A stretch of DNA of 64,000 nucleotides, taken from positions 186,001-250,000 of the forward strand of contig NZ_JAHLPP010000001.1 of NCBI RefSeq assembly GCF_018917965.1, written 5' to 3'. This DNA is from Pseudoflavonifractor sp. MSJ-37. GTDB taxonomy: Bacteria; Bacillota; Clostridia; Oscillospirales; Oscillospiraceae. The notes beneath the pieces are model-generated. The model searched no databases. It saw only the letters and a program-made list of their open reading frames with translations, and was not told the origin of the DNA. This document shows positions 1 to 64,000 of the stretch, piece after piece (within the stretch, counting starts at the first letter, position 1; each line of letters starts with the position of its first letter). The position numbers and the translations under genes were made by a program.

Positions 1-2
1 CC

Positions 3-686
3 CGGCGGGAGGTCAAGGAGCTGGTGAAGGCCGGACGGGTGCGGGTCAACGGGGCCGCGGCCCGTTCGCCGGAGGAGAAGTATGACCGGGAGGGGCTGGA
101 CCTCCGGGTGGACGGGGAGACGATCTCCGGAGCGCGCTTCGTCTATCTGATGCTCCACAAGCCCGCCGGTCTGGTGTCCGCCACGGAGGACCCCAGACAA
201 AAGACGGTGCTGGAGCTCCTGCCTCCCCATCTGCGGCGGGTGGGCCTCTTCCCGGCGGGACGGCTGGACCGGGACACGGAGGGCCTGCTCCTGCTCACCA
301 ACGACGGGGCCCTGGCCCATGACCTGCTCTCCCCGAAGAAGCACGTGGACAAGACCTACTTCGTCCGGGTGGACGGGGCGCTGGACGAGGCGGACTGCGC
401 CGCCTTCGCCTCCGGCATGACTCTGGGGGACGGACTGGAGTGTCTCCCGGCGGGACTGGAGCGGCTGGAGGCCCCGGACGAGGGCATCGTCACCCTCCGG
501 GAGGGGAAATACCACCAGATCAAGCGGATGCTGGCCGCCCGGGGCAAGCCGGTGGTCTATCTGAAGCGGCTGACCATGGGCCCGCTGACCCTGGATCCCA
601 CACTGGAGAAGGGGGCCTGGAGGCCACTGACCGGGGAGGAGCGGGCGGCGCTGGAGGCCTGCCGGAGCCTGCGCCGCCCCGGATGA
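3..686 (+). CDS. RsuA/RluB-family 16S/23S rRNA pseudouridine synthase, 5'-truncated by the window
   Basis: This enzyme isomerises a uridine in rRNA to pseudouridine. The open frame runs back to the first bases of the window and reads as the end of an S4 RNA-binding domain (residues RREVKELV, then KAGRVRVNG), so the true start lies upstream and the GTG at 24 is only internal. The catalytic signature GRLDRDTEGLLLLTNDG carries the conserved Asp of the RsuA/RluB/RluE/RluF family. The C-terminal part KYHQIKRMLA is also typical. Whether it acts on 16S or 23S rRNA cannot be told from sequence alone. No terminator is visible between its stop and the promoter at 733. Confidence 0.93.
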   Translation, partial: RREVKELVKAGRVRVNGAAARSPEEKYDREGLDLRVDGETISGARFVYLMLHKPAGLVSATEDPRQKTVLELLPPHLRRVGLFPAGRLDRDTEGLLLLTNDGALAHDLLSPKKHVDKTYFVRVDGALDEADCAAFASGMTLGDGLECLPAGLERLEAPDEGIVTLREGKYHQIKRMLAARGKPVVYLKRLTMGPLTLDPTLEKGAWRPLTGEERAALEACRSLRRPG

Positions 687-732
687 AGACCGGACGTTTC
701 GGCATTTTCCACAAAAAACTTTCTCTGACCTA

Positions 733-761
733 TTGAAAAGAGAAAAAAAAGTCGTTATAAT
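733..761 (+). promoter_or_regulatory. Sigma-A promoter for the PucR-like regulator/ftsEX region
   Basis: TTGAAA at 733-738 and a perfect TATAAT at 756-761 are separated by 17 bp in an A-rich island. The expected transcript starts near 768 and has a leader of about 80 nt before the ATG at 849. Confidence 0.85.
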
Positions 762-848
762 AGAGACCGTATCGAATGATCAGACAAGCGTGCGTGTGGA
801 TTTGAGAAGGGTTCCCAACGCAAACAGAGTTTAGGGGGGCATTTGTAC

Positions 849-1940
849 ATGTCTAGCAGGATTTTTCAAAGTGTGGTTCTCCAGATGAAGGACAGCACCG
901 ACCGGCCCATCGGCGTGATCGATTCTGAGGGCACGGTGGTCGCCTGCAATGAGCTCACCTGCATCGGTGAGCGCTGGTCCGGCGTGGTCGAGGCCGTCAA
1001 CAGCGGCGAGGGCAACATCGTCACCTTCGAGGGCCGGACCTTCAAGACCCTCAGCGGCTGGGGCTCTCAGTTCGATTACGCGGTGTTCGTCCGCGGCGAC
1101 GACGCCGAGGCCCGGATGCTCTGCTCCATGGCCGTGGTGGCCCTGAACGGCGCCAAGACCTACTATGAGGAGAAGCATGACAAGGCCACCTTCATCAAGA
1201 ACATCATCTCTGACAACATCCTGCTGGGGGACATCTATGTCCGGGCCAAGGAGCTCCACTTCGTGTCTGAGCTCCCCCGCGCCGTGTTCCTGATCCGTCA
1301 GGTGGAGAGCAGCGACGTGGCCGCCATCGACGTGGTGCAGGCCCTCTTCCCCGATAAGCAGACCGACTTCGTCCTCTCCATCAGCGAGACCGACGTGGCC
1401 CTCATCAAGCAGCTCCCCGACGGGACCGAGAGCAAGGAGCTCTACAAGATCGCCAAGCAGATCGAGGAGGCCATCACGGAGGAGCTGAACATCAAGGTGG
1501 TCATCGGCATCGGCACCATCGTCAGCCACATCCGGGACTTGGCCCGGGCCTATAAGGAGGCTCAGGTGGCCATCGACGTGGGCAAGGTGTTCGATACCGA
1601 AAAGTCCATCATCAACTATGAGAACCTGGGCATCGGGCGCCTGATCTATCAGCTGCCCACCACCCTGTGCGAGATGTTCCTCCAGGAGGTCTTCAAGAAG
1701 AATCCCATCGACGCGCTGGATCAGGAGACCCTGTTCACCATCAACAAGTTCTTCGAGAACAACCTGAACGTGTCCGAGACCGCCCGGAAGCTCTTCGTCC
1801 ACCGGAACACGCTGGTGTACCGTCTGGAGAAGATCAAGAAGCTCACCGGTCTGGATCTGCGGGAGTTCGACGACGCCATCACCTTCAAGGTGGCCCTGAT
1901 GGTCAAGAAGTACCTGGTCTCCCGCGGCATCGACAATTGA
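849..1940 (+). CDS. PucR/CdaR-like transcriptional regulator
   Basis: A 363-residue putative DNA-binding regulator. The C-terminus (about 300-355) matches the PucR-type helix-turn-helix: NNLNVSETARKLFVHRNTLV followed by YRLEKIKKLTGLDLREFDDA. The middle (about 130-270) resembles the degenerate GGDEF-like domain found in this family, and the N-terminal 110 residues are an unassigned sensor. I chose the ATG at 849 because a G-rich ribosome site (834-839) lies 9 bp before it; the in-frame TTG at 843 is too close. It is the first gene after a strong promoter and precedes ftsE by 169 bp, so it may be cotranscribed with, or control, the division/cell-wall genes downstream. Its effector is unknown. 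Confidence 0.85.
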   Translation: MSSRIFQSVVLQMKDSTDRPIGVIDSEGTVVACNELTCIGERWSGVVEAVNSGEGNIVTFEGRTFKTLSGWGSQFDYAVFVRGDDAEARMLCSMAVVALNGAKTYYEEKHDKATFIKNIISDNILLGDIYVRAKELHFVSELPRAVFLIRQVESSDVAAIDVVQALFPDKQTDFVLSISETDVALIKQLPDGTESKELYKIAKQIEEAITEELNIKVVIGIGTIVSHIRDLARAYKEAQVAIDVGKVFDTEKSIINYENLGIGRLIYQLPTTLCEMFLQEVFKKNPIDALDQETLFTINKFFENNLNVSETARKLFVHRNTLVYRLEKIKKLTGLDLREFDDAITFKVALMVKKYLVSRGIDN

Positions 1941-1968
1941 CAGATATCTCCCTGAATATGGACGATGG

Positions 1969-2013
1969 ACATGCAGGATACAGGACGCGGAAACTGTATT
2001 CTGCATGTTTCCG
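1969..2013 (+). promoter_or_regulatory. Mutually exclusive hairpins in the ftsE leader
   Basis: A 15-bp stem with one G-U pair can form between 1969-1983 and 1994-2008 (arms ACATGCAGGATACAG and CTGTATTCTGCATGT). A competing stem pairs CGGAAAC (1988-1994) with GTTTCCG (2007-2013), and the two cannot coexist. A 10-bp palindrome GGGACGTCCC (2019-2028) follows. There is no U-tract, so this is not an ordinary terminator. Confidence 0.5.
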
Positions 2014-2109
2014 TTCCGGGGACGTCCCATGTGTGTGGACCGGCACCGCTCGATACGCTGGGCCCGGATGCTCGCGGGCCACATCAAGACGCGCGAAAAA
2101 GAGGTAGTT

Positions 2110-2799
2110 ATGATCCGTTTCATCGACATCTATAAGTCATACGACAACGGGACCAAGGCCCTGAAGGGCATCTCCATGCGGATCGACGACGGCGAGTTCG
2201 TCTTTTTGGTGGGGCCCTCCGGTTCCGGCAAGTCCACGATCATCAAGCTCATCACCGCCGAGGCGGCCCCCACCGAGGGGCGGCTGATGGTCAACGGCTA
2301 CAACCTGAACACCATCCGTCCCCGGCAGGTGCCCTATATGCGCCGGACCATGGGCGTCATCTTCCAGGACTTCCGGCTCATCGAGAAGAAGAGCATCTAT
2401 GAGAACCTGGTGTTCGCCATGCGGGCGGTGGGGGCCTCTCCCAAGGAGATCCGCACCCGGATCGCCTATGTGCTGGAGCTGGTGGGGCTGTCCACCAAGG
2501 CCGAGCGCCGGCCGGACGAGCTCTCCGGCGGCGAACAGCAGCGCGTGGCCATCGCCCGGGCGCTGGTGAACAACCCCAGCGTCATCATCGCCGACGAGCC
2601 CACGGGCAATCTGGACCCCCAGCGGTCCATGGAGATCATGATGCTCCTGGAGAAGATCAACGAGCTGGGCACCACCGTGCTGGTGGTCACCCATGAGAAG
2701 GAGCTGGTGGACCGCTTCGCCAAGCGGGTGGTCGCCATCGAGAACGGCCGGATCATCAGTGACGGCGTAGGCGGGTATTACGATAATGAGACGTTTTAA
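2110..2799 (+). CDS. ftsE: Cell division ATP-binding protein FtsE
   Basis: A 229-residue ABC ATPase that pairs with membrane FtsX and transmits ATP hydrolysis across the membrane to activate peptidoglycan hydrolases. Walker A GPSGSGKST is at about 35-43, the Q-loop VIFQDFRL at about 83-90, signature LSGGEQQR at about 138-145 and Walker B VIIADEP at about 158-164. The ATG at 2110 follows a GAGG site at 2101; the frame stays open further upstream, but the conserved FtsE N-terminus MIRFIDIYKSY starts here. It overlaps ftsX by 14 bp, a sign of translational coupling. Confidence 0.97.
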   Translation: MIRFIDIYKSYDNGTKALKGISMRIDDGEFVFLVGPSGSGKSTIIKLITAEAAPTEGRLMVNGYNLNTIRPRQVPYMRRTMGVIFQDFRLIEKKSIYENLVFAMRAVGASPKEIRTRIAYVLELVGLSTKAERRPDELSGGEQQRVAIARALVNNPSVIIADEPTGNLDPQRSMEIMMLLEKINELGTTVLVVTHEKELVDRFAKRVVAIENGRIISDGVGGYYDNETF

Positions 2800-3676
2800 T
2801 AATTTGGGATATTTCTTCTTGGAGGGCTTCCGGAGCATCTTCACCCACGGGCTCATGTCCTTCGCGGCGGTGTGCATGATCGTGTGCTGTCTGCTGATCA
2901 TGGGCTCCTTCTCCCTGGTGGCCGTGAACCTGGACGAGATGCTGGGGGACTTCGAGAAGCAGAACGAATTTTTGGCCTACATCGACGAGAGCTGGAGCGA
3001 CGAACAGGCCAGGGCCCTCCAAAGCCAGATCGAGGCCATCCCCAACGTGTCCACGGTCCAATTCATGAGCCGGGCGGAGGCCATGGAGGAGTTCGCCGCC
3101 AAGCAGGAGGAGACGGAGCTCTTCGACAGCCTGCCGGACACCGTCCTGCGGGACCGCTACCGGATCCATGTGGAGAACTTGGACCAGCTCAAGCAGACCG
3201 TGGCCCAGGTGGAGGCGGTGGACGGCGTGGTCAAGACCAGCGCCGCCTTCGAGGTGGCGGAGGGCTTCACCGTGGTGCGCAACATCGCCAGCGCCGTGGC
3301 CCTGATCCTGGTGGGCATCCTCCTGCTGGTGTCCCTGTTCATCATCACCAACACGATCAAGCTGGCCACCTTCAACCGCCGGGAGGAGATCGCCATCATG
3401 AAGATGTGCGGCGCCACCAACGGCTTCGTCCGCTGGCCCTTCGTGTTCGAGGGCATGATCCTGGGTCTGACGGGCTCTCTGGCGGCCTACTTCATCCAGT
3501 GGGGCGTCTACGTGCTGATCGGCCGGGCCATCAACACCTCGGACACCATGCAGCTGATCACCATGCTGCCCTTCGAGCAGATGGCCACGCAGGTGCTGGG
3601 CGTGTTCCTGGGCACCGGCTTCGTGATCGGCGTGGGTGGCAGCCTCATGGCCATCCGCAAGTTCCTCCAGGTCTAA
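2786..3676 (+). CDS. ftsX: Cell division protein FtsX (permease-like)
   Basis: A 296-residue membrane partner of FtsE. The pattern is typical: one N-terminal transmembrane helix (about 24-46), a large extracellular loop (about 50-165) that contacts hydrolase regulators, then three further helices (about 170-195, 220-245, 265-288). The motif RREEIAIMKMCGATNGFVRWP, just before the second last helix pair, is the conserved FtsX cytoplasmic loop. It starts inside the end of ftsE. The next gene encodes a coiled-coil M23 protein, the expected extracellular target of FtsEX. Confidence 0.96.
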   Translation: MRRFNNLGYFFLEGFRSIFTHGLMSFAAVCMIVCCLLIMGSFSLVAVNLDEMLGDFEKQNEFLAYIDESWSDEQARALQSQIEAIPNVSTVQFMSRAEAMEEFAAKQEETELFDSLPDTVLRDRYRIHVENLDQLKQTVAQVEAVDGVVKTSAAFEVAEGFTVVRNIASAVALILVGILLLVSLFIITNTIKLATFNRREEIAIMKMCGATNGFVRWPFVFEGMILGLTGSLAAYFIQWGVYVLIGRAINTSDTMQLITMLPFEQMATQVLGVFLGTGFVIGVGGSLMAIRKFLQV

Positions 3677-3692
3677 GGCAAGGAGCGTCTGA

Positions 3693-4976
3693 ATGGGAAA
3701 CAAGACACAGAAGAAGCTGCGGAAGCAGCCGCCCAAGGGGGAGCGCTGGGACGGCCGCCGGATCCTCACCGCCGTGCTGGCCGTGGTCATGGCCCTGCTC
3801 ATGATCCTGCCCATGGTATCCATGATCGCCAGCGGCACCGCCAGCGCCGTGACGCAGGCGGATATCGACAAGCTCAAGAAGGCCCAGCAGGCCTCCAAGG
3901 ACCGTCAGGCCCAGCTGAAGGACCAGCTCAGCGGCCTGAAGGATGACCAGGCCGACGCCATCCAGAAGCGGACCCTCATCCAGCAGCAGCTGGAGGCCAT
4001 CAGCAGTGAGATCGACAGCATCCAGGGCCAGATCACCTACTATGACGGCCAGATCCAGCAGAAGGAGGCCGAGCGGGTGGAGGCCGTGGCCAAGGAAGAG
4101 GCCCAGTACGACCTCTTCTGCCAGCGGGTCCGGGCCATGGAGGAGGACGGTACCGTCTCCTACTGGTCCATCATCTTCCAGGCGGAGAGCTTCACCGACC
4201 TGCTGGACCGGATCACCATGGTGGATGAGATCATGGACTACGACCAGGCGGTCATGGACCAGCTGGTGGCCACCCGGAAGCAGATCGAGGCCATCAAGGC
4301 CGACCTGGAGACCTCCCGGGCGGAACAGCAGGCCAAGAAGGAGGAGCAGGAGGCCAAGAAGAAAGAACAGCAGGCCAAGCTGTCCGAGGCCCAGGCCCTC
4401 CTAGACAAGATCAACGCCGACACGGCAGAGGTCAACCGCCAGCTGGACGCGGAGAGCAAGGCCGCGGCCCAGATCCAGGCGGATATCATCGCCAAGCAGA
4501 AGAAGCTGGAGGAGGAGCGGAAGAAGCAGAACATCGTGCTGGACACCGGCGGCGACTATATGTGGCCTCTGCCCGGCTACTATCGTCTGACCTCCGCCTT
4601 CGGCTACCGGATCCACCCGATCACCCACAAGGCCCACAGCCATACCGGCATCGACATCCCCGCGCCCGCCGGTACGCCGGTCTACGCGGCCAAGGGCGGG
4701 CAGGTGGTCACCTCGGCCCGGCACAGCTCCTATGGCAACTATGTGGTCATCGACCACGGCAATGGCAACTCCACCCTGTATGCCCACATGAGTAGCCGGG
4801 CGGTGTCCGAGGGCCAGATCGTGAAGAAGGGCGCCGTGATCGGCTATGTGGGCTCCACAGGCTCCTCCACCGGCAACCACCTGCATCTGGAGGTCCGGGT
4901 GAACTACACCCGGACGAACCCGGAGAAATGCTTCCCCGGACTGTACAATTCGTTCGTCCGGGCATATAATTCGTAA
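3693..4976 (+). CDS. Coiled-coil M23 peptidase, EnvC/CwlO-like FtsEX effector
   Basis: A 427-residue exported cell-wall hydrolase or hydrolase activator. A signal segment (about 31-55) ends in ASA. Long heptad-rich coiled coils follow (about 58-275; many KKEEQEAKKKEQQAK-type stretches), then an M23/LytM domain (about 290-415). The zinc ligands appear intact: HTGID in the first motif and HLHLEV in the last, so the enzyme may be catalytically active rather than a degenerate activator like E. coli EnvC. The gene begins 16 bp after ftsX. From known FtsEX biology I infer that the coiled coil is held by the FtsX loop and released by ATP hydrolysis. Confidence 0.93.
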   Translation: MGNKTQKKLRKQPPKGERWDGRRILTAVLAVVMALLMILPMVSMIASGTASAVTQADIDKLKKAQQASKDRQAQLKDQLSGLKDDQADAIQKRTLIQQQLEAISSEIDSIQGQITYYDGQIQQKEAERVEAVAKEEAQYDLFCQRVRAMEEDGTVSYWSIIFQAESFTDLLDRITMVDEIMDYDQAVMDQLVATRKQIEAIKADLETSRAEQQAKKEEQEAKKKEQQAKLSEAQALLDKINADTAEVNRQLDAESKAAAQIQADIIAKQKKLEEERKKQNIVLDTGGDYMWPLPGYYRLTSAFGYRIHPITHKAHSHTGIDIPAPAGTPVYAAKGGQVVTSARHSSYGNYVVIDHGNGNSTLYAHMSSRAVSEGQIVKKGAVIGYVGSTGSSTGNHLHLEVRVNYTRTNPEKCFPGLYNSFVRAYNS

Positions 4977-5003
4977 GAGACACATACATTCGGAACGAGA
5001 CTG

Positions 5004-5033
5004 AGAGGGGAGCGCGGGAACGTGCTCCCCTCT
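5004..5033 (+). other. Intergenic hairpin with GNRA-type loop
   Basis: AGAGGGGAGC (5004-5013) pairs perfectly with GCTCCCCTCT (5024-5033). The stem can extend to a GGAA tetraloop at 5017-5020. No T-run follows, so it looks like an RNA-stability or processing hairpin between the M23 gene and the S41 protease, not a full terminator. Confidence 0.5.
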
Positions 5034-5057
5034 GCGCATCTCCAGGGAGGGACCGAT

Positions 5058-6236
5058 ATGGACAAAACGAAGGACGGGCGGCGCTTCCGGGCGCGGGCCT
5101 TGGTACTGACGGCAGTGTGCGCCGTGCTGGCGACGCTGGCCCTGCTGGCCGCCGCCGTGTGGCTCGTGTTCGGGAAGGACGGCACGGCGGTGCTGGAGGG
5201 CCTCTTCCTGGTCCGGACCCAGTATGTGGGGGACGACGACTCCGCCGCCGTGGCGGACAGCGCCCTCTCCGGGCTGATCGACGGAGTGGGGGACCGCTGG
5301 TCTTACTATCTGGATCCGGAGCGCTATCAGGCGGAGCAGACCCGCCGGGAGAACGCCTATGTGGGCATCGGCGTCACGGTGGACTATACCAGCGGGGAGG
5401 GCCTGCGGATCCGGTCCGTCACCCCGGGCGGGCCGGCGGAGGCGGCGGGCCTCCAGGCGGACGAGATCATCACCGAGGCGGACGGCGTGTCTCTGGCGGG
5501 AGACGCCCGCTATGATGCCACCGACCGGATCGCCGGGGCGGAGGGCACCACCGTGCGCCTCACGGTCAAGGGCACAGACGGCGCCCTCCGGGAGGTGACG
5601 GTGGAGCGGAAGAGCATCCACACGGATCCGGTGTCCTATGAGATGCTGGACGGTCGAGTGGGCTATGTGGCCCTGAGCAATTTCTTCCGGGGGAGCGAGG
5701 AGGCCGTGAAGGCGGCGGTGGAGGACCTCCAGAGCCAGGGGGCCAGGGCGCTGGTGTTCGATATGCGGAACAACGGCGGCGGCTATCTGGATGAGCTGAT
5801 CCCCATGCTGGACGATCTCCTGCCCGAGGGGACCATCTTCCAGACTAGGAGCAATGTGGGACGGGTCAAGACCTATGAGTCTGACGCGGACGGTGTGGAT
5901 CTGCCCATGGCGGTGCTGGTGAACGCCGATACCTACTCCGCCGCCGAGATCTTCGCGGCGGAGCTCCAGGAGAAGGTGGGGGCCGCGGTCGTCGGCGTGC
6001 CCACCACCGGGAAGGGCTATTCTCAGATCCTGTTCCCCCTGACCAATGGGGGCGCGGTCGGCCTGTCCACGGCGGAGTACTTCACCGGAGAGGGCGTCAG
6101 CCTGATCGGCACCGGCCTGACGCTGGACCGGGAGGTGGCCCTCACGGACGAGGACGCCGCCAAGCAGAAGGCCGGGGTCCTGCCCAAAGAGGAGGATGCC
6201 CAGCTCCAGGCGGCACTGGAGCTGTTGCAAAGCTGA
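5058..6236 (+). CDS. S41-family C-terminal processing peptidase with PDZ domain
   Basis: A 392-residue membrane-anchored serine protease of the CtpA/CtpB type. It has one N-terminal helix (about 12-35), a PDZ domain (about 90-175; GGPAEAAGLQADEIITEADG) and an S41 protease domain. The nucleophile region is VNADTYSAAEIFAAEL, with the catalytic Lys expected in PTTGKGYSQ, giving a Ser-Lys dyad. The ATG at 5058 follows GGGAGG and begins MDKTKDGRR, a normal cytosolic lead before the helix. Its location after ftsEX and the M23 gene suggests processing of cell-wall hydrolases or their regulators (inference). Confidence 0.94.
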   Translation: MDKTKDGRRFRARALVLTAVCAVLATLALLAAAVWLVFGKDGTAVLEGLFLVRTQYVGDDDSAAVADSALSGLIDGVGDRWSYYLDPERYQAEQTRRENAYVGIGVTVDYTSGEGLRIRSVTPGGPAEAAGLQADEIITEADGVSLAGDARYDATDRIAGAEGTTVRLTVKGTDGALREVTVERKSIHTDPVSYEMLDGRVGYVALSNFFRGSEEAVKAAVEDLQSQGARALVFDMRNNGGGYLDELIPMLDDLLPEGTIFQTRSNVGRVKTYESDADGVDLPMAVLVNADTYSAAEIFAAELQEKVGAAVVGVPTTGKGYSQILFPLTNGGAVGLSTAEYFTGEGVSLIGTGLTLDREVALTDEDAAKQKAGVLPKEEDAQLQAALELLQS

Positions 6237-6254
6237 TATCGTATCGTATAAAAT
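6225..6254 (+). promoter_or_regulatory. Likely promoter for the unknown gene at 6342
   Basis: TTGCAA at 6225-6230 and overlapping TATAAA/TAAAAT at 6247-6254 lie 16-18 bp apart, spanning the end of the protease gene. A GGGACAG/CTGTCCC inverted repeat follows near 6300-6315, with a second CTGTCCC just before the ribosome site. Confidence 0.55.
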
Positions 6255-6341
6255 AAAGCTCGATATACAGATAGGTGCGAAAAACATCGCCGGACGCATG
6301 GGACAGACCTGTCCCGCATATCCTGTCCCGAGGTGAGGGAC

Positions 6342-7079
6342 ATGGTGGGGATAGTCGTGTTGGAGCCGTCCGGAGGCTGGAGGCCCCGACTGGAGGAGGT
6401 CCAGATCCGGGGCCTCCGGCTGTATCGGGCCTCCGTGCCGGTGCCGGCCAGACCATCCCCGAAGCGGCTGGAGCGGCGGATCCGCCGGGCCGGACATCTC
6501 CTGCGGGAGGCGGGGTGCCGCCGGGTATTGACGGCGGAAGCGTTCTCCGGCTGGCCGGTGTTGGAGGAAGCGGGGCTCCGGCGGGTGGACCCCGGTCCGC
6601 TGTGTCAGGCCATGGGTGCGGAGCTGGCCCGGGCCTGGCTGGCGGCCCGGCATATCCCGCCCGGAGAGGCGGTGGTCGCCCTCTGCGGGGATGGGGTGGA
6701 CGCGCGGCTCTTCGAGGCGGCCCAGACGCTCTGTCCGGAGGTACGGGGGCTGATCCTCCGAGCGGGAGAGCGGGGCCGGGAGCTGGCGGTCTGGTTGGAG
6801 GACCGGTATGGACTGCCCGTGCTGGAGGAGGACCGGCGGGCCTGCCTGCGGCTCTGGTATGCCCCGCCGCCGGACCCGCCGGAGGAGCGGGATCTGGTCC
6901 TCTGCGGACCGGTCCCGGCACTGGGCGGGCTGTCCCTCCAGCCACCCTTCGATCCGCCGGAGAAGCTGGCTCCGCTCCCCTTGACGGCCCTGCTCTGGGA
7001 GGAGGGGCGCCTGGCGCCGGAGGAGCTGAGGATACAGCTTGACAGCACAGGAAAAAGTACATATAATGTAGGGACATGA
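6342..7079 (+). CDS. Protein of unknown function
   Basis: A 245-residue, Arg/Pro/Leu-rich soluble protein that I do not recognise. The ATG at 6342 is preferred over the GTG at 6333 because GAGG at 6330-6333 is 8 bp away from it. A segment around residues 85-150 (ALCGDGVDARLFEAAQTLC, then RGLILRAGE) alternates strand and helix in a Rossmann-like way, but no catalytic motif is clear. A competing frame at 6275-7042 is richer in Gly/Pro and lacks a ribosome site. The last 14 codons overlap the perfect greA promoter, so the encoded C-terminus may be constrained by promoter sequence. It lies between the S41 protease and greA. Confidence 0.65.
   Translation: MVGIVVLEPSGGWRPRLEEVQIRGLRLYRASVPVPARPSPKRLERRIRRAGHLLREAGCRRVLTAEAFSGWPVLEEAGLRRVDPGPLCQAMGAELARAWLAARHIPPGEAVVALCGDGVDARLFEAAQTLCPEVRGLILRAGERGRELAVWLEDRYGLPVLEEDRRACLRLWYAPPPDPPEERDLVLCGPVPALGGLSLQPPFDPPEKLAPLPLTALLWEEGRLAPEELRIQLDSTGKSTYNVGT
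7039..7067 (+). promoter_or_regulatory. Consensus promoter for greA-lysS
   Basis: Perfect TTGACA (7039-7044), a 17-bp spacer and perfect TATAAT (7062-7067). The whole promoter lies within the last codons of the preceding gene. Confidence 0.92.
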
Positions 7080-7097
7080 TACGATAGTCTGGAATAT

Positions 7098-7116
7098 CAT
7101 GAGCCGTTCAGGCTCA
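7098..7116 (+). other. greA leader hairpin
   Basis: ATGAGCC and GGCTCAT form a perfect 7-bp stem around GTTCA in the 5' leader of greA. The T-run after it is short and interrupted, so it is at most a weak attenuator. Confidence 0.4.
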
Positions 7117-7157
7117 TTTCTCATGTTTCCGGCAAAAAAGGAAAGGTGTGCACAGCA

Positions 7158-7637
7158 ATGGCAAAAGAGTTCAAGCTGAGCCCTGAGCGCTTCGAGCAGC
7201 TGAAAGAGGAGCTCAATTATCTCAAGACGGTCCGCGAGAAGGAAGTGGCCGATCAAATCAAGGAGGCCCGCTCCTTCGGCGACCTGTCCGAGAACAGCGA
7301 ATATGACGAGGCCAAGAACGAGCAGGGCAAGCTCTACTCCCGGATCGCCGAGGTGGAGAACATCCTGGCCAACTGCACCGTCATCGAGGAGGAGCACAGC
7401 GACGACACCTCCATGGTCCGTCTGGGCAGCCGCATCAAGGTCCTGGACAAGGAGTTCGACGAGGAAGTGGAGTATGAGGTCGTGGGCTCTCAGGAGGCCG
7501 ACCCCATGAACGGTCTGATCTCTGAGGACTCCCCCTTCGGTCGCGCCCTGCTGGGCAAGACCGTGGGCGACGAGGTGGAGGTGGAGGCCCCTGCCGGCAC
7601 CCTGTACTACAAGATCCTCAGCGTAGAGAAGGCGTAA
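7158..7637 (+). CDS. greA: Transcription elongation factor GreA
   Basis: A 159-residue factor that enters the RNA polymerase secondary channel and stimulates cleavage of backtracked RNA. The N-terminal coiled coil carries the acidic tip ARSFGDLSENSEYDEAK, where the conserved Asp and Glu help bind catalytic Mg. The C-terminal FKBP-like domain includes ISEDSPFGRALLGK. The ATG at 7158 fits the family N-terminus MAKEFKLSPE; an in-frame GTG at 7146 overlaps the ribosome site. lysS starts 25 bp downstream, the usual greA-lysS pairing of Firmicutes. Confidence 0.97.
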   Translation: MAKEFKLSPERFEQLKEELNYLKTVREKEVADQIKEARSFGDLSENSEYDEAKNEQGKLYSRIAEVENILANCTVIEEEHSDDTSMVRLGSRIKVLDKEFDEEVEYEVVGSQEADPMNGLISEDSPFGRALLGKTVGDEVEVEAPAGTLYYKILSVEKA

Positions 7638-7661
7638 CGAGAGAAAGGCGGAAGCACCACG

Positions 7662-9596
7662 ATGAGTGAAGAAAAGAAGAAGCCCCAGCAGGAGGAGCCC
7701 TCTCTGTCCAGCCTCCTCCAGATCCGTCGGGACAAGCTGAAGGAGCTCCAGGACGCGGGGGAGGACCCCTTCCAGCAGACCCGCTTCGACTGGGACGCGA
7801 CCTCTCAGCAGATCAAAGATCATTTCGACGCCATGGAGGGCAAGCCTGTGAAGGTGGCAGGCCGTCTCATGTCCAAGCGCGGCATGGGCAAGGTCAGCTT
7901 CTGCGACCTCCAGGACCGGGACGGTCGGATCCAGCTCTACGCCCGTCAGGACGAGATGGATGAGGCAGTCTATAAGAAGTTCAAGAAGTTCGACATCGGC
8001 GACATCGTGGGCGTCGTGGGCGAGGTGTTCCGCACCCAGCGGGGCGAGATGAGCGTTCGGGCCCACGACATCATCCTGCTGAGCAAGTCCCTCCTGCCTT
8101 TGCCGGAGAAGTTCCACGGCCTGCAGGACAAGGAGCTCCGCTACCGCCAGCGCTATGTGGACCTGATGGTCAACCCCGAGGTGAAGCGCAACTTCGTCAT
8201 CCGGGCCCAGTTCATCAAGTTCATGCGCAGCTATCTGGACGACATGGGCTACATCGAGGTGGAGACCCCCGTCCTGAACACCATCGCTGGCGGCGCCGCC
8301 GCCCGGCCCTTCGTCACCCATCACAACACCCTGGACATCGATATGTATATGCGCATCGCCACTGAGCTGCCCCTGAAGCGGCTGATCGTGGGCGGCATGG
8401 ACCGGGTGTATGAGATCGGCCGCATCTTCCGCAACGAGGGCATGGACCCCAAGCACAACCCTGAGTTCACCACCGTGGAGCTCTATCAGGCCTATGCCGA
8501 CTTCCACACCATGATGGACATCGCCGAGGGCATCCTCTCCGGCGCGGCCCAGGCCATCCACGGCTCCTATGAGGTGGAGTGGCAGGGCGAGCGGATCGAC
8601 CTGACTCCCGGCTGGCGCCGCCTGACCATGGTGGACGCCGTCAAGGAGTATGTGGGCATCGACTTCGGCGCGATCACCGATGACGCCGAGGCCGTGGCTG
8701 CCGCCAAGGGCGCCGGCGTGGAGCTGGCCGACGCGGCGGAGAAGACCTGGGGCAACGCCCTGTACGCCTGCTTCGACCAGAAGGTGGAGGAGAAGCTGAT
8801 CCAGCCCACCTTCATCACCATGTACCCGGTGGAGGTCAGTCCCCTGACCAAGCGCTCTCCCGCCGACCCCCGGCTCACCGAGCGCTTCGAGCTGTTCATC
8901 TGCCACAGTGAGCTGGCCAACGCCTATTCCGAGCTCAACGACCCCATCGACCAGCGCTATCGCTTCGAGAAGCAGGTGGAGCAGCGGGAGCGGGGCGATG
9001 ACGAGACCGAGATGCTGGATGAGGACTTCCTCACCGCTCTGGAGTACGGCATGCCCCCCACCGGCGGTATGGGCATGGGCATCGACCGCGCGGTCATGCT
9101 CCTGACCGGCGCGGACTCTATCCGTGACGTGCTCCTGTTCCCGACGATGAGGCCGCTGGACGCCCCCAAGAAGGACGCCAAGGCTCCGGCCGCCGCTGTG
9201 TCCGCTCCTGAGGAGACGATCGACTTCTCCAAGGTGCAGATCGAGCCCCTGTTCCAGGACTTCGTGGACTTCGAGACCTTCTCCAAGTCCGACTTCCGGG
9301 CGGTGAAGATCCTGGCCTGTGAAGCGGTGAAGAAGTCCAAGAAGCTGCTGAAGTTCACTCTGGACGACGGCGAGCGCACGGATCGCGTGATTTTGAGCGG
9401 CATCCATGAATATTATGAGCCGGAAGAGCTGGTGGGCAAGACGGCCATCGCCATCGTGAACCTGCCCCCCAGAAAGATGATGGGCATCGACTCCTGCGGT
9501 ATGCTGATCTCCGCCGTCCACAGCGAGGAGGGTGAGGAGCGCCTCCATCTGCTGATGGTGGATCCCCATATCCCCGCTGGTGCGAAGCTGTACTAA
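7662..9596 (+). CDS. lysS: Lysyl-tRNA synthetase (class II) with C-terminal tRNA-binding domain
   Basis: A 644-residue enzyme that charges tRNA-Lys. The OB-fold anticodon domain is at about 60-165. The class II core follows, with motif 2 (FRNEGMDPKHNPEFT) near 250-265 and motif 3 (GMGMGIDRAVMLLTG) near 470-485. A usual LysRS ends near 500 residues. Here a linker (about 505-525) leads to an extra Trbp111/EMAP-II-like OB domain (about 530-644), recognisable by DFETFSKSDFRAVKILACE, VGKTAIAIVNLPPRKMMGI and a SCGMLISA segment like the C-terminus of bacterial MetRS. The added domain should strengthen tRNA binding. Confidence 0.96.
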   Translation: MSEEKKKPQQEEPSLSSLLQIRRDKLKELQDAGEDPFQQTRFDWDATSQQIKDHFDAMEGKPVKVAGRLMSKRGMGKVSFCDLQDRDGRIQLYARQDEMDEAVYKKFKKFDIGDIVGVVGEVFRTQRGEMSVRAHDIILLSKSLLPLPEKFHGLQDKELRYRQRYVDLMVNPEVKRNFVIRAQFIKFMRSYLDDMGYIEVETPVLNTIAGGAAARPFVTHHNTLDIDMYMRIATELPLKRLIVGGMDRVYEIGRIFRNEGMDPKHNPEFTTVELYQAYADFHTMMDIAEGILSGAAQAIHGSYEVEWQGERIDLTPGWRRLTMVDAVKEYVGIDFGAITDDAEAVAAAKGAGVELADAAEKTWGNALYACFDQKVEEKLIQPTFITMYPVEVSPLTKRSPADPRLTERFELFICHSELANAYSELNDPIDQRYRFEKQVEQRERGDDETEMLDEDFLTALEYGMPPTGGMGMGIDRAVMLLTGADSIRDVLLFPTMRPLDAPKKDAKAPAAAVSAPEETIDFSKVQIEPLFQDFVDFETFSKSDFRAVKILACEAVKKSKKLLKFTLDDGERTDRVILSGIHEYYEPEELVGKTAIAIVNLPPRKMMGIDSCGMLISAVHSEEGEERLHLLMVDPHIPAGAKLY

Positions 9597-9611
9597 GAGA
9601 CCGGATATCGG

Positions 9612-9650
9612 ACGCCCCGCTCTGTGGAAACGCAGGGTGGGGCGTTCGTT
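9612..9650 (+). terminator. Intrinsic terminator after lysS
   Basis: ACGCCCC (9612-9618) pairs with GGGGCGT (9639-9645). The interior can add further pairs. The following T-tract is interrupted (TTCGTTCG), so strength is moderate. Confidence 0.5.
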
Positions 9651-9690
9651 CGTCCAGATCGGTCCCGCCCCGCCGATTTCCGGCGACCGC

Positions 9691-9719
9691 TTGCAAAACA
9701 CGGGACGGTTCGCTATAAT
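9691..9719 (+). promoter_or_regulatory. Promoter for the rRNA methyltransferase and dprA
   Basis: TTGCAA (9691-9696), 17-bp spacer, TATAAT (9714-9719). Confidence 0.85.
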
Positions 9720-9791
9720 GGATAGCCGTATCGGGCCCATCCTGACCGATGGAGCGCCGGAGCGGCCGGAGGGCCGCGGGAGGAGGGACCT

Positions 9792-10556
9792 ATGGAGACG
9801 ATCACGAGCCGCCAGAACCCGCTGTGCGTCCACATCCGAAAGCTGGGCGCCGAGCGGAAGTACCGCCGGAGCCAGGGACAGTTCCTCTGTGAGGGGGACA
9901 AGCTGGTGGAGGAGGCCCTACGCTGGGACGGCGGGGTGGAGGTCCTGCTCTGTGCCGGGGAGACCGAGCCGCCGGAGGGCGTCCCTCAGGGCGTCCGGCT
10001 GGTCCGGGTGCCGGAGGCGCTGATGAAGAGCCTATCCACCGTGGAGACGCCTCAGCACCGGCTGGCGGTGTGCCGCCGGAAGGACCGGACGCCGCCGGAG
10101 CCTCTGCCCGCCGGGAGCTATCTGGTGCTGGACGGGGTCCAGGATCCGGGCAATGTGGGCACCATCTGGCGGACTGCGGACGCTTTGGGGGCCGAGGGGC
10201 TGTTCCTGCTGAACGGGTGTGCGGACCCCTTCTCGCCCAAGGTGGTGCGCTCCACCATGGGGGCCTGTTTCCGCATGCCCGTCTGGGAGACGGACTTGGA
10301 GGGCCTGTGCCGGAGGTTGGAGGAGAGCGGCATCCCCCTGTATGCCACGGCTCTCCGGACAGACACGGCGGATGTGCGGCACATCGGCCTGCGCCCCGCC
10401 GCCGTGGTGATCGGCAGTGAGGGACGGGGCGTGTCGGCTCCGGTGCTGGAGCGGTGCGCCCAGACCATCCGCATCCCCATGCGGGAGCGGTGCGAGTCCC
10501 TGAACGCGGCGGCGGCCGCCGCGGTGGTCCTCTGGGAGATGGCCCGGGGCTTGTGA
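9792..10556 (+). CDS. SpoU/TrmH-family 2'-O-ribose RNA methyltransferase
   Basis: A 254-residue SAM-dependent methyltransferase with an N-terminal substrate-binding domain (about 1-100; ITSRQNPLCVHIRKLGAERK) and a knotted SPOUT domain. Family motifs are LVLDGVQDPGNVGTIWRTAD (motif 1), VVIGSEGRGV (motif 2) and IRIPMRERCESLNAAAAAAV (motif 3). The layout resembles RlmB and the TsnR-like proteins that methylate rRNA; the target nucleotide cannot be assigned. It begins at the ATG at 9792 after GGGAGGAGG and is followed 48 bp later by dprA. Confidence 0.93.
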   Translation: METITSRQNPLCVHIRKLGAERKYRRSQGQFLCEGDKLVEEALRWDGGVEVLLCAGETEPPEGVPQGVRLVRVPEALMKSLSTVETPQHRLAVCRRKDRTPPEPLPAGSYLVLDGVQDPGNVGTIWRTADALGAEGLFLLNGCADPFSPKVVRSTMGACFRMPVWETDLEGLCRRLEESGIPLYATALRTDTADVRHIGLRPAAVVIGSEGRGVSAPVLERCAQTIRIPMRERCESLNAAAAAAVVLWEMARGL

Positions 10557-10604
10557 GCCCCAGATGCAGACAGAGCGATATAGATATAGAGGAGTGATGA
10601 TCGG

Positions 10605-11876
10605 ATGTCCACGCTGACCTACTGGCTGTGGCTGACCACCCGGCCCTCGCTGAAGCCCGGAGAGGCCGCCCGTCTGGCGGACCGCTTTGGCGGTCCGGAA
10701 AAGGTCTATTTCGCTGACCCGGCGGAGTATGAGCTGGCCGGCCTGTCCGCCCCGCTCCGGGAGGAGCTGGCCGCCAAGGAACTGGACTGGCCGGAGCGGA
10801 TCCTGGAGGACTGCGCCCGTCTTGGCATCCGCATCCTCACGATCCAGGACGCGGAGTACCCGGAGCGCCTGCGGCAGATCGACACGCCGCCGGCCCTCCT
10901 CTACGTGAAGGGGCGGGCGATCCCCTTCGACGAGCTGGTGACGATCGGAGTGGTGGGCTCCCGGAACGCCACGCCCTACGGCAAGCGCATCGCCGAGGAG
11001 TTGGGCCGGGACCTGGCCCTCCGGGGCGCGGTGCTGGTGTCCGGCATCGCCCAGGGGCTGGACTCCACGGCTCTGCGCAGCGCCATCGAGGCCGGCGGCA
11101 CCGTCTGCTCCGTCCTGGGCGGCGGCATCGACCGGGTGTATCCGGTCACCAGCGAGGATCTGTTTCGGATCGTCCCCCAGGTGGGGGCCCTCATCAGCGA
11201 GTATCCCCCGGGGACCGAGCCCGAGGGCTGGCACTTCCCAGTGCGCAACCGGCTGATCAGCGGCCTGAGCCTGGGCGTGGCGGCGGTGCAGGCCGGCGAA
11301 CGGAGCGGGACCCTCATCACCGCCCGCACGGCATTGGATCAGAACCGGGACGTGTTCGCCTTCCCCGGCCCTGCAGGCAAGCGGTCCTGCGCCGGCACCA
11401 ACCTGCTCATCCAGCGGGGCGAGGCCAAGCTGATCCAGTCGGCGGAGGACATCCTGGTGGAGTATGAGGGCCTCTATCCCGGACGGCTGACCGATCCGGA
11501 CCGGGAGGGGACGCTCCTGACGGACGAACCTCCGCAGGCGGCTCCGCCCAGACGGGGGACCGCCGCCTCCCGACCGCTCCCGGTCCGTCCCCAGCGGCCG
11601 CCGGAGCCGGAAAAGGCGGTTGACAAGCCGGAGGGAAGGGCTTATAGTACGTTCAAAGACCAGAACGAGGGGTTTACGGAGGACGAGAAGCAGATCCTCC
11701 TGACCTTGGGTGAGCGGACTCTCCGTCCGGACGATCTGGTGGAGGAGACCGGCCTGACCGCCAGTCAGGTGCTGACGGCCCTGACCATGCTGACCATGCG
11801 CGGCTTCCTGAAGGAGGAGCCGGGCAACCGGTTCTTGGCACCCCTGATCTTCCGGGAGGAAGCCCCGGAGGAGTGA
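10605..11876 (+). CDS. dprA: DNA-processing protein DprA
   Basis: A 423-residue protein that binds incoming single-stranded DNA and loads RecA in natural transformation. The Rossmann core holds VVGSRNATPYGKRIAEELG, VSGIAQGLDSTALRSAIE and VLGGGIDRVYP, followed by EYPPGTEPEGWHFPVRNRLI. The tail (about 360-423) is a winged-helix DprA/Smf C-terminal domain (LGERTLRPDDLVEETGL). A poorly conserved Pro/Arg-rich linker (about 300-355) contains an internal promoter-like sequence at the DNA level. No other competence genes lie nearby. Confidence 0.96.
   Translation: MSTLTYWLWLTTRPSLKPGEAARLADRFGGPEKVYFADPAEYELAGLSAPLREELAAKELDWPERILEDCARLGIRILTIQDAEYPERLRQIDTPPALLYVKGRAIPFDELVTIGVVGSRNATPYGKRIAEELGRDLALRGAVLVSGIAQGLDSTALRSAIEAGGTVCSVLGGGIDRVYPVTSEDLFRIVPQVGALISEYPPGTEPEGWHFPVRNRLISGLSLGVAAVQAGERSGTLITARTALDQNRDVFAFPGPAGKRSCAGTNLLIQRGEAKLIQSAEDILVEYEGLYPGRLTDPDREGTLLTDEPPQAAPPRRGTAASRPLPVRPQRPPEPEKAVDKPEGRAYSTFKDQNEGFTEDEKQILLTLGERTLRPDDLVEETGLTASQVLTALTMLTMRGFLKEEPGNRFLAPLIFREEAPEE
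11620..11648 (+). promoter_or_regulatory. Promoter-like sequence inside dprA, facing topA
   Basis: A perfect TTGACA (11620-11625) and TATAGT (11643-11648) are exactly 17 bp apart in the linker-coding part of dprA. It could add topA expression independent of the upstream genes. Confidence 0.55.
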
Positions 11877-11989
11877 CATCATAGAAGAGCGTACCTGAAC
11901 ATCGGCAGACCGGCCCCGCGGCGGCCTGCCGACGATCAGATCCGCTCTGCCGCCTGGATACAGGCGCGCCCGCGTGAGACGGGCAGGAA

Positions 11990-12006
11990 CGGGACCTCGG
12001 GTCCCG
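11990..12006 (+). other. Hairpin next to the topA ribosome site
   Basis: CGGGACC and GGTCCCG form a 7-bp stem with a 3-nt loop, ending 6 bp before the GGAGG of topA. A larger GC-rich inverted repeat (CGGCAG/CTGCCG) lies upstream near 11903-11933. Both are in the 149-bp dprA-topA gap. Confidence 0.35.
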
Positions 12007-12025
12007 CATATTTGGAGGTAGGAAC

Positions 12026-14401
12026 GTGGCGAAAACTGATCTCGTGATCGTGGAGTCCCCCGCCAAGGCCAAGACCATCGGGAAATATCTGGGTCCCGGC
12101 TATCAGGTGAAGGCGTCCATGGGACATGTGCGCGATCTTCCGAAAAGCAAGCTGGGCGTGGACGTGGAACACGGCTTCGCCTTGGATTATCAGCCGATCA
12201 AGGGCAAGGAGGAGGTCATCGAGGACCTCCAGAGCGCGGCGAAGAAGAGCGCGAAAGTGTTCCTCGCCACCGACCCGGACCGGGAGGGCGAGGCCATCTC
12301 CTGGCATCTGAAGGAGCTTTTGGGCATCCCGGACGACAAGACCTACCGGGTGACGTTCAATGAGATCACCAAGAAGGTGGTCAACGAGTCCATCGCGGCC
12401 CCCCGGGCCATCGACCAGAACCTGGTGGATGCCCAGCAGGCCCGCCGGGTGCTGGACCGTCTGGTGGGTTATCAGATCTCCCCGCTCCTGTGGAAGAAGA
12501 TCCGCCGGGGCCTGAGCGCCGGCCGGGTCCAGTCCGTGGCCACCCGTCTGGTGGCCGAGCGGGAGGCCGAGATCCGGGCCTTCGTCCCCGAGGAGTACTG
12601 GTCCCTGGACGTGGATCTGGAGCGGATCGCCCCCAACACGGGGGCCTTCAAGGCGTCCTTCTACGGGAAGGAGAAAAAGGTGGAGCTCCACAGCGAGGCG
12701 GAGGTCCAGGCTGTGGTGGCCGACATCCAGGGGGCCCCCTTCACCGTGCTGGGCGTGAAGCGGCAGGACAAGCAGCGCAATCCCGCGCCCCCCTTCACCA
12801 CCTCCACCCTCCAGCAGGAGGCCAGCCGCAAGCTGAACATGACGCCCCGGCGTACCATGTCCATCGCCCAGCAGCTCTATGAGGGCGTGGATATCGAGGG
12901 CGAGGGCACCGTGGGCCTCATCACCTATATGCGTACCGATTCCCTGCGCCTCTCTGACGAGGCCACGGCGGCGGCCAAGGATATGATCCTGGGCCGCTAC
13001 GGGCAGGACTACTATCCCGGAAAGCCCCGGGTGTTCAAGACCAAGTCCGGCGCTCAGGACGCCCACGAGGCCATCCGGCCCTCTGACGTGCGCCTGACCC
13101 CGGAGCAGGTGCGGAAGGACCTGACCAGTGAGCAGTACCGGCTCTACAAGCTGATCTGGAGCCGGTTCCTGGCCTGTCAGATGGCCCCCGCCATGTATGA
13201 CAGCGTGTCCATCGACGTGGAGAGCGCCGGCTGGCGCTTCCGGGCCAACCACTCTGCCCTGAAATTCTCCGGCTACACCGCCGTGTATGTGGAGGGGAAG
13301 GATGAGGACGACGAGGTCCTGCGCCAGTCGCCCCTGCCCGACCTGAAGGAGGGCGAGCCCCTGACCCTCCTCCGGAACGAGCCGGGCCAGCACTTCACCC
13401 AGCCCCCCAGCCGCTATACTGAGGCCACCCTCATCAAGGCGCTGGAGGAGAAGGGGATCGGTCGTCCCTCCACCTATGCCCCCACCATCTCCACCATCCT
13501 GGACCGGGAGTATGTGGTCAAGGAGGGCAAGAACCTCCGTACCACCCCTCTGGGCGAGGTGGTCAACGACCTGATGAAGGAGAAGTTCCCCGACATCGTG
13601 GACACCGCCTTCACCGCCCGGATGGAGGAGCAGCTGGACGAGGTGGAAGAGGGCAAGGAGGACTGGAAGCAGGTCCTGGGCGGCTTCTACGGCGGCTTCG
13701 AGAAGGAGCTGGAGGCCGCCTCTCAGGACACGGAGCGCATCAAGGTCCCCGACGAGGTGTCCGATGTGATCTGCCCCCTGTGCGGCCGGAACCTGGTGTT
13801 CAAGTCGGGCCGCTTCGGCCGGTTCCTGGCCTGCCCCGGCTGGCCGGACTGCCCCCACACCCAGCCCATCGTGATCGAGATGCCCGGCCGGTGCCCCAAG
13901 TGCGGCGGAAAGATCCTGAAAAAGACCTCCAAGCGGGGCTATGCCTACTACGGCTGTGAGAACAACTCCAACAAGGACGAGAGCAAGCGGTGCGACTTCA
14001 TGACCTGGGACGTGCCCGTGAAGGACAACTGCCCTGAGTGCGGCCACACCCTGTTCAAGAAGTCCGGCCGGGGCTTCAAGAAGCCCTTCTGCATCAACCC
14101 GGAGTGTCCCAACTTCCTGCCCGAGGACCAGCGGGGCTATAAGAAAAAGACCGCTGAGAACGCCGACCCCGCTCAGGGCGTGCCCCCTGAGGAGGAGAAG
14201 AAGCCCGCGAAGAAGGCTGCCGCCAAAAAGACGGCCTCCACGGCCAAGAAGGCTCCGGCCAAAAAAGCGGACTCCACCGCGAAAAAGACTCCGGCCAAGA
14301 AGCCGGCAGCGGCCAAAAAGACGGCTTCTGCCACGAAAAAGACCACGGCCGCCAAAAAGACGGCGGCGAAAAAGACGACGAAAAAGACCGACGCGGAGTA
14401 A
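12026..14401 (+). CDS. topA: DNA topoisomerase I
   Basis: A 791-residue type IA topoisomerase that relaxes negative supercoils. It starts at a GTG preceded by GGAGG. The TOPRIM domain has the metal motif DPDREGEAI, and the active-site Tyr is in GLITYMRTDS (about residue 305). Three C-terminal zinc ribbons follow, each with paired CxxC-type cysteines (about 583-705), then a low-complexity Lys/Ala/Thr tail (about 720-791) resembling histone H1, made of imperfect AKK-repeats. The tail probably adds nonspecific DNA binding. trmFO begins 27 bp later, a common Firmicutes order. Confidence 0.97.
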   Translation: MAKTDLVIVESPAKAKTIGKYLGPGYQVKASMGHVRDLPKSKLGVDVEHGFALDYQPIKGKEEVIEDLQSAAKKSAKVFLATDPDREGEAISWHLKELLGIPDDKTYRVTFNEITKKVVNESIAAPRAIDQNLVDAQQARRVLDRLVGYQISPLLWKKIRRGLSAGRVQSVATRLVAEREAEIRAFVPEEYWSLDVDLERIAPNTGAFKASFYGKEKKVELHSEAEVQAVVADIQGAPFTVLGVKRQDKQRNPAPPFTTSTLQQEASRKLNMTPRRTMSIAQQLYEGVDIEGEGTVGLITYMRTDSLRLSDEATAAAKDMILGRYGQDYYPGKPRVFKTKSGAQDAHEAIRPSDVRLTPEQVRKDLTSEQYRLYKLIWSRFLACQMAPAMYDSVSIDVESAGWRFRANHSALKFSGYTAVYVEGKDEDDEVLRQSPLPDLKEGEPLTLLRNEPGQHFTQPPSRYTEATLIKALEEKGIGRPSTYAPTISTILDREYVVKEGKNLRTTPLGEVVNDLMKEKFPDIVDTAFTARMEEQLDEVEEGKEDWKQVLGGFYGGFEKELEAASQDTERIKVPDEVSDVICPLCGRNLVFKSGRFGRFLACPGWPDCPHTQPIVIEMPGRCPKCGGKILKKTSKRGYAYYGCENNSNKDESKRCDFMTWDVPVKDNCPECGHTLFKKSGRGFKKPFCINPECPNFLPEDQRGYKKKTAENADPAQGVPPEEEKKPAKKAAAKKTASTAKKAPAKKADSTAKKTPAKKPAAAKKTASATKKTTAAKKTAAKKTTKKTDAE

Positions 14402-14428
14402 GCGCTCCCGCCGGATGAAGGAGCATCC

Positions 14429-15730
14429 ATGGAACCTGTGATCGTGATCGGCGCCGGCCTCGCGGGCTGTGAGGCCGCATGGCAGCTGGCCCAGCGGGGC
14501 ATCCCCGTGATCCTGCGGGAGATGAAGCCCGCCCAAAAGACCCCCGCCCACCACTCCGATGACTTCGGAGAGCTGGTGTGCTCCAACTCCCTGCGCTCCG
14601 ACCAGCTGGAGAACGCGGTGGGGCTCCTGAAGGAGGAGCTCCGCCGGATGAGCTCCCTGATCCTCCAGTGTGCCGATGAGCACCGGGTGGAGGCCGGCGG
14701 AGCCCTGGCGGTGGACCGCCACGCCTTCTCTCGCGCCGTCACGGAGAAGATCCAGGGCCATCCGCTCATCACGGTAGAGCCCGGCGAGGTCACGGAGATC
14801 CCTGCGGAGGGGAACGTGATCGTGGCCTCCGGTCCTCTGACCTCCGAGGCCCTGAGCCGGGGCATCCGGGCGTTCTTCCCGGAGAGCCGCTACCTGAACT
14901 TCTATGACGCGGCGGCCCCTCTGGTCACCTTCGAGAGCGTGGACATGGAGTCGGCCTGGTTCGCCTCCCGCTATGACCGGGGCACCCCGGACTACATCAA
15001 CTGTCCCATGACCGAGGAGGAGTACGACGCCTTCTGGACCGAGCTCTGCGCCGCCCAGGAGGCGGAGGTCCACGGCTTCGAGGACAAGCACGTGTTCGAG
15101 GGCTGCATGCCTGTGGAGGTCATGGCCCGGCGGGGCAGGCAGACCCTCTGCTATGGTCCCCTCAAGCCCCGGGGCCTCAAGGATCCCAAGACCGGGAAGG
15201 AGCCCTATGCGGTGGTCCAGCTCCGCAAGGACAACGCCGAAGGGTCCATCTACAACATCGTGGGCTTCCAGACCCACCTGAAGTGGCCGGAGCAGAAGCG
15301 GGTGTTCTCCATGATCCCGGCCCTGCGGGAGGCGGAGTTCGTGCGCTACGGCGTCATGCATCGGAACACCTATCTGGACTCCCCCCGGATGCTGGACCGG
15401 TACTACCGGGCGAAGCACGACCCCCGGGTGTGCTTCGCCGGACAGATCACCGGCGTGGAGGGCTATGTGGAGTCCACTGCCTCCGGTTTCTTGGCGGCGG
15501 TGGAGCTGGCCCGCCGGCTCCAGGGGAAGGCTCCGGTGGACTTCCCCCAGGAGACCGCCGTGGGGGCTCTGGCCCTCTATGTGAGCAACGAGACCGTCAC
15601 TGACTTCCAGCCCATGAACGTGAATTTCGGCATCATCCCGCCTCTGGGCTATAAGGTCAAGGGCAAGCGGAACAAGAACGCGGAGCTCAGCCGCCGCTCT
15701 CTGGAGCGCCTGGCGGAGCTGGAGGTCTGA
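14429..15730 (+). CDS. trmFO: Methylenetetrahydrofolate-tRNA-(uracil-5-)-methyltransferase TrmFO
   Basis: A 433-residue FAD- and folate-dependent enzyme that makes 5-methyluridine at position 54 of tRNA. The N-terminal FAD-binding motif is VIGAGLAGCEAAWQLAQRG. The conserved CSNSLRSDQLENAVGLLKEE and the C-terminal ITGVEGYVESTASG are family signatures. It sits between topA and plsX with short gaps (27 and 37 bp), so it is probably part of one transcript. Confidence 0.97.
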   Translation: MEPVIVIGAGLAGCEAAWQLAQRGIPVILREMKPAQKTPAHHSDDFGELVCSNSLRSDQLENAVGLLKEELRRMSSLILQCADEHRVEAGGALAVDRHAFSRAVTEKIQGHPLITVEPGEVTEIPAEGNVIVASGPLTSEALSRGIRAFFPESRYLNFYDAAAPLVTFESVDMESAWFASRYDRGTPDYINCPMTEEEYDAFWTELCAAQEAEVHGFEDKHVFEGCMPVEVMARRGRQTLCYGPLKPRGLKDPKTGKEPYAVVQLRKDNAEGSIYNIVGFQTHLKWPEQKRVFSMIPALREAEFVRYGVMHRNTYLDSPRMLDRYYRAKHDPRVCFAGQITGVEGYVESTASGFLAAVELARRLQGKAPVDFPQETAVGALALYVSNETVTDFQPMNVNFGIIPPLGYKVKGKRNKNAELSRRSLERLAELEV

Positions 15731-15767
15731 TCGGCCCGCCGCTGGGAAAGGAAAGAAGGAACTGCTT

Positions 15768-16808
15768 ATGAAGATCATCGTGGACGCCATGGGCGGCGAC
15801 AATGCGCCGGCCTCGAACGTGAAGGGCGCTCTGGCCGCCGTGAAGGAGCAAGGCGTCGAGGTCGTCCTGGTGGGCCGGGGCGAGGAGATCATGAAGGTCC
15901 TGGCCGATGAGGGGCTCAAGGAGCCCCCTGCCGGGGTGGAGATCGTCCACGCCTCCGAGGTGGTGGAGATCTGCGACGATCCGGCCACCGCCTTCCGGGA
16001 GAAGAAGGACTCCTCCCTGACCGTGGGCCTGGAGATGCTCAAGGCGGGGAAGGGCGACGCCTTCGTCTCCGCCGGGAGCACCGGCGCCCTGCTGGCCGGC
16101 GCCACCCTGGTCGTGAAGCGGATCCGGGGCATCCGCCGGGCCGCCATGGCCCCCGTGGTGCCCACCGGGAACGGCGGGGCCGTGCTGATCGACTGCGGCG
16201 CCACCGCCGAGTGTACCCCCGAGTATCTGCTCCAGTTCGCCTTCATGGGCTCCTACTATGCCGAGCACGTGCTGGGCCGCCCGGAGCCCCGGGTGGGCCT
16301 GCTGAACATCGGTGCGGAGCCCTCCAAGGGCACCGACCTCCAGCGCAAGACCTATGAGCTCCTCCAGAAGGCCGGGGACGAGGGCCGCATCCATTTCGTG
16401 GGCAATGTGGAGGGCAAGGAGGCCGTCTACGGCACGGTGGACGTGATCGTGTCCGACGGCTACTCCGGCAATATCTTCCTCAAGACCATGGAGGGCACCG
16501 GCGGCTTCCTGGCCAAGCGGCTCAAGGAGATGTTCAAGAAGAACGCCCTCACCAAGCTGGCGGCGGTGCTGGTCTCCGGCGGCCTGAAGGACTTCAAGAA
16601 GATCCTGGACGCCGGCGAGGTGGGCGGCACTCCCTTCATCGGCATCTCCAAGCCGGTGATCAAGGCCCACGGCTCCTCGGATGCCTACGCCATCAAGAAC
16701 GCCGTGCGGCAGGCGGCCCGCTTCGCCTCCTCCGGCATCATCGAGGACATCACCGAGAACGTGGAGCATATGCGCCTGCCAGTCATGACCAAAAAAGAAG
16801 AGGCCTGA
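15768..16808 (+). CDS. plsX: Phosphate acyltransferase PlsX
   Basis: A 346-residue peripheral membrane enzyme that converts acyl-ACP to acyl-phosphate for phospholipid synthesis. The start MKIIVDAMGGDNAP is diagnostic, as are the internal SAGSTGALLAGATL and the C-terminal HGSSDAYAIKNAV. acpP, whose product carries the substrate acyl chain, follows but has its own promoter. Confidence 0.97.
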   Translation: MKIIVDAMGGDNAPASNVKGALAAVKEQGVEVVLVGRGEEIMKVLADEGLKEPPAGVEIVHASEVVEICDDPATAFREKKDSSLTVGLEMLKAGKGDAFVSAGSTGALLAGATLVVKRIRGIRRAAMAPVVPTGNGGAVLIDCGATAECTPEYLLQFAFMGSYYAEHVLGRPEPRVGLLNIGAEPSKGTDLQRKTYELLQKAGDEGRIHFVGNVEGKEAVYGTVDVIVSDGYSGNIFLKTMEGTGGFLAKRLKEMFKKNALTKLAAVLVSGGLKDFKKILDAGEVGGTPFIGISKPVIKAHGSSDAYAIKNAVRQAARFASSGIIEDITENVEHMRLPVMTKKEEA

Positions 16809-16828
16809 TCGTGTAAGGACACGATTTT
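16808..16828 (+). terminator. Terminator after plsX
   Basis: ATCGTGT and ACACGAT form a 7-bp stem with an AAGG loop followed by TTT. It overlaps the plsX stop codon. The T-run is short. Confidence 0.55.
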
Positions 16829-16859
16829 CCGCAGAGACGGGAAAATATGCCGCGCCCTA

Positions 16860-16888
16860 TTGACAGAGCGCATCTTCTTGCCTATTAT
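16860..16888 (+). promoter_or_regulatory. acpP promoter
   Basis: TTGACA (16860-16865), 17-bp spacer, TATTAT (16883-16888). Confidence 0.85.
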
Positions 16889-16944
16889 TTTAGTGCGATC
16901 ACCCGGCCCGGATCCCGGGCCATAGATGATAGGAGAAGATAGAA

Positions 16945-17175
16945 ATGATTTTTGAGAAGATCGTTGCGCTGCTGTCTGAGCAGCTGGGCGTGGACCCGGA
17001 GAACATCACCATGGACACCTCCTTCGAGGAGCTGGGCGCCGACTCCGTGGACGTGGTGGACCTGACCATGGCGGTGGAGGAGTCCTTCGGCCTGGAGGAC
17101 CTGGCGGATGAGAACCTGTCCGGCATGACCACCGTGGGCGACTTCGTCCGCTTCCTGCAGACCAAGCTGGACTGA
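16945..17175 (+). CDS. acpP: Acyl carrier protein
   Basis: A 76-residue acidic protein that carries growing acyl chains on a phosphopantetheine arm. The attachment Ser lies in GADSVDVVDLTM (about residue 36). Family sequences usually read DSLD/E at this point; DSVD is a mild variant. It has its own promoter and a strong terminator-like hairpin directly after it. Confidence 0.96.
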   Translation: MIFEKIVALLSEQLGVDPENITMDTSFEELGADSVDVVDLTMAVEESFGLEDLADENLSGMTTVGDFVRFLQTKLD

Positions 17176-17190
17176 GACCGAACACGAACT

Positions 17191-17222
17191 GTCTGGAAAG
17201 CCCCGCTTCGGCGGGGCTTCCT
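17191..17222 (+). terminator. acpP terminator hairpin, left copy of a direct duplication
   Basis: AAGCCCCG, then CTTCGG, then CGGGGCTT form a very stable UUCG-type hairpin 16 bp after acpP. The T-run is weak (TTCCT). Apart from a 2-nt indel, the same sequence recurs at 17452-17481, with the structured element between the two. Confidence 0.7.
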
Positions 17223-17451
17223 CAGCGTGTCGAACCAGTTCGACACGCTTCTCAGAAATACAAGCATTTCTTCGATAGGATGCAGGCCGCCGCGCGCACT
17301 CGCTGTGCTCGCATGGTTGCAGCCTGAGAAGCGTTTTTTCTGAGGCACATGTCCTCAGAAAAAACGCCTTACATCTGATCCCGTCACCTGCGGGTGACGG
17401 AACTCTGCGAGGCTCATACATCGTTCGACGGAAGAAATGACTTTTTTGACA
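17223..17451 (+). repeat. Structured dispersed element, copy 1 (plus orientation)
   Basis: A non-coding block that fills most of the acpP-rnc gap. It holds, in order: a GTGTCGAAC/GTTCGACAC hairpin; an 11-bp outer stem ACGCTTCTCAG/CTGAGAAGCGT that encloses GAAAT/ATTTC and a GC-rich section; a 15-bp stem GCGTTTTTTCTGAGG/CCTCAGAAAAAACGC; a CCGTCACC/GGGTGACGG hairpin; and a final T-run (GACTTTTTT). A clearly homologous copy lies at 48766-49025 in reverse orientation. No open frame in it looks protein-like. It may be a structured RNA or a small non-autonomous mobile element. Confidence 0.8.
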
Positions 17452-17481
17452 GTCTGAAGCCCCGCTTCGGCGGGGCTTCCT
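17452..17481 (+). repeat. Right copy of the duplicated acpP terminator
   Basis: It repeats 17191-17222 with only a 2-nt deletion. It lies directly after the structured element and 30 bp before rnc. Because the matching element at 48766-49025 is flanked by a different terminator pair, this sequence belongs to the site and not to the element. Confidence 0.75.
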
Positions 17482-17511
17482 GTTTGAGACGATCAAAGGA
17501 GGAACATCATC

Positions 17512-18189
17512 ATGCAGCACCTGGAAGAGATCCTGGGCTATACGTTTCGGGACCGTTCTCTGCTGGAGAACGCGCTGACCCACAGCTCCTACGCCAACGA
17601 GAACCGGTCCCGGGGCTGTCAGAGCAACGAGCGGCTGGAGTTCCTGGGGGACTCCGTGCTGGGCATGGTGACGGCCGATTTCCTGTACCGCACCCATCCC
17701 GACCTGCCCGAGGGCGACCTGACCCGCACCCGGGCGGCCCTGGTGTGCGAGGAGAGCCTGGTGGAGGTGGCTCGGACCTGGGGCCTGGGCGAATACCTGA
17801 AGCTGGGCAAGGGCGAGAACGCCGGCGGCGGCCGGAAGCGCCCCTCCATCCAGGCCGACGCGGTGGAGGCTGTGCTGGCGGCGGTCTATCTGGACGGAGG
17901 CATCGGCTCCGCCCGGAAGATCATCCAGACCTTCATCCTGGACAAAGAGGCGGAGAAGGCCCACAGCCGGGACTACAAGACCGCGCTCCAGGAGCTGGTC
18001 CAGCGGGAGAGCGGACAGGTGCTCCAGTACCGGCTCACCGGTTCCAGCGGACCGGACCACGCCAAGGTGTTCCTGGTGGAGGTGGATCTGAACGGGACCA
18101 CCGTGGGCCAGGGCGAGGGCCACAGCAAGAAAGAGGCGGAGCAGAACGCCGCCAGGGCCGCGATCCAGCACCTGACCGCCGGCAAGTGA
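17512..18189 (+). CDS. rnc: Ribonuclease III
   Basis: A 225-residue double-strand-specific endoribonuclease for rRNA precursor processing. The catalytic signature NERLEFLGDSVLG is at about 39-51, and the second metal-binding helix is DAVEAVLAAVYLDGG (about 117-131). The C-terminal dsRNA-binding domain (about 155-225) ends in KKEAEQNAARAAIQHL. The ATG at 17512 follows AAAGGAGG. The adjacent element at 17223-17451 would give long RNA stems of the kind RNase III cuts, though a functional link is only a guess. Confidence 0.97.
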   Translation: MQHLEEILGYTFRDRSLLENALTHSSYANENRSRGCQSNERLEFLGDSVLGMVTADFLYRTHPDLPEGDLTRTRAALVCEESLVEVARTWGLGEYLKLGKGENAGGGRKRPSIQADAVEAVLAAVYLDGGIGSARKIIQTFILDKEAEKAHSRDYKTALQELVQRESGQVLQYRLTGSSGPDHAKVFLVEVDLNGTTVGQGEGHSKKEAEQNAARAAIQHLTAGK

Positions 18190-18196
18190 CGGAACG

Positions 18197-18239
18197 AGAT
18201 ACGGGACCGTCCCACAGAGGGGCGGCCCCGTATCTTTTT
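18197..18239 (+). terminator. Intrinsic terminator after rnc
   Basis: A stem of about 15 bp begins AGATACGGG and ends CCCGTATCT, with one mismatch and one wobble, and is followed by TTTTT at 18235-18239. Confidence 0.88.
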
Positions 18240-18271
18240 GTCCGGACGGGCTGGAACTTCACCGAAAGGGT

Positions 18272-18300
18272 TTGCAAGGGGCGGAGAGAGTTGATATAAT
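18272..18300 (+). promoter_or_regulatory. Promoter for smc-ftsY
   Basis: TTGCAA (18272-18277), 17-bp spacer, TATAAT (18295-18300). Confidence 0.87.
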
Positions 18301-18360
18301 GATATATCACCCCTTTGTCCCGCCGGGACAGAGAGACAGAACGAGACGCGAGGTGACAGG

Positions 18361-21300
18361 ATGTTCCTGAAAGCGCTTGAGATCCAGGGCTTCAAATCCT
18401 TTCCCGACAAGACCGTGCTCACCTTCGGGGAGGATATCACCGCCATCGTGGGACCGAACGGCTCAGGGAAGTCCAACCTCTCGGACGCGGTGCGCTGGGT
18501 CATGGGCGAGCAGTCCAGCCGGGCCCTCCGGGGCGGGAAGATGGAGGACGTGATCTTCGGCGGCACCGAGAAGCGCCGCCAGCTGGGCTTCGCCGAGGTG
18601 AGTCTGGTGCTGGAGGACCCCGACCATCAGCTGGGCCAGCCGGAGGACGAAGTCCGGGTCACCCGCCGCTACTACCGCTCCGGAGAGAGCGAATACTACA
18701 TCAACCGGCACACCGTCCGGCTCAAGGACGTGAACGAGCTCTTCATGGACACCGGCCTGGGCCGGGAGGGCTACTCCATCATCGGGCAGGGCCGGATCGA
18801 CGAGATCCTGTCCGTCAAGAGCGCCGACCGTCGGGAGGTCTTTGAAGAGGCCGCCGGCATCTCCCGCTTCCGCCACCGGAAGGAGGAGGCCGAGCGCCGG
18901 CTGGAGCGCACCGAGGAGAACCTGGTCCGCATCCGGGACAAGATCGACGAGCTGGAATTGCAGGTGGAGCCCCTCCGCCAGCAGGCGGAGAAGGCCAAAA
19001 AGTTCCTCCTCTGCCGGGACGAGATGCGGGGGCTGGAGATCTCCCTCTGGCTGGAACAGCTGGACCGGCTCCGCACCGAGGCCCTGCGCACCACGTCTGA
19101 GCACGAGCGGGCCGTCCGCCGGAAGGAGGAAGCCGCCAGGGCGCAGGAGGACCTGTACGCCAAGGCCGAGGCCCTGGGAGCTAGGATGCGGGAGAAGGAT
19201 GTGGAGGCCGAGGGCATCCGCTTCACCATGATGCAGCGGCAGGCCGACGCCAACGGACTGGAGAGCGCCGTGGCCGTCCTCCGCAGCAGCATCCGGCATA
19301 ACACCGACAACGCCGGGCGCATCCGGCGGGAGCTGGAACAGCAGGAGGGCCGGGAGGGCTCTCTGGACGAGCAGATCCGGAGCCGGAAGGACCGGCTGGC
19401 GGCCATCGCCGCCGAGACGGCGGACATCCGGACGGCCCTGACGGAGCAGGAGCAGGAGGCCGTCCGCCTGTCCGGTCAGGCGGGAGAGCTGGACGGCCAG
19501 CTCCAGGAGCTCCGCCGGAAGGCCGAGCTGGACACCGCCTCCGCCGCGGAGGCCAAGGCCCTGCTGTCCGCGCTGGCGGCGGCGGCCCAGGAGCTGCTGG
19601 ACCGGGACGAGGCCATCCGCCGCTCCATCGCCGAGGAGGAGGAGTCCATCCGGGCGCTGGAGACCGAGGCCGCCGGGGCCCAGGCCGAGCTGGACAAGGC
19701 CCGGGAGGGCCGGGACGCCCTGCGCAACATCATCCAGGGCTATGGCCTGCGGGTCAGGACCCGGAGCGACAAGGCCGACAAGGCGGAACAACTCCGCCGG
19801 GACCTGGAGGTGGAGGACCGGAGCCTCACCGCCCGGATCCGGATGCTCCGGGAGCTGGAAAAGTCCTATGAGGGCTTCCAAAAGGCGGTGAAGCTGGTCA
19901 TGGGCGAGGCCGGCCGGGACCGGCTCCGGGGCATCCGGGGCCCGGTGGCCAGCCTGATCCGGGTGCCGGATCCCTGGGCCGTGGCCATCGAGACCGCTCT
20001 GGGCGGGGCCATGCAGCACCTGGTGGTGGAGCGGCAGGAGGATGGCAAGGCCGCCATCCAGTGGCTCAAGCGCCGGGACGGCGGACGGGCCACCTTCCTG
20101 CCCATGGACGCGGTGCGGCCCTCAGACTTCCGGGACAAGGCCGTGGCGCAGGAGCCCGGCTTCGTGGGCATGGGCGACGCGCTGGTGTCCTTCGAGGCGG
20201 AGTACGGCCGCATCTTCTCCAACCTGCTGGGCCGGACCGTGGTGGCGGAGGACATGGACGCCGCCATCGCCATGGCCCGGAAGTACGGCCACCGCTTCAA
20301 GATCGTCACGCTGGACGGACAGGTGCTCAACCCCGGCGGCTCCATGACGGGCGGCTCGGCGAGCCGGTCCGCCGGCATCCTCAGCCGGGCCAACGAGCTG
20401 GAGCGTCTGGACCGGCAGGCCGCCGGCCTGTCCCAAAAGCTGGAGGAGGCCTCCCATGCCGCCGCCGAGGCGGCCCGGGAGGCGGCCAAGGCCCGCTATG
20501 AGCTGGAGACCGCTCAGGGCCAGGTCCGCCAGCACGAGGACGCCATCCTCCAGCTGGAGGAGCGCCGCGCCCGGCAGGAGGAGCGGCTGAGGGAGCTCCG
20601 GACCCGCCGGGACGAGCAGAGGGAAGAGCTCTCCCAGCTCTCCCAGCGGCAGGAGCAGACCGAGAACGACACCGGGAAGGCCCGGGCGCGCATCGAGGCC
20701 CTGGAGGGCTCCGCCGCCGCCCTGCGGGCCGAGGCCCAGGGCAAGGAGGCGGGCCAGCAGTCCTTCCGGGAGAAGATGGAGCTCCTCCAGACTGCCCTCC
20801 ACGAGGGGAAGGCCCGTCTGGCCGCCCTGTCTGCCGAGAAGGAGACCACGGCGGACAGCCTGGAGGAGCTGGAGGCCCTGCGGCAGGATCTGGCCGGGGA
20901 CCGGCTCCAGCAGACCGCCCTGCTGGCGGAGTTCGACGAGAAGAACGCCGGGCTGGAGCGGGAGATCCGGGAGAAGGAGGATCGGCTCTGTGCCATCCGC
21001 GCCGAGGCCAAGGACCGCGAGGAGGACATCGCCCGCCTGAACCGGGAGAAGCTGGACCTGGAGGCCCAGCGCAACCAGGCCGACAAGGACAGCCGGGAGC
21101 AGAACGCCGTCCTGCTGGAGCTGGAGCGCTCCGCGGCGGCGCTGGAGCAGAAGAAGCAGACCCAGGCCATGGAGGAGAAGAACCTGCTGGACAAGCTGTG
21201 GGAGACCTACGAGCTGACCCATCAGGCGGCCCTCCGCCAGCGGGTGGCGCTGGAGAGCGTCTCTCAGGCACAGCGCCGGGTGGCGGAACTCAAGCGGACC

Positions 21301-21936
21301 ATCTCCGGACTGGGCAACATCAATCTGGACGCCATCGAGGAGTTCCAGCGGGTGAACGAGCGCTACACCTATCTGACCGACCAGCGGGACGACGTGGAGA
21401 AGGCCAAGAAGGAACTGGGCGGCATCATCGCCGCCATCACCGACGAGATGAAGCGCATCTTCGGCGAGGAGTTCGCCAAGCTCAACGAGGTGTTCCAGTC
21501 CACCTTCAAGGAGCTCTTCGGCGGGGGACACGCCTCGCTGGAGCTGGAGGATGAGGACGACATCCTCAACTGCGGCATCGAGATCCGGGTCCAGCCCCCG
21601 GGCAAGGCCCTGAAGATCCTGACCCTGCTCTCCGGCGGGGAGAAGGCCTTCGTGGCCATCGCCCTCTACTTCGCCATCCTGAAGGTGCGGCCCACCCCCT
21701 TCTGCGTCATGGACGAGATCGAGGCCGCTCTGGACGACGCCAACGTGAGCCGCTATGCCCACTACCTGCGCCGGATGGCGGACAAGACCCAGTTCATCGT
21801 CATCACCCACCGCCGGGGCACCATGGAGGAGGCCGACGTGCTCTACGGCGTCACCATGCAGGAGCGGGGCGTCAGCCGCGTCCTCACCATCGACCTGAAC
21901 CGGGCCGAGCGGGAGTTGGGGCTCAAGGCCGATTGA
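18361..21936 (+). CDS. smc: Chromosome segregation protein SMC
   Basis: A 1191-residue condensin ATPase that compacts and separates chromosomes with ScpA and ScpB. Walker A GPNGSGKSN is near residue 32, and the first head includes GREGYSIIGQGRIDEILS. Long coiled coils (about 170-500 and 680-1010) flank the hinge (about 510-670, with GGAMQHLVVE and GGSMTGGSASRS). The second head has LSGGEKAFVAIAL and Walker B FCVMDEIEAALDDANV. Full length for the family. It has its own promoter; ftsY follows after a small gene. Confidence 0.97.
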   Translation: MFLKALEIQGFKSFPDKTVLTFGEDITAIVGPNGSGKSNLSDAVRWVMGEQSSRALRGGKMEDVIFGGTEKRRQLGFAEVSLVLEDPDHQLGQPEDEVRVTRRYYRSGESEYYINRHTVRLKDVNELFMDTGLGREGYSIIGQGRIDEILSVKSADRREVFEEAAGISRFRHRKEEAERRLERTEENLVRIRDKIDELELQVEPLRQQAEKAKKFLLCRDEMRGLEISLWLEQLDRLRTEALRTTSEHERAVRRKEEAARAQEDLYAKAEALGARMREKDVEAEGIRFTMMQRQADANGLESAVAVLRSSIRHNTDNAGRIRRELEQQEGREGSLDEQIRSRKDRLAAIAAETADIRTALTEQEQEAVRLSGQAGELDGQLQELRRKAELDTASAAEAKALLSALAAAAQELLDRDEAIRRSIAEEEESIRALETEAAGAQAELDKAREGRDALRNIIQGYGLRVRTRSDKADKAEQLRRDLEVEDRSLTARIRMLRELEKSYEGFQKAVKLVMGEAGRDRLRGIRGPVASLIRVPDPWAVAIETALGGAMQHLVVERQEDGKAAIQWLKRRDGGRATFLPMDAVRPSDFRDKAVAQEPGFVGMGDALVSFEAEYGRIFSNLLGRTVVAEDMDAAIAMARKYGHRFKIVTLDGQVLNPGGSMTGGSASRSAGILSRANELERLDRQAAGLSQKLEEASHAAAEAAREAAKARYELETAQGQVRQHEDAILQLEERRARQEERLRELRTRRDEQREELSQLSQRQEQTENDTGKARARIEALEGSAAALRAEAQGKEAGQQSFREKMELLQTALHEGKARLAALSAEKETTADSLEELEALRQDLAGDRLQQTALLAEFDEKNAGLEREIREKEDRLCAIRAEAKDREEDIARLNREKLDLEAQRNQADKDSREQNAVLLELERSAAALEQKKQTQAMEEKNLLDKLWETYELTHQAALRQRVALESVSQAQRRVAELKRTISGLGNINLDAIEEFQRVNERYTYLTDQRDDVEKAKKELGGIIAAITDEMKRIFGEEFAKLNEVFQSTFKELFGGGHASLELEDEDDILNCGIEIRVQPPGKALKILTLLSGGEKAFVAIALYFAILKVRPTPFCVMDEIEAALDDANVSRYAHYLRRMADKTQFIVITHRRGTMEEADVLYGVTMQERGVSRVLTIDLNRAERELGLKAD

Positions 21937-21990
21937 CCGGGAACTTTGACACGGCTTCGGCCGTCTATCCAGGAAGGAGCGATCCAAAGC

Positions 21991-22254
21991 ATGGACTACA
22001 AGAAAGCGTGGAACTGGTCCAACGCGCTGACGGCGCTGGGCGTATTCGGCCTCATGCTGGGAGGCGGGTTTGCCCACCGGTCCCAGACCCTGTTCTGGGC
22101 GGTGGTGATCGGGGCCCTGGCCCTGGTGGCCGTGGGCTATGTGATCCACTTCAAATGGTGCCGCTGTCCCCACTGCGGGGACCGCATCCGGGTGACGGAC
22201 TGGCTCATGCGCCTGCCCAAGATCTGCCCCAAGTGCCATGAGGAGCTGAAATGA
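21991..22254 (+). CDS. Small zinc-ribbon membrane protein of unknown function
   Basis: An 87-residue protein. Two hydrophobic helices (about 8-27 and 31-50) precede a four-cysteine zinc-ribbon: CRCPHCGD, then CPKCHEEL. The ATG at 21991 follows AGGAAGGAG. Another frame open over the same bases (21933-22241) lacks such features. It lies between smc and ftsY and is probably cotranscribed. I can assign no function. Confidence 0.75.
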   Translation: MDYKKAWNWSNALTALGVFGLMLGGGFAHRSQTLFWAVVIGALALVAVGYVIHFKWCRCPHCGDRIRVTDWLMRLPKICPKCHEELK

Positions 22255-22290
22255 CGCCAGACCCATCAAGACAGAAAGGACCGAGATGAC

Positions 22291-23190
22291 ATGGGCTTTT
22301 TCGATAAGATCAAGGCGGGCCTGACCCGCACGAAGGAGAACATCGGACACTCCTTCGACCAGCTCTTCGCCGGGGAGCTGGACGACGATTTCTACGACGA
22401 ACTGGAGGAGGCGCTGATCCTCTCCGACATGGGCGTGGAGACCGCCATGGAGGCGGTGGAGGAGCTCCGCCGCCGCGCCAAGAGCGAGAAGATCCGGGAT
22501 GCGGAAGGGGGCCGGGAGTGCCTGCGGGGCATCCTCACCGAGTTCCTGGATGTGGGCGACCTGAGCCTGAAGCTGGACACGAAGCCCTCCGTGGCCCTGT
22601 TCATCGGGGTGAACGGCGTGGGCAAGACCACCACCATCGGCAAGCTGTCCGCCCATCTGAAGGGAGAGGGCAAACGGGTCCTCATGGCCGCCGCCGATAC
22701 CTTCCGGGCCGCCGCCGCCGACCAGCTGGAGATCTGGTCCGAGCGGTGCGGGGTGGACATCGTCCGCCAGCACGAGGGGGCCGACCCCGCCGCCGTGGTG
22801 TTTGACGCCCTGTCCGCCGCCAAGGCCCGGGGCACCGACGTGGTCCTGGTGGACACCGCAGGCCGGCTCCACAACAAGCAGAACCTGATGAACGAGCTCA
22901 ACAAGATCAGCCGCATCCTGGATCGGGAGCTCCCCGGCGCCGACCGGGAGACCCTGCTGGTGCTGGACGCCACCACTGGCCAGAACGGCCTCATCCAGGC
23001 CAAGCAGTTCCGGGAGGCCGCCGGCATCACCGGCATCGTCCTCACCAAGCTGGACGGCTCCGCCAAGGGCGGCATCGTGGTGGCCATCGCCCGGGAACTG
23101 GGCGTGCCCGTGAAGTACATCGGCGTGGGCGAGGGCATCGACGATCTGATGCCCTTCCAGCCCGCCGAGTTCGTGAAGGCGTTCATCTGA
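22291..23190 (+). CDS. ftsY: Signal recognition particle receptor FtsY
   Basis: A 299-residue GTPase that docks SRP-ribosome complexes at the membrane. It has a short N-terminal region and the NG domain: G1 GVNGVGKTTTIGKLS, G3 DTAGRLHNKQNLMNEL and G4 TKLDGSAKGG, ending GVGEGIDDLMPFQP. The acidic A-domain of E. coli FtsY is lacking, as is usual in Firmicutes. Confidence 0.97.
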   Translation: MGFFDKIKAGLTRTKENIGHSFDQLFAGELDDDFYDELEEALILSDMGVETAMEAVEELRRRAKSEKIRDAEGGRECLRGILTEFLDVGDLSLKLDTKPSVALFIGVNGVGKTTTIGKLSAHLKGEGKRVLMAAADTFRAAAADQLEIWSERCGVDIVRQHEGADPAAVVFDALSAAKARGTDVVLVDTAGRLHNKQNLMNELNKISRILDRELPGADRETLLVLDATTGQNGLIQAKQFREAAGITGIVLTKLDGSAKGGIVVAIARELGVPVKYIGVGEGIDDLMPFQPAEFVKAFI

Positions 23191-23212
23191 AACGAGACAG
23201 GAGGTCATTGAT

Positions 23213-23944
23213 ATGGGCAGTCGCATCGACGGCCGCGGGCCGGAGGAACTGCGTCCGGTGGAGATCCTCCCCGGCGTCAACAAATTCGCGGAGGGGTCCT
23301 GCCTCATCCGCTGTGGGAACACCCATGTGCTCTGTACCGCCAGCGTGGAGGACCGGACCCCGCCCCATGTGGCGGAGGGTCACGGCTGGGTCACGGCGGA
23401 GTACTCCATGCTCCCCCGTGCCAACCGGGAGCGGTCCCGGCGGGACATCTCCAAGCTGAAGCTCTCCCCCCGCTCGGCGGAGATCCAGCGGCTGATCGGC
23501 CGCTCCCTCCGGGCCTGCGTGGACATGGAGGCCCTGGGCGAGCGGTCCATCACTGTGGACTGCGACGTGCTCCAGGGGGACGGGGGCACCCGCACCGCCT
23601 CCGTCACCGGCGGCTTCGTGGCGCTGGCGCTGGCCTGCCGGAAGCTGATGGCCGAGGGGAAGCTGGAGAAGGACCCCATCGTGGGCCAGACGGCGGCCGT
23701 GTCCGCCGGCATCGTGGGGGAGGAGACCCTGCTGGACCTGTGCTATGAGGAGGACTCCTCCGCGCAGGTGGACCTGAACTGCGTCATGGATGACCAGGGC
23801 CGCCTGATCGAGCTCCAGGGCACCGGCGAGGGCCGTCCCTTCACCATCGAGGAGCAGCGGGCCCTGGTGGATCTGTGCGCCAAGGGCATCGAACGGCTCC
23901 AGGCCATCCAGCGGGCGGCGCTGGGAGAGGAGGCGCAGGCGTGA
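23213..23944 (+). CDS. rph: Ribonuclease PH
   Basis: A 243-residue phosphorolytic 3'-5' exoribonuclease that trims tRNA ends. The start GSRIDGRGPEELRPV and the motif GWVTAEYSMLPRANRERSRR are family hallmarks. Its TGA overlaps the ATG of rdgB, the usual rph-rdgB pairing. Confidence 0.96.
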   Translation: MGSRIDGRGPEELRPVEILPGVNKFAEGSCLIRCGNTHVLCTASVEDRTPPHVAEGHGWVTAEYSMLPRANRERSRRDISKLKLSPRSAEIQRLIGRSLRACVDMEALGERSITVDCDVLQGDGGTRTASVTGGFVALALACRKLMAEGKLEKDPIVGQTAAVSAGIVGEETLLDLCYEEDSSAQVDLNCVMDDQGRLIELQGTGEGRPFTIEEQRALVDLCAKGIERLQAIQRAALGEEAQA

Positions 23945-24525
23945 TGAAGCTGGTGCTGGCGAGCAGGAACCAGAAGAAGCTCCGGGAGCTCCAGGAGATC
24001 CTGTCCGAGCTGGGCGTGGAGGTCCTCTCCGAGGCCGACGCCGGCGTGGACGTGGACGTAGAGGAGACCGGGACCACCTTCGAGGAGAACGCCTTCCTGA
24101 AGGCTCATGCGGTCATGGAGGCCAGCGGCCTGCCCGCGGTGGCCGACGACTCCGGCCTGTGTGTGGACGCCCTGAACGGCGCGCCGGGGATCTACTCCGC
24201 CCGATACGGCGGTCCGGGGCTGGATGACGTGGGCCGCTATCAGCTCCTGCTGGAGAACATGCGGGGCCAGCTGGACCGGCGGTGCCGGTTCGTCTCGGCG
24301 ATCTGTTGCTGTTTCCCCGACGGGCGGAGGGTGGAGGCCCGGGGCGAGTGTCCCGGCACTCTGGCCTATGCCCCCAAGGGGGAGGACGGCTTCGGCTACG
24401 ACCCCATCTTCTTCGTGCCGGAGCAGAAAAAGACCTTCGCCGAGCTGTCGGCGGAGGAGAAGAACGCCATCTCCCACCGGGGCAGGGCACTGGCCCTGTT
24501 CCGCCGGAAGCTGGAGGAGGCGTGA
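23944..24525 (+). CDS. rdgB: Non-canonical purine NTP pyrophosphatase (RdgB/HAM1)
   Basis: A 193-residue enzyme that hydrolyses dITP, XTP and related nucleotides to keep them out of DNA and RNA. Motifs are LASRNQKKLRELQEIL at the N-terminus, VADDSGLCVDALNGAPGIYS, KGEDGFGYDPIFF and the closing SHRGRAL. The start ATG shares bases with the rph stop (ATGA), which excludes the longer upstream extension. Confidence 0.96.
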   Translation: MKLVLASRNQKKLRELQEILSELGVEVLSEADAGVDVDVEETGTTFEENAFLKAHAVMEASGLPAVADDSGLCVDALNGAPGIYSARYGGPGLDDVGRYQLLLENMRGQLDRRCRFVSAICCCFPDGRRVEARGECPGTLAYAPKGEDGFGYDPIFFVPEQKKTFAELSAEEKNAISHRGRALALFRRKLEEA

Positions 24526-24597
24526 CCATCGGCCGCGCTTCGGCCGGCCGGATGTCGGACCGATCAAATGTTGAGACTATCAAAGGAGACAAGTACA

Positions 24598-24918
24598 TTG
24601 GAACTGACGAGCAAGCAGAGGGCCCAGCTTCGGGGCCTGGCCAACCACATCGACACCATCGTGCAGGTGGGCAAGAACGGCATCGGGGACGACCTGGTGG
24701 CCGACGTGAACAGCGCTCTGGAGGCCCGGGAGCTCATCAAGGGGCGGGTGCTGGAGAACTCCATGCTCAGCCCCCGCGAGGCGGCGGAGGAGCTGGCCGT
24801 GAAGGCCCGGGCCGAGGTGGTCCAGGTCATCGGGAGCAAATTCGTCCTCTACCGCAAGAGCCACCGCAAGGACCTCAAGGATCCCATCGTTCTGGTCAAG
24901 GACAAAAAGCGCGGCTGA
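24598..24918 (+). CDS. yhbY: YhbY-family RNA-binding protein
   Basis: A 106-residue CRS1-YhbY (CRM) domain protein linked to ribosome assembly. I chose the TTG at 24598: it follows AAAGGAG with 9-bp spacing and gives the canonical start MELTSKQRAQLRGLA. The ATG at 24568 would place the ribosome site inside the gene. The GxxG-type RNA loop is VGKNGIGDD. It lies directly before the nadD-yqeK fusion, the standard Firmicutes neighbourhood. Confidence 0.93.
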   Translation: MELTSKQRAQLRGLANHIDTIVQVGKNGIGDDLVADVNSALEARELIKGRVLENSMLSPREAAEELAVKARAEVVQVIGSKFVLYRKSHRKDLKDPIVLVKDKKRG

Positions 24919-24943
24919 TGCCGAGCGGAAAGGGTGCGGTTCC

Positions 24944-26143
24944 ATGAAGATCGGTATTTATGGCGGGACCTTCGATCCCCCTCATCTGGGACATATGGCG
25001 GCGGCCCGGGCGGCGCTGGACGCGCTGGAGCTGGACAAGCTCCTCTTCGTGCCGGCGGCGGTCCCGCCCCACAAGGCCCTGCCGGAGGACGCCCCTTCGG
25101 CGGAGGAGCGTCTGGCCATGACGGCCATCCTGGCGGACGCGATGCTGCGGCCGGACCGGGTGGAGGCCGACGGGCTGGAGCTGGAGCGGACCGGCAAGAG
25201 CTTCTCCTCCGACACGGTGCAGGCGCTCCGGGCCCGCTGGCCGGAGGATGAGTTGTGGTTCCTGGTGGGGACCGATATGTTCCTGTCCCTCCAGGACTGG
25301 CATGAGCCGGAGACGATCCTCTCCAACTGCGGCATCGTGGCCTTCGCCCGGGCCCGGGACGACCGCATGGAGGCGCTGGAGCGCCATGCGGCCCGGCTCC
25401 GGGAGAAGTTCGGGGCCAAGGTGCGGGTCATCCAGATCCCCGACCTGGTGGAGATCTCCTCCACCGAACTGCGGGGCCTGCTGGCCATGGGGAAGGGCCA
25501 GGAATGGCTCTGCCCCTCCGTATACGGCTACATCCTGATGCACGGGCTCTACGGCACCCACGCGGATCTGGAGCATCTGGATGACGCAGACCTGCGGGCC
25601 TGCTCCTATTCCATGATGAAGGCCAAGCGTATCCGCCATGTGAAGGGCGTGGAGGAGGAGGGCGTCAAGCTGGCCCTCCACTGGGGCGCCGACCCGGAGA
25701 AGGCCCGGAAGGCCGGCATCCTCCACGACTGCACCAAATACTGGGACTTGGAAAAACAGTTGCGGACCTGTGAGAAATATGGTATCGTTTTGGACGACTT
25801 GGAGCGCCGCGCGGTGAAGCTGCTCCATGCCAAGACCGGCGCGGCGATCGCACGGTATGTGTTCGGCATGCCGGAGGACGTGTGTGAGGCCATCTACTGG
25901 CATACCACCGGCAAGGGGGACATGACCCTGCTGGACAAGATCCTGTACATGGCCGACTATATGGAGCCTGGCCGGGACTTCGAGGGGGTGGAGCGCCTGC
26001 GGGAGCTGGCCTACACCGACCTGGACGAGGCGGTGCTCCTGGGGTGTGAGATGAGCATCCAGGATATGGAGGAGCGGGGACAGCCCATCCACTACCGTAC
26101 CCAGGAGGCTTACGATCAGCTGCGAGACAGAAAGCGAGACTAA
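24944..26143 (+). CDS. nadD: NadD-YqeK fusion: nicotinate-nucleotide adenylyltransferase plus HD-domain Ap4A hydrolase
   Basis: A 399-residue two-domain protein. Residues 1-200 are NadD, which joins nicotinate mononucleotide and ATP in NAD synthesis: nucleotidyltransferase motif GGTFDPPHLGHM (6-17) and ISSTELRG (about 176). Residues 205-399 are a YqeK-type HD hydrolase, with metal ligands in RHVKGVEEEG, LHDCTK (about 260), HAKTG and WHTTG; characterised YqeK proteins split Ap4A symmetrically. In most Firmicutes these are two adjacent genes. No stop codon or clear ribosome site separates the halves here. Confidence 0.94.
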   Translation: MKIGIYGGTFDPPHLGHMAAARAALDALELDKLLFVPAAVPPHKALPEDAPSAEERLAMTAILADAMLRPDRVEADGLELERTGKSFSSDTVQALRARWPEDELWFLVGTDMFLSLQDWHEPETILSNCGIVAFARARDDRMEALERHAARLREKFGAKVRVIQIPDLVEISSTELRGLLAMGKGQEWLCPSVYGYILMHGLYGTHADLEHLDDADLRACSYSMMKAKRIRHVKGVEEEGVKLALHWGADPEKARKAGILHDCTKYWDLEKQLRTCEKYGIVLDDLERRAVKLLHAKTGAAIARYVFGMPEDVCEAIYWHTTGKGDMTLLDKILYMADYMEPGRDFEGVERLRELAYTDLDEAVLLGCEMSIQDMEERGQPIHYRTQEAYDQLRDRKRD

Positions 26144-26149
26144 AACAGA

Positions 26150-27700
26150 ATGGAACCTGATAAGAGAGAACACCGGAGGGGCGGCGCCCGGCTCCAGCAG
26201 AAGCCGGACACCGTCCGGACCTCCCGATCCCGGAAGCAGACGAAGCGGCCCCGCCGCCCCTGGCGGACGCTCAGCGGCCGGGAGAAGGCCCTGCGCGTGC
26301 TGATCGGCATCGCCATCGCTCTGGCGGCGGTGCTGATCGGGCTGGTCCTCTTCTGGAACGTGTTCGTCCAGAAGCCCTCCATCCCCGGCGAGCCCGACTT
26401 GCCCGATCTGCCCATGGAGAGCGGCGGACAGCTCCTCACCGACCGGCCGGGACGGACCTCGGCGGACCGGAAGAAGGACTTCTTCACCTTCCTGGTGATC
26501 GGCCGGGACACCGGCGGCGGCGGCAACACCGACACCATCCTGCTGGCGGCCTATGATGTGCCGAACCAGAAGCTCAACGTCATGAGCATCCCCCGGGACA
26601 CGATGGTCAACGTGTCCTGGGACATCAAGAAGATCAACTCCGTCTATAACTTCAACGGCGGAGGCGACGACGGCATCAAGGCCCTGTACAAGGAGATCAG
26701 CCAGCTGGTGGGCTTCGTGCCCGACTTCCAGGTGGTGGTGGAGTGGAAGGCCGTGGGCGAGCTGGTGGACGCCCTGGGCGGCGTCTACTTCGACGTGCCC
26801 CGGAACATGAACTATGAGGACCCGACGCAGGACCTGTCCATCCACATCAAGAAGGGCTATCAGAAGCTGGACGGCGAGGCCGCCATGGGCGTGGTCCGCT
26901 ACCGCCATGACAACGATATGCGCTACGGCTACGCCGACGGCGACCTGGGCCGCATCAAGACCCAGCAGGCCTTCCTGAAGGCCGTGGTCAAGCAATGCCT
27001 CCAGATCCAGAACGTGAGCAAGATCAACGAACTGGCCAGGGTGTTCACCGACAACGTGACCACCGACCTGACCATCAACAACCTGGCCTGGTTCGCTCAG
27101 GAGGCCATCTTCGGCGGGCTGGACATGGAGAACGTGGACTTCTGCACCATGCCCAACGAGGGCCAAATGGTGTGGAGCCGGAGCTATCACAACTATCAGT
27201 CCTATGTGACCCCCATCGAGGACGAGCTGGTGGACCTGGTGAACGAGAGCTTCAACCCCTATAAGGAGGACCTGGACCCCAGCGAACTGGACATCATGGG
27301 CGTGGACGCCAACGGGCGCCTCACCTCCACCACCGGCCATGTGGAGGACTCCAAGGCCAACAGCTCCGTGGGGAGCGGCAGTTCCTCCGGCGGCTCCGGC
27401 AGCAGCTCCAGCGGCAGGGACGACAGCAGCCAGCCTCAGACCAGCAGCCGTCCCAGTCCCAGCGATGAGCCGGCGGTCAGCACCGCCCCCAGCCACAGCA
27501 CCGCGCCGGAGGAGAACGGCTCTCATGGGAACGATGAGCCGGCGGCCTCTCAGGAGCCTGCCGCCAGCACCGTGCCCGAGGAGCCGGTCTCGACCCCGGA
27601 ACCCACCCACACGCCGGCCGCCACCCAGCCCCCCGCCCATGAGGAGCCCTCCTCCGGCGGCGGGGAAGAGGTGGCCATGCCCCCGGAGGCCGCCGCCTGA
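26150..27700 (+). CDS. LytR-CpsA-Psr (LCP) family protein
   Basis: A 516-residue membrane-anchored enzyme of the family that attaches glycopolymers such as teichoic acids to peptidoglycan. A basic cytosolic N-terminus (1-45) is followed by one transmembrane helix (about 46-70) and the LCP domain (about 105-290). Conserved parts include GRDTGGGGNTDTILLAAY, MSIPRDTMV and GVVRYRHDNDMRYGYADGDL. The last 110 residues are low-complexity Ser/Pro/Glu/Thr, probably a wall-spanning or disordered tail. Fits the common nadD-yqeK-LCP-rsfS order. Confidence 0.94.
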   Translation: MEPDKREHRRGGARLQQKPDTVRTSRSRKQTKRPRRPWRTLSGREKALRVLIGIAIALAAVLIGLVLFWNVFVQKPSIPGEPDLPDLPMESGGQLLTDRPGRTSADRKKDFFTFLVIGRDTGGGGNTDTILLAAYDVPNQKLNVMSIPRDTMVNVSWDIKKINSVYNFNGGGDDGIKALYKEISQLVGFVPDFQVVVEWKAVGELVDALGGVYFDVPRNMNYEDPTQDLSIHIKKGYQKLDGEAAMGVVRYRHDNDMRYGYADGDLGRIKTQQAFLKAVVKQCLQIQNVSKINELARVFTDNVTTDLTINNLAWFAQEAIFGGLDMENVDFCTMPNEGQMVWSRSYHNYQSYVTPIEDELVDLVNESFNPYKEDLDPSELDIMGVDANGRLTSTTGHVEDSKANSSVGSGSSSGGSGSSSSGRDDSSQPQTSSRPSPSDEPAVSTAPSHSTAPEENGSHGNDEPAASQEPAASTVPEEPVSTPEPTHTPAATQPPAHEEPSSGGGEEVAMPPEAAA

Positions 27701-27738
27701 CGGCCGCGCCGATGAAGAATGAACAAGGAGGAGTCTCA

Positions 27739-28101
27739 ATGACGCCGAAGGAACTCGCCCTGGCCGCGGCCAAGGCTTTGGACAGCAAGAAGGGCCAGGA
27801 CATCAAGGTCCTGGAGACCGGCCATCTCACCACCCTGGCCGACTATTTCGTGATCTGCACCGCCACCTCCACCACGCAGGTGAAGGCGCTGGCGGACACC
27901 TGTGAGAAGATGCTCAAGGATCTGGGCGAAGCTCCCCACCATGTGGAGGGCCACCGGGAGGGCGGCTGGATCCTGCTGGACTTCTCCGCCGTGGTGGTCC
28001 ATGTGTTCATGGACGAGACCCGGAAGTTCTACGGCCTGGAGCGTCTCTGGTCTGACGCCACTGAGGTGGACATCAGCGATATCGTCCTGCCCAACGGCTG
28101 A
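27739..28101 (+). CDS. rsfS: Ribosomal silencing factor RsfS
   Basis: A 120-residue protein that binds ribosomal protein L14 and blocks subunit joining when nutrients are short. The core LADYFVICTATSTTQVKALA and the segment GHREGGWILLDF...VVHVF are typical. The ATG at 27739 follows AAGGAGGAG; the ATG at 27712 precedes that site and is rejected. A strong hairpin ends the transcript. Confidence 0.95.
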   Translation: MTPKELALAAAKALDSKKGQDIKVLETGHLTTLADYFVICTATSTTQVKALADTCEKMLKDLGEAPHHVEGHREGGWILLDFSAVVVHVFMDETRKFYGLERLWSDATEVDISDIVLPNG

Positions 28102-28136
28102 GGACGGCCCCATCTGCCATCTCTCCCCAAAAAACA

Positions 28137-28173
28137 AACGCGCTCTGTCCCATCCATCGGGACAGAGCGCGTT
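28137..28173. terminator. Bidirectional terminator between rsfS and the iscU-like gene
   Basis: AACGCGCTCTGTCCC (28137-28151) pairs perfectly with 28159-28173 around a 7-nt loop. On the minus strand it is followed by a run read as TTTGTTTTTT, on the plus strand by a weaker TTCGTCTT. It serves two converging genes. Confidence 0.9.
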
Positions 28174-28200
28174 CGTCTTATATGGGGGGTACGGGACGGA

Positions 28201-28638
28201 TCAGTCCTCTTCGGGCTGGTCTTCGCCGGCGTGGGGGTCGTCGTAGACCTTGATGTCGTCGGCGGTCAGGATGCCCTGGCGGACGTAGTAGTCGCCGATA
28301 GCGGCCTTGATCGCCTGCTCGGCCAGGACGGAGCAGTGCATCTTGTGCAGGGGAAGTCCGCCCAGGGCGTCGGCCACCTGCTGGTTGGTGAGGGCGAAGG
28401 CCTGCTCGATGGTGCGGCCTCGGATCATCTCCGTGGCCATGGAGCTGGTGGCGATGGCGGAGGCACAGCCGAAGGTCTTGAACTTGGCGTCCTGGATGAC
28501 GTCGTCCTCCACCCGGAGCGTCACCTGCATGATGTCGCCGCACTTGGGGTTGCCGGCCACGCCCACCGCGTCGGCGTCCTCGATGGTGCCCACGTTGCGG
28601 GGGTTGTGGAAATAGTCCATGACTTTGTCCGTATACAT
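28201..28638 (-). CDS. Iron-sulfur cluster scaffold, IscU/NifU-N family
   Basis: A 145-residue scaffold on which Fe-S clusters are built. The three ligand cysteines are present: NPKCGD (C33, with the conserved Asp35), FGCASAIATS (C58) and HCSVLAEQAI (C102). Anaerobic Firmicutes usually place this gene after a cysteine desulfurase (nifS/iscS); none is in this window, so it stands alone here, on the minus strand with its own promoter. Confidence 0.95.
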   Translation of the reverse strand: MYTDKVMDYFHNPRNVGTIEDADAVGVAGNPKCGDIMQVTLRVEDDVIQDAKFKTFGCASAIATSSMATEMIRGRTIEQAFALTNQQVADALGGLPLHKMHCSVLAEQAIKAAIGDYYVRQGILTADDIKVYDDPHAGEDQPEED

Positions 28639-28708
28639 GGAAGGTCCTTTCTGCCTGCCCGCCGCTCAGAGACGAAAGGGGAACGGGGCAGGATGGTTTT
28701 CTCCTACG

Positions 28709-28737
28709 ATCATAGTCCAGCAGGGGGAAAAAGTCAA
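28709..28737 (-). promoter_or_regulatory. Promoter for the iscU-like gene
   Basis: On the minus strand, TTGACT (28732-28737) and TATGAT (28709-28714) are 17 bp apart. Confidence 0.8.
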
Positions 28738-28743
28738 GCGAAC

Positions 28744-28772
28744 TTGACGCCCCCGGCGGGGGATGCTATATT
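28744..28772 (+). promoter_or_regulatory. Promoter for the AI-2E-family transporter, back-to-back with the iscU-like promoter
   Basis: TTGACG (28744-28749), 17-bp spacer, TATATT (28767-28772). Its -35 box is only 6 bp from the opposing -35 box, so the two polymerases would compete. Confidence 0.75.
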
Positions 28773-28807
28773 GAAAAGACGACCCATGGATGGAAGGGGA
28801 GGATATC

Positions 28808-29947
28808 GTGGACAAGAAGCTCGTTCGGAGCATCCTGCTGATCGTGACCTACACGGTCCTGCTGGTGCTGGCCCTCCTGCGGTTCGAGGAACTGCGGGGG
28901 CTGTTCGCCCGGCTGATGGGCCTGCTCCGGCCGGTGTACATCGGCTTCGCCGTGGCCTTCGTGCTGGACCGGCCCTGCCGGTGCTTCTACAAACTCTACC
29001 AGAGGATACTGGGGGGCGGCCCGGCGGGACGGGCCAGCCGGCCGCTGGCGGTGGCTACCTCCTATCTGGCCCTGTTGGCGGCGCTGGCCGTGCTGGTGTC
29101 CTTCGTCCTGCCGAAAGTAGGGGAGAGCGTCCAGCTCTTCGTCAGCCAGCTGGGGGGCTATCTCTACGCCCTCCGGGACATGGCCCAGAGCCTGATGAGC
29201 TGTCTGCACCTGGACACGGACGCCCTGTACGCGGGCCTCCCCAGCGTGTCGGAGCTGACCCGCTATCTGCGGGACGCGGTCGATGGGCTGTTCCAGGGCC
29301 TGAGCAGTACCCTGATGGGGGTGGTGAACTTCACCAGCGCCCTGATCTCGGTGGCGGTGACGGGCCTGCTGTCTCTGATCTTCTCCATCTATATGCTGGG
29401 CGGCCGGGACACCCTCTTGCCCCAGTGCCGCCGGGTCCTGCTGGCCTATGTGCCCCGGAAGTGGGCGGAGCCCATCCTGGGGGTGGTGCGGCTGACGGCG
29501 GCCACCTTCACCAACTACGTCAGCGGCCAGCTGATCGAGGCCTGCATCCTGGGGGCCCTGTGCGCGGCGGGGACCCTGTTCATCCAGGCGGACTATGCCC
29601 CGCTGATCGGCGTGATCGTGGGGGCGTCGGCCCTGGTCCCCGTGGCGGGGGCCTATATCGGGGCGGCGCTGGGGGCCTTCCTCCTGCTGATGGTCTCCCC
29701 GCTGAAGGCCCTGATCTTCCTGGTGTTCCTGGGCATCCTCCAGCAGATCGAGGGCAACGTGATCTACCCCCGGGTGGTGGGGACCTCCATCGGCCTGCCC
29801 GGCATCTGGGTGCTGGCGGCGGTGACGGTGGGCGGCGGGCTCTTCGGCCTGCCCGGCATCCTGCTCAGCGTGCCCACCGCCTCGGTGCTGTACGCCCTGC
29901 TCAGGAAGGACGTGCGGCGTAGGACCGCGGAGCGGGAGGCGCGGTGA
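28808..29947 (+). CDS. AI-2E family transporter (PerM/YtvI-like permease)
   Basis: A 379-residue membrane protein with about eight hydrophobic helices. The family includes the autoinducer-2 exporter TqsA and Na+/H+ antiporters, so the substrate is uncertain. Typical parts are TNYVSGQLIEACILGALCA and QQIEGNVIYPRVVGTSIGLP near the C-terminus. I prefer the GTG at 28808 (protein MDKKLVRS), which has GGGGAGG 6 bp before it; the ATG at 28790 lies upstream of that site. Confidence 0.88.
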   Translation: MDKKLVRSILLIVTYTVLLVLALLRFEELRGLFARLMGLLRPVYIGFAVAFVLDRPCRCFYKLYQRILGGGPAGRASRPLAVATSYLALLAALAVLVSFVLPKVGESVQLFVSQLGGYLYALRDMAQSLMSCLHLDTDALYAGLPSVSELTRYLRDAVDGLFQGLSSTLMGVVNFTSALISVAVTGLLSLIFSIYMLGGRDTLLPQCRRVLLAYVPRKWAEPILGVVRLTAATFTNYVSGQLIEACILGALCAAGTLFIQADYAPLIGVIVGASALVPVAGAYIGAALGAFLLLMVSPLKALIFLVFLGILQQIEGNVIYPRVVGTSIGLPGIWVLAAVTVGGGLFGLPGILLSVPTASVLYALLRKDVRRRTAEREAR

Positions 29948-29988
29948 CGGCAGGCCCGCCAGCCGTCCCGAGTTTCCGTGCGCCGCTC

Positions 29989-30017
29989 TTGCGCTCCGCA
30001 TCGGTTTTCGGTATAAT
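29989..30017 (+). promoter_or_regulatory. leuS promoter
   Basis: TTGCGC (29989-29994), 17-bp spacer, TATAAT (30012-30017). The leader to the start codon is only about 75 nt and shows no T-box. Confidence 0.75.
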
Positions 30018-30097
30018 AGAACGGATCTCTTAAAAAGACCGGTCCGCCGGAGCGCTCCGGGACCGGGAACGATATTTTTCAGGAAAGCGTGATAGCG

Positions 30098-32527
30098 TTG
30101 AAGTACGATTTCGCAGCCATCGAGCCCAAGTGGCAGAAGAAGTGGATGGAGGAAAAGACCTTCCACTGTGAGGACCACAGCGACAAGCCCAAGTTCTACG
30201 CACTGGTGGAGTTCCCCTATCCCTCCGGACAGGGCCTGCACGTGGGCCACGCCCGGCCCTACACCGCCATGGACGTGGTGGCCCGCAAGCGCCGCATGGA
30301 CGGCTATAATGTCCTGTTCCCCATGGGCTATGACGCCTTCGGCCTGCCCACCGAGAACTACGCCATCAAGAACCACATCCACCCCGCCAAGGTGACCCAC
30401 GACAACATCCAGAACTTCTCCAAGCAGCTCCATATGCTGGGCTACTCCTTCGACTGGGACCGGGTCATCAACACCACCGACCCCAGCTACTACAAGTGGA
30501 CCCAGTGGATCTTCCTCCAGCTCTACAAGCACGGCCTGGCCTACAAGACCACCATGCCCGTGAACTGGTGTACCTCCTGCAAGTGCGTGCTGGCCAATGA
30601 GGAGGTCGTGGAGGGCGTGTGCGAGCGCTGCGGCTCCCCCGTCATCCGCAAGGAGAAGAGCCAGTGGATGCTCAAGATCACCGAGTACGCCCAGCGCCTG
30701 ATCGACGATTTGGACGACCTGGACTTCATCGAGCGGGTCAAGACCCAGCAGAAGAACTGGATCGGCCGCTCCACCGGCGCGGAGGTCACCTTCAAGGCTA
30801 CCACCGGCGACGACATCGTGGTCTACACCACCCGCCCCGACACCCTCTTCGGCGCCACCTACATGGTCCTTTCCCCGGAGCATGAGCTGGTCCGGAAGTG
30901 GATGGACAGCGGCGTGCTGAAGAACGTGGAGGAGATCGGCGCCTATCAGAAGGCCGCCGCCTCCAAGTCCGACCTGGAGCGCACCGAGCTCAACAAGGAG
31001 AAGACCGGCGTGCGCCTGGACGGCGTCATGGGCATCGACCCCGTGAACGACAAGGAGATCCCCATCTTCATCTCCGACTACGTGCTGTCCACCTACGGCA
31101 CCGGCGCGATCATGGCCGTGCCCGCCCACGACGAGCGCGACTGGGAGTTCGCCAAGAAGTTCGGCTGTGAGATCATCGAGGTGGTCTCCGGCGGCGAGGA
31201 CGTGCAGAAGGCCGCCTTCACCGCCAAGGACGACACCGGCATCCTGGTGAACTCCGAGTTCCTGAACGGCATGACCGTGAAGGACGCGATCCCCGTCATC
31301 ACCAAGTGGCTGGAGGACAAGGGCATCGGCCAGGCCAAGGTCAACTACAAGCTCCGGGACTGGGTGTTCTCCCGCCAGCGCTACTGGGGCGAGCCCATCC
31401 CCATGGTCTGGTGCGAGAAGTGCGGCTGGCAGCCCCTGCCCGAGGACCAGCTCCCCCTGGTCCTGCCCGACGTGGAGAGCTATGAGCCCACCGACGACGG
31501 CGAGAGCCCCCTGAGCAAGATGACCGACTGGGTGTCCACCACCTGCCCCTGCTGCGGAGGCCCCGCCAAGCGCGAGACCGACACCATGCCCCAGTGGGCC
31601 GGCTCCAGCTGGTACTTCCTGCGCTACATGGATCCCCACAACGACAAGGCCCTGGCCTCTCCCGAGGCCCTGAAGTACTGGTCCCCCGTGGACTGGTACA
31701 ACGGCGGCATGGAGCACACCACCCTGCATCTGCTCTACTCCCGCTTCTGGCACAAGTTCCTGTACGACATCGGCGTGGTACCCACCAAGGAGCCCTATCA
31801 GAAGCGCACCTCCCATGGTATGATCCTGGGCGAGGGCGGCGAGAAGATGTCCAAGAGCCGCGGCAACGTGGTCAACCCCAACGACGTGGTGGCCCAGTAC
31901 GGCGCCGACACCATGCGCCTGTACATCATGTTCATCGGCGACTTTGAGAAGGCCGCCGCCTGGTCCGACAACGCCGTGAAGGGCTGCAAGCGCTTCCTGG
32001 ACCGGGTGTGGAACCTGGCCGAGCAGTGCGCCGACGGCCTGGAGTACAGCGCCGCCAATGAGAGCGCCATCCACAAGGCCATCAAGAAGGTCTCCGCCGA
32101 CATCGAGGCCATGAAGTTCAACACCGCCATCGCCGCCCTCATGGCCCTGGTCAACGACTTCTACGCCAACGGCTGTTCCAAGGGCGACATGGGCGCCCTC
32201 CTGCTGATGCTGTCCCCCTTCGCCCCCCACATGGTGGAGGAGCTGTGGGAGCAGCTGGGCTTTGCCGCCGCCAAGGGCGGCATGGCCTGCCAGCAGCCCT
32301 GGCCCGCCTATGACGAGAGCAAGACTGTGGCCAGCGAGGTCACCATGGCCGTCCAGGTCTCCGGCAAGCTGAAGGGCACCATCGTGGTCCCCATGGACAG
32401 CGACGAGGCCGCTGTGGTGGCCGAGGCCATGAAGCTGGACAAGGTGGCCAAGGCCGCCGAGGGCCTGACCCTGTTCAAGACCATCCTGGTCAAGAACAAG
32501 CTGGTCAACCTGATCTTTAAGAAATAA
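30098..32527 (+). CDS. leuS: Leucyl-tRNA synthetase
   Basis: An 809-residue class I synthetase. The HIGH-type motif [14 protein letters not shown] is near residue 45, the CP1 editing domain (about 210-390) has [13 protein letters not shown] and [15 protein letters not shown], and the KMSKS motif [12 protein letters not shown] is near 582. The TTG at 30098 gives the family start [13 protein letters not shown] and lies 10 bp after AGGAAAG; a GTG at 30089 would add three residues. Codon usage is strongly biased to C-ending codons, as expected for a highly expressed gene. Confidence 0.97.
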
Positions 32528-32555
32528 GATGCCGCGGGAAAAGGAGGCGCCTGCC

Positions 32556-32942
32556 ATGTCGTTTCAGGGACTGCACCATGTTTGTCTGAAGGCGAAGGGC
32601 CGGGAGGCCTTCGACCGTACCGTCCGCTTCTATACCGGGACGCTGGGATTCTCCCTCCTCCGCACCTGGGGGACGGGGGACCGCTCCGGCGCGATGGTGG
32701 ATCTGGGCAACTGCGTCCTGGAGATCATGGCCACTGGACAGGCGGGGGAGGAGAAGGGGATCTTCCCCCACATCGCCCTGCGCACGGAGGATGTGGACGG
32801 GGCCCTGGCTCTGGCTGTGTCCGCCGGATGCCCCGTGGTTATGGAGCCCACGGACAAGTCTCTGGGGGAGGCGTACCCCATCCGGATCGCCTTCTGCACC
32901 GGCCCCGCCGGGGAGGAGATCGAGTTCTTCCAGGAGCGCTGA
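32556..32942 (+). CDS. VOC/glyoxalase-superfamily protein
   Basis: A 128-residue protein with the paired beta-alpha-beta-beta-beta fold of the glyoxalase/dioxygenase superfamily. The metal ligand pattern is seen as H at the start (LHHVCLKAKG), E in NCVLEIMATG, H in IFPHIALRTEDVD and E near the end (GEEIEFFQE). The superfamily is functionally broad, so the substrate is unknown. The ATG at 32556 follows AAAAGGAGG by 8 bp. It is 28 bp after leuS. Confidence 0.87.
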   Translation: MSFQGLHHVCLKAKGREAFDRTVRFYTGTLGFSLLRTWGTGDRSGAMVDLGNCVLEIMATGQAGEEKGIFPHIALRTEDVDGALALAVSAGCPVVMEPTDKSLGEAYPIRIAFCTGPAGEEIEFFQER

Positions 32943-33008
32943 GGCCGGAGAGATCCCACCGGCGGGAGGCGTTTTGTGGAAAACTCGGCAGGATCGCAAA
33001 AGTTCTGC

Positions 33009-33037
33009 TTGACAAACCGGGGCCGAGCCCGTATAAT
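33009..33037 (+). promoter_or_regulatory. rpsU promoter
   Basis: Perfect TTGACA (33009-33014) and TATAAT (33032-33037) with a 17-bp spacer. The leader carries a GGCGGcgtgaCCGCC hairpin near 33079-33094. Confidence 0.92.
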
Positions 33038-33115
33038 AAATCAATGTTAAAGCCATAACTATCAGTATGTGGCCCTTTGGCGGCGTGACCGCCGCTTCGG
33101 AGGGAGGGGAAATCA

Positions 33116-33298
33116 ATGTCGGAAGTCCGTGTGAAGGACGGCGAGTCTCTGGAGAACGCTCTGAAGCGCTTCAAGCGCAGCTGTGCCAAGTCGGGCGTCC
33201 TGGCCGAAGTGCGCAAGCGTGAGCACTACGAGAGCCCGAGCGTCAAGCGGCGTAAGAAGTCTGAGGCCGCCCGAAAGAACCGCAAGAAGTTTTATTGA
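33116..33298 (+). CDS. rpsU: 30S ribosomal protein S21
   Basis: A 60-residue, Lys/Arg-rich small-subunit protein. It starts [20 protein letters not shown] and has the cluster [20 protein letters not shown]-like in its second half, as in Firmicutes S21. Monocistronic, between a consensus promoter and a strong terminator. Codon use is near optimal for this genome. Confidence 0.96.
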
Positions 33299-33307
33299 TC
33301 GATAGGT

Positions 33308-33338
33308 AAAGCCCCGCACCTTCGTGGTGCGGGGCTTT
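33308..33338 (+). terminator. rpsU terminator
   Basis: AAAGCCCCGCACC pairs with GGTGCGGGGCTTT around TTCGT. The T-run after the stem is short. Confidence 0.85.
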
Positions 33339-33384
33339 CAGTTTACAGCAGAGCCGAGCGCGGACAGCGGGGCTCCTCCGTCCC

Positions 33385-33413
33385 TTGCGATCGGGAGGAG
33401 AACATGATACACT
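33385..33413 (+). promoter_or_regulatory. Promoter for the Sel1-repeat gene
   Basis: TTGCGA (33385-33390), 17-bp spacer, TACACT (33408-33413). An inverted repeat CTCCTCC (33373-33379) / GGAGGAG (33394-33400) brackets the -35 box and could be an operator. Confidence 0.6.
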
Positions 33414-33476
33414 GACCCATGTACGAAATGCAGAAGAGGCGGCCCGCGGGAGGACGCCTGTAAGGAGGAAGCAGCC

Positions 33477-36470
33477 ATGATCTATCATTGTACCGATCCG
33501 GACTGTACCTGTGTGGTCGAGCAGGCGGAGCGGCCGGAGTGCTGTCCCCAGTGCGGCAAGACCATGGAGGCCATCCGGGAGGACGCCCTCACCGGTCAGC
33601 AGTGGACCGTGCTGGGCACCTGGTGGATCGAGGGGCCCGTGCGCGACGAGGCCCGGGCCTATGCCTGCTTCCGCCAGGCCGCCGGCAAGGGAGAGCCCTG
33701 CGGCATCAGCGATCTGGGCTGGTGCCTGGAGAACGGCATCGGCGCCGCGGCCGACCCCCGGATGGCGGCCTGGCTCTATGAGGAGGCCGCCGAGCTGGAC
33801 TATGTGCCCGCCATGTGCAATTTCGGCTGGTGCCTCCAGAATGGCGTGGGCGTGGGCCGGGATCCGGAGCGGGCCGTGGAATGGTACCGGACCGCCGCCG
33901 AGCGGACCTTCCCCCGGGCCCAGATCCTGCTGTCCCGCTGTTACCACGAGGGGGACGGCGTGGAGAAGGACCTGAAGAAAGCGGTCTGGTGGCTCCAGTG
34001 CGCCGCCTATCAGGGGGACCCGGCGGGACAGACCGAGCTGGGCCGCCGCTATGAGTTCGGCGACGGCGTGGACAAAGACCTCAAGACCGCCGTCCGCTGG
34101 TACAAGGCCGCCGCCGACCAGGGCTGGGGCGACGGGATGTGCTGTCTGGGCGTGTGCTGTGAGTACGGCCACGGGACCGAGCGGGACCCGTCCGCCGCCG
34201 CCGAGTGGTACCGGAAGGCCGGCGAGGCCGGAGATGCCCGGGGCATGTGCAACTATGCCTGGTGCTGTGAGAGCGGTCAGGGCCGCCCCAAGGACATGGC
34301 CGAGGCCGCCGTCTGGTACCGCCGGGCTGCCGAGCAGGGCGAGGTCCGGGCCCAGAGCTGTCTGGGCTGGTGCTATGAGTACGGCCAGGGCGTAGAGAAG
34401 GACCAAAAGGAGGCGGTCCGCTGGTACCGGGCCGCCGCGGAGCAGGGCTATCCCCGGGCCCAGACCGACCTGGGCCTCTGCCTGGAGCGGGGCGAGGGCG
34501 TGGAGCAGGACGAGGGGGCCGCCGTGTCCCTCTACCGGGCCGCCGCGGAGCAGGGCTATGCCCCCGGCATGTGCTGTCTGGGCTTCTGCTATCAGATGGG
34601 CATCGGCATGGACCCCGACCCGAAGGAGGCCGTCCGCTGGTATCAGGCCTCGGCCGCTCTGGGCTATCCCCGGGCCATGCGGGAGCTGGGCGTGTGCTGT
34701 ACCACCGGCACCGGCGTCCCCAAGGACGAGAAGAAGGGGGCCGAGGCCTACCGGCTGGCGGCGGAGGCCGGCGACGTGCCCGCCATGTGCGACCTGGGCT
34801 GGTGCTACGAGTACGGCTCCGGCGTGGAGACCGATCCGAAGGAGGCCGTCCGCTGGTACAAAGCCGCCGCCGAACAGGGCCATCCCCGGGCCCTGACCAA
34901 TCTGGGCGTCTGTCTGGAGCGGGGACAGGGGGTGGATGCCCCTGACAGTGCCGGGGCTCTGGCCCTCTACTTACAGGCCGCCCAGCAGGGCTACGGCCGG
35001 GCCCAGTGCTATGTGGGCATCGACTGGTACTGCGGCGAGGGCGGCGTGGCCGAGGACGGGGCCAAGGCCCTGGACTGGTTCCGGCAGGCGCTGGACAACG
35101 GCTATGAGGAGGCAGCCTACTGGCTGGGCCTCTGCGCTTGGAACGGCAGGGGCATGGGACAGGACCAGGCGGAGGCTGTCCGGTGGTTCCACCGGGCCGC
35201 CATGGCCGGGAACGCCCACGCGGGCTTCTACCTGGGTCTGGCCTCCGAACAGGGATGGGGCCGGGACAAGGACCTCCATGAGGCCGTGAAGTGGTACCGC
35301 TGGGCCGCCGACCTGGGGGACCACGCCGCCATGTACGATCTGGCGCTCCTCTACGCCCGGGGCGAGGGAGTGCGCCGGGACCCGAAGAAGGCCGCCGACT
35401 GGCTCCGGCAGTCCGCCCAGCGGGGCAATACCGCCGCCATGTGCTCTCTGGGGCTCCGTTTCGAGCGGGGCGAGGGCGTGGAGCAGGACGACCGGGAGGC
35501 CTCCCGCTGGTACGGCATGGCCGCGGAGCTGGGGGACCCGGAAGGCATGTGCGCCCTGGGCTGGCTCCATCTGGTGGGCCGGGGATGCCGCCGGAGCGCC
35601 CGGCAGGCCGCGGCCCTCTACCGGAAGGCGGCGGAGCTGGGCCATCCCCGTGGGATGTACGACTTCGGATGCTGCTGTCAGACCGGCGAGGGGGTCCGGA
35701 AGAGCGTCCGGCAGGCGGAGCGGTGGTTCCGAAAGGCCGCGGAGGCGGGCCATCCCGGGGCCATGTGCGCCCTTGGGGACCTCTGCGAACGGGGCGACGG
35801 CGTGCCCAAGGACCCGGAGCGGGCCGTGGAGTGGTACCGGAAGGCCGGCGAGGCCGGAGACCTGAACGGCATGTGCGCCTACGCTTGGTGTCTGGAGAAG
35901 GGCATCGGCGTGGACCGGGACTATGCCGCCGCCGCCCGGTGGTATGCGAAGGCCGCGGAGGCCGGGAGCCTCCGCGGCATGAACAATCTGGGCGAGCTCT
36001 ACCGGAAGGGCCGGGGCGTGGACCGGGACCCGGAGCGGGCTGTGGCCCTCTACCAGCGGGCCGCCAAGCGGAAGGACGACACCGCCCTGTACAATCTGGG
36101 CGAGTGCTACGAGCTGGGCCAGGGTGTGGAGCAGGACCTGTCCAAGGCCCTGAGCTTTTACCGGAAGGCCGCCAGACTGGGCGAGGGCAGCGCCCTGTGC
36201 GCGCTGGGCCGGTTCTATGAGCAGGGCGAGCAGGTCCGTCTGGACATGGGCAAGGCCCTCTCCTACTACCGGAAGGCGGTGGAGCGGCGGGATGCCGAGG
36301 GGATGTACCAGCTGGCCCTGTGCTATCTGGAGGGCAAGGCGGTGGCCGCCGACCCCGAGGCCGCCCGGGAGCTGTGCCGTCAGGCGCTGGACAGCGAGGA
36401 CCTGCGGGATCAGGAGGACACGGCGCTGGAGCGGAAGCTCCAGGCCCTCATGGCCCGGCTGGAGGGATGA
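33477..36470 (+). CDS. Giant Sel1-repeat protein with N-terminal zinc-ribbon
   Basis: A 997-residue, apparently cytosolic protein; no signal peptide is seen. Residues 1-30 form a rubredoxin-like zinc site: CTDPDC/CT near the start and CCPQCGK. From about 60 to 970 it is almost wholly Sel1-like repeats of 36 residues (about 25), each on the pattern A-x-x-x-Y/W-x-x-A-A-x-x-G ... LG-x-C-Y-x-x-G-x-G-V-x-x-D. These stack into an alpha-solenoid for protein binding. The repeats are very regular and Cys-rich (GMCCLGVCCE, AMCNFGWCL), unusual for a solenoid. The partner and role are unknown. Confidence 0.92.
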   Translation: MIYHCTDPDCTCVVEQAERPECCPQCGKTMEAIREDALTGQQWTVLGTWWIEGPVRDEARAYACFRQAAGKGEPCGISDLGWCLENGIGAAADPRMAAWLYEEAAELDYVPAMCNFGWCLQNGVGVGRDPERAVEWYRTAAERTFPRAQILLSRCYHEGDGVEKDLKKAVWWLQCAAYQGDPAGQTELGRRYEFGDGVDKDLKTAVRWYKAAADQGWGDGMCCLGVCCEYGHGTERDPSAAAEWYRKAGEAGDARGMCNYAWCCESGQGRPKDMAEAAVWYRRAAEQGEVRAQSCLGWCYEYGQGVEKDQKEAVRWYRAAAEQGYPRAQTDLGLCLERGEGVEQDEGAAVSLYRAAAEQGYAPGMCCLGFCYQMGIGMDPDPKEAVRWYQASAALGYPRAMRELGVCCTTGTGVPKDEKKGAEAYRLAAEAGDVPAMCDLGWCYEYGSGVETDPKEAVRWYKAAAEQGHPRALTNLGVCLERGQGVDAPDSAGALALYLQAAQQGYGRAQCYVGIDWYCGEGGVAEDGAKALDWFRQALDNGYEEAAYWLGLCAWNGRGMGQDQAEAVRWFHRAAMAGNAHAGFYLGLASEQGWGRDKDLHEAVKWYRWAADLGDHAAMYDLALLYARGEGVRRDPKKAADWLRQSAQRGNTAAMCSLGLRFERGEGVEQDDREASRWYGMAAELGDPEGMCALGWLHLVGRGCRRSARQAAALYRKAAELGHPRGMYDFGCCCQTGEGVRKSVRQAERWFRKAAEAGHPGAMCALGDLCERGDGVPKDPERAVEWYRKAGEAGDLNGMCAYAWCLEKGIGVDRDYAAAARWYAKAAEAGSLRGMNNLGELYRKGRGVDRDPERAVALYQRAAKRKDDTALYNLGECYELGQGVEQDLSKALSFYRKAARLGEGSALCALGRFYEQGEQVRLDMGKALSYYRKAVERRDAEGMYQLALCYLEGKAVAADPEAARELCRQALDSEDLRDQEDTALERKLQALMARLEG

Positions 36471-37236
36471 CCTCGTCCAGCAGGTCCGCCGTTTCGGCGT
36501 AGTCCAGAAAGGCCCGGCGGAGGCCCAGGCGGGCGGCGGCGCGGAGCTTCTGCCGCAGGGAGCCAGCGTCATCGAAGAGGACGAAGTGGACCCCCTCCGG
36601 CCCGGTCCGGTAGGTGAAATACCGGGCGCACAGCTCCGGCGAGAAGAACACCGCCGGGACCTGCTCCCGCAGGAGGGCCTCCAGGGCCTCCCGGCTCAGG
36701 GCAGCGCCCTGCCCCGTGGGGGAGGGGAGCCGGAAGTCCACGGCGGTCCGCTCCGCCCGCAGGACGGTCCGGTCCGGGCCGAAGCGGTCTGCCGCCTCCC
36801 GGAGCCGCTGTTCCAGCGACCCGCCGGACAGGGCGGAGGAGATCAGCGGCCGGACGTGAGGGCCCACGTCCCCCAGCGCCTCGGGCACATAGAGGGGCAG
36901 GCCCCGGCGGGCCAGGGCCTCTGCCAGACGGGCGGCCCCCTGCCGGAGCGGGGGCGGCGTCCGGTCCCGGAAGGCGCAGTACACGCCGGAGGCCCGCCGG
37001 GCCAGGCACTCGTCCAGCACCTCCCGGCAGAACACGGCGGGATCTGCCCGGCCGTCGGCCCCCAGGTCGTCCAGCGCCAGCAGCCCCCCCGGAGGGACCG
37101 CCGGCTGGCGGGACCGGAAAAGATGGCCGCCGCCCCCCACCCGATAGGCCAGACAGGCCACCGGGAGGCCCCGCCGCCGGGCGGCCTGGACCTGCTCTGG
37201 GGCGGCGATCAGGGTCAGCTCCAGATCGGCGTCCAT
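36448..37236 (-). CDS. Protein of unknown function
   Basis: A 262-residue soluble protein on the minus strand. The ATG at 37236 has GGGAGGAG just before it and gives MDADLELTLIAAPEQVQAAR. Two stretches look conserved: HVRPLISSALSGGSLEQRLR and HFVLFDDAGSLRQKLRAAAR. The repeated strand-helix pattern resembles a TIM barrel, possibly a degenerate GH18-like fold, but I cannot name catalytic residues. Its 3' end overlaps the Sel1 gene end by 23 bp on the opposite strand, and it is divergent from yqeG. Confidence 0.7.
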   Translation of the reverse strand: MDADLELTLIAAPEQVQAARRRGLPVACLAYRVGGGGHLFRSRQPAVPPGGLLALDDLGADGRADPAVFCREVLDECLARRASGVYCAFRDRTPPPLRQGAARLAEALARRGLPLYVPEALGDVGPHVRPLISSALSGGSLEQRLREAADRFGPDRTVLRAERTAVDFRLPSPTGQGAALSREALEALLREQVPAVFFSPELCARYFTYRTGPEGVHFVLFDDAGSLRQKLRAAARLGLRRAFLDYAETADLLDEVIPPAGP

Positions 37237-37320
37237 GACGCGCTCCTCCCTTCTGTTCGGAACTTCATCATACTCTATGCGGGGCCTGCGGCAGACAGTC
37301 CCGTGGAAAGGAGATCCACC

Positions 37321-37833
37321 ATGCCCTTCCCACTTTTGGCGGACCGGACGTTCCGTTCGGTCCTGGACATCTCCCCCCAGTGGCTGGCGGGGGAGGGGAT
37401 CCGCCTCCTGCTGGCGGACCTGGACAACACGCTGGCCCCCTATGGGGAAGAGCCGGACGAGGCCGTCCGGGCCTGGGCCGGGAGCCTGGCGGCGGCGGGC
37501 GTGGACCTCTTTCTCCTCTCCAACAGCCGGAAGCCCGCCAGGCCCGGCCGGTGTGCCGGCGTGCTGGGTATCCCCTTCCTGGGCCACGCGGGCAAGCCGA
37601 AGACCGGTGGCTTCTTCCGCGCCATGGAGCGGATGGGGGCCGCCCCGGCGGAGACCGCCGTCGTGGGGGACCAGATCTTCACCGATATCTTGGGCGGGAA
37701 CCGGGCGGGGGTGCGCACCCTGCTGGTGGAGCCCATCCGGCTGGCGGGCAACCCCGGCCGCTACCTGCGCTACGCCGTGGAGTGGCCCTTCCGGGCTCTG
37801 AGCGGCCATCCCGGAGAGGAGGGACGCCCATGA
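37321..37833 (+). CDS. YqeG-family HAD phosphatase
   Basis: A 170-residue HAD-superfamily protein. Motif I is LADLDNTLAPYG (Asp33/Asp35), motif II LLSNSRK, motif III the Lys in GKPKTGGF and motif IV VGDQIFTDILGGNR. YqeG homologues include phosphatidylglycerophosphate phosphatase-like enzymes; the substrate here is unproven. The ATG at 37321 follows AAGGAGA. Its stop overlaps the next start (ATGA). Confidence 0.9.
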   Translation: MPFPLLADRTFRSVLDISPQWLAGEGIRLLLADLDNTLAPYGEEPDEAVRAWAGSLAAAGVDLFLLSNSRKPARPGRCAGVLGIPFLGHAGKPKTGGFFRAMERMGAAPAETAVVGDQIFTDILGGNRAGVRTLLVEPIRLAGNPGRYLRYAVEWPFRALSGHPGEEGRP

Positions 37834-38699
37834 GCGCCTTGTTCGGACCTGCGGGGAACGCCGACTCCTTCACGAAGGACCACAAGTCCTCGCTGGACGC
37901 CCCGGCCTGGATCCGGTCCTTCGGTCTGGACGCCTATGAATACCAGTGCGGGAGAGGGGTCCGCATCAAAGAAGAGACCGCCCGGAAGCTGGGGGAGCGG
38001 GCCCGGGCGGCGGGCATCGTCCTCTCCCTCCACGCCCCGTACTTCATCAACCTGGCGGATCCGGACCCGGAGCGCCTGCGCAAGACGATCGGCTATATCA
38101 CCGCGGCCTGTCAGGCGGCGGACTGGATGGGGGCCGGACGGGTGGTCATCCACTCCGGGGCCCTGCTGAAGCGGTCCCGCCGGGCGGCGCTGGACATCGC
38201 CCTCCGGTCGCTGGAGCAGGTGACCACCGCCTGCGACGCCGCCGGGTTCGGACACATCGTCCTCTGCCCGGAGACCATGGGCAAGATCGGCCAGCTGGGC
38301 GATCTGGACGAGGTGCTGGAGCTCTGTCAGGTGGACGAGCGGCTCCTGCCCACGGTGGACTTCGGGCACCTGTACGCCCGGAGCCTGGGGGCGGACGAGG
38401 GCGCGGAGGCCACCGAGCGGATGCTGGACAAGCTGGCCGCCGCTCTGGGCGAGGCGCGGGCCAGCCGCTTCCACAGCCACTTCTCCAAGATCCAGTTCAC
38501 CCCCAACGGGGGCGAGAAGATGCACCTGACCTTCGGGCAGGAGGCGTTCGGCCCGGACCCGGTCCCCCTGATGGCGGCGGTGGCCCGCCGGGGCTGGAGC
38601 CCCACCATCATCTGCGAGTCCGCCGGGACCCAGGCGGAGGACGCCCTGACCATGAAGCAGACCTACACGTCGTTCCTCGCATCGGACGACAGAACATAA
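37830..38699 (+). CDS. Endonuclease IV-like TIM-barrel protein
   Basis: A 289-residue protein of the AP endonuclease family 2/xylose isomerase-like TIM barrel. Zinc-ligand positions of endonuclease IV are recognisable: H in LHAPYFINLA, H in VIHSGALL, E in LCPETMGKIG, D/H in VDFGHLYAR, H in FHSHFSKI and E in IICESAG. This supports repair of abasic sites, though many family members are sugar isomerases. Translation is coupled to yqeG by a 4-bp overlap; an M24 peptidase follows 22 bp later. Confidence 0.88.
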   Translation: MSALFGPAGNADSFTKDHKSSLDAPAWIRSFGLDAYEYQCGRGVRIKEETARKLGERARAAGIVLSLHAPYFINLADPDPERLRKTIGYITAACQAADWMGAGRVVIHSGALLKRSRRAALDIALRSLEQVTTACDAAGFGHIVLCPETMGKIGQLGDLDEVLELCQVDERLLPTVDFGHLYARSLGADEGAEATERMLDKLAAALGEARASRFHSHFSKIQFTPNGGEKMHLTFGQEAFGPDPVPLMAAVARRGWSPTIICESAGTQAEDALTMKQTYTSFLASDDRT

Positions 38700-38721
38700 G
38701 ACGAGATAGGAGAGAGATACC

Positions 38722-39786
38722 ATGGATCATCTGACGAAGATCGCGGCTCAGCTGGAGGCGAACGGCCTGGACGCCATGCTGGTGACCAGCGAGCCCGGAG
38801 AGTTCTACGCCATCGGCTTCCACGGCGAGGGCGTGCTGGTGGTGGGGAAGGACGAGAAGCGCTATTCCACCGACTCCCGCTATATCGAGGCCGCGGGACA
38901 GCGGGTGGCCGGCGCCAAGATCGCCATGACCGACCGGGCGCGCACCCACATGGACCTGACGGTCCAGGCCGTGAAGGAGATGGGCGTGGAGCGGCTGGGC
39001 TTCGAGGAGGGCTATATGAGCGTGGCGGCCTTCCGGGCCTATGAGGCCGCCCTGCCCTGTGAGCTGGTGCCCGCCCAGGGGCTGATCGACGGCCTGCGGG
39101 CCGCCAAGGACGCCGGCGAGCTGGACCGGATGGAGAAGGCCCAGGCCATCACGGACCAGGCCTTCACCGCGATCTGCCAGTTCATCCGGCCCGGCATGAC
39201 CGAGCAGGAGATCGCCGCCCGGCTGGTATATGAGATGCTCCGCCTGGGGGCGGAGAAGATGTCCTTCGACCCCATCGTGGTGTCCGGCCCCAACGGCAGC
39301 CTGCCCCACGGCATCCCCAGCGGTAAGCCGGTGCGGGAGGGCGAGTTCATCACCATGGACTTCGGCTGCAAGTGGGGCGGCTACTGCTCCGACATGACCC
39401 GCACCGTGGCCCTGGGCAAGCCCTCCGCCGAGATGGAGCGGGTCTACCACACCGTGCTGGAGGCCCAGCTGGCCGGCCTCACCGCCGCCAGAGCCGGGGT
39501 GCCCGGGAAGGTCGTGGACGCCGCCGCCCGGAAGGTCATCGAGGACGCGGGCTACGGCCCCTATTTCGGCCACGGCTTCGGCCACAGCCTGGGCATCGAG
39601 ATCCATGAGGCCCCCAACGCCAACGCCCGGGAGGAGCGCCTCATGCCCGTGGGCGCGGTGGTGTCCGCCGAGCCCGGCATCTATCTGCCCGGGAGGTTCG
39701 GCGTGCGCATCGAGGACGTGGCGGTCTACACCGAAGAGGGCTGTCAGATCCTCACAAAGTCCCCGAAAGAGCTGATCATTCTGTAA
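38722..39786 (+). CDS. Xaa-Pro aminopeptidase-like M24 peptidase
   Basis: A 354-residue cytosolic metallopeptidase. The N-terminal creatinase-like domain (1-125) precedes a pita-bread catalytic domain. The five dinuclear metal ligands are visible: two Asp in MDFGCKWGGYCSDMTRTVAL, His in HGFGHSLGIEIHEAP, Glu in SAEPGIYLPG and Glu in VRIEDVAVYT. Often the gene just before efp in Firmicutes, as here. The physiological substrates are proline dipeptides. Confidence 0.95.
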   Translation: MDHLTKIAAQLEANGLDAMLVTSEPGEFYAIGFHGEGVLVVGKDEKRYSTDSRYIEAAGQRVAGAKIAMTDRARTHMDLTVQAVKEMGVERLGFEEGYMSVAAFRAYEAALPCELVPAQGLIDGLRAAKDAGELDRMEKAQAITDQAFTAICQFIRPGMTEQEIAARLVYEMLRLGAEKMSFDPIVVSGPNGSLPHGIPSGKPVREGEFITMDFGCKWGGYCSDMTRTVALGKPSAEMERVYHTVLEAQLAGLTAARAGVPGKVVDAAARKVIEDAGYGPYFGHGFGHSLGIEIHEAPNANAREERLMPVGAVVSAEPGIYLPGRFGVRIEDVAVYTEEGCQILTKSPKELIIL

Positions 39787-39792
39787 AACCCC

Positions 39793-39821
39793 TTGCAAAT
39801 GAGGGCCGAATAGGGTAAAAT
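39793..39821 (+). promoter_or_regulatory. efp promoter
   Basis: TTGCAA (39793-39798), 17-bp spacer, TAAAAT (39816-39821). Confidence 0.85.
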
Positions 39822-39867
39822 AAACTCGCTGAATTTTGAGAACCTTTATTTTTGGAGGATGAGTACA

Positions 39868-40437
39868 ATGCCTACGATCACAGCCGGTGAGTTCCGCAAC
39901 GGCATGACCTTTGAGATGGATGGTCAGGTCATGCAGGTCGTCGAGTTCCAGCACGTGAAGCCCGGTAAGGGTGCCGCCTTCGTGCGCACCAAGATGAAGA
40001 ACGTCCTGAGCGGCGGTGTCACCGAGACCTCTTTCAACCCCACCGCCAAGTTCGAGAGCGCCTACATCGAGCGCAAGGACGCCCAGTACAGCTACAATGA
40101 CGGCGACCTGTACTACTTCATGGACCAGGAGACCTTCGACATGATCCCCGTGGCCAAGGCTGAGCTGCCCGCCGGCTTCGCCTTCGTGAAGGAAGAGACC
40201 ATCTGCAAGCTGATGTTCTACAAGGAGAAGGTCGTGGGCGTGGAGCCCCCCACCTTCGTGGAGCTGGAGATCACCGAGACCGACCCCGGCTTCCGCGGCA
40301 ACACCGCCACCAACGCCACCAAGCCCGCCACCGTCGAGACCGGCGCCGAGATCAAGGTGCCCCTGTTCATCGACCCCGGCGACAAGATCAAGATCGACAC
40401 CCGCACCGGCGAGTATCTGGAGCGCTGCAAGGGCTGA
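39868..40437 (+). CDS. efp: Elongation factor P
   Basis: A 189-residue translation factor that rescues ribosomes stalled at polyproline. The loop that reaches the peptidyl-transferase centre is [10 protein letters not shown], with the modifiable Lys near residue 34. The ATG at 39868 is right: the in-frame ATG at 39859 overlaps the GGAGG site. The last residues read EYLERCKG. A near-copy of the final 38 bp, coding EYLERRKG, lies at 40625-40662 after a hairpin array, so the present 3' end may have been replaced or duplicated. Confidence 0.97.
40400..40437 (+). repeat. Left copy of a 38-bp duplication (3' end of efp)
   Basis: It includes the last 12 codons and the stop of efp. It matches 40625-40662 at 35 of 38 positions; two differences are synonymous and one changes Cys to Arg. 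Confidence 0.85.
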
Positions 40438-40624
40438 TAAGAGCGGAGTACAGGAGCGGCCGGAGCTGTGACGAGCGGGCGTCGATGGGGCCCCACAAAG
40501 TGGGGCGTGCCGGAGGCACGTCAAGCGTCCCGCGGGGCGGGACCTTGGCGCAGACAGGATCCATTCCTGTCGCGCAAGTCATAAAGAGGGGGACCCCATC
40601 GGACTTGTCCGATGGGGGGAAACG
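40438..40624. repeat. Hairpin-array element between efp and the CD1247-like gene
   Basis: A 187-bp non-coding block with five hairpins in a row: CCCCAC/GTGGGG (40491-40505), CGTGCC/GGCACG (40506-40520), GTCCCGC/GCGGGAC (40527-40543), GACAGGA/TCCTGTC extended by GCGC arms (40548-40575), and an 11-bp perfect stem CCCCATCGGAC/GTCCGATGGGG (40594-40617). No T-run follows any of them. The first 50 bp after efp show no clear structure. It is unlike the elements at 17223 and 48766 in sequence. Confidence 0.75.
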
Positions 40625-40662
40625 CCCGCACCGGCGAGTACCTGGAGCGCCGCAAAGGCTGA
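40625..40662 (+). repeat. Right copy: detached duplicate of the efp 3' end
   Basis: In frame it would read the last 12 residues of EF-P with Arg for Cys, then a stop, but no start codon or upstream gene serves it. It follows the hairpin array directly, and a GGCCGC-TTCG-GCGGCC hairpin lies between it and the next gene. Confidence 0.85.
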
Positions 40663-40731
40663 GTCTGCACAGACTGTGCTGTAACCAACAAGGCCGCTTC
40701 GGCGGCCACCGTAAGAAGGAGATGGATCCAT

Positions 40732-41181
40732 ATGACTATTTCTGAGAAGGTCGCGTACCTGAAGGGTCTGGCCGAGGGCTTGGACATCGACGTCGAGAAG
40801 TCCAAGGAGGGCAAGCTGATTTCTGTGATGATCGGCATCCTGGAGGAGATCGGCATGTCCATCGAGGACCTGGAGGAGAACAACGTGGCTCTGGGCGAGG
40901 AGATCGACGCCATCTCCGACGACCTCTCTGACGTGGAGAAGGTCGTGTTCGACGAGGATGACGAGGACGAGTGCGGCTGTGGCTGCGAGGATGAGGACGA
41001 CGACTTCTTCGAGGTCGAGTGTCCCAACTGCGGCGAGCAGCTGGTCATCGACGAGGACGTGCTGGAGGCCGGCACCATCCAGTGCCCCAGCTGCAAGCAG
41101 AAGTTCGCGCTGGACCTGTCCGATGAGTGCGGCGACGATGACTGCGGCTGTGGCTGCGGCCATGACCACGACGAGGAGTAA
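40732..41181 (+). CDS. Acidic zinc-ribbon protein with CD1247-like N-terminal domain
   Basis: A 149-residue, extremely acidic protein. The N-terminus (1-60; SEKVAYLKGLAEGLDID, then GKLISVMIGILEEIG) resembles the domain named after Clostridioides CD1247. A zinc-ribbon follows with CPNCGEQ and CPSCKQKF, and two Cys/Gly clusters (ECGCGCEDED, DCGCGCGHDHDEE) end in a His/Asp tail that could bind metal. Function unknown. It may depend on read-through from efp, since no promoter is seen between them. Confidence 0.82.
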   Translation: MTISEKVAYLKGLAEGLDIDVEKSKEGKLISVMIGILEEIGMSIEDLEENNVALGEEIDAISDDLSDVEKVVFDEDDEDECGCGCEDEDDDFFEVECPNCGEQLVIDEDVLEAGTIQCPSCKQKFALDLSDECGDDDCGCGCGHDHDEE

Positions 41182-41212
41182 GTCCTCTCTTTTTCCAACG
41201 AACGGCTGATGA

Positions 41213-41245
41213 GGGCCGCCGCGTTTCAGATGCGGCGGCCCTTTT
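41213..41245 (+). terminator. Terminator after the CD1247-like gene
   Basis: GGGCCGCCGC pairs perfectly with GCGGCGGCCC and is followed by TTTT. Confidence 0.88.
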
Positions 41246-41310
41246 CACATATCGGCGGGATCGTTGCGCCCGTGGCGGGGCGACAGAACGAAACGAAAGG
41301 AACGATGCCC

Positions 41311-42327
41311 ATGCCGCCTTACTACTACAGCCAGATGAGCCGGGAGGAACAGAGCGTCTACCATGCCATGAAGGAGGGCGTCACCGCCCTGCGGCCCTCC
41401 TTCCCGGTGCCCCGGATGGAGATGCGGGAGCTGAGCAGCGTCCTCTTCCGCCTGCGGCTGGACTGCCCGGAAATCTTCTGGGTCACCGGCTTCTCCTGCC
41501 GGGTCCATCCGCTGGCCTCCAGCATGGAGTGTCTGCCCGAATACCTCTTCGACAAGGACAAGGTGAAGGCGCACCGGCAGGCCATGGAGGCCCGCCGGAC
41601 CAAGCTGGTCCGCTCCGCCCTTGCCCTCAGTGACTGGGAGAAGGAGCAGTACGTCCACGACTTCATCTGCCGGAACGTGCGCTATGACAAGCTGAAGAAG
41701 CCCTACTCCCATGAGATCATCGGGCCGCTGGGCCAGGGCGTGGGGGTGTGCGAGGGCATCGCCAAATCGGTGAAGCTCCTCTGCGACACGCTGGGGCTGG
41801 AGAGCGTGATCGCCATCTCCGAGAACGCCCCAGACAAGGGGATCCGATACCGCCACGCATGGAACCTGGTCCGCCGGGGGAAGGGCTGGCACCATCTGGA
41901 CGCCACCTTCGATGACACCCTCACCGCCGGGGGCGAGCCCCGATACGACTACTTCGGTCTGGACGACCGGCAGGTGTTCCGGGACCACCAGCCCGTGGTG
42001 TGGCCCGTGCCCTCCTGCATCGACGGGGACCATACCTGGTACCGGGAGAAGAAGCTCTCCTTCACGAGACCGGAGGATGTGGCCAAACGGGCCACACAGG
42101 CCATCCGGAAGAAGAAGGACCTGACCTTCCACTGGCGGGGCGGCTATCTGACTCGGGAGGTGCTGGGGGAACTGATGGCCCGGATGGAGTCCGCGGCGAC
42201 GGAGAAGGGCCGCCACGTCCAGGTGAGCCTCAACTGGCCCCAGGCCGTCCTGCGGGCCTCCTTCCCGGAGCAGGCCCCGGCGGAGGCAGTCATGGCGCAG
42301 GAGGCCAACGAGGGCGAACAGTCCTGA
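41311..42327 (+). CDS. Transglutaminase-like (cysteine protease fold) protein
   Basis: A 338-residue cytosolic protein with a transglutaminase core (about 110-220). The Cys-His-Asp triad is expected in GQGVGVCEGIAKSVKLLC, RYRHAWNLV and HHLDATFDD. The N-terminal 90 residues and the C-terminal 90 show no known motif. Such domains in bacteria are mostly peptidases or amidases; the substrate is unknown. Start choice is between ATGs at 41305 and 41311; the latter is 10 bp from GAAAGG. Confidence 0.83.
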   Translation: MPPYYYSQMSREEQSVYHAMKEGVTALRPSFPVPRMEMRELSSVLFRLRLDCPEIFWVTGFSCRVHPLASSMECLPEYLFDKDKVKAHRQAMEARRTKLVRSALALSDWEKEQYVHDFICRNVRYDKLKKPYSHEIIGPLGQGVGVCEGIAKSVKLLCDTLGLESVIAISENAPDKGIRYRHAWNLVRRGKGWHHLDATFDDTLTAGGEPRYDYFGLDDRQVFRDHQPVVWPVPSCIDGDHTWYREKKLSFTRPEDVAKRATQAIRKKKDLTFHWRGGYLTREVLGELMARMESAATEKGRHVQVSLNWPQAVLRASFPEQAPAEAVMAQEANEGEQS

Positions 42328-42337
42328 AAAAACGGAC

Positions 42338-42366
42338 GATACAGTTTTGAAAAGATATGATATAGT
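42338..42366 (+). promoter_or_regulatory. Likely extended -10 promoter for dus
   Basis: A TG one base before TATAGT (42361-42366) gives an extended -10. The -35 match GATACA (42338-42343) is poor but 17 bp away. Confidence 0.45.
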
Positions 42367-42428
42367 ATAGACAAACGGCCCGGAGCCCCCGAAAGAGCGC
42401 CCCGGGCTGGGACGGGAGAGGAACGACG

Positions 42429-43385
42429 ATGCGATATGACTGTGCCCCCATGGAGGGCGTGACCGGCGTGGTGTTCCGGCAGGTCCACCACCGCCATTTC
42501 CCCGGGGTGGACCAGTACCACGCCCCCTTCCTCTCGCCTACCAAGGACCATGTGTTCACCCACAGAGAGCGGCGGGAGATCGGGCGGGAGGCCAACACCG
42601 GCATCCCGGTGGTGCCTCAGCTCCTGACCAGGCGGGCGGAGGACTTCCTGTGGGCCGCGGAGGCCCTGTTCGACCTGGGCTATCCCCAGGTGGAGCTGAA
42701 CCTGGGCTGTCCCTCCGGCACGGTGACGGCCAAGGGGAAGGGCTCCGGCTTCCTGCGGGACCGGGAGGGGCTGGAGGCCTTCCTGGACGAGGTGTTCGCC
42801 AAGGTGACCGGACCCGTGTCCATCAAGACCCGGCTGGGTCTGGAGGATCCGGAGGAGTTCTGGCCGCTTCTGGCGCTGTATGGCTGCTATCCCCTGGCGG
42901 AGCTGATCCTCCACCCCCGGGTGCGGGCCGACCAGTACCGGCATCCCGTCCGGCGGGAGGTCCTGCCCCGGGTGCTGGAGGAGTGGAAGCGGCCCCTGTG
43001 CTACAACGGAGATCTGGATACGCCGGCGGACATCGCCGCGCTGGAGCGGGACTGGCCCCAGATCGGGGCGGTGATGCTGGGGCGGGGACTGGCCGCCGAC
43101 CCGGCGCTGATCCGGGCGCGGAAGGGGGGCCCGCCCCTGGAGCGGGCGGAGCTCCGGTCCTTCGTGGACGACCTGTACGACGGGTACAGCGCCGCCTTCG
43201 GAAGCCGCCGGAGCGCCATGTCCCGGATGAAGGAGCTCTGGGCCTATCTGCTCTGCCGCTTCGGGGACCATGAGAAGGCCGCCAAGCGGCTCCGGAAGGC
43301 CAGAGATACGGCGGAGTACGAGGAGACCGTCGCCCGGATTTTCGGAGAGCTCCCCCTCCTGCCGGAGACGAGGCCGGAGTGGTGA
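42429..43385 (+). CDS. dus: tRNA-dihydrouridine synthase
   Basis: A 318-residue FMN enzyme that reduces uridines in tRNA D-loops. The start YDCAPMEGVTGVVFRQ and the motif ELNLGCPSGTVTAKGKGS, which contains the catalytic Cys, identify the family; FMN phosphate contacts fit YNGDLDT and AVMLGRGLAADP. The exact uridine is unknown. Its TGA overlaps the GTG start of the next gene. Confidence 0.94.
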   Translation: MRYDCAPMEGVTGVVFRQVHHRHFPGVDQYHAPFLSPTKDHVFTHRERREIGREANTGIPVVPQLLTRRAEDFLWAAEALFDLGYPQVELNLGCPSGTVTAKGKGSGFLRDREGLEAFLDEVFAKVTGPVSIKTRLGLEDPEEFWPLLALYGCYPLAELILHPRVRADQYRHPVRREVLPRVLEEWKRPLCYNGDLDTPADIAALERDWPQIGAVMLGRGLAADPALIRARKGGPPLERAELRSFVDDLYDGYSAAFGSRRSAMSRMKELWAYLLCRFGDHEKAAKRLRKARDTAEYEETVARIFGELPLLPETRPEW

Positions 43386-45430
43386 GCGGGGACCGGGCGT
43401 GGTGGGTCTACCTCCTGCGCTGTGCCGACGGGACCCTGTACACCGGGATGACCGACGATGTGGACCGCCGGGCCGCCGTCCACAACAGCGGCCGGGGGGC
43501 CAAATACACCCGGGGACGGCGCCCGGTGGAGCCGGTGTATCGGGAGCGCTGTGAGAGCCGGTCTGCCGCCTTGAAGCGGGAGGCGGCCCTGAAGAAGCTG
43601 AGCCGCCGGGCCAAGCTGGCCCTGATCGCCGCCCAGACAGAGGAGGAGAGGGAGCCTATGGAGCAGAGATCGTACATCCGTTTCCTGCCGTCCGGAGAGA
43701 CGGCGGAGGCCGTCCCGGGGGAGAGCGTCATGGAGGCGGCCCGCCGGATGGGCCTGTGGCTGGACAGCCCCTGCGGAGGCCGGGGCACCTGCGGCAAATG
43801 CCGGGTAGAGCTCCGCCGGCCCGGCGGGACGTGGGAGAGCGTCCTGGCCTGCCAGACCGGGGCGGAGGGGGGCATGGAGGTCCGCCTGCCCGACGCGGCC
43901 GGGGGGATGGACATCCTCACTGCCGGCGGCGGCCGGACCGTGGCGGCCGACCCGCTGGTCCGCTGGACGGCCGTCCTCGGCCCGGAGCGGGGCTGCCGGA
44001 CGCTCTGGGAGGGGCTGGTCCCTGCTCTGACGGAGGCGCTGGGCGGGCCCCCGGAGACGCCGGGCCTGCCGGTCCTCCGGGATCTGGGAGCCCTGCCCGA
44101 GGGGACAGAGCGGATCTGGGCCCTCCATGCGGGCCGGGAGGTGCTGGCCCTGACGGCGGAGGAGCCGAAGCCTCTCCTGCTGGCCTTCGATCTGGGCACC
44201 ACGACGCTGGCGGGCTTCCTGCTGGACGGGATCACCGGGGAGACCTTGGCCGTGGGGAGCGCCCAAAATCCTCAGGCCGCCTATGGGGCCGATGTGATCG
44301 CCCGGATCGACGCCGCCGCCCGGGAGGGCGTGGAGCCCCTCCGGGCCGCCGTCCGGCAGGGGATGCTCCAGGTGGCGGAGGACATGGCCGCCCGGACGGG
44401 CCGGGCGCTGGGGGACGTGGTGCTGACGGTGCTGGCGGGGAACACCTGTATGCACCATCTGGCTCTGGGCATCCCGCCGGCCGCACTGGGGGCCGCGCCC
44501 TATGTGCCCGTGGCCCGGGCGGGGATGCTCCTGCCGGCGGAGGAGACCGGCCTGCCCGTCCATCCGGCGGGGAAGCTGGCCATGCTCCCGGATTTGGCGG
44601 GCTTCGTAGGGGCCGACACCGCGGCCTGTCTGCTGGCGGCCGAATTCGACCGGCGGGAGGAGCTGACCCTCCTGCTGGACATCGGCACCAATGGCGAGAT
44701 GGTGCTGGGGGACCGGCACCGGCGGATCGCCTGCTCCACCGCCGCGGGGCCGGCCTTCGAGGGGGCGAAGCTCCGCTGCGGGATGCGGGGGACCGCCGGT
44801 GCCATCGACCATGTGCGTCTGGCGGAGGGCCGCCTGTCCGTCCATGTGGTGGGGGAGGGCAGGGCCCGGGGCATCTGCGGCTCCGGCCTGCTGGACGCCG
44901 CCGCCGCTCTGCTGGAGTCCGGGCTCATGGACGAGTCCGGGGCCCTGCTGGAGCCGGAGGAGCTGGAGGACGCGGCGCTGGCGGACCGCCTCACCGAGAT
45001 CGACGGGATGCCCGCCGTGGTGCTCGCCCCGGCGGAGGATAGCGTGGACGGGAGCCCCGTGGTGCTGACCCAGATGGACATCCGGGAGCTCCAGCTGGCC
45101 AAGGCGGCGGTGGCCGCCGGCATCCGGCTCATGGCGGAGGACTTCGGCGCGGCGCTGGAGGACATCGGGACCGTGCTGATCGCCGGGGCCTTCGGCAACT
45201 TCATGGACCCGGAGAGCGCCCTGCGGATCGGCCTCCTGCCCCGGGAGCTGGCGGGGAAGCTCCACATGATCGGCAACGCCGCCGGAGCGGGGGCCTGTCT
45301 GGCCGCCCGGAACGGCGGGGAGCTGGCCCGCTGTGAAGCTCTGGCTGACGGTACGGACTATCTGGAGCTGGCGGTCCACCGGGGATTCTCCGACCTCTAT
45401 CTGGAGGAGATGTCCTTCCCGGAGCAGTGA
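43382..45430 (+). CDS. In-frame GIY-YIG (UPF0213) domain plus ferredoxin-ASKHA corrinoid-activation protein
   Basis: An open frame of 682 residues. Residues 1-90 match the small UPF0213/YhbQ GIY-YIG proteins (WWVYLLRCADGTLYTGMT, then KREAALKKLSRRAKLALIAA), which are usually free-standing. Residues from about 93 form a separate protein type: a 2Fe-2S ferredoxin domain (CGGRGTCGKCRVEL and LACQTG) and an ASKHA ATPase domain (AFDLGTTTLAGFLLDG, DIGTNGEMVLG, AGAFGNF), as in activators of corrinoid methyltransferases. An ATG at 43658 with GAGGAGAGGGAG before it would start the second part alone, so this may be two cistrons that lost a stop codon. Confidence 0.85.
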   Translation: MSGDRAWWVYLLRCADGTLYTGMTDDVDRRAAVHNSGRGAKYTRGRRPVEPVYRERCESRSAALKREAALKKLSRRAKLALIAAQTEEEREPMEQRSYIRFLPSGETAEAVPGESVMEAARRMGLWLDSPCGGRGTCGKCRVELRRPGGTWESVLACQTGAEGGMEVRLPDAAGGMDILTAGGGRTVAADPLVRWTAVLGPERGCRTLWEGLVPALTEALGGPPETPGLPVLRDLGALPEGTERIWALHAGREVLALTAEEPKPLLLAFDLGTTTLAGFLLDGITGETLAVGSAQNPQAAYGADVIARIDAAAREGVEPLRAAVRQGMLQVAEDMAARTGRALGDVVLTVLAGNTCMHHLALGIPPAALGAAPYVPVARAGMLLPAEETGLPVHPAGKLAMLPDLAGFVGADTAACLLAAEFDRREELTLLLDIGTNGEMVLGDRHRRIACSTAAGPAFEGAKLRCGMRGTAGAIDHVRLAEGRLSVHVVGEGRARGICGSGLLDAAAALLESGLMDESGALLEPEELEDAALADRLTEIDGMPAVVLAPAEDSVDGSPVVLTQMDIRELQLAKAAVAAGIRLMAEDFGAALEDIGTVLIAGAFGNFMDPESALRIGLLPRELAGKLHMIGNAAGAGACLAARNGGELARCEALADGTDYLELAVHRGFSDLYLEEMSFPEQ

Positions 45431-45497
45431 GGGGCCAAAACAGTACAGTCGAAATGGACAGTTTAGATACTGGATCGGAAAAATTTTTTGTAGGATA

Positions 45498-45526
45498 TTG
45501 ATATCTTGGAAAAGATGCGGTAAGAT
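45498..45526 (+). promoter_or_regulatory. Likely promoter for the GntR gene
   Basis: TTGATA (45498-45503), 17-bp spacer, TAAGAT (45521-45526), in an AT-rich 195-bp gap. Three ACAGT motifs (45440, 45445, 45458) and several GATAT motifs nearby could be regulator sites. Confidence 0.6.
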
Positions 45527-45625
45527 AAATAGGTATCCGTTTTATATCCATACAATTATAGAGATATAGGGGATATGAGGCGGATGCCACATCCCGGAAC
45601 GCAGAAGCAGAGAGGAAGGCCCACC

Positions 45626-46351
45626 ATGTCTAGAACGAACTACAGTGCCTACATGGCGATCAAGAACAAGATCCTGGAGATCTTCCGGACCGAGACCTTC
45701 GACCGGAACAAGCTCCCCTCCGAAGCCGCTCTGGCCAACCGGCTGGGCATCAGCCTCGTCACCCTGCGGGAGTCGCTGATGATGCTGGCTCTGGAGGGCT
45801 ATATCACCAAACGGCACGGGTCGGGCAACTATGTCCATCCCAGTACGTTGGACTATGAGAACCGGAGCTACTACTACACGGAGTATCTGAAGAAGAAGGG
45901 CTATCAGGCCACGATCAAGCTCCTCTCTCAGGAGTGGCAGGTGGCCAATGAACAGGAGCGGGAGATGCTCAAGCTGGAGGACGGGGACAAGGTCCTGGTC
46001 AACCGACTGGTCTATCTGGCGGACGGGAACCCGGCGGTGTACACCATCGGTCGGATGCCGGAGAAGCTCTTTGTCCGCTGGGATGTGGAGGTCATGTCGT
46101 TCGCCCATATCCACGAGATGATCCGGGACTATATGGGCCGGGACGTGGCACACGCCCTGAACGAGTATATCCCCATCGGCCTGCCGGATCAGCTGGTGGA
46201 TGTGTTCCAATCGCCGAAGGGGACGCCGATCGACAGCAGCGATCAGGTGTTCTACGATATCACAGATCTCCCGGTGGTCCACAATACCCACTACTTCAAC
46301 CCCAAGTACTACCATCTGCGCACCCTCCAGAACTGGGATCTGGGACGCTGA
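45626..46351 (+). CDS. GntR-family (HutC/UTRA) transcriptional regulator
   Basis: A 241-residue repressor or activator. The winged helix (about 10-75) includes LPSEAALANRLGISLVTLRE and ALEGYITKRHGSGNYV. The UTRA effector-binding domain occupies about 90-235, placing it in the HutC subgroup that senses small metabolites. The ATG at 45626 follows AGAGGAAGG. Its target may be its own promoter and the small gene 31 bp downstream; no transporter or enzyme gene adjoins it to hint at the effector. Confidence 0.9.
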   Translation: MSRTNYSAYMAIKNKILEIFRTETFDRNKLPSEAALANRLGISLVTLRESLMMLALEGYITKRHGSGNYVHPSTLDYENRSYYYTEYLKKKGYQATIKLLSQEWQVANEQEREMLKLEDGDKVLVNRLVYLADGNPAVYTIGRMPEKLFVRWDVEVMSFAHIHEMIRDYMGRDVAHALNEYIPIGLPDQLVDVFQSPKGTPIDSSDQVFYDITDLPVVHNTHYFNPKYYHLRTLQNWDLGR

Positions 46352-46382
46352 GGCATAGAATAGATAGGAGGATCGATGAGCC

Positions 46383-46673
46383 ATGAAAGTGTATGACACC
46401 ATCCATAAGAACGAGCTGGAGCTGGACCGGCAGGGCCTGATCGACCAGATGCTGGCCAACCGTCAGGTGGACCTGTACCTGCCGGAGAAAAAGACCGATG
46501 AGGACGGCTATCTGACCTGGGACGTGGAGCACTGGAGCACAGTGGACGGCCGCCGCTTCATCCGTTGCTACTCTCTGGAGGGCCGGGTCCTGCGGGACTC
46601 CACCGCCCACAACAAATACGATCTGGACAACGCCTTCTTCCCGGAGGAGGCGAAAGAGGTCAAGCTGAGCTGA
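46383..46673 (+). CDS. Small protein of unknown function
   Basis: A 96-residue charged protein (MKVYDTIHKNELELDRQGL; RRFIRCYSLEGRVLRDST). No transmembrane helix, signal or metal motif is seen. It is 31 bp after the GntR gene, preceded by AGGAGGATCG, and closed by a strong terminator, so the two form an operon. I do not recognise the family. Confidence 0.7.
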   Translation: MKVYDTIHKNELELDRQGLIDQMLANRQVDLYLPEKKTDEDGYLTWDVEHWSTVDGRRFIRCYSLEGRVLRDSTAHNKYDLDNAFFPEEAKEVKLS

Positions 46674-46688
46674 CCGCTGGAACGAACG

Positions 46689-46728
46689 GACCGGCCGGAC
46701 GCATCCCATGCGTCCGGCCGGTCTTTTG
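46689..46728 (+). terminator. Terminator of the GntR operon
   Basis: A perfect 16-bp stem (46689-46704 with 46708-46723; arm GACCGGCCGGACGCAT) with a CCC loop, followed by TTTT. Confidence 0.92.
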
Positions 46729-46763
46729 TATGCTATCTTCGTATCAGGAGAGGGCGCCTCGCG

Positions 46764-48560
46764 TCAGCCCTCGTGGGCCTTCCACTGCTCGATGGGGGCG
46801 TAGTACTTCTGGCGGGCAGCCTGGAACCGGAGGTCGAACTCCTTGTCCTCGCCGTGGTGCAGGGCGTGCATATAGGCGTGGGAATCGGTGCGGATCAGAG
46901 AGTCCGGGGGCGCGGTCTCCCGGACGATATACAGGGCGATGTTGGAGCAGTGGTCGGAGATGCGCTCCAGATTGATGAGCAGCTCCAGGAACTGGGTGCC
47001 CTGCTCGATGGTACACTCGCCGGTCTTGAGACGCTCGATGTGGCGGATGCGCAGTTCGTCCCGCATCAGGTCCACCACCTCCTCCACCGGCTCCACCTCC
47101 ATGGCCAGAGCCTGAGAGCGCTGGGTATAGCAGTCCAGCGCCTTGTCGATGGTCTCGCCCACGGCGCCGGTCATGGCCTCCACCTCTTTCCTGGCGGCGC
47201 CGGAGAAGTGGAGCCCCCGCTCATGCAGGGCCACGGCGCAGTCGGAGATGTTCACGGCGTAGTCACCGATCCGCTCGAAGTCGGACAGGGTGTGCAGGAG
47301 CTCGGAGACCTTGGCGCTGTCCTCCGGAGAGAGGGATGCCCGGTCGCTGAGGCGGACCAGATAGCTGTCCAGCAGGCTCTCCAGCTTGTCCAGGGCGGCC
47401 TCGGTCTCCTTCAGCCGTTCCAGCTTCTTGGGGTCGAACTTGTCCTCCAGCAGCTCCACCGCCAGACGGTAGTTCTCCTGGGCGAAGCGGCCCATCTGGA
47501 CCACCGTGTCATGGGACTTCTCCAGCGCCAGAGCGGGGGTGGCCAGGAAGCGCTCGTCCAGCACGGACACGTCATGCTGCTCGGAGTCGCCGGGGATGAT
47601 GTGCTCCACCAGGAACACCAGCACGTCCCGGAAGGGGAGCAGGAGGATCGTACAGCCCAAGTTGAAGGCCAGATGCAGGTTGGCGATGCTGCCACGGTCC
47701 ATGAGGCTGGTCCAGAAGGGGAAGTGGAAGAGGGCGTTGCCCACATACAGCGCGATCAGGAACACCAGCGTGCCCACCACGTTGAAGAGCAGGTGGATGC
47801 AGGCGGTGCGTTTGGCGTTCTTGCTGGCGCCGATGGCAGACAACAGAGCCGTGACGCAGGTGCCGATGTTCTGGCCCATGATGAGAGGGATCGCCACGTT
47901 GAACGTGACCACGCCGGTGGAGGTCATGGCCTGGAGGATGCCCATGGAGGCGGAGGAGCTCTGGAGCAGGGCCGTCACCAGCGCGCCCACTACCACGCCC
48001 AGGAGGGGGTTGGAGAAGGACACGAAGAGCTCCTGGAACTCGGGCATCTCCTGGAGGGGCGCCACGGCGATCTCCAGGGTGTGCATCCCGATGAACAGGA
48101 GGCCCAGGCCCAGCACGATTTGGCCGATGGTCTTTTTGTGCCCGCCCCGGATGAACATATAGAACAGGATGCCGATCACCGCCAGGATGGGGCCCAGGGC
48201 GGCGGGCTTGAGCAGGAGCATCAGGGGGTTGTCCGAGGAGATGTCGCCCAGCCGCAGGAGCTGTGCCGTCACCGTGGTGCCGATGTTGGCGCCCATGATG
48301 ATGCCCACGGTCTGACGTAGCTTCATGATGCCGGCGTTGACGAAGCCCACGCACATGACGGTGGTGGCGGCGGAGCTCTGGATCAGGCCGGTGACCAGCG
48401 CGCCCAGCAGGACGCTCTTGAACACGTTGCTGGTCAGCCGCTCCAGGATGGTCTCCAGACGGCCGCTGGAGAGCTTCTCCAGACCCTCGGTCATCGTGGA
48501 CATACCGAACAGGAACGTGGCGACTGCGCCGAGCATCGTGATGATGTCTATCAGATCCAC
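46764..48560 (-). CDS. Na/Pi cotransporter family protein with C-terminal PhoU domain
   Basis: A 598-residue membrane protein on the minus strand. It has about nine helices containing the two inverted SLC34-like repeats, marked by QSSAATTVMCVGFVNAG and QSSSASMGILQAM. A cytosolic PhoU-like helical domain (about 350-570) probably senses or regulates phosphate uptake. I chose the GTG at 48560 because AAGGAGG lies 7 bp upstream; the open frame extends further but crosses that site. Protein begins MDLIDIITMLGAVATFLFGM. Confidence 0.93.
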   Translation of the reverse strand: MDLIDIITMLGAVATFLFGMSTMTEGLEKLSSGRLETILERLTSNVFKSVLLGALVTGLIQSSAATTVMCVGFVNAGIMKLRQTVGIIMGANIGTTVTAQLLRLGDISSDNPLMLLLKPAALGPILAVIGILFYMFIRGGHKKTIGQIVLGLGLLFIGMHTLEIAVAPLQEMPEFQELFVSFSNPLLGVVVGALVTALLQSSSASMGILQAMTSTGVVTFNVAIPLIMGQNIGTCVTALLSAIGASKNAKRTACIHLLFNVVGTLVFLIALYVGNALFHFPFWTSLMDRGSIANLHLAFNLGCTILLLPFRDVLVFLVEHIIPGDSEQHDVSVLDERFLATPALALEKSHDTVVQMGRFAQENYRLAVELLEDKFDPKKLERLKETEAALDKLESLLDSYLVRLSDRASLSPEDSAKVSELLHTLSDFERIGDYAVNISDCAVALHERGLHFSGAARKEVEAMTGAVGETIDKALDCYTQRSQALAMEVEPVEEVVDLMRDELRIRHIERLKTGECTIEQGTQFLELLINLERISDHCSNIALYIVRETAPPDSLIRTDSHAYMHALHHGEDKEFDLRFQAARQKYYAPIEQWKAHEG

Positions 48561-48607
48561 ACCATTTCCTCCTTGATCTCGATCATAGGGAAGCACACTT
48601 TGAGGCT

Positions 48608-48636
48608 ATTATATAACGGAGAGACACCGTTCGTAA
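48608..48636 (-). promoter_or_regulatory. Promoter for the Na/Pi cotransporter gene
   Basis: On the minus strand a perfect TATAAT (48608-48613) is 17 bp from TTACGA (48631-48636), a weak -35. Confidence 0.6.
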
Positions 48637-48734
48637 ATCCCAAAGTCGGAAGTTGGGGAAGAATGTCTGTTTTGGATAGGATCCGGGGAAGCGATCTGGC
48701 GAAATTTTCGGACGGTATCCGAAGGGTCCCGACG

Positions 48735-48765
48735 AAAAAGGACCGTCCCCCAGCGGGGGACGGCC
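48735..48765 (-). repeat. Downstream copy of a duplicated terminator
   Basis: A 31-bp sequence identical to 49026-49056. On the minus strand it is a stem of GGACGG-type arms followed by TTTTT, so it can still terminate. Confidence 0.88.
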
Positions 48766-49025
48766 GCAGACGGTCGAAAAAGTCCGGTCTCCCGTTGAGT
48801 GAGACCGGAGCCTCGCAGAGTTCCGTCGCCCGCAGGCGACGGAATGAGAGGTAAGGTGTTTTTTCTGAGGACATGTGCCTCAGAAAAAACTCTTCTCAGG
48901 CCGCTGGTGTGCGAGCAAAGCGAGTGCGCGCGGCGGCCTGCATCCCCCTCGAAGAAATGCTGGTCCGTTCTTTGCAAAGAATGGGCCAGCATTTCTGAGA
49001 AGCGTGTCGAACTGGTTCGGCACGC
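48766..49025 (-). repeat. Structured dispersed element, copy 2 (minus orientation)
   Basis: Read on the minus strand it aligns along its whole length with 17223-17451: the opening GTTCGACACGCTTCTCAGAA section, the GC-rich GCAGGCCGCCGCGCGCACTC part, the TTTTTTCTGAGG/CCTCAGAAAAAA stem, the CCGTCGCC/GGGCGACGG stem, CTCTGCGAGGCTC, and the T-run followed by GTCTG. Differences are mostly within stems: the GAAAT hairpin is lengthened to about 12 bp, and a CCGGTCTC/GAGACCGG stem before the T-run makes a good terminator. It fills most of the 512-bp gene gap. Confidence 0.82.
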
Positions 49026-49056
49026 AAAAAGGACCGTCCCCCAGCGGGGGACGGCC
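49026..49056 (-). terminator. Terminator of the membrane-protein gene at 49073, upstream copy of the duplication
   Basis: On the minus strand, GGACGG-type arms form a GC-rich hairpin (CCGTCCCCC/GGGGGACGG) 17 bp after the stop codon, followed by TTTTT. The identical 31 bp recur beyond the structured element at 48735-48765. Confidence 0.9.
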
Positions 49057-49072
49057 CTTCGGTCGTTCCGTA

Positions 49073-49846
49073 TCACATGAGCTTCACGGTGTAGTACACC
49101 GCCATCGCCAGGAGCCACACGGCCAGCACGCCGTAGAGCATCATGGTGGCGCCCATCACCAGGCCGATGACCTGGACCAGCGCCGCCACCAGACCGGTGG
49201 CATAGATCATGGTGTAGTTGGCCTCCTCCGGGAGGACCTCCAACTTCCGGCCCTTCCAGGTCAGCACGCCGTCCCCGTTCTGGAGAGCGTGGGCGATCAG
49301 CGCTACGGCCACCAGAAGGACCACCTCAGCGGCCAGATAGCCGTACACCGCCGTGGGGTGCGCCACCCGGCGGTCCAGCAGGAACAGGCCCAGGAAGCCC
49401 GCCGCGCTCATGACGGCCATGGCGAAGAATTCCCGCTGATAGAGGTAGTACACCAGCGCCAGCGCCGCCAGACAGGGCACCGCCACGTAGAGGACCTTGA
49501 TGCCCGTGCCCGCGTAGAGCTTGACCGCCACGGCACAGACGGCCAGCACGCCCAGCACAGTGGTCACCACCTGGGGCAGGAGCTTATGGGGGCCCTTCTT
49601 CCAGGAGACCACCCACCAGACCAACCCGGCCAGGAAGCACACCGGGAGCGCCACCGCCAGCACATCGAACACGCTCCGAAGCGCCACCGCGATCTGGATA
49701 TCCTTCACTTTATAATCGGCATAATACCGGTTGAGGAGCAAAAGCAGAGCCTCTAGAACAACAGAGCCGCCGATCCAGATGAGGACGCGGTTCATCGCCG
49801 CTTCCTCCTGCTGTTTGGCCTGGTCCGCTCTTTCTCTCTTATCCAT
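49073..49846 (-). CDS. Multi-spanning membrane protein of unknown function
   Basis: A 257-residue protein with a charged N-terminus (MDKRERADQAKQQEEAAMNR) and about seven hydrophobic helices spread from residue 20 to the end. No transport or catalytic motif is recognisable. The ATG at 49846 has AGGAG 8 bp before it. It has its own promoter and terminator, and is divergent from apbE. Confidence 0.75.
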   Translation of the reverse strand: MDKRERADQAKQQEEAAMNRVLIWIGGSVVLEALLLLLNRYYADYKVKDIQIAVALRSVFDVLAVALPVCFLAGLVWWVVSWKKGPHKLLPQVVTTVLGVLAVCAVAVKLYAGTGIKVLYVAVPCLAALALVYYLYQREFFAMAVMSAAGFLGLFLLDRRVAHPTAVYGYLAAEVVLLVAVALIAHALQNGDGVLTWKGRKLEVLPEEANYTMIYATGLVAALVQVIGLVMGATMMLYGVLAVWLLAMAVYYTVKLM

Positions 49847-49890
49847 GCATTCATCTCCTGTGTCATGCAACGTTAGTCTCGCATTCGTAT

Positions 49891-49919
49891 ATTTTAGCAG
49901 ATGCTCCCTGATTTTGCAA
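49891..49919 (-). promoter_or_regulatory. Promoter for the membrane-protein gene
   Basis: On the minus strand TTGCAA (49914-49919), 17-bp spacer, TAAAAT (49891-49896). Confidence 0.82.
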
Positions 49920-49952
49920 CAGGAAAAACCCGCTTTTATGTCGCCTTGGATA

Positions 49953-49982
49953 TTTACCGGGCCCGTCCTGATATGGTACAAT
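49953..49982 (+). promoter_or_regulatory. Possible apbE promoter
   Basis: TTTACC (49953-49958) and TACAAT (49977-49982) with an 18-bp spacer. It is divergent from the promoter at 49891-49919. Confidence 0.45.
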
Positions 49983-50040
49983 GAGGACCGGATACCGGCC
50001 CTGCGCCGGACCTGAAAAAACGATCTTGGGAGCTTCGACT

Positions 50041-51132
50041 ATGTGGAACCGTCACCTCTCTCTTCTCCTGCCCGTGGTCCTGCTGACGGGCCTCCTGCTC
50101 TCGGCCTGTTCCGCGCCCACGAGCGCCTCCGCCGGGGAGGAGCCCGCCGCCCGGCAGGTCTTCGCCATGAACACGATCATGTCCCTCCAGCTCTATGGCC
50201 CGGACAAGGAGGCCGCGCTGGAGGCTGCCGTGGACGAGATCGGCCGTCTGGATGCCCTCTTCGACCGGAACGACCCGGACAGCGACATCGCCCGCCTCAA
50301 CGCCCACGCCGGGGACGGTTCCCCGGTGGCCCTGGCCCCGGAGACGGTGGAGGTCCTCTCCGCCGCCCTGGACGCCGGGACGGACACGGACGGGGCCTTC
50401 GACGTGACCGTGGCCCCAGTGATCGACGCCTGGGGCTTCGGGACCGGCGACGCGGCCCAGTACCGCCTGCCCAGCCGGTCCGAGCTGGACGGCCTCCTGC
50501 CGCTGGTGGACGCCTCCGCCCTCCATGTGGACGCCTCCGCCGGGACCGCCTGGCTGGATCGGGCCGGCATGGAGGTGGATCTGGGCGGCATCGCCAAGGG
50601 CTATACCGCCGCCCGGCTGGACGCCCTGCTGGATGGGTATGACGTGACCGACGCCCTGCTGGACCTGGGCAGCAGCACCATCGCCCTGCGGGGGACCAAT
50701 GCCGCCGGCGATCGCTGGCGGGTGGCCGTCAAGGACCCGAAGGACCCGGACCGGTCCCTGCTGGTCCTCTCCCTGTCCGACGAGACGCTGTCCACCTCCG
50801 GGGCCTATGAGCAGTGCTTCACGGAGGACGGCGTGACCTATCACCACATCCTGGACCCCCGCACCGGCTGGCCGGGCCAGACCGGCATCTGCTCCGTCAC
50901 TGTGGTGGGCGGGGACAGCGCCCGCACCGACGCCCTGTCCACCGCCCTGTTCCTGATGGGCCCCGACGAGGCGCTGGACCTGTGGCGGCGGGACGGCTCG
51001 TTCGACTGCGTGCTCTGCCTGGAGGACGGCCGGATCCTCCTCACCGAGGGGCTGGAGGACCGCTGTGCCTTTGCGGACGATACGGACAAGGAGGACGGCC
51101 ATGGCTGGAACTGTGAGATCGTCCGCCGCTGA
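50041..51132 (+). CDS. apbE: FAD:protein FMN transferase (ApbE lipoprotein)
   Basis: A 363-residue lipoprotein that attaches FMN covalently to Thr/Ser residues of extracytoplasmic redox proteins, such as RnfG/NqrC-type subunits. The signal peptide ends in the lipobox LLSAC (about residue 22). Family motifs are FAMNTIMSLQLYG, DLGGIAKGYTAARLDALL and HHILDPRTGWPG, with the metal site near GGDSARTDALSTALFLMG. The ATG at 50041 is the natural start of the signal peptide. It overlaps a NusG-domain-II gene by 32 bp. Confidence 0.95.
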   Translation: MWNRHLSLLLPVVLLTGLLLSACSAPTSASAGEEPAARQVFAMNTIMSLQLYGPDKEAALEAAVDEIGRLDALFDRNDPDSDIARLNAHAGDGSPVALAPETVEVLSAALDAGTDTDGAFDVTVAPVIDAWGFGTGDAAQYRLPSRSELDGLLPLVDASALHVDASAGTAWLDRAGMEVDLGGIAKGYTAARLDALLDGYDVTDALLDLGSSTIALRGTNAAGDRWRVAVKDPKDPDRSLLVLSLSDETLSTSGAYEQCFTEDGVTYHHILDPRTGWPGQTGICSVTVVGGDSARTDALSTALFLMGPDEALDLWRRDGSFDCVLCLEDGRILLTEGLEDRCAFADDTDKEDGHGWNCEIVRR

Positions 51133-51523
51133 CCGGCGGCGGCCCACCCTCTGGGACGGGGGCGTGGCCCTGCTGATCCTGGCGGCGGCGCTGGTGCTGC
51201 TCTGGCTCCTGCGGCCGGTCCCGGCGGACCGGCTCACCGCCGAGGTCCGGATGGACGGGGCCCTGCTCGGCGCCTATGACCTGTCGGAGCTGGGCGGCCG
51301 GACCGAGACCGTGGAGCTGGACGCCCCCTATCCCATGACGCTGGAGCTCCGCTCCAACGGGGTCCGAGTGGCCCACAGCGACTGTCCCAGTCAGGACTGC
51401 GTCCACACGGGCTGGATCGGCCGGGCGGGGGAGCAGATCGTCTGCCTCCCCAACAAGTGCATCATCTCCCTGACCGGCGGCGCGGATGCATCGGCAAACG
51501 ACTTTGACGTAGTGGCGGGGTGA
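51101..51523 (+). CDS. NusG domain II-containing membrane protein
   Basis: A 140-residue protein with one N-terminal helix (about 20-40) and an extracytoplasmic domain like NusG domain II. The paired cysteine motifs [14 protein letters not shown] and [10 protein letters not shown] could form disulfides or bind a cofactor. Such genes recur beside apbE in anaerobes, suggesting a role in flavinylation-dependent extracytoplasmic electron transfer (inference). The ATG at 51101 lies inside the end of apbE and follows AAGGAGG. Confidence 0.85.
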
Positions 51524-51526
51524 AAA

Positions 51527-51548
51527 GTTCCCGCCGGAACGACTTTTT
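51527..51548 (+). terminator. Weak terminator before glpK
   Basis: GTTCC and GGAAC form a 5-bp stem with a CGCC loop, followed by GAC and TTTTT. Confidence 0.45.
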
Positions 51549-51576
51549 CGAGGGACCCTTAGAAGGAGGCATCATG

Positions 51577-53064
51577 ATGGGAGACTACCTGCTGGCACTG
51601 GACCAGGGCACCACCAGCTCCCGGGCCGTGGTCTTCGACCGCACACAGCGGATCGTGGGCATGGCCCAGAAGGAATTCACGCAGCACTATCCCCGGGAGG
51701 GATGGGTGGAGCACGACGCCATGGAGATTTGGTCCTCTCAGTACGGCGTCATGATGGAGGTACTGGCCCAATGCGGCCTCACCGGGGCGGACATCGCCGC
51801 CATCGGCATCACCGACCAGCGGGAGACCACGATCCTCTGGGACAGGGAGACCGGCCGGCCCATCCACAACGCCATCGTGTGGCAGTGCCGCCGCACGGCC
51901 CCGCTGGTGGATGACCTGCTGGCCCGGGGCTATGGAGACCACATCCGGGCGGTCACCGGCCTGGTGCCCGACGCCTATTTCTCCGCCACCAAGATCCGCT
52001 GGATCCTGGACCATGTGGAAGGGGCCCAGGCCATGGCGGAGGAGGGCCGCCTCCTCTTCGGCACGGTGGACAGCTGGCTCCTGTGGAACCTGACCGGCGG
52101 AAAGGTCCACGCCACCGACCGGACCAACGCCTCCCGCACCATGCTCTACGACATCCACCGGCTCCGCTGGGACCCGGTCCTGCTGGAGGCGTTGGACATC
52201 CCGGCCGCCCTCCTGCCGGAGGTCCGGGACTCCAGCGAGATCTACGGATATACGGACCTCCAGGGGGCGCGGGTGCCCATCGCCGGGATCGCCGGCGACC
52301 AGCAGGCTGCCCTGTTCGGACAGGCGTGCTTCTCCCCAGGCGAGGCCAAGAACACCTACGGCACCGGGTGCTTCCTGCTGATGAACACGGGCTCGGTGCC
52401 CTGCGCCAGCCGGAACGGCCTCATCACCACCATCGCCTCCAGCCTCGGGGGGAAGGTCCAGTACGCGCTGGAGGGCTCCGTGTTCGTGGGCGGCGCGGTG
52501 ATCCAGTGGCTCCGGGACGAGATGCGCTTCCTGGACGAGAGCCGGGAGGCGGAGAAGTATGCCCGGTCCGTGCCCGACACCGGCGGGGTCTATCTGGTGC
52601 CCGCCTTCACCGGGCTGGGCGCGCCCTACTGGGACATGTACGCCCGTGGCTGTCTGGTGGGCCTGACCCGGGGCACGAAGCGGGAGCACATCATCCGGGC
52701 GGCACAGGAGTCCATCGCCTATCAGGTGGCCGATCTGGCCGCCGCCATGGAGAAGGACACGGGCCTCCAGCTCACCGACCTGAAGGCGGACGGCGGGGCC
52801 AGCCGGGATGCCTTCCTGCTCCAGTTCCAGGCGGACATCCTGGACCGCCCGGTCCAGCGCCCGGTCGTCCGGGAGACCACCGCCCTGGGAGCCGCCCTGC
52901 TGGCGGGCCTGGCTGTGGGCGTCTGGAAGGACCTGGATGAGCTCCGGGCCTCCTGGCGCCGGGACGCCCTCTTCACGCCGGACATGGCGCCGGACCGCCG
53001 GGAGACCCTGCTCCGCGGCTGGCACAAGGCCGTGGGCCGGAGCCTCGACTGGGCGGAGCATTGA
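51577..53064 (+). CDS. glpK: Glycerol kinase
   Basis: A 495-residue FGGY-family enzyme that phosphorylates glycerol. The phosphate loop is [16 protein letters not shown], and family signatures include [20 protein letters not shown] and [13 protein letters not shown]. Of two adjacent ATGs (51574, 51577) the second has better spacing from GGAGG. No glycerol facilitator or dehydrogenase adjoins it. A weak terminator separates it from the preceding genes and I see no promoter in between. Confidence 0.96.
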
Positions 53065-53102
53065 CGCCCGACCGCTCCACGCTCTGCCTACGACGATTCT
53101 CC

Positions 53103-53131
53103 TTGACGATCGCCCGCCTGCTTTGTATAAT
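53103..53131 (+). promoter_or_regulatory. leuA promoter (T-box transcript)
   Basis: TTGACG (53103-53108), 17-bp spacer, TATAAT (53126-53131). Confidence 0.87.
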
Positions 53132-53137
53132 AGGAGA

Positions 53138-53400
53138 AAAGCGATGATGGGAAGAAGACAGGGAACGTCTCATCCAGAGAGCCGGCGGCGGGTGCGAGCC
53201 GGTATGAGGGCCCCCTGTGGATACTGGTCCCGGAGTTGTCCGCCTGAATCGGAAGTAGGGCGTGCCGACTGGCCTCGTTACCGGCTGTGGCCTTGCTGGA
53301 GGCCGTGAGCGTCTGCCGGAGACGGCGGACGGAACCAGGGTGGTACCGCGTACATGACTGCTACGCCCCTGACCGATTATGGTCAGGGGCTTTTGTTTTT
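53138..53400 (+). promoter_or_regulatory. Leucine-specific T-box leader of leuA
   Basis: A riboswitch that reads uncharged tRNA-Leu. The T-box AGGGTGGTACCGCG is at 53337-53350; the base after TGG is T, which would pair with discriminator A73 of tRNA-Leu. Stem I is recognisable from ACAGGG (53157-53162) pairing with CCCTGT, and CTCAT with ATGAG. In the specifier loop, CTG at 53224-53226 followed by G fits a leucine codon. The terminator stem GCCCCTGACC/GGTCAGGGGC (53365-53390) with TTTTGTTTTT competes with the antiterminator. High uncharged tRNA-Leu should allow leuA transcription. Confidence 0.93.
53365..53400 (+). terminator. T-box-controlled terminator
   Basis: A 10-bp perfect stem with a GATTAT loop and a T-run of TTTTGTTTTT. 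Confidence 0.93.
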
Positions 53401-53449
53401 CCCTCTGGCCCAAACTTTCTACGTTCTCATATTTTGGAGGTACAGCACG

Positions 53450-55138
53450 ATGAGCAAAGGTTTCGAGAAGTATATCCCCTTCGTCCCCCTGAAGATGGAG
53501 CACCGCTCCTGGCCCGACAAGCAGATCAGCCATCCCCCCGTGTGGTGCTCCGTGGACCTGCGGGACGGCAACCAGGCCCTGGTGGACCCCATGAACCTGC
53601 AGGAGAAGCTGGAGTACTTCCACACGCTGGTGGACATCGGTATCAAGGAGATCGAGATCGGCTTCCCCTCCGCCTCGGAGACGGAGTATGAGATCTGCCG
53701 GGAGCTGATCGAGGGCGGCCACATCCCAGACGATGTGACCATCCAGGTGCTGGTCCAGGCCCGGCCCCATCTGATCCAGAAGACCTTCGAGGCCATCCGG
53801 GGCGCCAAGCACGTGATTCTCCACTTCTACAACTCCACCTCCACCCTCCAGCGGAAGGTGGTGTTCCACATGGACATGGACGGCATCACCAAGATCGCCA
53901 CCGACGCCGCCAAGCTGATCTACGAGCTGTCCCAGCCCGTCATCGCCGAGGGCATGGACCTGCGGTATGAGTACTCCCCCGAGTCCTTCATGGGCACCGA
54001 GATGGATTACGCCGTGGAGATCTGTCAGGCCGTGCTGGAGGACCTCCACGCCACCCCGGAGAAGAGGGTCATCCTGAACCTGCCCACCACCGTGGAGAAC
54101 TGCATGCCCAACTACTTCGCCGACGAGCTGGAGTACTTCATCTCCAAGCTGCCCAGCCGGGACTGCGCCATCATCTCCCTGCACCCCCACAATGACCGGG
54201 GCGAGGGCGTGGCCACCGCCGAGATGGGCCTGCTGGCTGGCGCAGAGCGGGTGGAGGCCACCCTCTTCGGCAACGGCGAGCGCACCGGCAACGTGGACAT
54301 CGTGACCCTGGCCCTGAACATGCACACCCAGGGCGTGGACTCCGGCCTGGATTTCTCCCACATCAACCGGATCCGGGAGATGTACGAGCGCTGCACCAAG
54401 ATGAAGGTGGGCGAGCGGCAGCCCTATGCCGGCGAGCTGGTGTTCACCGCCTTCTCCGGCTCTCATCAGGACGCCATCAACAAGGGCAGCCAGTATATGC
54501 AGGAGAGCGGCTCCGGCAAGTGGGAGATCCCCTACCTGCCCATCGACCCCGCCGATGTGGGCCGGCAGTACGAGCCCATCATCCGCATCAACTCCCAGTC
54601 CGGCAAGGGCGGCGCGGCCTTCGTCATGCAGCACTCCTTCGGCTTCGACCTGCCCAAGGCCATGCACCCGGAGTTCGGCCACATCGTGCAGGTGGAGACC
54701 GACCGGGTGGGCACCGAGCTCCAGCCCCAGCGGATCTACGAGCTCTTCAAGGAGAACTACATCGACGCCGCCAAGCCCTATGAGCTGGTCCGCCACGCCT
54801 TCGCCGAGTTCACCGACGAGGAGGGCCATTCCCACGTGACCTTCTCCGGCACCCTCCGGCACAAGGAGACCGTGTTCCAGGTCCAGGGCTCTGGCAACGG
54901 CCCCATCGACGCCTTCTTCAACGCGATCCACGGCCAGAAGATGGACCACTTCACCTTCGTGGACTACAAGGAGCACGCGATCAAGCAGGGCTCCGACTCG
55001 CAGGCCGTGGCCTACATCCACCTCCAGGATGAGAACGGGAAGGACTGGTTCGGCGTGGGCATGAGCCACAACATCAACCTGGCCCCCCTCCGCGGCATCC
55101 TGTCCGCCATCAACAGGGCTGTCACCGCGAAGGACTAA
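53450..55138 (+). CDS. leuA: 2-isopropylmalate synthase
   Basis: A 562-residue enzyme of the long LeuA2 type that condenses acetyl-CoA with 2-oxoisovalerate, the first step of leucine synthesis. The TIM barrel has VDLRDGNQALVDPM (metal-binding Asp) and LHPHNDRGEGVATAEMGLL (His ligands), and GNGERTGNVDIVTLALN is the family signature. The C-terminal region (about 430-562) is the leucine-binding regulatory domain. The ATG at 53450 follows TTGGAGG. The later leucine genes are not adjacent. Confidence 0.96.
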   Translation: MSKGFEKYIPFVPLKMEHRSWPDKQISHPPVWCSVDLRDGNQALVDPMNLQEKLEYFHTLVDIGIKEIEIGFPSASETEYEICRELIEGGHIPDDVTIQVLVQARPHLIQKTFEAIRGAKHVILHFYNSTSTLQRKVVFHMDMDGITKIATDAAKLIYELSQPVIAEGMDLRYEYSPESFMGTEMDYAVEICQAVLEDLHATPEKRVILNLPTTVENCMPNYFADELEYFISKLPSRDCAIISLHPHNDRGEGVATAEMGLLAGAERVEATLFGNGERTGNVDIVTLALNMHTQGVDSGLDFSHINRIREMYERCTKMKVGERQPYAGELVFTAFSGSHQDAINKGSQYMQESGSGKWEIPYLPIDPADVGRQYEPIIRINSQSGKGGAAFVMQHSFGFDLPKAMHPEFGHIVQVETDRVGTELQPQRIYELFKENYIDAAKPYELVRHAFAEFTDEEGHSHVTFSGTLRHKETVFQVQGSGNGPIDAFFNAIHGQKMDHFTFVDYKEHAIKQGSDSQAVAYIHLQDENGKDWFGVGMSHNINLAPLRGILSAINRAVTAKD

Positions 55139-55266
55139 ACACGTTCTGCCGGACGATCCGCGACTGAGCGGGATCGACAGGGCCGTCCGCCGCCTGTGCT
55201 ACCCTCCCTTCGGGGGTGAGCGCTTCCACGGAGAGGGAACGTGCTCCAGCCGTACATGGGGGCGGA

Positions 55267-55290
55267 GGGGGGCTGCTCCCCCCGTTTGTC
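55267..55290 (+). terminator. Terminator after leuA
   Basis: GGGGGG, CTGCT loop, CCCCCC, then GTTTGTC. The rest of the 266-bp gap holds further small inverted repeats (for example CGATCC/GGATCG near 55155-55178) with no gene. Confidence 0.6.
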
Positions 55291-55308
55291 TGTTCCGCCA
55301 AACTTTAC

Positions 55309-55334
55309 GGGCGGGGACCGGAATGGTCCCCGCC
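55309..55334 (+). other. Hairpin abutting the promoter of the PHP gene
   Basis: GGGCGGGGACC (55309-55319) pairs perfectly with GGTCCCCGCCC (55324-55334). It ends 2 bp before the -35 box, so it may act as a late terminator for leuA or as a boundary. Confidence 0.5.
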
Positions 55335-55336
55335 CG

Positions 55337-55365
55337 CTTGCATTTTCCGCCCGATCCGGGTATGC
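55337..55365 (+). promoter_or_regulatory. Promoter for the PHP phosphoesterase gene
   Basis: TTGCAT (55337-55342), 17-bp spacer, TATGCT (55360-55365). Confidence 0.65.
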
Positions 55366-55404
55366 TTTTAGAGAAAAAAGACATCGAAAATGAGGAGACA
55401 CAGC

Positions 55405-56142
55405 ATGAAGCATCTCTTGGACAGCCATACCCACACCGTGGCCAGCGGCCACGCCTATTGTACTCTGCTGGAGATGGTCCGGGCCGCCGCCGACCAGGGC
55501 CTGGAGCTCATCTGCATCACGGACCACGCGCCCGCCATGGAGGGCACCACCTGCCCCGACTACTTCGCCAACCTGGGCGTGATCGACCGGGAGATCTTCG
55601 GCGTCCAGGTCATGGCCGGCGTGGAGCTGGACCTGCTGGACAGCGAGGGCCATGTGGATCTGGACCATCGGCTCCTGGCCCGGACGGACATGGCGATCGT
55701 CAGCCTGCACACCAAGTGTATCCCCACCGGGGATACGGCGGAGGCCTATACCAACGGGCTCGTCCGCGCCATGGAGGACCCCTATATCAACATCATCGGC
55801 CACCCGGACGACGGTCGCTATCCGCTGGACTACCCCACGCTGGTCCGGGCCGCCGCCGACCACGGGGTCCTGCTGGAGGTGAACAATAGCTCCCTGACCC
55901 CCGGCGGCTTCCGGCAGAACGCCCCGGTCCACTGCGCGGAGATGCTGAAGATCTGCAAGAAGGAGGGCGTTCCGGTGGTCATCGGCAGTGACGCCCACTT
56001 CTTCTCCTATGTGGGCCGCCATCAGTACGCCGAGGCCCTGCTGAAGGAGCTAGACTTCCCCGAGGAGCTGGTCCTGAACCGCGACCCCGCCGCCTTCCGG
56101 GCGGTCATCCAGACCAAGCGGGCGCAGGCGCGGAAGGGATGA
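55405..56142 (+). CDS. PHP-domain phosphatase (YcdX-like)
   Basis: A 245-residue metal-dependent phosphoesterase. The ligand pattern of PHP enzymes is clear: DSHTHTV (two His), ITDHAPAM (Asp-His), GVELDLL (Glu), SLHTK (His), GHPDDGR (His) and GSDAHFF (Asp-His). Single-domain PHP proteins of this kind are phosphatases of unclear substrate. The ATG at 55405 follows GAGGAG; the earlier ATG at 55390 overlaps that site. Confidence 0.92.
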   Translation: MKHLLDSHTHTVASGHAYCTLLEMVRAAADQGLELICITDHAPAMEGTTCPDYFANLGVIDREIFGVQVMAGVELDLLDSEGHVDLDHRLLARTDMAIVSLHTKCIPTGDTAEAYTNGLVRAMEDPYINIIGHPDDGRYPLDYPTLVRAAADHGVLLEVNNSSLTPGGFRQNAPVHCAEMLKICKKEGVPVVIGSDAHFFSYVGRHQYAEALLKELDFPEELVLNRDPAAFRAVIQTKRAQARKG

Positions 56143-56176
56143 AGAGGATAGATAATAATAGAAGGGTAGAAGGATG

Positions 56177-56221
56177 AAAAAGCTGGAGGGACGCTTCTGG
56201 AGGGCGTTCCTCCAGCTTTTT
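56177..56221. terminator. Bidirectional terminator before the cas operon
   Basis: AAAAAGCTGGAGG (56177-56189) pairs with CCTCCAGCTTTTT (56209-56221). A-run and T-run at the two sides allow termination in both directions. It insulates the cas operon from the PHP gene. Confidence 0.92.
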
Positions 56222-56345
56222 GCGCGCAAAGTCCGTAGAATGGGACTGTCATCGTGTTATGATGCGGAAAAAGGAATGAACTGGGAATGTTCGGCGAAAA
56301 GACGGAACGGGAGAGATGACGGATGGAATATTTGTGTGCCTCCAC

Positions 56346-56373
56346 TTGATTTCTAGGCGAAATAGTGTATAAT
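56346..56373 (+). promoter_or_regulatory. cas operon promoter
   Basis: TTGATT (56346-56351) and a perfect TATAAT (56368-56373) with a 16-bp spacer (or CTTGAT with 17). The 255-bp gap is notably AT-rich compared with nearby DNA; no CRISPR repeats are seen in it. Confidence 0.8.
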
Positions 56374-56396
56374 GAAATATACGAGGTGAGAACGAT

Positions 56397-59156
56397 ATGC
56401 TGGACCGAATGCCCCAAGCGATGCAGGGAACAGCGGCGGAGAGGCGCGCCGCCCTCGTGGCCAAGACAGATGCGGTGGACGAGCGGCTATGGCTCCCCCT
56501 GACGATCCATCTTCAGGACATAGCGTCCGTCATGCGGTATCTGGTGGAGGAATGGCTGCCGGAGCGGTATCATGAGAGCCTCGGTCTGAGCCGGGAGGAC
56601 TTCATGGCATTGGCAACTGCGGCGGCGATGTTCCATGACATCGGAAAGAGCACCAAACTGTTCCAGTGGAGGATCACGGAGCGGAGACCGGAGCTGCGGG
56701 AACGCCTCCTGGATCTTGGGCTGGAGACGGAGTTCCAACAGCTGAGAGTGGATATCAGGCTCCCTCACGGCGCGGCTGGGGCAGAACTCCTCCGGCTGGA
56801 GGGCTTCGGGAGCAGTCTGGCCGCTGTGGTGGGGGCGCATCATGGGACTCCGGAGAGCTGGACAGATGTGGAAGACCAGCCGCTCTGGAGGGTCTCGCCA
56901 CGGTCCTTCGGGTGGGAGAGCAGCAAAGACCGCTCTGGTCCGTGGGACGCGGTCCAGAAGGACCTGATTCGATGGGCGATGGAACAACAGGGACTGGAGT
57001 CTCCCGGGGCTCTGTCGGAGTGTTCAATCACGGCACAGATGGCCCTGACCGGTCTCGTCATCATGGCGGACTGGATCGCCAGCAATACGGCCTATTTCCC
57101 ACTGATCCCTATGGAGGGACTGCCCGGGGAGGCACCGTCGGAGCGGGCGGAACGGGCGCTTGGGAAACTGCGTCTGCCAAAGCCGTGGAGCGTGTCGGAG
57201 GACTGGAAGTCCGAGGACTATTTCGAGGGACGGTTCGGTTTCGCCGCCAATGCGGTCCAAAAGGAGATGGAGAGAGCAGCGGCGGAGATGGAGGCACCCG
57301 GCGTGATGATCCTGGAGGCGCCTATGGGACAGGGCAAGACGGAAGCGGCGCTGGCCGCCGCGGAGATCCTGATGCAGCGCTTCCACTTGGGCGGAGCGGC
57401 CTTTTTCCTGCCTTCACAGGCTACTTCCAACGCCATGTTCCACCGGATGATCCAGTGGGCGAAGCATCAGCCGGACGCGGTCCGGATCGCCGTAGAACTG
57501 GTCCACGGTCAGGCGGGACTCAATGCAGAGTTCGAGGCGCTGGAGGAGGGGCGGGCACAGGTCGGACAGGGAGAGGCGGATGAGGAGTCCCTGACCGTCC
57601 ACTCCTTCTTCCAAGGACGCAAGACTGGATTACTGGCGGATCTGGTGGTCGGCACGGTGGACCAGCTCCTGATGGCGGGACTGAAACAGCGCCATGTGAT
57701 GCTGAGGCACCTGGGCCTGACCGGGAAGGTGGTCATCATCGACGAGTGCCACGCCTATGACGCATACATGAACATCTATCTGGACCGGGTGCTGGACTGG
57801 CTGGGCGCTTATAAGATTCCGGTGATCCTGTTGTCGGCCACGCTCCCGGGAAAACGCCGGGCGGGACTGCTCCGGGCCTATTCGGGACAGCGCAAAGCCA
57901 AGAAGCGGCAGACGGAAGAAGCGGAGACCAGCCAGGCCTATCCGCTGTTGAGCTGGATGGTGGATGGGACCGTCCATATGGATCCGATCCCGGACGGAGG
58001 AGAGCGCCGAAGCGTGGCGGTCCGGCGGGTGGAAGAGGACGTGGCAGCCGAAGCGGCTGGACGGGCGCTGGAGCAGGGCTGCGTCGGTATGATCGTCAAC
58101 ACGGTGAAGCGGGCGCAGGCTCTGCGGGACATCATGGCGGAGCGATATCCAGAGGCTGTGGTCCTGCTGGACCACTCCCGATTTCTGGCGCAGGACCGGC
58201 TGGAACACGAGGAAGAGATCCTGGACCGGGTCGGAAAGCGGTCCACGCAGGAGAAGCGGAAGGGCGTGCTGGTCATCGGCACTCAGGTGCTGGAGCAGTC
58301 TCTGGACCTGGACTTCGACCTGCTGATCACCGACCTGTGTCCTATGGAGCTCCTGCTCCAGCGGATCGGCCGTCTGCACCGGCATCCCAGACTGCGGCCG
58401 CAGGGGCTGGAAGAGGCCCGATGTCTGGTGATGGGAGCGCAGGACACACTGGAGCGCGGGAGCAGTGCCGTCTATGGAGACTATCTCCTCCTGCGGACCC
58501 GAGCCCTCCTGCCGGAGACGATCCGTCTGCCGGAGGACATCTCTCCGCTGGTACAAAAGACCTATGATGAGACCTGGTCCCCGGAGGACAGTCCGGAGTA
58601 TGGAGCGGCAGAAGAGACATACCGGCTGGAGCAGGGGAAGAAACAGCAAAGGGCGAAGGGCTGCCTCCTGCCCCGGCCCGTACGGGGCATCGACCCCGAC
58701 GGCATCGTGGGCCTGATGGATGACGCGCCGGGTCTCACGGATCCACAGGCCCGTGCGGCCGTCCGGGACGGAGACAGCGCCATCGAGGTGCTGGTGGTGC
58801 GTCGGACAGAGGATGGGGATCTGGAGTTGCTGTCCGGCGCGGAAAAAGGGACCCGATACCGGGCGGACAGCCAGCCCAGCAGGGAGGAAGCGAAGGCCAT
58901 CGCGGCCCAGCGCCTGCGTCTGCCGGCCTATTTCGGCAAGCAGTATCGCGCGGAGGAGGTCATCCGCGAACTGGAACGCCGGACCTGGTGTCTGCCGCTC
59001 TGGACGCAGGCACCGATGCTGACCGGAGAACTGTTCCTGGTCCTGGAGGCGGATGGGACGGTCGAGCTGACCGGGGAAAAATTGTGTTACGATCCGTTGG
59101 TCGGACTGAGAGAAGTGGAGGGAGAGCATGGAGCTGATCGAATTCAATTTGCTTGA
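56397..59156 (+). CDS. cas3: CRISPR-associated helicase-nuclease Cas3 (type I-E)
   Basis: A 919-residue protein that degrades DNA marked by Cascade. The N-terminal HD nuclease has His in IHLQDIASVM, the HD pair in MFHDIGKSTKLFQWR (about 79-81), a His pair in GAHHGTPESW and Asp in IMADWIASN. The superfamily 2 helicase follows: Walker A APMGQGKTEAAL (about 305), DECH box in IIDECHAYD (about 448), SATLP (about 479) and motif VI LLQRIGRLHRH (about 653). HD and helicase are in one chain, as usual in I-E. Its 3' end overlaps casA by 29 bp. Confidence 0.96.
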   Translation: MLDRMPQAMQGTAAERRAALVAKTDAVDERLWLPLTIHLQDIASVMRYLVEEWLPERYHESLGLSREDFMALATAAAMFHDIGKSTKLFQWRITERRPELRERLLDLGLETEFQQLRVDIRLPHGAAGAELLRLEGFGSSLAAVVGAHHGTPESWTDVEDQPLWRVSPRSFGWESSKDRSGPWDAVQKDLIRWAMEQQGLESPGALSECSITAQMALTGLVIMADWIASNTAYFPLIPMEGLPGEAPSERAERALGKLRLPKPWSVSEDWKSEDYFEGRFGFAANAVQKEMERAAAEMEAPGVMILEAPMGQGKTEAALAAAEILMQRFHLGGAAFFLPSQATSNAMFHRMIQWAKHQPDAVRIAVELVHGQAGLNAEFEALEEGRAQVGQGEADEESLTVHSFFQGRKTGLLADLVVGTVDQLLMAGLKQRHVMLRHLGLTGKVVIIDECHAYDAYMNIYLDRVLDWLGAYKIPVILLSATLPGKRRAGLLRAYSGQRKAKKRQTEEAETSQAYPLLSWMVDGTVHMDPIPDGGERRSVAVRRVEEDVAAEAAGRALEQGCVGMIVNTVKRAQALRDIMAERYPEAVVLLDHSRFLAQDRLEHEEEILDRVGKRSTQEKRKGVLVIGTQVLEQSLDLDFDLLITDLCPMELLLQRIGRLHRHPRLRPQGLEEARCLVMGAQDTLERGSSAVYGDYLLLRTRALLPETIRLPEDISPLVQKTYDETWSPEDSPEYGAAEETYRLEQGKKQQRAKGCLLPRPVRGIDPDGIVGLMDDAPGLTDPQARAAVRDGDSAIEVLVVRRTEDGDLELLSGAEKGTRYRADSQPSREEAKAIAAQRLRLPAYFGKQYRAEEVIRELERRTWCLPLWTQAPMLTGELFLVLEADGTVELTGEKLCYDPLVGLREVEGEHGADRIQFA

Positions 59157-60783
59157 GGAACCGTGGATCCGGGTCATGACGGAGGACTGTACGGTCCAGG
59201 AGCGGTCCCTGACACAGGTGCTTCTGGAGAGCCACAAGTATCGGCGTCTGGCCGGAGAACTGCCGACGCAGGACGTGGCGGTCCTGCGCTTGCTGCTGGC
59301 GGTCCTCCATACGGTGTTCTACCGGGTGGATTCGGAGGGGGAGGACGACCCCATCGAGGAGGAGGATCAGGCCATCGAGCGCTGGCGGGAGCTGTGGGAG
59401 GCGGGGCATCTGCCGGAACCGCCCATCCGTGACTACTTAGAAGCGTGGAAGGACCGCTTCTGGCTGTTCCATCCGGAGCATCCCTTCTATCAGGTCCCGG
59501 GGGCCGGGAAGGGGACGGGCTACACGGCCGCCAAGCTGAATGGAGAGCTGTCGGAGAGCAGCAATAAGCTCCGGCTCTTCCCAATACGGGCCGGGAGGGA
59601 AAAAGAACGCCTCACCTATGCGGAGGCGGCCCGGTGGCTGGTCACGATCATGGGCTTCGATGATGTTTCGACCAAAGTAGAGACCGGAACGGGCCCAGGG
59701 TGGCTGGGCCAGCACATCGACCTCTATGCGACCGGAGATGATTTGTTTGAGACCCTCATGCTGAACCTTGTCTTTACAAGTGGAGAGGACACCATAGGAG
59801 AGGACACCATATGGGAAGAAAGTGTGCCGGCTTGGGAGAAACCCCCATTGAAAGAAGCGAAAAAGCGGCAAGTCGAAATGCCTAAGGACCAGGCGGGGCT
59901 GTTGACATTGCAGTCCAGGAGGATACTTTTGTACAGAGAGTCTGACAGAGTAGTAGCTTATCGGGTCACTGGAGGCGATTTTTTCGGGAAAGATGGAGAT
60001 GTGGACGCATTCAACGAACAGATGACGCGATGGAGAAAAGAAGAGCGGAGCAGGACAAAAAAATTTTTTAGACCTGCCAAAGCAAATCCTGAGAGACAGA
60101 TGTGGAGAGATTTTGAGACGATCATTGATGAGAAGAAAGAGGGACATAGACCGGGGATCGTAAGATGGGTACAGGAACTGAAAAAAGCAAAGGCCATGGG
60201 GAAGAAGATCGTCCACATCTCGTCGGTAGGTGCTGTGTATGATGCCAAGGGAAGTTCCATAGTAGAAGTCGTTGCAGATCACTTGGATTTTCATGCGGAA
60301 CTTCTAGATGAAGTGGGAGGTCTATGGAACGAACGAATCCGTCAGACAATCGAGCGGGTCGATAAGGCGGCGTGGCTCCTTGGGAAACTGGCGGAGGAGC
60401 TCTTCCGGGCCGGGGGCGGTCTGCCGGACAGCCCCACACAGACGGCCAGAGTCCATCAGGCCAAACAGGAGTATTATGGCGCGGTGGACCTCCCGTTCCG
60501 GGGCTGGCTCCGGTCCATCAATCCGAAGCAGGGCAATGAGGAGGAGCTCCGGGCGGAAAAAGATATGGAATGGCGGCGGACAGCCTATCGGCTGGCGATG
60601 GAACAGGGCCGGAGGATGGTCCGCAGCGCCGGAGCGGCGGCCTTCACCGGCCGCTGGGTGAAGGACAGGAAAACAGACCGGGAGATCTGCCTCTCCTCGT
60701 CCAGTGCGTTTGACCGTTTTTCTTGGAGTATTCGGAAATGTTTTGGTATCGAAACGAAAAAGGAGGGAGAAGCCGATGGATGA
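59128..60783 (+). CDS. casA: Type I-E Cascade large subunit CasA/Cse1 (Cas8e)
   Basis: A 551-residue Cascade subunit that recognises the PAM and recruits Cas3. The N-terminus FNLLEEPWIRVMTEDCTVQE is the typical Cse1 start, and position in the operon confirms it. From about 59760 to 60360 the DNA turns AT-rich, with codons such as AAA, AGA, TTT and GAA unlike the rest of the gene, and a 15-bp tandem duplication at 59782-59811 repeats GEDTI. The middle segment may have been replaced by recombination. Confidence 0.92.
   Translation: MELIEFNLLEEPWIRVMTEDCTVQERSLTQVLLESHKYRRLAGELPTQDVAVLRLLLAVLHTVFYRVDSEGEDDPIEEEDQAIERWRELWEAGHLPEPPIRDYLEAWKDRFWLFHPEHPFYQVPGAGKGTGYTAAKLNGELSESSNKLRLFPIRAGREKERLTYAEAARWLVTIMGFDDVSTKVETGTGPGWLGQHIDLYATGDDLFETLMLNLVFTSGEDTIGEDTIWEESVPAWEKPPLKEAKKRQVEMPKDQAGLLTLQSRRILLYRESDRVVAYRVTGGDFFGKDGDVDAFNEQMTRWRKEERSRTKKFFRPAKANPERQMWRDFETIIDEKKEGHRPGIVRWVQELKKAKAMGKKIVHISSVGAVYDAKGSSIVEVVADHLDFHAELLDEVGGLWNERIRQTIERVDKAAWLLGKLAEELFRAGGGLPDSPTQTARVHQAKQEYYGAVDLPFRGWLRSINPKQGNEEELRAEKDMEWRRTAYRLAMEQGRRMVRSAGAAAFTGRWVKDRKTDREICLSSSSAFDRFSWSIRKCFGIETKKEGEADG
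59782..59811 (+). repeat. 15-bp in-frame tandem duplication in casA
   Basis: Two exact copies of GGAGAGGACACCATA (59782-59796 and 59797-59811) encode GEDTI twice. It sits at the left edge of the AT-rich segment. Confidence 0.9.
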
Positions 60784-61369
60784 CCACAAGGCGATGGTGC
60801 GGTCCTATGTGCGGAAACGGCTGGGACAGTGGCAGAGGGAGACCAATGTCCATCTGCTCCGGGCGGATCTGGCGAACCTGCGCCGGGGGATCGGAAAGCG
60901 TCCCGGAGCGCTTCCGGAGCTCTGGGGCCTGCTGTTCCGGGACTTCCCGGAGGAACTCATGAGCCGGACCGGGGAGCCGACCTGGGCGGAATGGGCGGTG
61001 TCCGGCGCGCTGACCATCTATGCCCTGCATCAGCAGGGCACGGGAGAGAGCGTCCACGCGGAGGGCCAGCGGCTGGGCCTGGCCGTCCGCAGACTGGCGG
61101 GCGGCGATGAGGACCGGCTCAAGGCGGTCCAGCGCCGGTTCAATGCTTTTGCTACGGCACGGGACATGCCGGAGTGTATGCACCACCTGCGGGGGCTGGT
61201 CCAGCTCCTGCGCAGGGAAGGGATCCCGCTGGACTATGTGGAACTGGCGGGCGATCTGTATGAGTTCCAGACGCCGGAGGGGGCCGACCGGGTCCGCCTG
61301 CGCTGGGGACAGGATTTTTACCGGACCGTGGTCCGGGACGAAGATGGAAAGGATGACGACCATGCGTAA
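60776..61369 (+). CDS. casB: Type I-E Cascade small subunit CasB/Cse2 (Cas11e)
   Basis: A 197-residue helical Cascade subunit that contacts the target strand. Features of the family are the early RSYVRKRLGQWQ and the repeated basic helices (RADLANLRRGIGKRPGAL, then RFNAFATARDM). The ATG at 60776 follows AGGAGGGAG and overlaps the casA stop by 8 bp; the frame stays open upstream, but that part lies inside casA. Confidence 0.93.
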   Translation: MDDHKAMVRSYVRKRLGQWQRETNVHLLRADLANLRRGIGKRPGALPELWGLLFRDFPEELMSRTGEPTWAEWAVSGALTIYALHQQGTGESVHAEGQRLGLAVRRLAGGDEDRLKAVQRRFNAFATARDMPECMHHLRGLVQLLRREGIPLDYVELAGDLYEFQTPEGADRVRLRWGQDFYRTVVRDEDGKDDDHA

Positions 61370-62447
61370 CGATGAACGACTCTACGTAGATATCCACGTG
61401 CTCCAGACTGTGCCCCCCAGCTGCGTGAACCGGGACGACACCGGAAGCCCCAAGACCGCCGTCTATGGCGGCGTGACCCGGGCCCGGGTGTCCAGTCAGG
61501 CGTGGAAGCGGGCCATGCGGCTGAAGTTCCGGGAGATGCTCTCAGAGGGGGATGTGAGCCAGCGGACCAAGATGGTGGTAGACCTCATCGCGGCGGAGAT
61601 CATCGCACTCTCTCCGGACTGTTCTGAGAAGCAGGCGCAGAGTCTGGGCCGGAAGGTCCTGGAGGCGGCCGGCATCAAGATCAAGGAGGACAAGGAGAAG
61701 CTCAAGACCGGCGCGCTGTTCTTCATCAGCCCCAGTCAGGTCCATGCCTTGGCAGCGATCGCGCTCCGGGAAGGAGATGGAAAATTCGACAAAGCGGAGT
61801 GTCAGGCCGCGCTGAAGAGCATGCCCGGTGTGGATCTGGCGCTGTTCGGACGGATGGTGGCGGACGATCCCTGCCTGAACTATGATGCGGCAGCACAGGT
61901 GGCCCATGCGATCTCCACCCATGCGGTGGAGAACGAGTATGATTACTTCACGGCGGTGGACGACTGCTTCCCGGAGGACAATGCGGGTGCGGGGCATCTG
62001 GGCACGGTGGAATTCAACTCCTCCACTCTGTACCGCTATGCCACCGTGAACGTGGGCGAGCTGGAAGGGATGCTGGGCGGGAAAACGCCGGAGGCGGTAA
62101 AAGCCTTCCTGGAGGCGTTCATCCGCAGTATGCCCACCGGGAAACAAAACACCTTTGCCAACTGGACCCGGCCGGACGCCGTCTATGTGACGGTCCGTAG
62201 AGATCAGCCCATCAATCTGGCCGGGGCCTTCGAGAAGCCGGTCCGGGCCGGGAACGAGGGCCATGTGGGGAACTCCATCCACGCCCTCGTGGAGTACGCG
62301 AAGGAGACCTATGCGGATTTTGCCTCCGCACCGGTGCTGGCCCTGACCGTGGGCAAGGGCATGGAGGGACTGGGAGAGCCCCATTCGGTGGATGAGTTGC
62401 TGGATGCGCTGGAGGCCTGGCTGAACAGCCATGAGGCACAGGGATGA
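61362..62447 (+). CDS. cas7e: Type I-E Cascade backbone Cas7e (CasC/Cse4)
   Basis: A 361-residue subunit that polymerises along the crRNA. The RRM-like core begins LYVDIHVLQTVPPSCVNRDD and includes RARVSSQAWKRAMR, the classic Cas7e signature. The ATG at 61362 is 9 bp from AAAGG; an ATG at 61353 is possible and adds three residues. It overlaps casB by 8 bp and cas5e by 4 bp. Confidence 0.95.
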   Translation: MRNDERLYVDIHVLQTVPPSCVNRDDTGSPKTAVYGGVTRARVSSQAWKRAMRLKFREMLSEGDVSQRTKMVVDLIAAEIIALSPDCSEKQAQSLGRKVLEAAGIKIKEDKEKLKTGALFFISPSQVHALAAIALREGDGKFDKAECQAALKSMPGVDLALFGRMVADDPCLNYDAAAQVAHAISTHAVENEYDYFTAVDDCFPEDNAGAGHLGTVEFNSSTLYRYATVNVGELEGMLGGKTPEAVKAFLEAFIRSMPTGKQNTFANWTRPDAVYVTVRRDQPINLAGAFEKPVRAGNEGHVGNSIHALVEYAKETYADFASAPVLALTVGKGMEGLGEPHSVDELLDALEAWLNSHEAQG

Positions 62448-63084
62448 GCACGCTGCTCTTGCGTCTGGCAGGACCGATGCAGTCCTGGGGGACGGACTCG
62501 AGATTCGACATCCGGCGCACGGGCCGGGAGCCCAGCAAGAGCGGCGTGCTCGGTCTGGCCGCCGCGGCGCTGGGCATCCGGCGGCGGGACAAAGAGGCGC
62601 TGCGTCCGCTGGCAGAGCTCCGCTTCGGCGTCCGGGTGGACCGAGAGGGCTCCATGATGCGGGACTTCCACACGGCGCGTCCGGCCAAAGGGAGCCCCTA
62701 CGTGACGGAGCGCTATTATCTGGCGGATGCCGTGTTCGTGGCGGGATTGGAGAGCGGGGACAGAGGACTGCTGGAGCGGATCGGACAGGCCCTGCGGGCC
62801 CCGGCGTTCCCGCTGTATCTGGGGCGGCGCTCCTGCCCGCCGGTAGGACGCGTCTTCCTGGAGATCGTCGAAAAGCCTCTGGAAGAGGCCCTGAGGACCA
62901 CCGCACCGCCGGGAGCGACTCGGCTGGTCCTGGACGCGGAGCCGGGGGAGGGGGGCGGTCTCATCCGTGATGTACCGCTGTCCTTCGATCCGGCCCGCCG
63001 GGAGTACGCCTACCGCCGGGTGACCGAGCGGTATCTGGGCTCTGACGCGGAGCATAATCCCATGGCGGAATTGGAGGACTGGAT

Positions 63085-63094
<10 letters not shown>
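62444..63094 (+). CDS. cas5e: Type I-E Cascade subunit Cas5e (CasD)
   Basis: A 216-residue protein that caps the 5' handle of crRNA. The start LLLRLAGPMQSWGTDSRFD and RRTGREPSKSGVLGLAAAAL are characteristic of Cas5e. The start ATG overlaps the cas7e stop (ATGA), and its own end overlaps cas6e by 10 bp. Confidence 0.95.

Positions 63095-64000
<906 letters not shown>

Follow-up and report, generated by a model that had tools for sequence, protein, structure and literature searches.

Duplicated terminator hairpins around a MITE of probable IS1182-family origin in Pseudoflavonifractor and related gut bacteria

Results

A MITE between two copies of the acpP terminator

The acpP-rnc gap of Pseudoflavonifractor sp. 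MSJ-37 measures 339 bp and lies within the window, by which we mean the whole 64,000-nt stretch of DNA that was analysed. We take the two genes to be acpP and rnc, as did an earlier sequence-only reading. The gap holds a block enclosed by two copies of the acpP terminator hairpin, which are identical over 25 nt (AAGCCCCGCTTCGGCGGGGCTTCCT) and lie 259 bp apart from start to start (Table 1). Both ends of the block begin with CAG and carry a TGTC-RAA motif (CAGCGTGTCGAA and CAGACTGTCAAA), and a perfect palindrome with a 2-nt centre occupies 17224-17249 at the left end. Together with its hairpins (291 nt) the block has a predicted fold of -144.6 kcal/mol (z -9.8), which none of 200 shuffles equalled. 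The sequence-only reading had described a hairpin-rich block of 229 bp (17223-17451) between terminator copies that differ by a 2-nt indel. The block does fold and the terminator is duplicated, but the right boundary belongs at 17456, because GTCTG is the end of the element and not part of the repeat; CTG precedes the repeat in most sister copies too, and the GTCTG upstream of the left hairpin resembles this end by coincidence. With the boundary moved, the indel, which came from that upstream GTCTG, falls outside the duplication, and the duplication proper is exact.

The block is short, non-coding and multi-copy, has IS-like terminal inverted repeats, and is associated with a target-site duplication and empty sites, which makes it a MITE. 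No transposase ORF was found in its 234 bp, and the listed ORFs that run across it extend from or into the neighbouring genes; as it lacks an IS1182 transposase, it is a derivative and not an IS. The second copy in the window (L030) lies between duplicated hairpins of 31 nt, at about 48735-48765 and 49026-49056, and lacks the left terminal CA.

Table 1. Features of the acpP-rnc site and the second MITE copy in the window.
Feature	Position	Strand	Basis
acpP (acyl carrier protein), upstream gene, owner of the target terminator	16945..17175	+	listed ORF; orthologue order in congeners
Left copy of duplicated acpP terminator hairpin (25-nt target-site duplication)	17198..17222	+	exact repeat; one hairpin in nine congeners
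MITE, 234 bp, one of 30 genome copies	17223..17456	+	BLAST, flank reading, covariance model
Left terminal inverted repeat CAGCGTGTCGAA	17223..17234	+	9/12 positions match right repeat
Conserved structured core (covariance model R1)	17281..17412	+	G000:C1:203281-203412, 137.4 bits; covariation
Core helix P1	17283..17326 (17283-17290 with 17319-17326)	+	alignment, covariation
Core helix P2, conserved apical motif GGCACATGTCC	17331..17367	+	perfect arms; covariation
Core helix P3	17381..17400 (17381-17388 with 17393-17400)	+	alignment, covariation
Conserved CTCTGCGAGG after P3	17403-17412	+	alignment
Right terminal inverted repeat, inward reading CAGACTGTCAAA	17445..17456	-	sequence comparison
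Right copy of duplicated acpP terminator hairpin	17457..17481	+	exact repeat
rnc (RNase III), downstream gene	17512..18189	+	listed ORF; probe for empty sites
Second MITE copy in window, L030	48767..49025	-	BLAST, flank reading

Copies across the genome and their hairpin flanks

In the genome (2.58 Mb on 18 contigs), BLAST identified 30 MITE copies with 77-100% identity to the query, and a covariance-model search recovered 30 strong copies plus a weak one that overlaps the opposite strand of one copy. The copies are 234-261 bp long, non-coding, and found on both strands, and nearly all of them sit between two hairpins that differ from locus to locus. Flanks were tested in the 27 copies that have both ends; the other three (L021, L025, and L029) have no left end and carry a hairpin at their right side. 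The locus-specific hairpin is duplicated over 18-41 nt in 24 of the 27, with duplication scores of 17-41 (25 at acpP-rnc). Chance duplication is excluded, because 783 control pairs, in which the left flank of one copy was set against the right flank of another, reached a maximum score of 11. The length of the duplication follows the span of the hairpin (r=0.97 for the 24 copies), with a median offset of 0 nt at both feet, and the two cuts are therefore set by the fold. The duplication ends at the hairpin foot and leaves the downstream T-rich tract outside. Orientation relative to this tract was suggestive but not significant in the own genome (13 right, 5 left, 6 ties; p=0.10).

The sequence-only reading had asked whether every copy is flanked by a locus-specific repeat, and named copies without one as evidence against it. 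The expectation held for the 24 copies above and failed for three: L012 and L020, which have a hairpin at one side only, and L003 (G000:C1:51771-52006), a full-length MITE between closely spaced genes with a hairpin on neither side. Copies without a duplication thus do occur (3 of 27 here and 22 of 38 in five other genomes); most look decayed or rearranged, but L003 is a real exception.

In those five genomes, 16 of 38 copies have duplicated hairpins (G143 6/18, G064 2/3, G091 4/10, G058 4/4, and G182 0/3), counted at a score of at least 14 and a fold of -7 kcal/mol or lower, thresholds that were chosen after looking at the data. These are 38 of 40 loci, and L269, where the repeat lies inside the element, was not scored as a hit. 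A separate sample with one or a few copies per genome, in which a search motif located the core in 35 of 48 loci (5 of them from the own genome), showed duplication in 3 of the 30 non-own loci; the two samples share some sites (for example, L203 and L267, or L209 and L278). The low share elsewhere suggests that many copies are old, rearranged, or differently placed. Orientation relative to the T-rich tract showed no significant bias in the other genomes (9 right, 6 left, 1 tie; p=0.61). Two orthologous core copies, L201 (G145) and L202 (G066), are associated with a 28-nt direct repeat that barely folds (-2.4 kcal/mol); their site is possibly the end of a coding region, and the insertion may be of another type or decayed.

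Empty sites in relatives

An RNase III probe was used to recover the locus from ten genomes of the genus, including our own. All nine others have an acpP-rnc gap of 70-92 bp that holds one hairpin and no MITE, as the sequence-only reading had anticipated, and empty sites with two terminators were not seen among them. The second hairpin therefore arrived with the element. At the sigK and typA loci the terminator is single where it could be seen downstream; gene order differs there, and these were not counted as clean empty sites. A sporulation sigma-factor gene, which we presume to be sigK-like, is whole in the own genome and matches as two separate pieces in several congeners (L292-L298), where it looks as if an inserted element interrupts the gene.

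IS1182-family relatives that carry a transposase

The own genome has no match to PF05598 and a single, broken match to PF13751, and no intact partner transposase was found in it. The sole transposase trace of this group found there is a degenerate IS1182-family remnant with stop codons (L069, near G000:C4 36431-36745), whose end CAGACTGTCAAAGG abuts a hairpin. Across a sample of 200 genomes from the bacterial family, 49 match PF13751, a model that covers more than this IS group, and no co-occurrence with the MITE core was detected (core in 27 of the 49 PF13751-positive genomes and 112 of 200 overall; Fisher p=1). A 1.85-kb region (G000:C1:50155-52006) with one MITE end was considered as an autonomous element and rejected, as its two related ORFs have no transposase features by eye.

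Intact relatives were found among the PF13751-positive genomes of the family. L101 is an IS of 1,496 bp with perfect 31-nt hairpins at both sides, and L100 (the same element as L132) is an IS of 1,522 bp whose two hairpins are identical save for an inverted loop. The transposases of L100, L101, and L106 match the IS1182 family model NF033551 with 385.9, 385.1, and 376.6 bits (cut-off 270), which places the three in this family. A scan of named genomes yielded 80 IS loci, mostly in Oscillospiraceae and other Clostridia. By eye, 17 of these had a contig end too near to show both flanks and were excluded (L126, L130, L133, L134, L143, L149-L153, L156, L162, L188, L190, L191, L193, and L195), while L129, which has a 132-bp flank on one side, was retained. 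Duplicated hairpins of 19-64 nt flank 43 of the 63 testable copies, and their length again correlates with hairpin span (r=0.976, 43 ISs). ISs with intact hairpin repeats occur in two culturable hosts, Pseudoflavonifractor sp. An44 and Chakrabartyella piscis. The targets are terminator-like, with a mean of 4.1 T in the 8 positions after the right copy and 4.1 A in the 8 before the left copy. With reference to the T tract, ISs are not biased in their orientation (17 right, 18 left, 8 ties; p=1). The ends also connect the MITE to these ISs: the 18 nt at its right end (CAGACTGTCAAAAAAGTC) are identical to an end of the IS1182-family elements L172, L175, L176, L183, and L186, and its left end differs by one base from that of L105 (CAGCCTGTCGAA). 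At L096, near-identical 35-nt hairpins (1907-1941 and 2873-2907) lie 966 bp apart around another, non-IS1182 stretch.

Among 3,906 mismatched flank pairs of ISs, six reached the duplication score. Two of the six are matching hairpins of copies within one genome, Clostridiales bacterium CCNA10 (AP018533.1), where the left hairpin of L131 matches the right flank of L154 and that of L147 matches the right flank of L155, as expected after recombination. The matching hairpins now sit apart on the chromosome, and the copies look as if recombination had separated their two flanks; hairpin repeats thus tag ISs in a way that exposes recombination or rearrangement among them. At least nine of the 20 ISs without a matching pair have differing hairpins directly at both ends (L124, L158, L161, L170, L171, L178, L189, L196, and L198), which fits the same cause.

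A conserved structured core

The interior of the MITE contains a core of 133 model positions with three covarying helices. Its structure was written by hand (P1 of 8 bp, P2 of 12 bp, and P3 of 9 bp) on an alignment of 26 cores (A3), comprising 3 of the 30 own copies and 23 of 29 loci from relatives; L032, L035, L042, L043, L047, and L048 were left out as incomplete or not anchored. Pairing holds in 93.9% of the cells of this alignment, double changes occur at 23 of 29 pairs, and covariation scores 0.342, compared with at most 0.141 for slid partners and a shuffle mean of 0.132. The linkers TGAGAAG, GGCACATGTCC, and CTCTGCGAGG are conserved. The core model matches 112 of the 200 family genomes, in 73 of 106 genera, and many of these genomes yielded 16 or more scored copies. 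A class-wide draw gave matches in 8 of 291 genomes, two from the family (the own genome and G066) and six weak. Copy numbers in both scans are lower bounds. No Rfam family matches the element: a permissive scan of seven MITE loci returned unrelated families below threshold only, and a scan of the window at gathering score gave a single hit, a T-box leader at 53135-53373 (+, 100.6 bits).

Hairpins in these genomes have a further property. The two flanking copies at L023, L132, L138, and L279 differ by an inverted (reverse-complement) loop, and an alignment of 26 of the 27 two-ended own copies (A2, without L020) shows that internal hairpins of the MITE flip likewise (AACCAGTT/AACTGGTT, GGCAAAGCC/GGCTTTGCC, and TTTGTGAA/TTCACAAA). 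At L004 and L253 the hairpin arms change in concert. Loop flipping seems to affect hairpins in these genomes generally, perhaps through template switching, and does not look like a feature of insertion. Because hairpins flip and change jointly, paired base changes need not mean selection on RNA. The core may be an RNA, or a DNA structure of use in transposition, and any function that it has as RNA is putative.

Discussion

We consider it very probable that the block is a MITE mobilised, now or formerly, by DDE transposases of the IS1182 family, and that its insertion duplicates the whole target hairpin. The sequence-only reading had proposed two routes by which the arriving element could have copied the terminator, and the results favour the first, a long target-site duplication, given one-terminator empty sites in 9 of 9 congeners and locus-specific duplications at 24 of 27 copies. 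The observed footprint consists of one-hairpin empty sites, locus-specific duplications, a length equal to that of the hairpin, and the same ends and duplication in transposase-bearing relatives; from it we infer the joining points and a cruciform or hairpin as the physical substrate. The transposase, presumably acting on the MITE in trans, would pick a target, usually an intrinsic terminator's stem-loop, by its hairpin shape. On each strand, one 3' end of the element would be joined to a 5' foot of this stem-loop, as for an extruded cruciform, leaving on both sides of the inserted element a single-stranded stretch that amounts to the whole hairpin. Gap repair would then copy both stretches and produce the arrangement hairpin-element-hairpin. 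The copy that keeps the T-rich tract likely still terminates transcription, insertion would do little harm, and the element would tend to join the 3' untranslated region of the upstream gene.

In the majority of DDE transposons, transposase geometry dictates a duplication that is short and constant in length. In the elements described here it is target shape that dictates the length, an indication that folded DNA is recognised. A transposase dimer that binds the arms of a linear palindrome and cuts outside them, with no cruciform or hairpin and with arm spacing as the source of the length, would leave the same genomic footprint as an extruded hairpin. We regard such a dimer as unlikely, since duplications of 18-64 nt with unrelated arm sequences are hard to reconcile with a fixed dimer, and IS1272, of the same family, is described as targeting secondary structure without sequence preference (PMC4923244).

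The element might instead be first and foremost a regulatory RNA that the host family conserves, its mobility incidental or ancient. The occurrence of the core (112 of 200 genomes, 73 of 106 genera), its strong covariation, and the many copies elsewhere without visible duplication all speak for this reading, which we nevertheless judge quite improbable: the copy number (30 in the own genome and at least 16 in many others), the empty orthologous sites, and the transposon ends indicate spread by transposition, and template switching can yield paired hairpin changes without selection on RNA. A combination of the two ideas, in which the core is a functional structured RNA of 3' untranslated regions that spreads by hairpin-duplicating transposition, is one that we advance tentatively, as possible. 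If it were true, each insertion would leave the functional terminator beyond the element; the upstream transcript would run through the first hairpin, now without its T-rich tract, and gain the core as a new 3' module. In more than half of the family's genomes, scattered genes would in this way have come to share a single RNA element.

Two further explanations for the second hairpin are very hard to sustain. That tandem terminators predate the insertion, or that a separate, later duplication or gene conversion made the second hairpin, gains some credit from the concerted changes of hairpins in these genomes (flipped loops and shifts in both arms), but it is very unlikely, as acpP-rnc has one hairpin in each of the nine congeners and the coincidence would be needed independently at 24 unrelated loci with junctions at the same element ends. 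The second route of the sequence-only reading, retrotransposition or copying of the 3' end of the upstream transcript, agrees with a core that resembles structured RNA and with the many copies at gene ends, yet we give it almost no credence: the duplication halts at the hairpin foot, short of the T-rich tract, which would be part of a terminated transcript, insertions occur on both strands, ISs favour neither orientation (17 right, 18 left, 8 ties, relative to the T tract), no poly-T or spliced upstream transcript sequence was seen at the listed loci, and the short terminal inverted repeats, shared with DDE-transposase elements, suffice as an explanation.

Hairpin-duplicating insertion, as read from these genomes, would be a new mode that explains the long and variable repeats of IS1182 elements, and the MITE family with its structured core is new; in the open-access literature we found no paper that describes this MITE or links IS1182 repeat length to hairpin length. 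It adds an abundant structured element outside Rfam to a major group of gut bacteria, and it shows how a transposon can insert into terminators and yet leave an intact hairpin to the gene that is hit.

Comparison with known systems

Bacterial MITEs such as BOX, RUP, and MITEAba12 are short, multi-copy, non-coding, and intergenic, with short terminal inverted repeats, and the element described here shares these general traits. What sets it apart is that it duplicates an entire terminator hairpin, whose length varies, and that it encloses a conserved structure of three covarying helices that recurs across genera. Group IIC introns also use terminators as an address, inserting beside them with no known target duplication; here the target is duplicated and ribozyme domains are absent, and the Rfam scan of the window found no group II intron. 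HUH elements of the IS200/IS605 or REP type are not known to have target duplications or terminal inverted repeats, and this identity was rejected, as the MITE has both.

The nearest comparison is within the IS1182 family, which is known to target palindromes or hairpins (Siguier 2015, as quoted in PMC4923244). ISfinder direct repeats for this family span 2 to 60 bp, a range for which the cited part of PMC7335449 gives no cause; it agrees with the 19-64 nt of the autonomous relatives found here, and hairpin length is offered as a testable cause for it. IS1272 and TnSha1 of staphylococci belong to the same transposase family as the relatives of our MITE, and their targets are likewise described as hairpins, many of them terminators, with no primary-sequence consensus (PMC4923244, PMC5678879). 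IS1272, however, removes all or part of the target hairpin without duplication, an outcome that has been attributed to joints at the 3' feet, with loss of the hairpin (PMC5678879). Replacement in this style was rejected for the elements described here, which keep the whole hairpin and duplicate it. A hypothetical branch of the IS1272 model (Fig 13 pathway b) draws just such a hairpin-duplicating outcome (PMC5678879), and our data, so far as genomic footprints can tell, fit that pathway. Two opposite outcomes, replacement by IS1272 and duplication by the elements in this study, would thus occur within one transposase family, and the choice between them is open to comparison.

Follow-up and report, generated by a model that had tools for sequence, protein, structure and literature searches.

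A miniature IS1182-related element flanked by duplicated terminator hairpins in Pseudoflavonifractor sp. MSJ-37

Two copies of one terminator around a short element

Why would a gene be followed by the same transcription terminator twice, with an element of a few hundred base pairs in between? This question is raised by positions 48735 to 49056 of the window, i.e., the whole 64,000-nucleotide stretch of Pseudoflavonifractor sp. MSJ-37 DNA that was analyzed. Here, a 31-bp sequence, AAAAAGGACCGTCCCCCAGCGGGGGACGGCC, is present at 48735-48765 and, with 100% identity, at 49026-49056 (start-to-start spacing of 291). Read on the - strand, each repeat contains an 11-bp, GC-rich stem, followed by TCCTTTTT, in full agreement with an earlier note that had described both as intrinsic terminator hairpins with a T5 run. 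Only 16 nt separate the upstream repeat from the end of the - strand gene at 49073-49981, and the 260 bp between the repeats, containing no plausible gene, fold as a chain of hairpins (z of about -12 on either strand). The locus is made up of the following parts:

46764..48596, - strand: downstream gene, Na+/Pi cotransporter with PhoU domains
48735..48765, - strand: distal copy of the terminator hairpin, with T5 (target-site duplication)
48766..49025, - strand: miniature element of 260 bp without transposase, one of 30 genome copies
48767..48784, + strand: terminal inverted repeat CAGACGGTCGAAAAAGTC, the right end in element orientation
48809..48822, - strand: near-invariant motif AACTCTGCGAGGCT, after hairpin A
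48820..48845, - strand: internal hairpin A, covarying in relatives
48858..48890, - strand: internal hairpin B, GTTTTTTCTGAGG...CCTCAGAAAAAAC, with the strongest conservation of all hairpins
48897..48940, - strand: internal hairpin C, covarying in relatives
48953..48996, - strand: internal hairpin D, AGAAATGC...GCATTTCT, of differing length among copies
49002..49025, - strand: left element end with subterminal hairpin E, GCGTGCCGAACCAGTTCGACACGC, including the left terminal repeat
49026..49056, - strand: proximal copy of the terminator hairpin, downstream of gene 49073-49981 (target-site duplication)
49073..49981, - strand: upstream gene, whose terminator is the target; a 302-amino-acid ORF without Pfam match

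At its left end, this copy is atypical in that the CA of the usual CAG is absent. Hairpin D takes one of a small number of distinct lengths (about 18, 21, or 44 nt), which looks like the outcome of deletions between the two arms.

The element family in the genome

A search of the genome (18 contigs, 2.58-Mb assembly) yielded 30 copies of the element, and the same 30 were recovered independently with a pattern of the central hairpin (up to three mismatches), the reversed control pattern giving none. Two of them, 48766-49025 and 17223-17456 (next to acpP), are located in the window. Most copies are 233 to 261 bp long and free of ORFs. With the element oriented so that most upstream genes point towards it, a full copy has the form CAGCGTGTCGAA...GACAGTCTG; its right end, when reverse complemented, reads CAGACTGTCAAAAAAGTC, which makes the two ends imperfect inverted repeats, CAGNNTGTCRAAAAAGTY, and both carry the terminal repeat CAGNNTGTCRAAAAAG. 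Short, ORF-free, present in many copies, and equipped with inverted ends and a target-site duplication, the element has the makeup of a miniature inverted-repeat transposable element (MITE). When the pattern of the ends was used to look for an autonomous version in the same genome, no further pair stood out clearly from background and the 30 known copies; the stretches separating neighboring copies resemble host genes.

Several copies lie in pairs, 2 to 3.4 kb apart and with host genes in between (C2:156/158, 235/237, and 304/307 kb; C7:76/79 kb; C1:257/260 kb), which apparently exceeds the expectation for 30 copies in 2.6 Mb, and local hopping is possible. Separately, a (CTCTG)n short tandem repeat was observed at about 1300 to 1390 of L106 (contig C6, 10.3 kb); it closely precedes a truncated solo end of the element, which is directly adjoined by another hairpin.

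Whole stem-loops are duplicated at the insertion sites

Among the copies for which both ends could be called, a direct repeat flanks 22 of 26 in this genome, all 22 repeats being stem-loops, and 32 of 57 in other genomes, where 31 are stem-loops, so that hairpin duplications were seen around 53 element copies altogether. When left and right flanks were deliberately mismatched, pooled over all genomes, the same score was reached in only 1 of 1,647 pairs; the flanking repeats are therefore not due to chance. With a median length of 31 bp, the repeats differ in sequence at every locus, bearing out the proposal that the element inserts at terminators and that a different terminator is duplicated each time. 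The duplications mostly end within a few nucleotides of the stem feet. As some automatic stem calls were clearly wrong, we relied on the position of these ends rather than on the correlation between duplication length and stem length, which, with all cases included, amounted to an r of 0.46. The suggestion that insertion always follows the T-run holds as far as the association with terminators is concerned; the actual point of insertion is usually the stem foot, after the first T or so. No clear duplication was found around about 7 of the 30 copies in this genome and nearly half of those elsewhere, which are decayed, truncated, or differently inserted.

In three cases, the duplicated hairpin has its loop in opposite orientations on the two sides: GTGT/ACAC in L007 (contig C5, 91 kb), AAGTT/AACTT in L038 (genome G031), and AGATT/ATCTT in L301 (genome G097). 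Such an inversion is possibly the trace of a cruciform intermediate or of later inversion of a palindrome. With only three cases, it was not counted as a recurring mark of the mechanism.

Empty sites

In the closest relative, the genes around 48766-49025 have a different arrangement, and in others they are separated from each other, rendering the empty site of this copy unreadable. For that reason, the acpP-rnc region and a thiolase terminator were used instead. At acpP, the arrangement in the window is as follows:

17198..17222, + strand: proximal hairpin copy, AAGCCCCGCTTCGGCGGGGCTTCCT
17223..17456, + strand: the other copy of the element in the window, between acpP and rnc
17457..17481, + strand: distal hairpin copy, followed by GTTTGAG

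All eight congeners in which the acpP-rnc region was read (L095 to L100, L102, and L103; a ninth, L101, stands outside this count) possess one hairpin and no element, as exemplified by GGAAGCCCCGCTCAGGCGGGGCTTCCTGTTTTGA in L096. Likewise, AAGCGCCGGACCGCATCTGCGGCCCGGCGCTT occurs twice around the element at the thiolase terminator of MSJ-37, and in the closest relative, L321, only one hairpin, GCGGGCCGCAAATGCGGCCCGC, is present there. Empty orthologous sites, which the earlier note had advised looking for, are thus present at both loci. No element was found beside lepA in eight congeners (L307 to L314; 130 nt inspected).

These sites bear directly on whether the hairpins might instead belong to the element, as a repeated terminator-element-terminator cassette, or result from local recombination. 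In favor of such a reading, the hairpins do abut the element nearly always, and in a few palindromes the loops are inverted from one copy to the other. Against this, the hairpin is a different one at each locus, and in congeners the corresponding gene has just one hairpin, a similar one, and no element. We consider the cassette or recombination reading, contradicted as it is by the empty sites, very improbable. Because congeners have one hairpin and lack the element, the flanking repeats are target-site duplications of whole terminator hairpins. The finding as such is real and no artifact.

Relationship to IS1182

As the element itself encodes no transposase, as expected for a MITE, it was filed as IS1182-related rather than as an insertion sequence (IS). 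A search for IS1182 transposases turned them up in several relatives, besides a remnant in MSJ-37 itself. A broader search, with the L155 transposase (from a congener) as the query, then yielded copies whose ends match those of the element, i.e., IS1182 transposase loci with the terminal inverted repeat CAGNNTGTCRAAAA and transposases of roughly 480 to 530 amino acids. The element ends, CAGNNTGTCRAAAAAG, are the same as those of L154/L302, L155/L295, L297, L300, L301, and L305. In L297, L300, L301, and L155/L295, the target hairpin abuts the ends, as it does in the element, and at least three of these autonomous elements share the duplication of the whole hairpin: L297 is flanked by exact copies of AGAGGGGGAAAGATTTCCTTTCCCCCTCT (29-bp hairpin), L300 is flanked by exact copies of ACAGGTCCGGCATTTCAAATGCCGGACCTGT (31-bp hairpin), and L301 has the same hairpin on both sides, with the loop inverted between the copies. 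Other IS1182 copies have a hairpin at one end, carry a different one at each end, or are cut off by the contig border. In contrast to the element, these relatives carry a transposase, and homology between the two is confined to the ends (about 16 to 18 bp), with none seen outside them.

In a tree of 15 transposases, which is small and has long branches, all eight IS1182 loci with element-type ends fall into one branch (support of 100/100), which also takes in L159 (ends not found). IS1182 members with GGGGCTG-type ends lie outside this branch, and their flanks lack a duplicated hairpin. The element is thus not a new and self-contained one, its ends and its target habit being those of this IS1182 clade.

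In MSJ-37 itself, IS1182 is represented by a remnant only (C4:36536-36715), in which the terminal repeat CAGACTGTCAAAGGAT directly follows the hairpin AGGGCCGTTCCGGCCCT; the search of this genome returned no intact IS1182 transposase. An intact IS may possibly have been lost at a contig break of the assembly. The missing intact IS speaks for a different hairpin-preferring machinery, i.e., a group IIC intron or other retroelement, an HUH enzyme (IS200/IS605 or RAYT), or an IS110-type recombinase: group IIC introns are found inserted downstream of terminators, and IS200 and RAYT enzymes use hairpins. However, the group IIC intron, HUH, and IS110-type mechanisms are not known to produce duplications of whole hairpins. 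Moreover, neither the element nor its core matches any Rfam family, group II intron models included, and the paired inverted ends match those of IS1182 elements with the same duplication, which makes such a machinery improbable. Finally, IS1634 and IS1549 are known for long direct repeats of variable length, and an IS1634-type transposase was considered as the source. None over the family cutoff was detected in 60 genomes, nor in that of MSJ-37, and this absence, together with the IS1182-type ends, rules out this candidate for practical purposes.

In summary, we put at about 0.88 the probability that the element is a nonautonomous, IS1182-family MITE that has as its target a stem-loop in DNA, in most cases an intrinsic terminator, and duplicates it on insertion. 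At many loci, with empty sites for comparison, a target defined by structure has been duplicated, and this outcome is associated with a single IS1182 clade. As for the chemistry, an IS1182-type DDE transposase, by analogy with the relatives, would act on the element in trans and join it to the feet of the terminator stem-loop, conceivably through a cruciform intermediate; gap repair would then copy the single-stranded stem-loop on both sides, and since the whole stem-loop would be copied, the duplication would be as long as the hairpin.

Comparison with known systems

The staphylococcal IS1182 family members IS1272 and TnSha1 enter stem-loops, terminators included, and delete them (PMC4923244, PMC5678879). 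They resemble the present system in their IS1182-family transposase and in a stem-loop target that has no fixed sequence and is often a transcription terminator, but they differ from the element described here, a nonautonomous derivative of 230 to 260 bp. IS1272, moreover, takes out the target hairpin wholly or partly without duplication, whereas here the whole hairpin is doubled: a hairpin stands on both sides of the element and one in the empty site, which is not stem-loop replacement of the IS1272 type. A hypothetical "pathway b," in which joining of the 3' ends of the element to the 5' feet of the stem-loop would duplicate the latter in its entirety, was sketched in the same context (PMC5678879), and the repeats and ends described above fit this pathway. 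Hence, while the hairpin-targeting IS1182 members in the open-licence literature delete the hairpin, and duplication there is hypothetical, duplication is the mode observed here.

Bacterial MITEs such as BOX, RUP, Chunjie, and QMITE have been reviewed as AT-rich elements that prefer AT-rich intergenic targets (PMC10969869). The element shares with them its small size, lack of a transposase, inverted ends, many intergenic copies, and stable secondary structure; unlike those MITEs, it targets GC-rich hairpins of terminators, and its duplication extends over the hairpin. Insertion beside terminator hairpins in the sense orientation is typical of group IIC introns and is in this respect similar, but the element has no ribozyme domain (Rfam models) and no reverse transcriptase and duplicates the whole hairpin.

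Orientation and the host terminator

The order of gene, hairpin, element, and hairpin, which the earlier note had drawn from two loci, proved to be the rule, with the left neighbor reading towards the element in 28 of the 30 copies in MSJ-37 (neighboring genes were predicted by codon usage). Many of these 28 copies sit in convergent gene pairs, which look alike in both orientations and are uninformative. In tandem gene pairs, which are informative, sense and opposite orientations number 17 and 2, respectively, in this genome and 8 and 4 in other genomes. The orientation bias is therefore clear in MSJ-37 but not absolute, and of the supposition that the orientation is always the same, the bias survives and the "always" does not.

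In the 10 nt spanning the end of the hairpin, the distal copy contains a mean of 5.2 T's versus 2.7 in the proximal copy; i.e., the T-run is mostly retained by the distal hairpin and usually lost by the proximal one. The copy at 48766-49025, with T5 on both hairpins, is atypical in this respect. Since the distal hairpin keeps the T-run, termination of the upstream gene would probably be preserved after insertion, with the element placed inside the transcribed 3' region.

The conserved core

Alignment with copies from other genera showed that distant copies have hairpins A, B, and C and the near-invariant AACTCTGCGAGGCT in common. This core was found in many Oscillospiraceae records (e.g., Pseudoflavonifractor gallinarum, Intestinimonas, Flavonifractor, and Dysosmobacter), and many of the copies there lack recognizable ends. 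Changes on both sides were observed in 23 of 27 pairs; none of 500 shuffles reached the observed values, and sliding the partners caused a sharp drop. In the hairpins at 48820-48845, 48858-48890, and 48897-48940 and their relatives, this strong covariation comes almost without G-U pairs, which is unusual for structured RNA.

These properties raise the possibility that the core is in the first place a structured RNA (a 3' untranslated region [UTR] or small RNA) that acquired IS1182 ends and is conserved by virtue of its RNA function. The two-sided changes, the wide occurrence of the core, often without recognizable ends, and the bias to sense orientation all point that way. Yet, wobble pairs are rare and without strand bias (10 G-U and 19 A-C among 1,000 cells), antisense-strand energies are lower in 30 of 38 cases, and an Rfam family is lacking. 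The near absence of wobble intermediates is more in keeping with hairpins conserved at the DNA level, or with correction inside palindromes, than with an RNA read from one strand, without settling the matter. We regard a primary RNA function as conceivable but tentative; it is a question of the cargo and is compatible with the transposition model. Somewhat more doubtful still is the broader idea of a mobile 3'-UTR module, in which the T-run would have been moved to the distal hairpin, the host terminator would have become that of the element, and the conserved, covarying core, cotranscribed in sense with many host genes, would have a selected function across the Oscillospiraceae, at the level of either RNA or DNA hairpins.

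Significance

For the IS1182 family, these loci provide natural cases, with empty sites, of an outcome that had previously only been sketched, namely, duplication of a whole, structure-defined target, with a duplication length that follows the hairpin. This explains how the element could reach the 3' ends of many genes, that of acpP among them, and leave the terminators in place. It also offers a testable system for the recognition of cruciform or single-stranded hairpins by a DDE transposase and draws attention to a conserved structured core in abundant gut bacteria.
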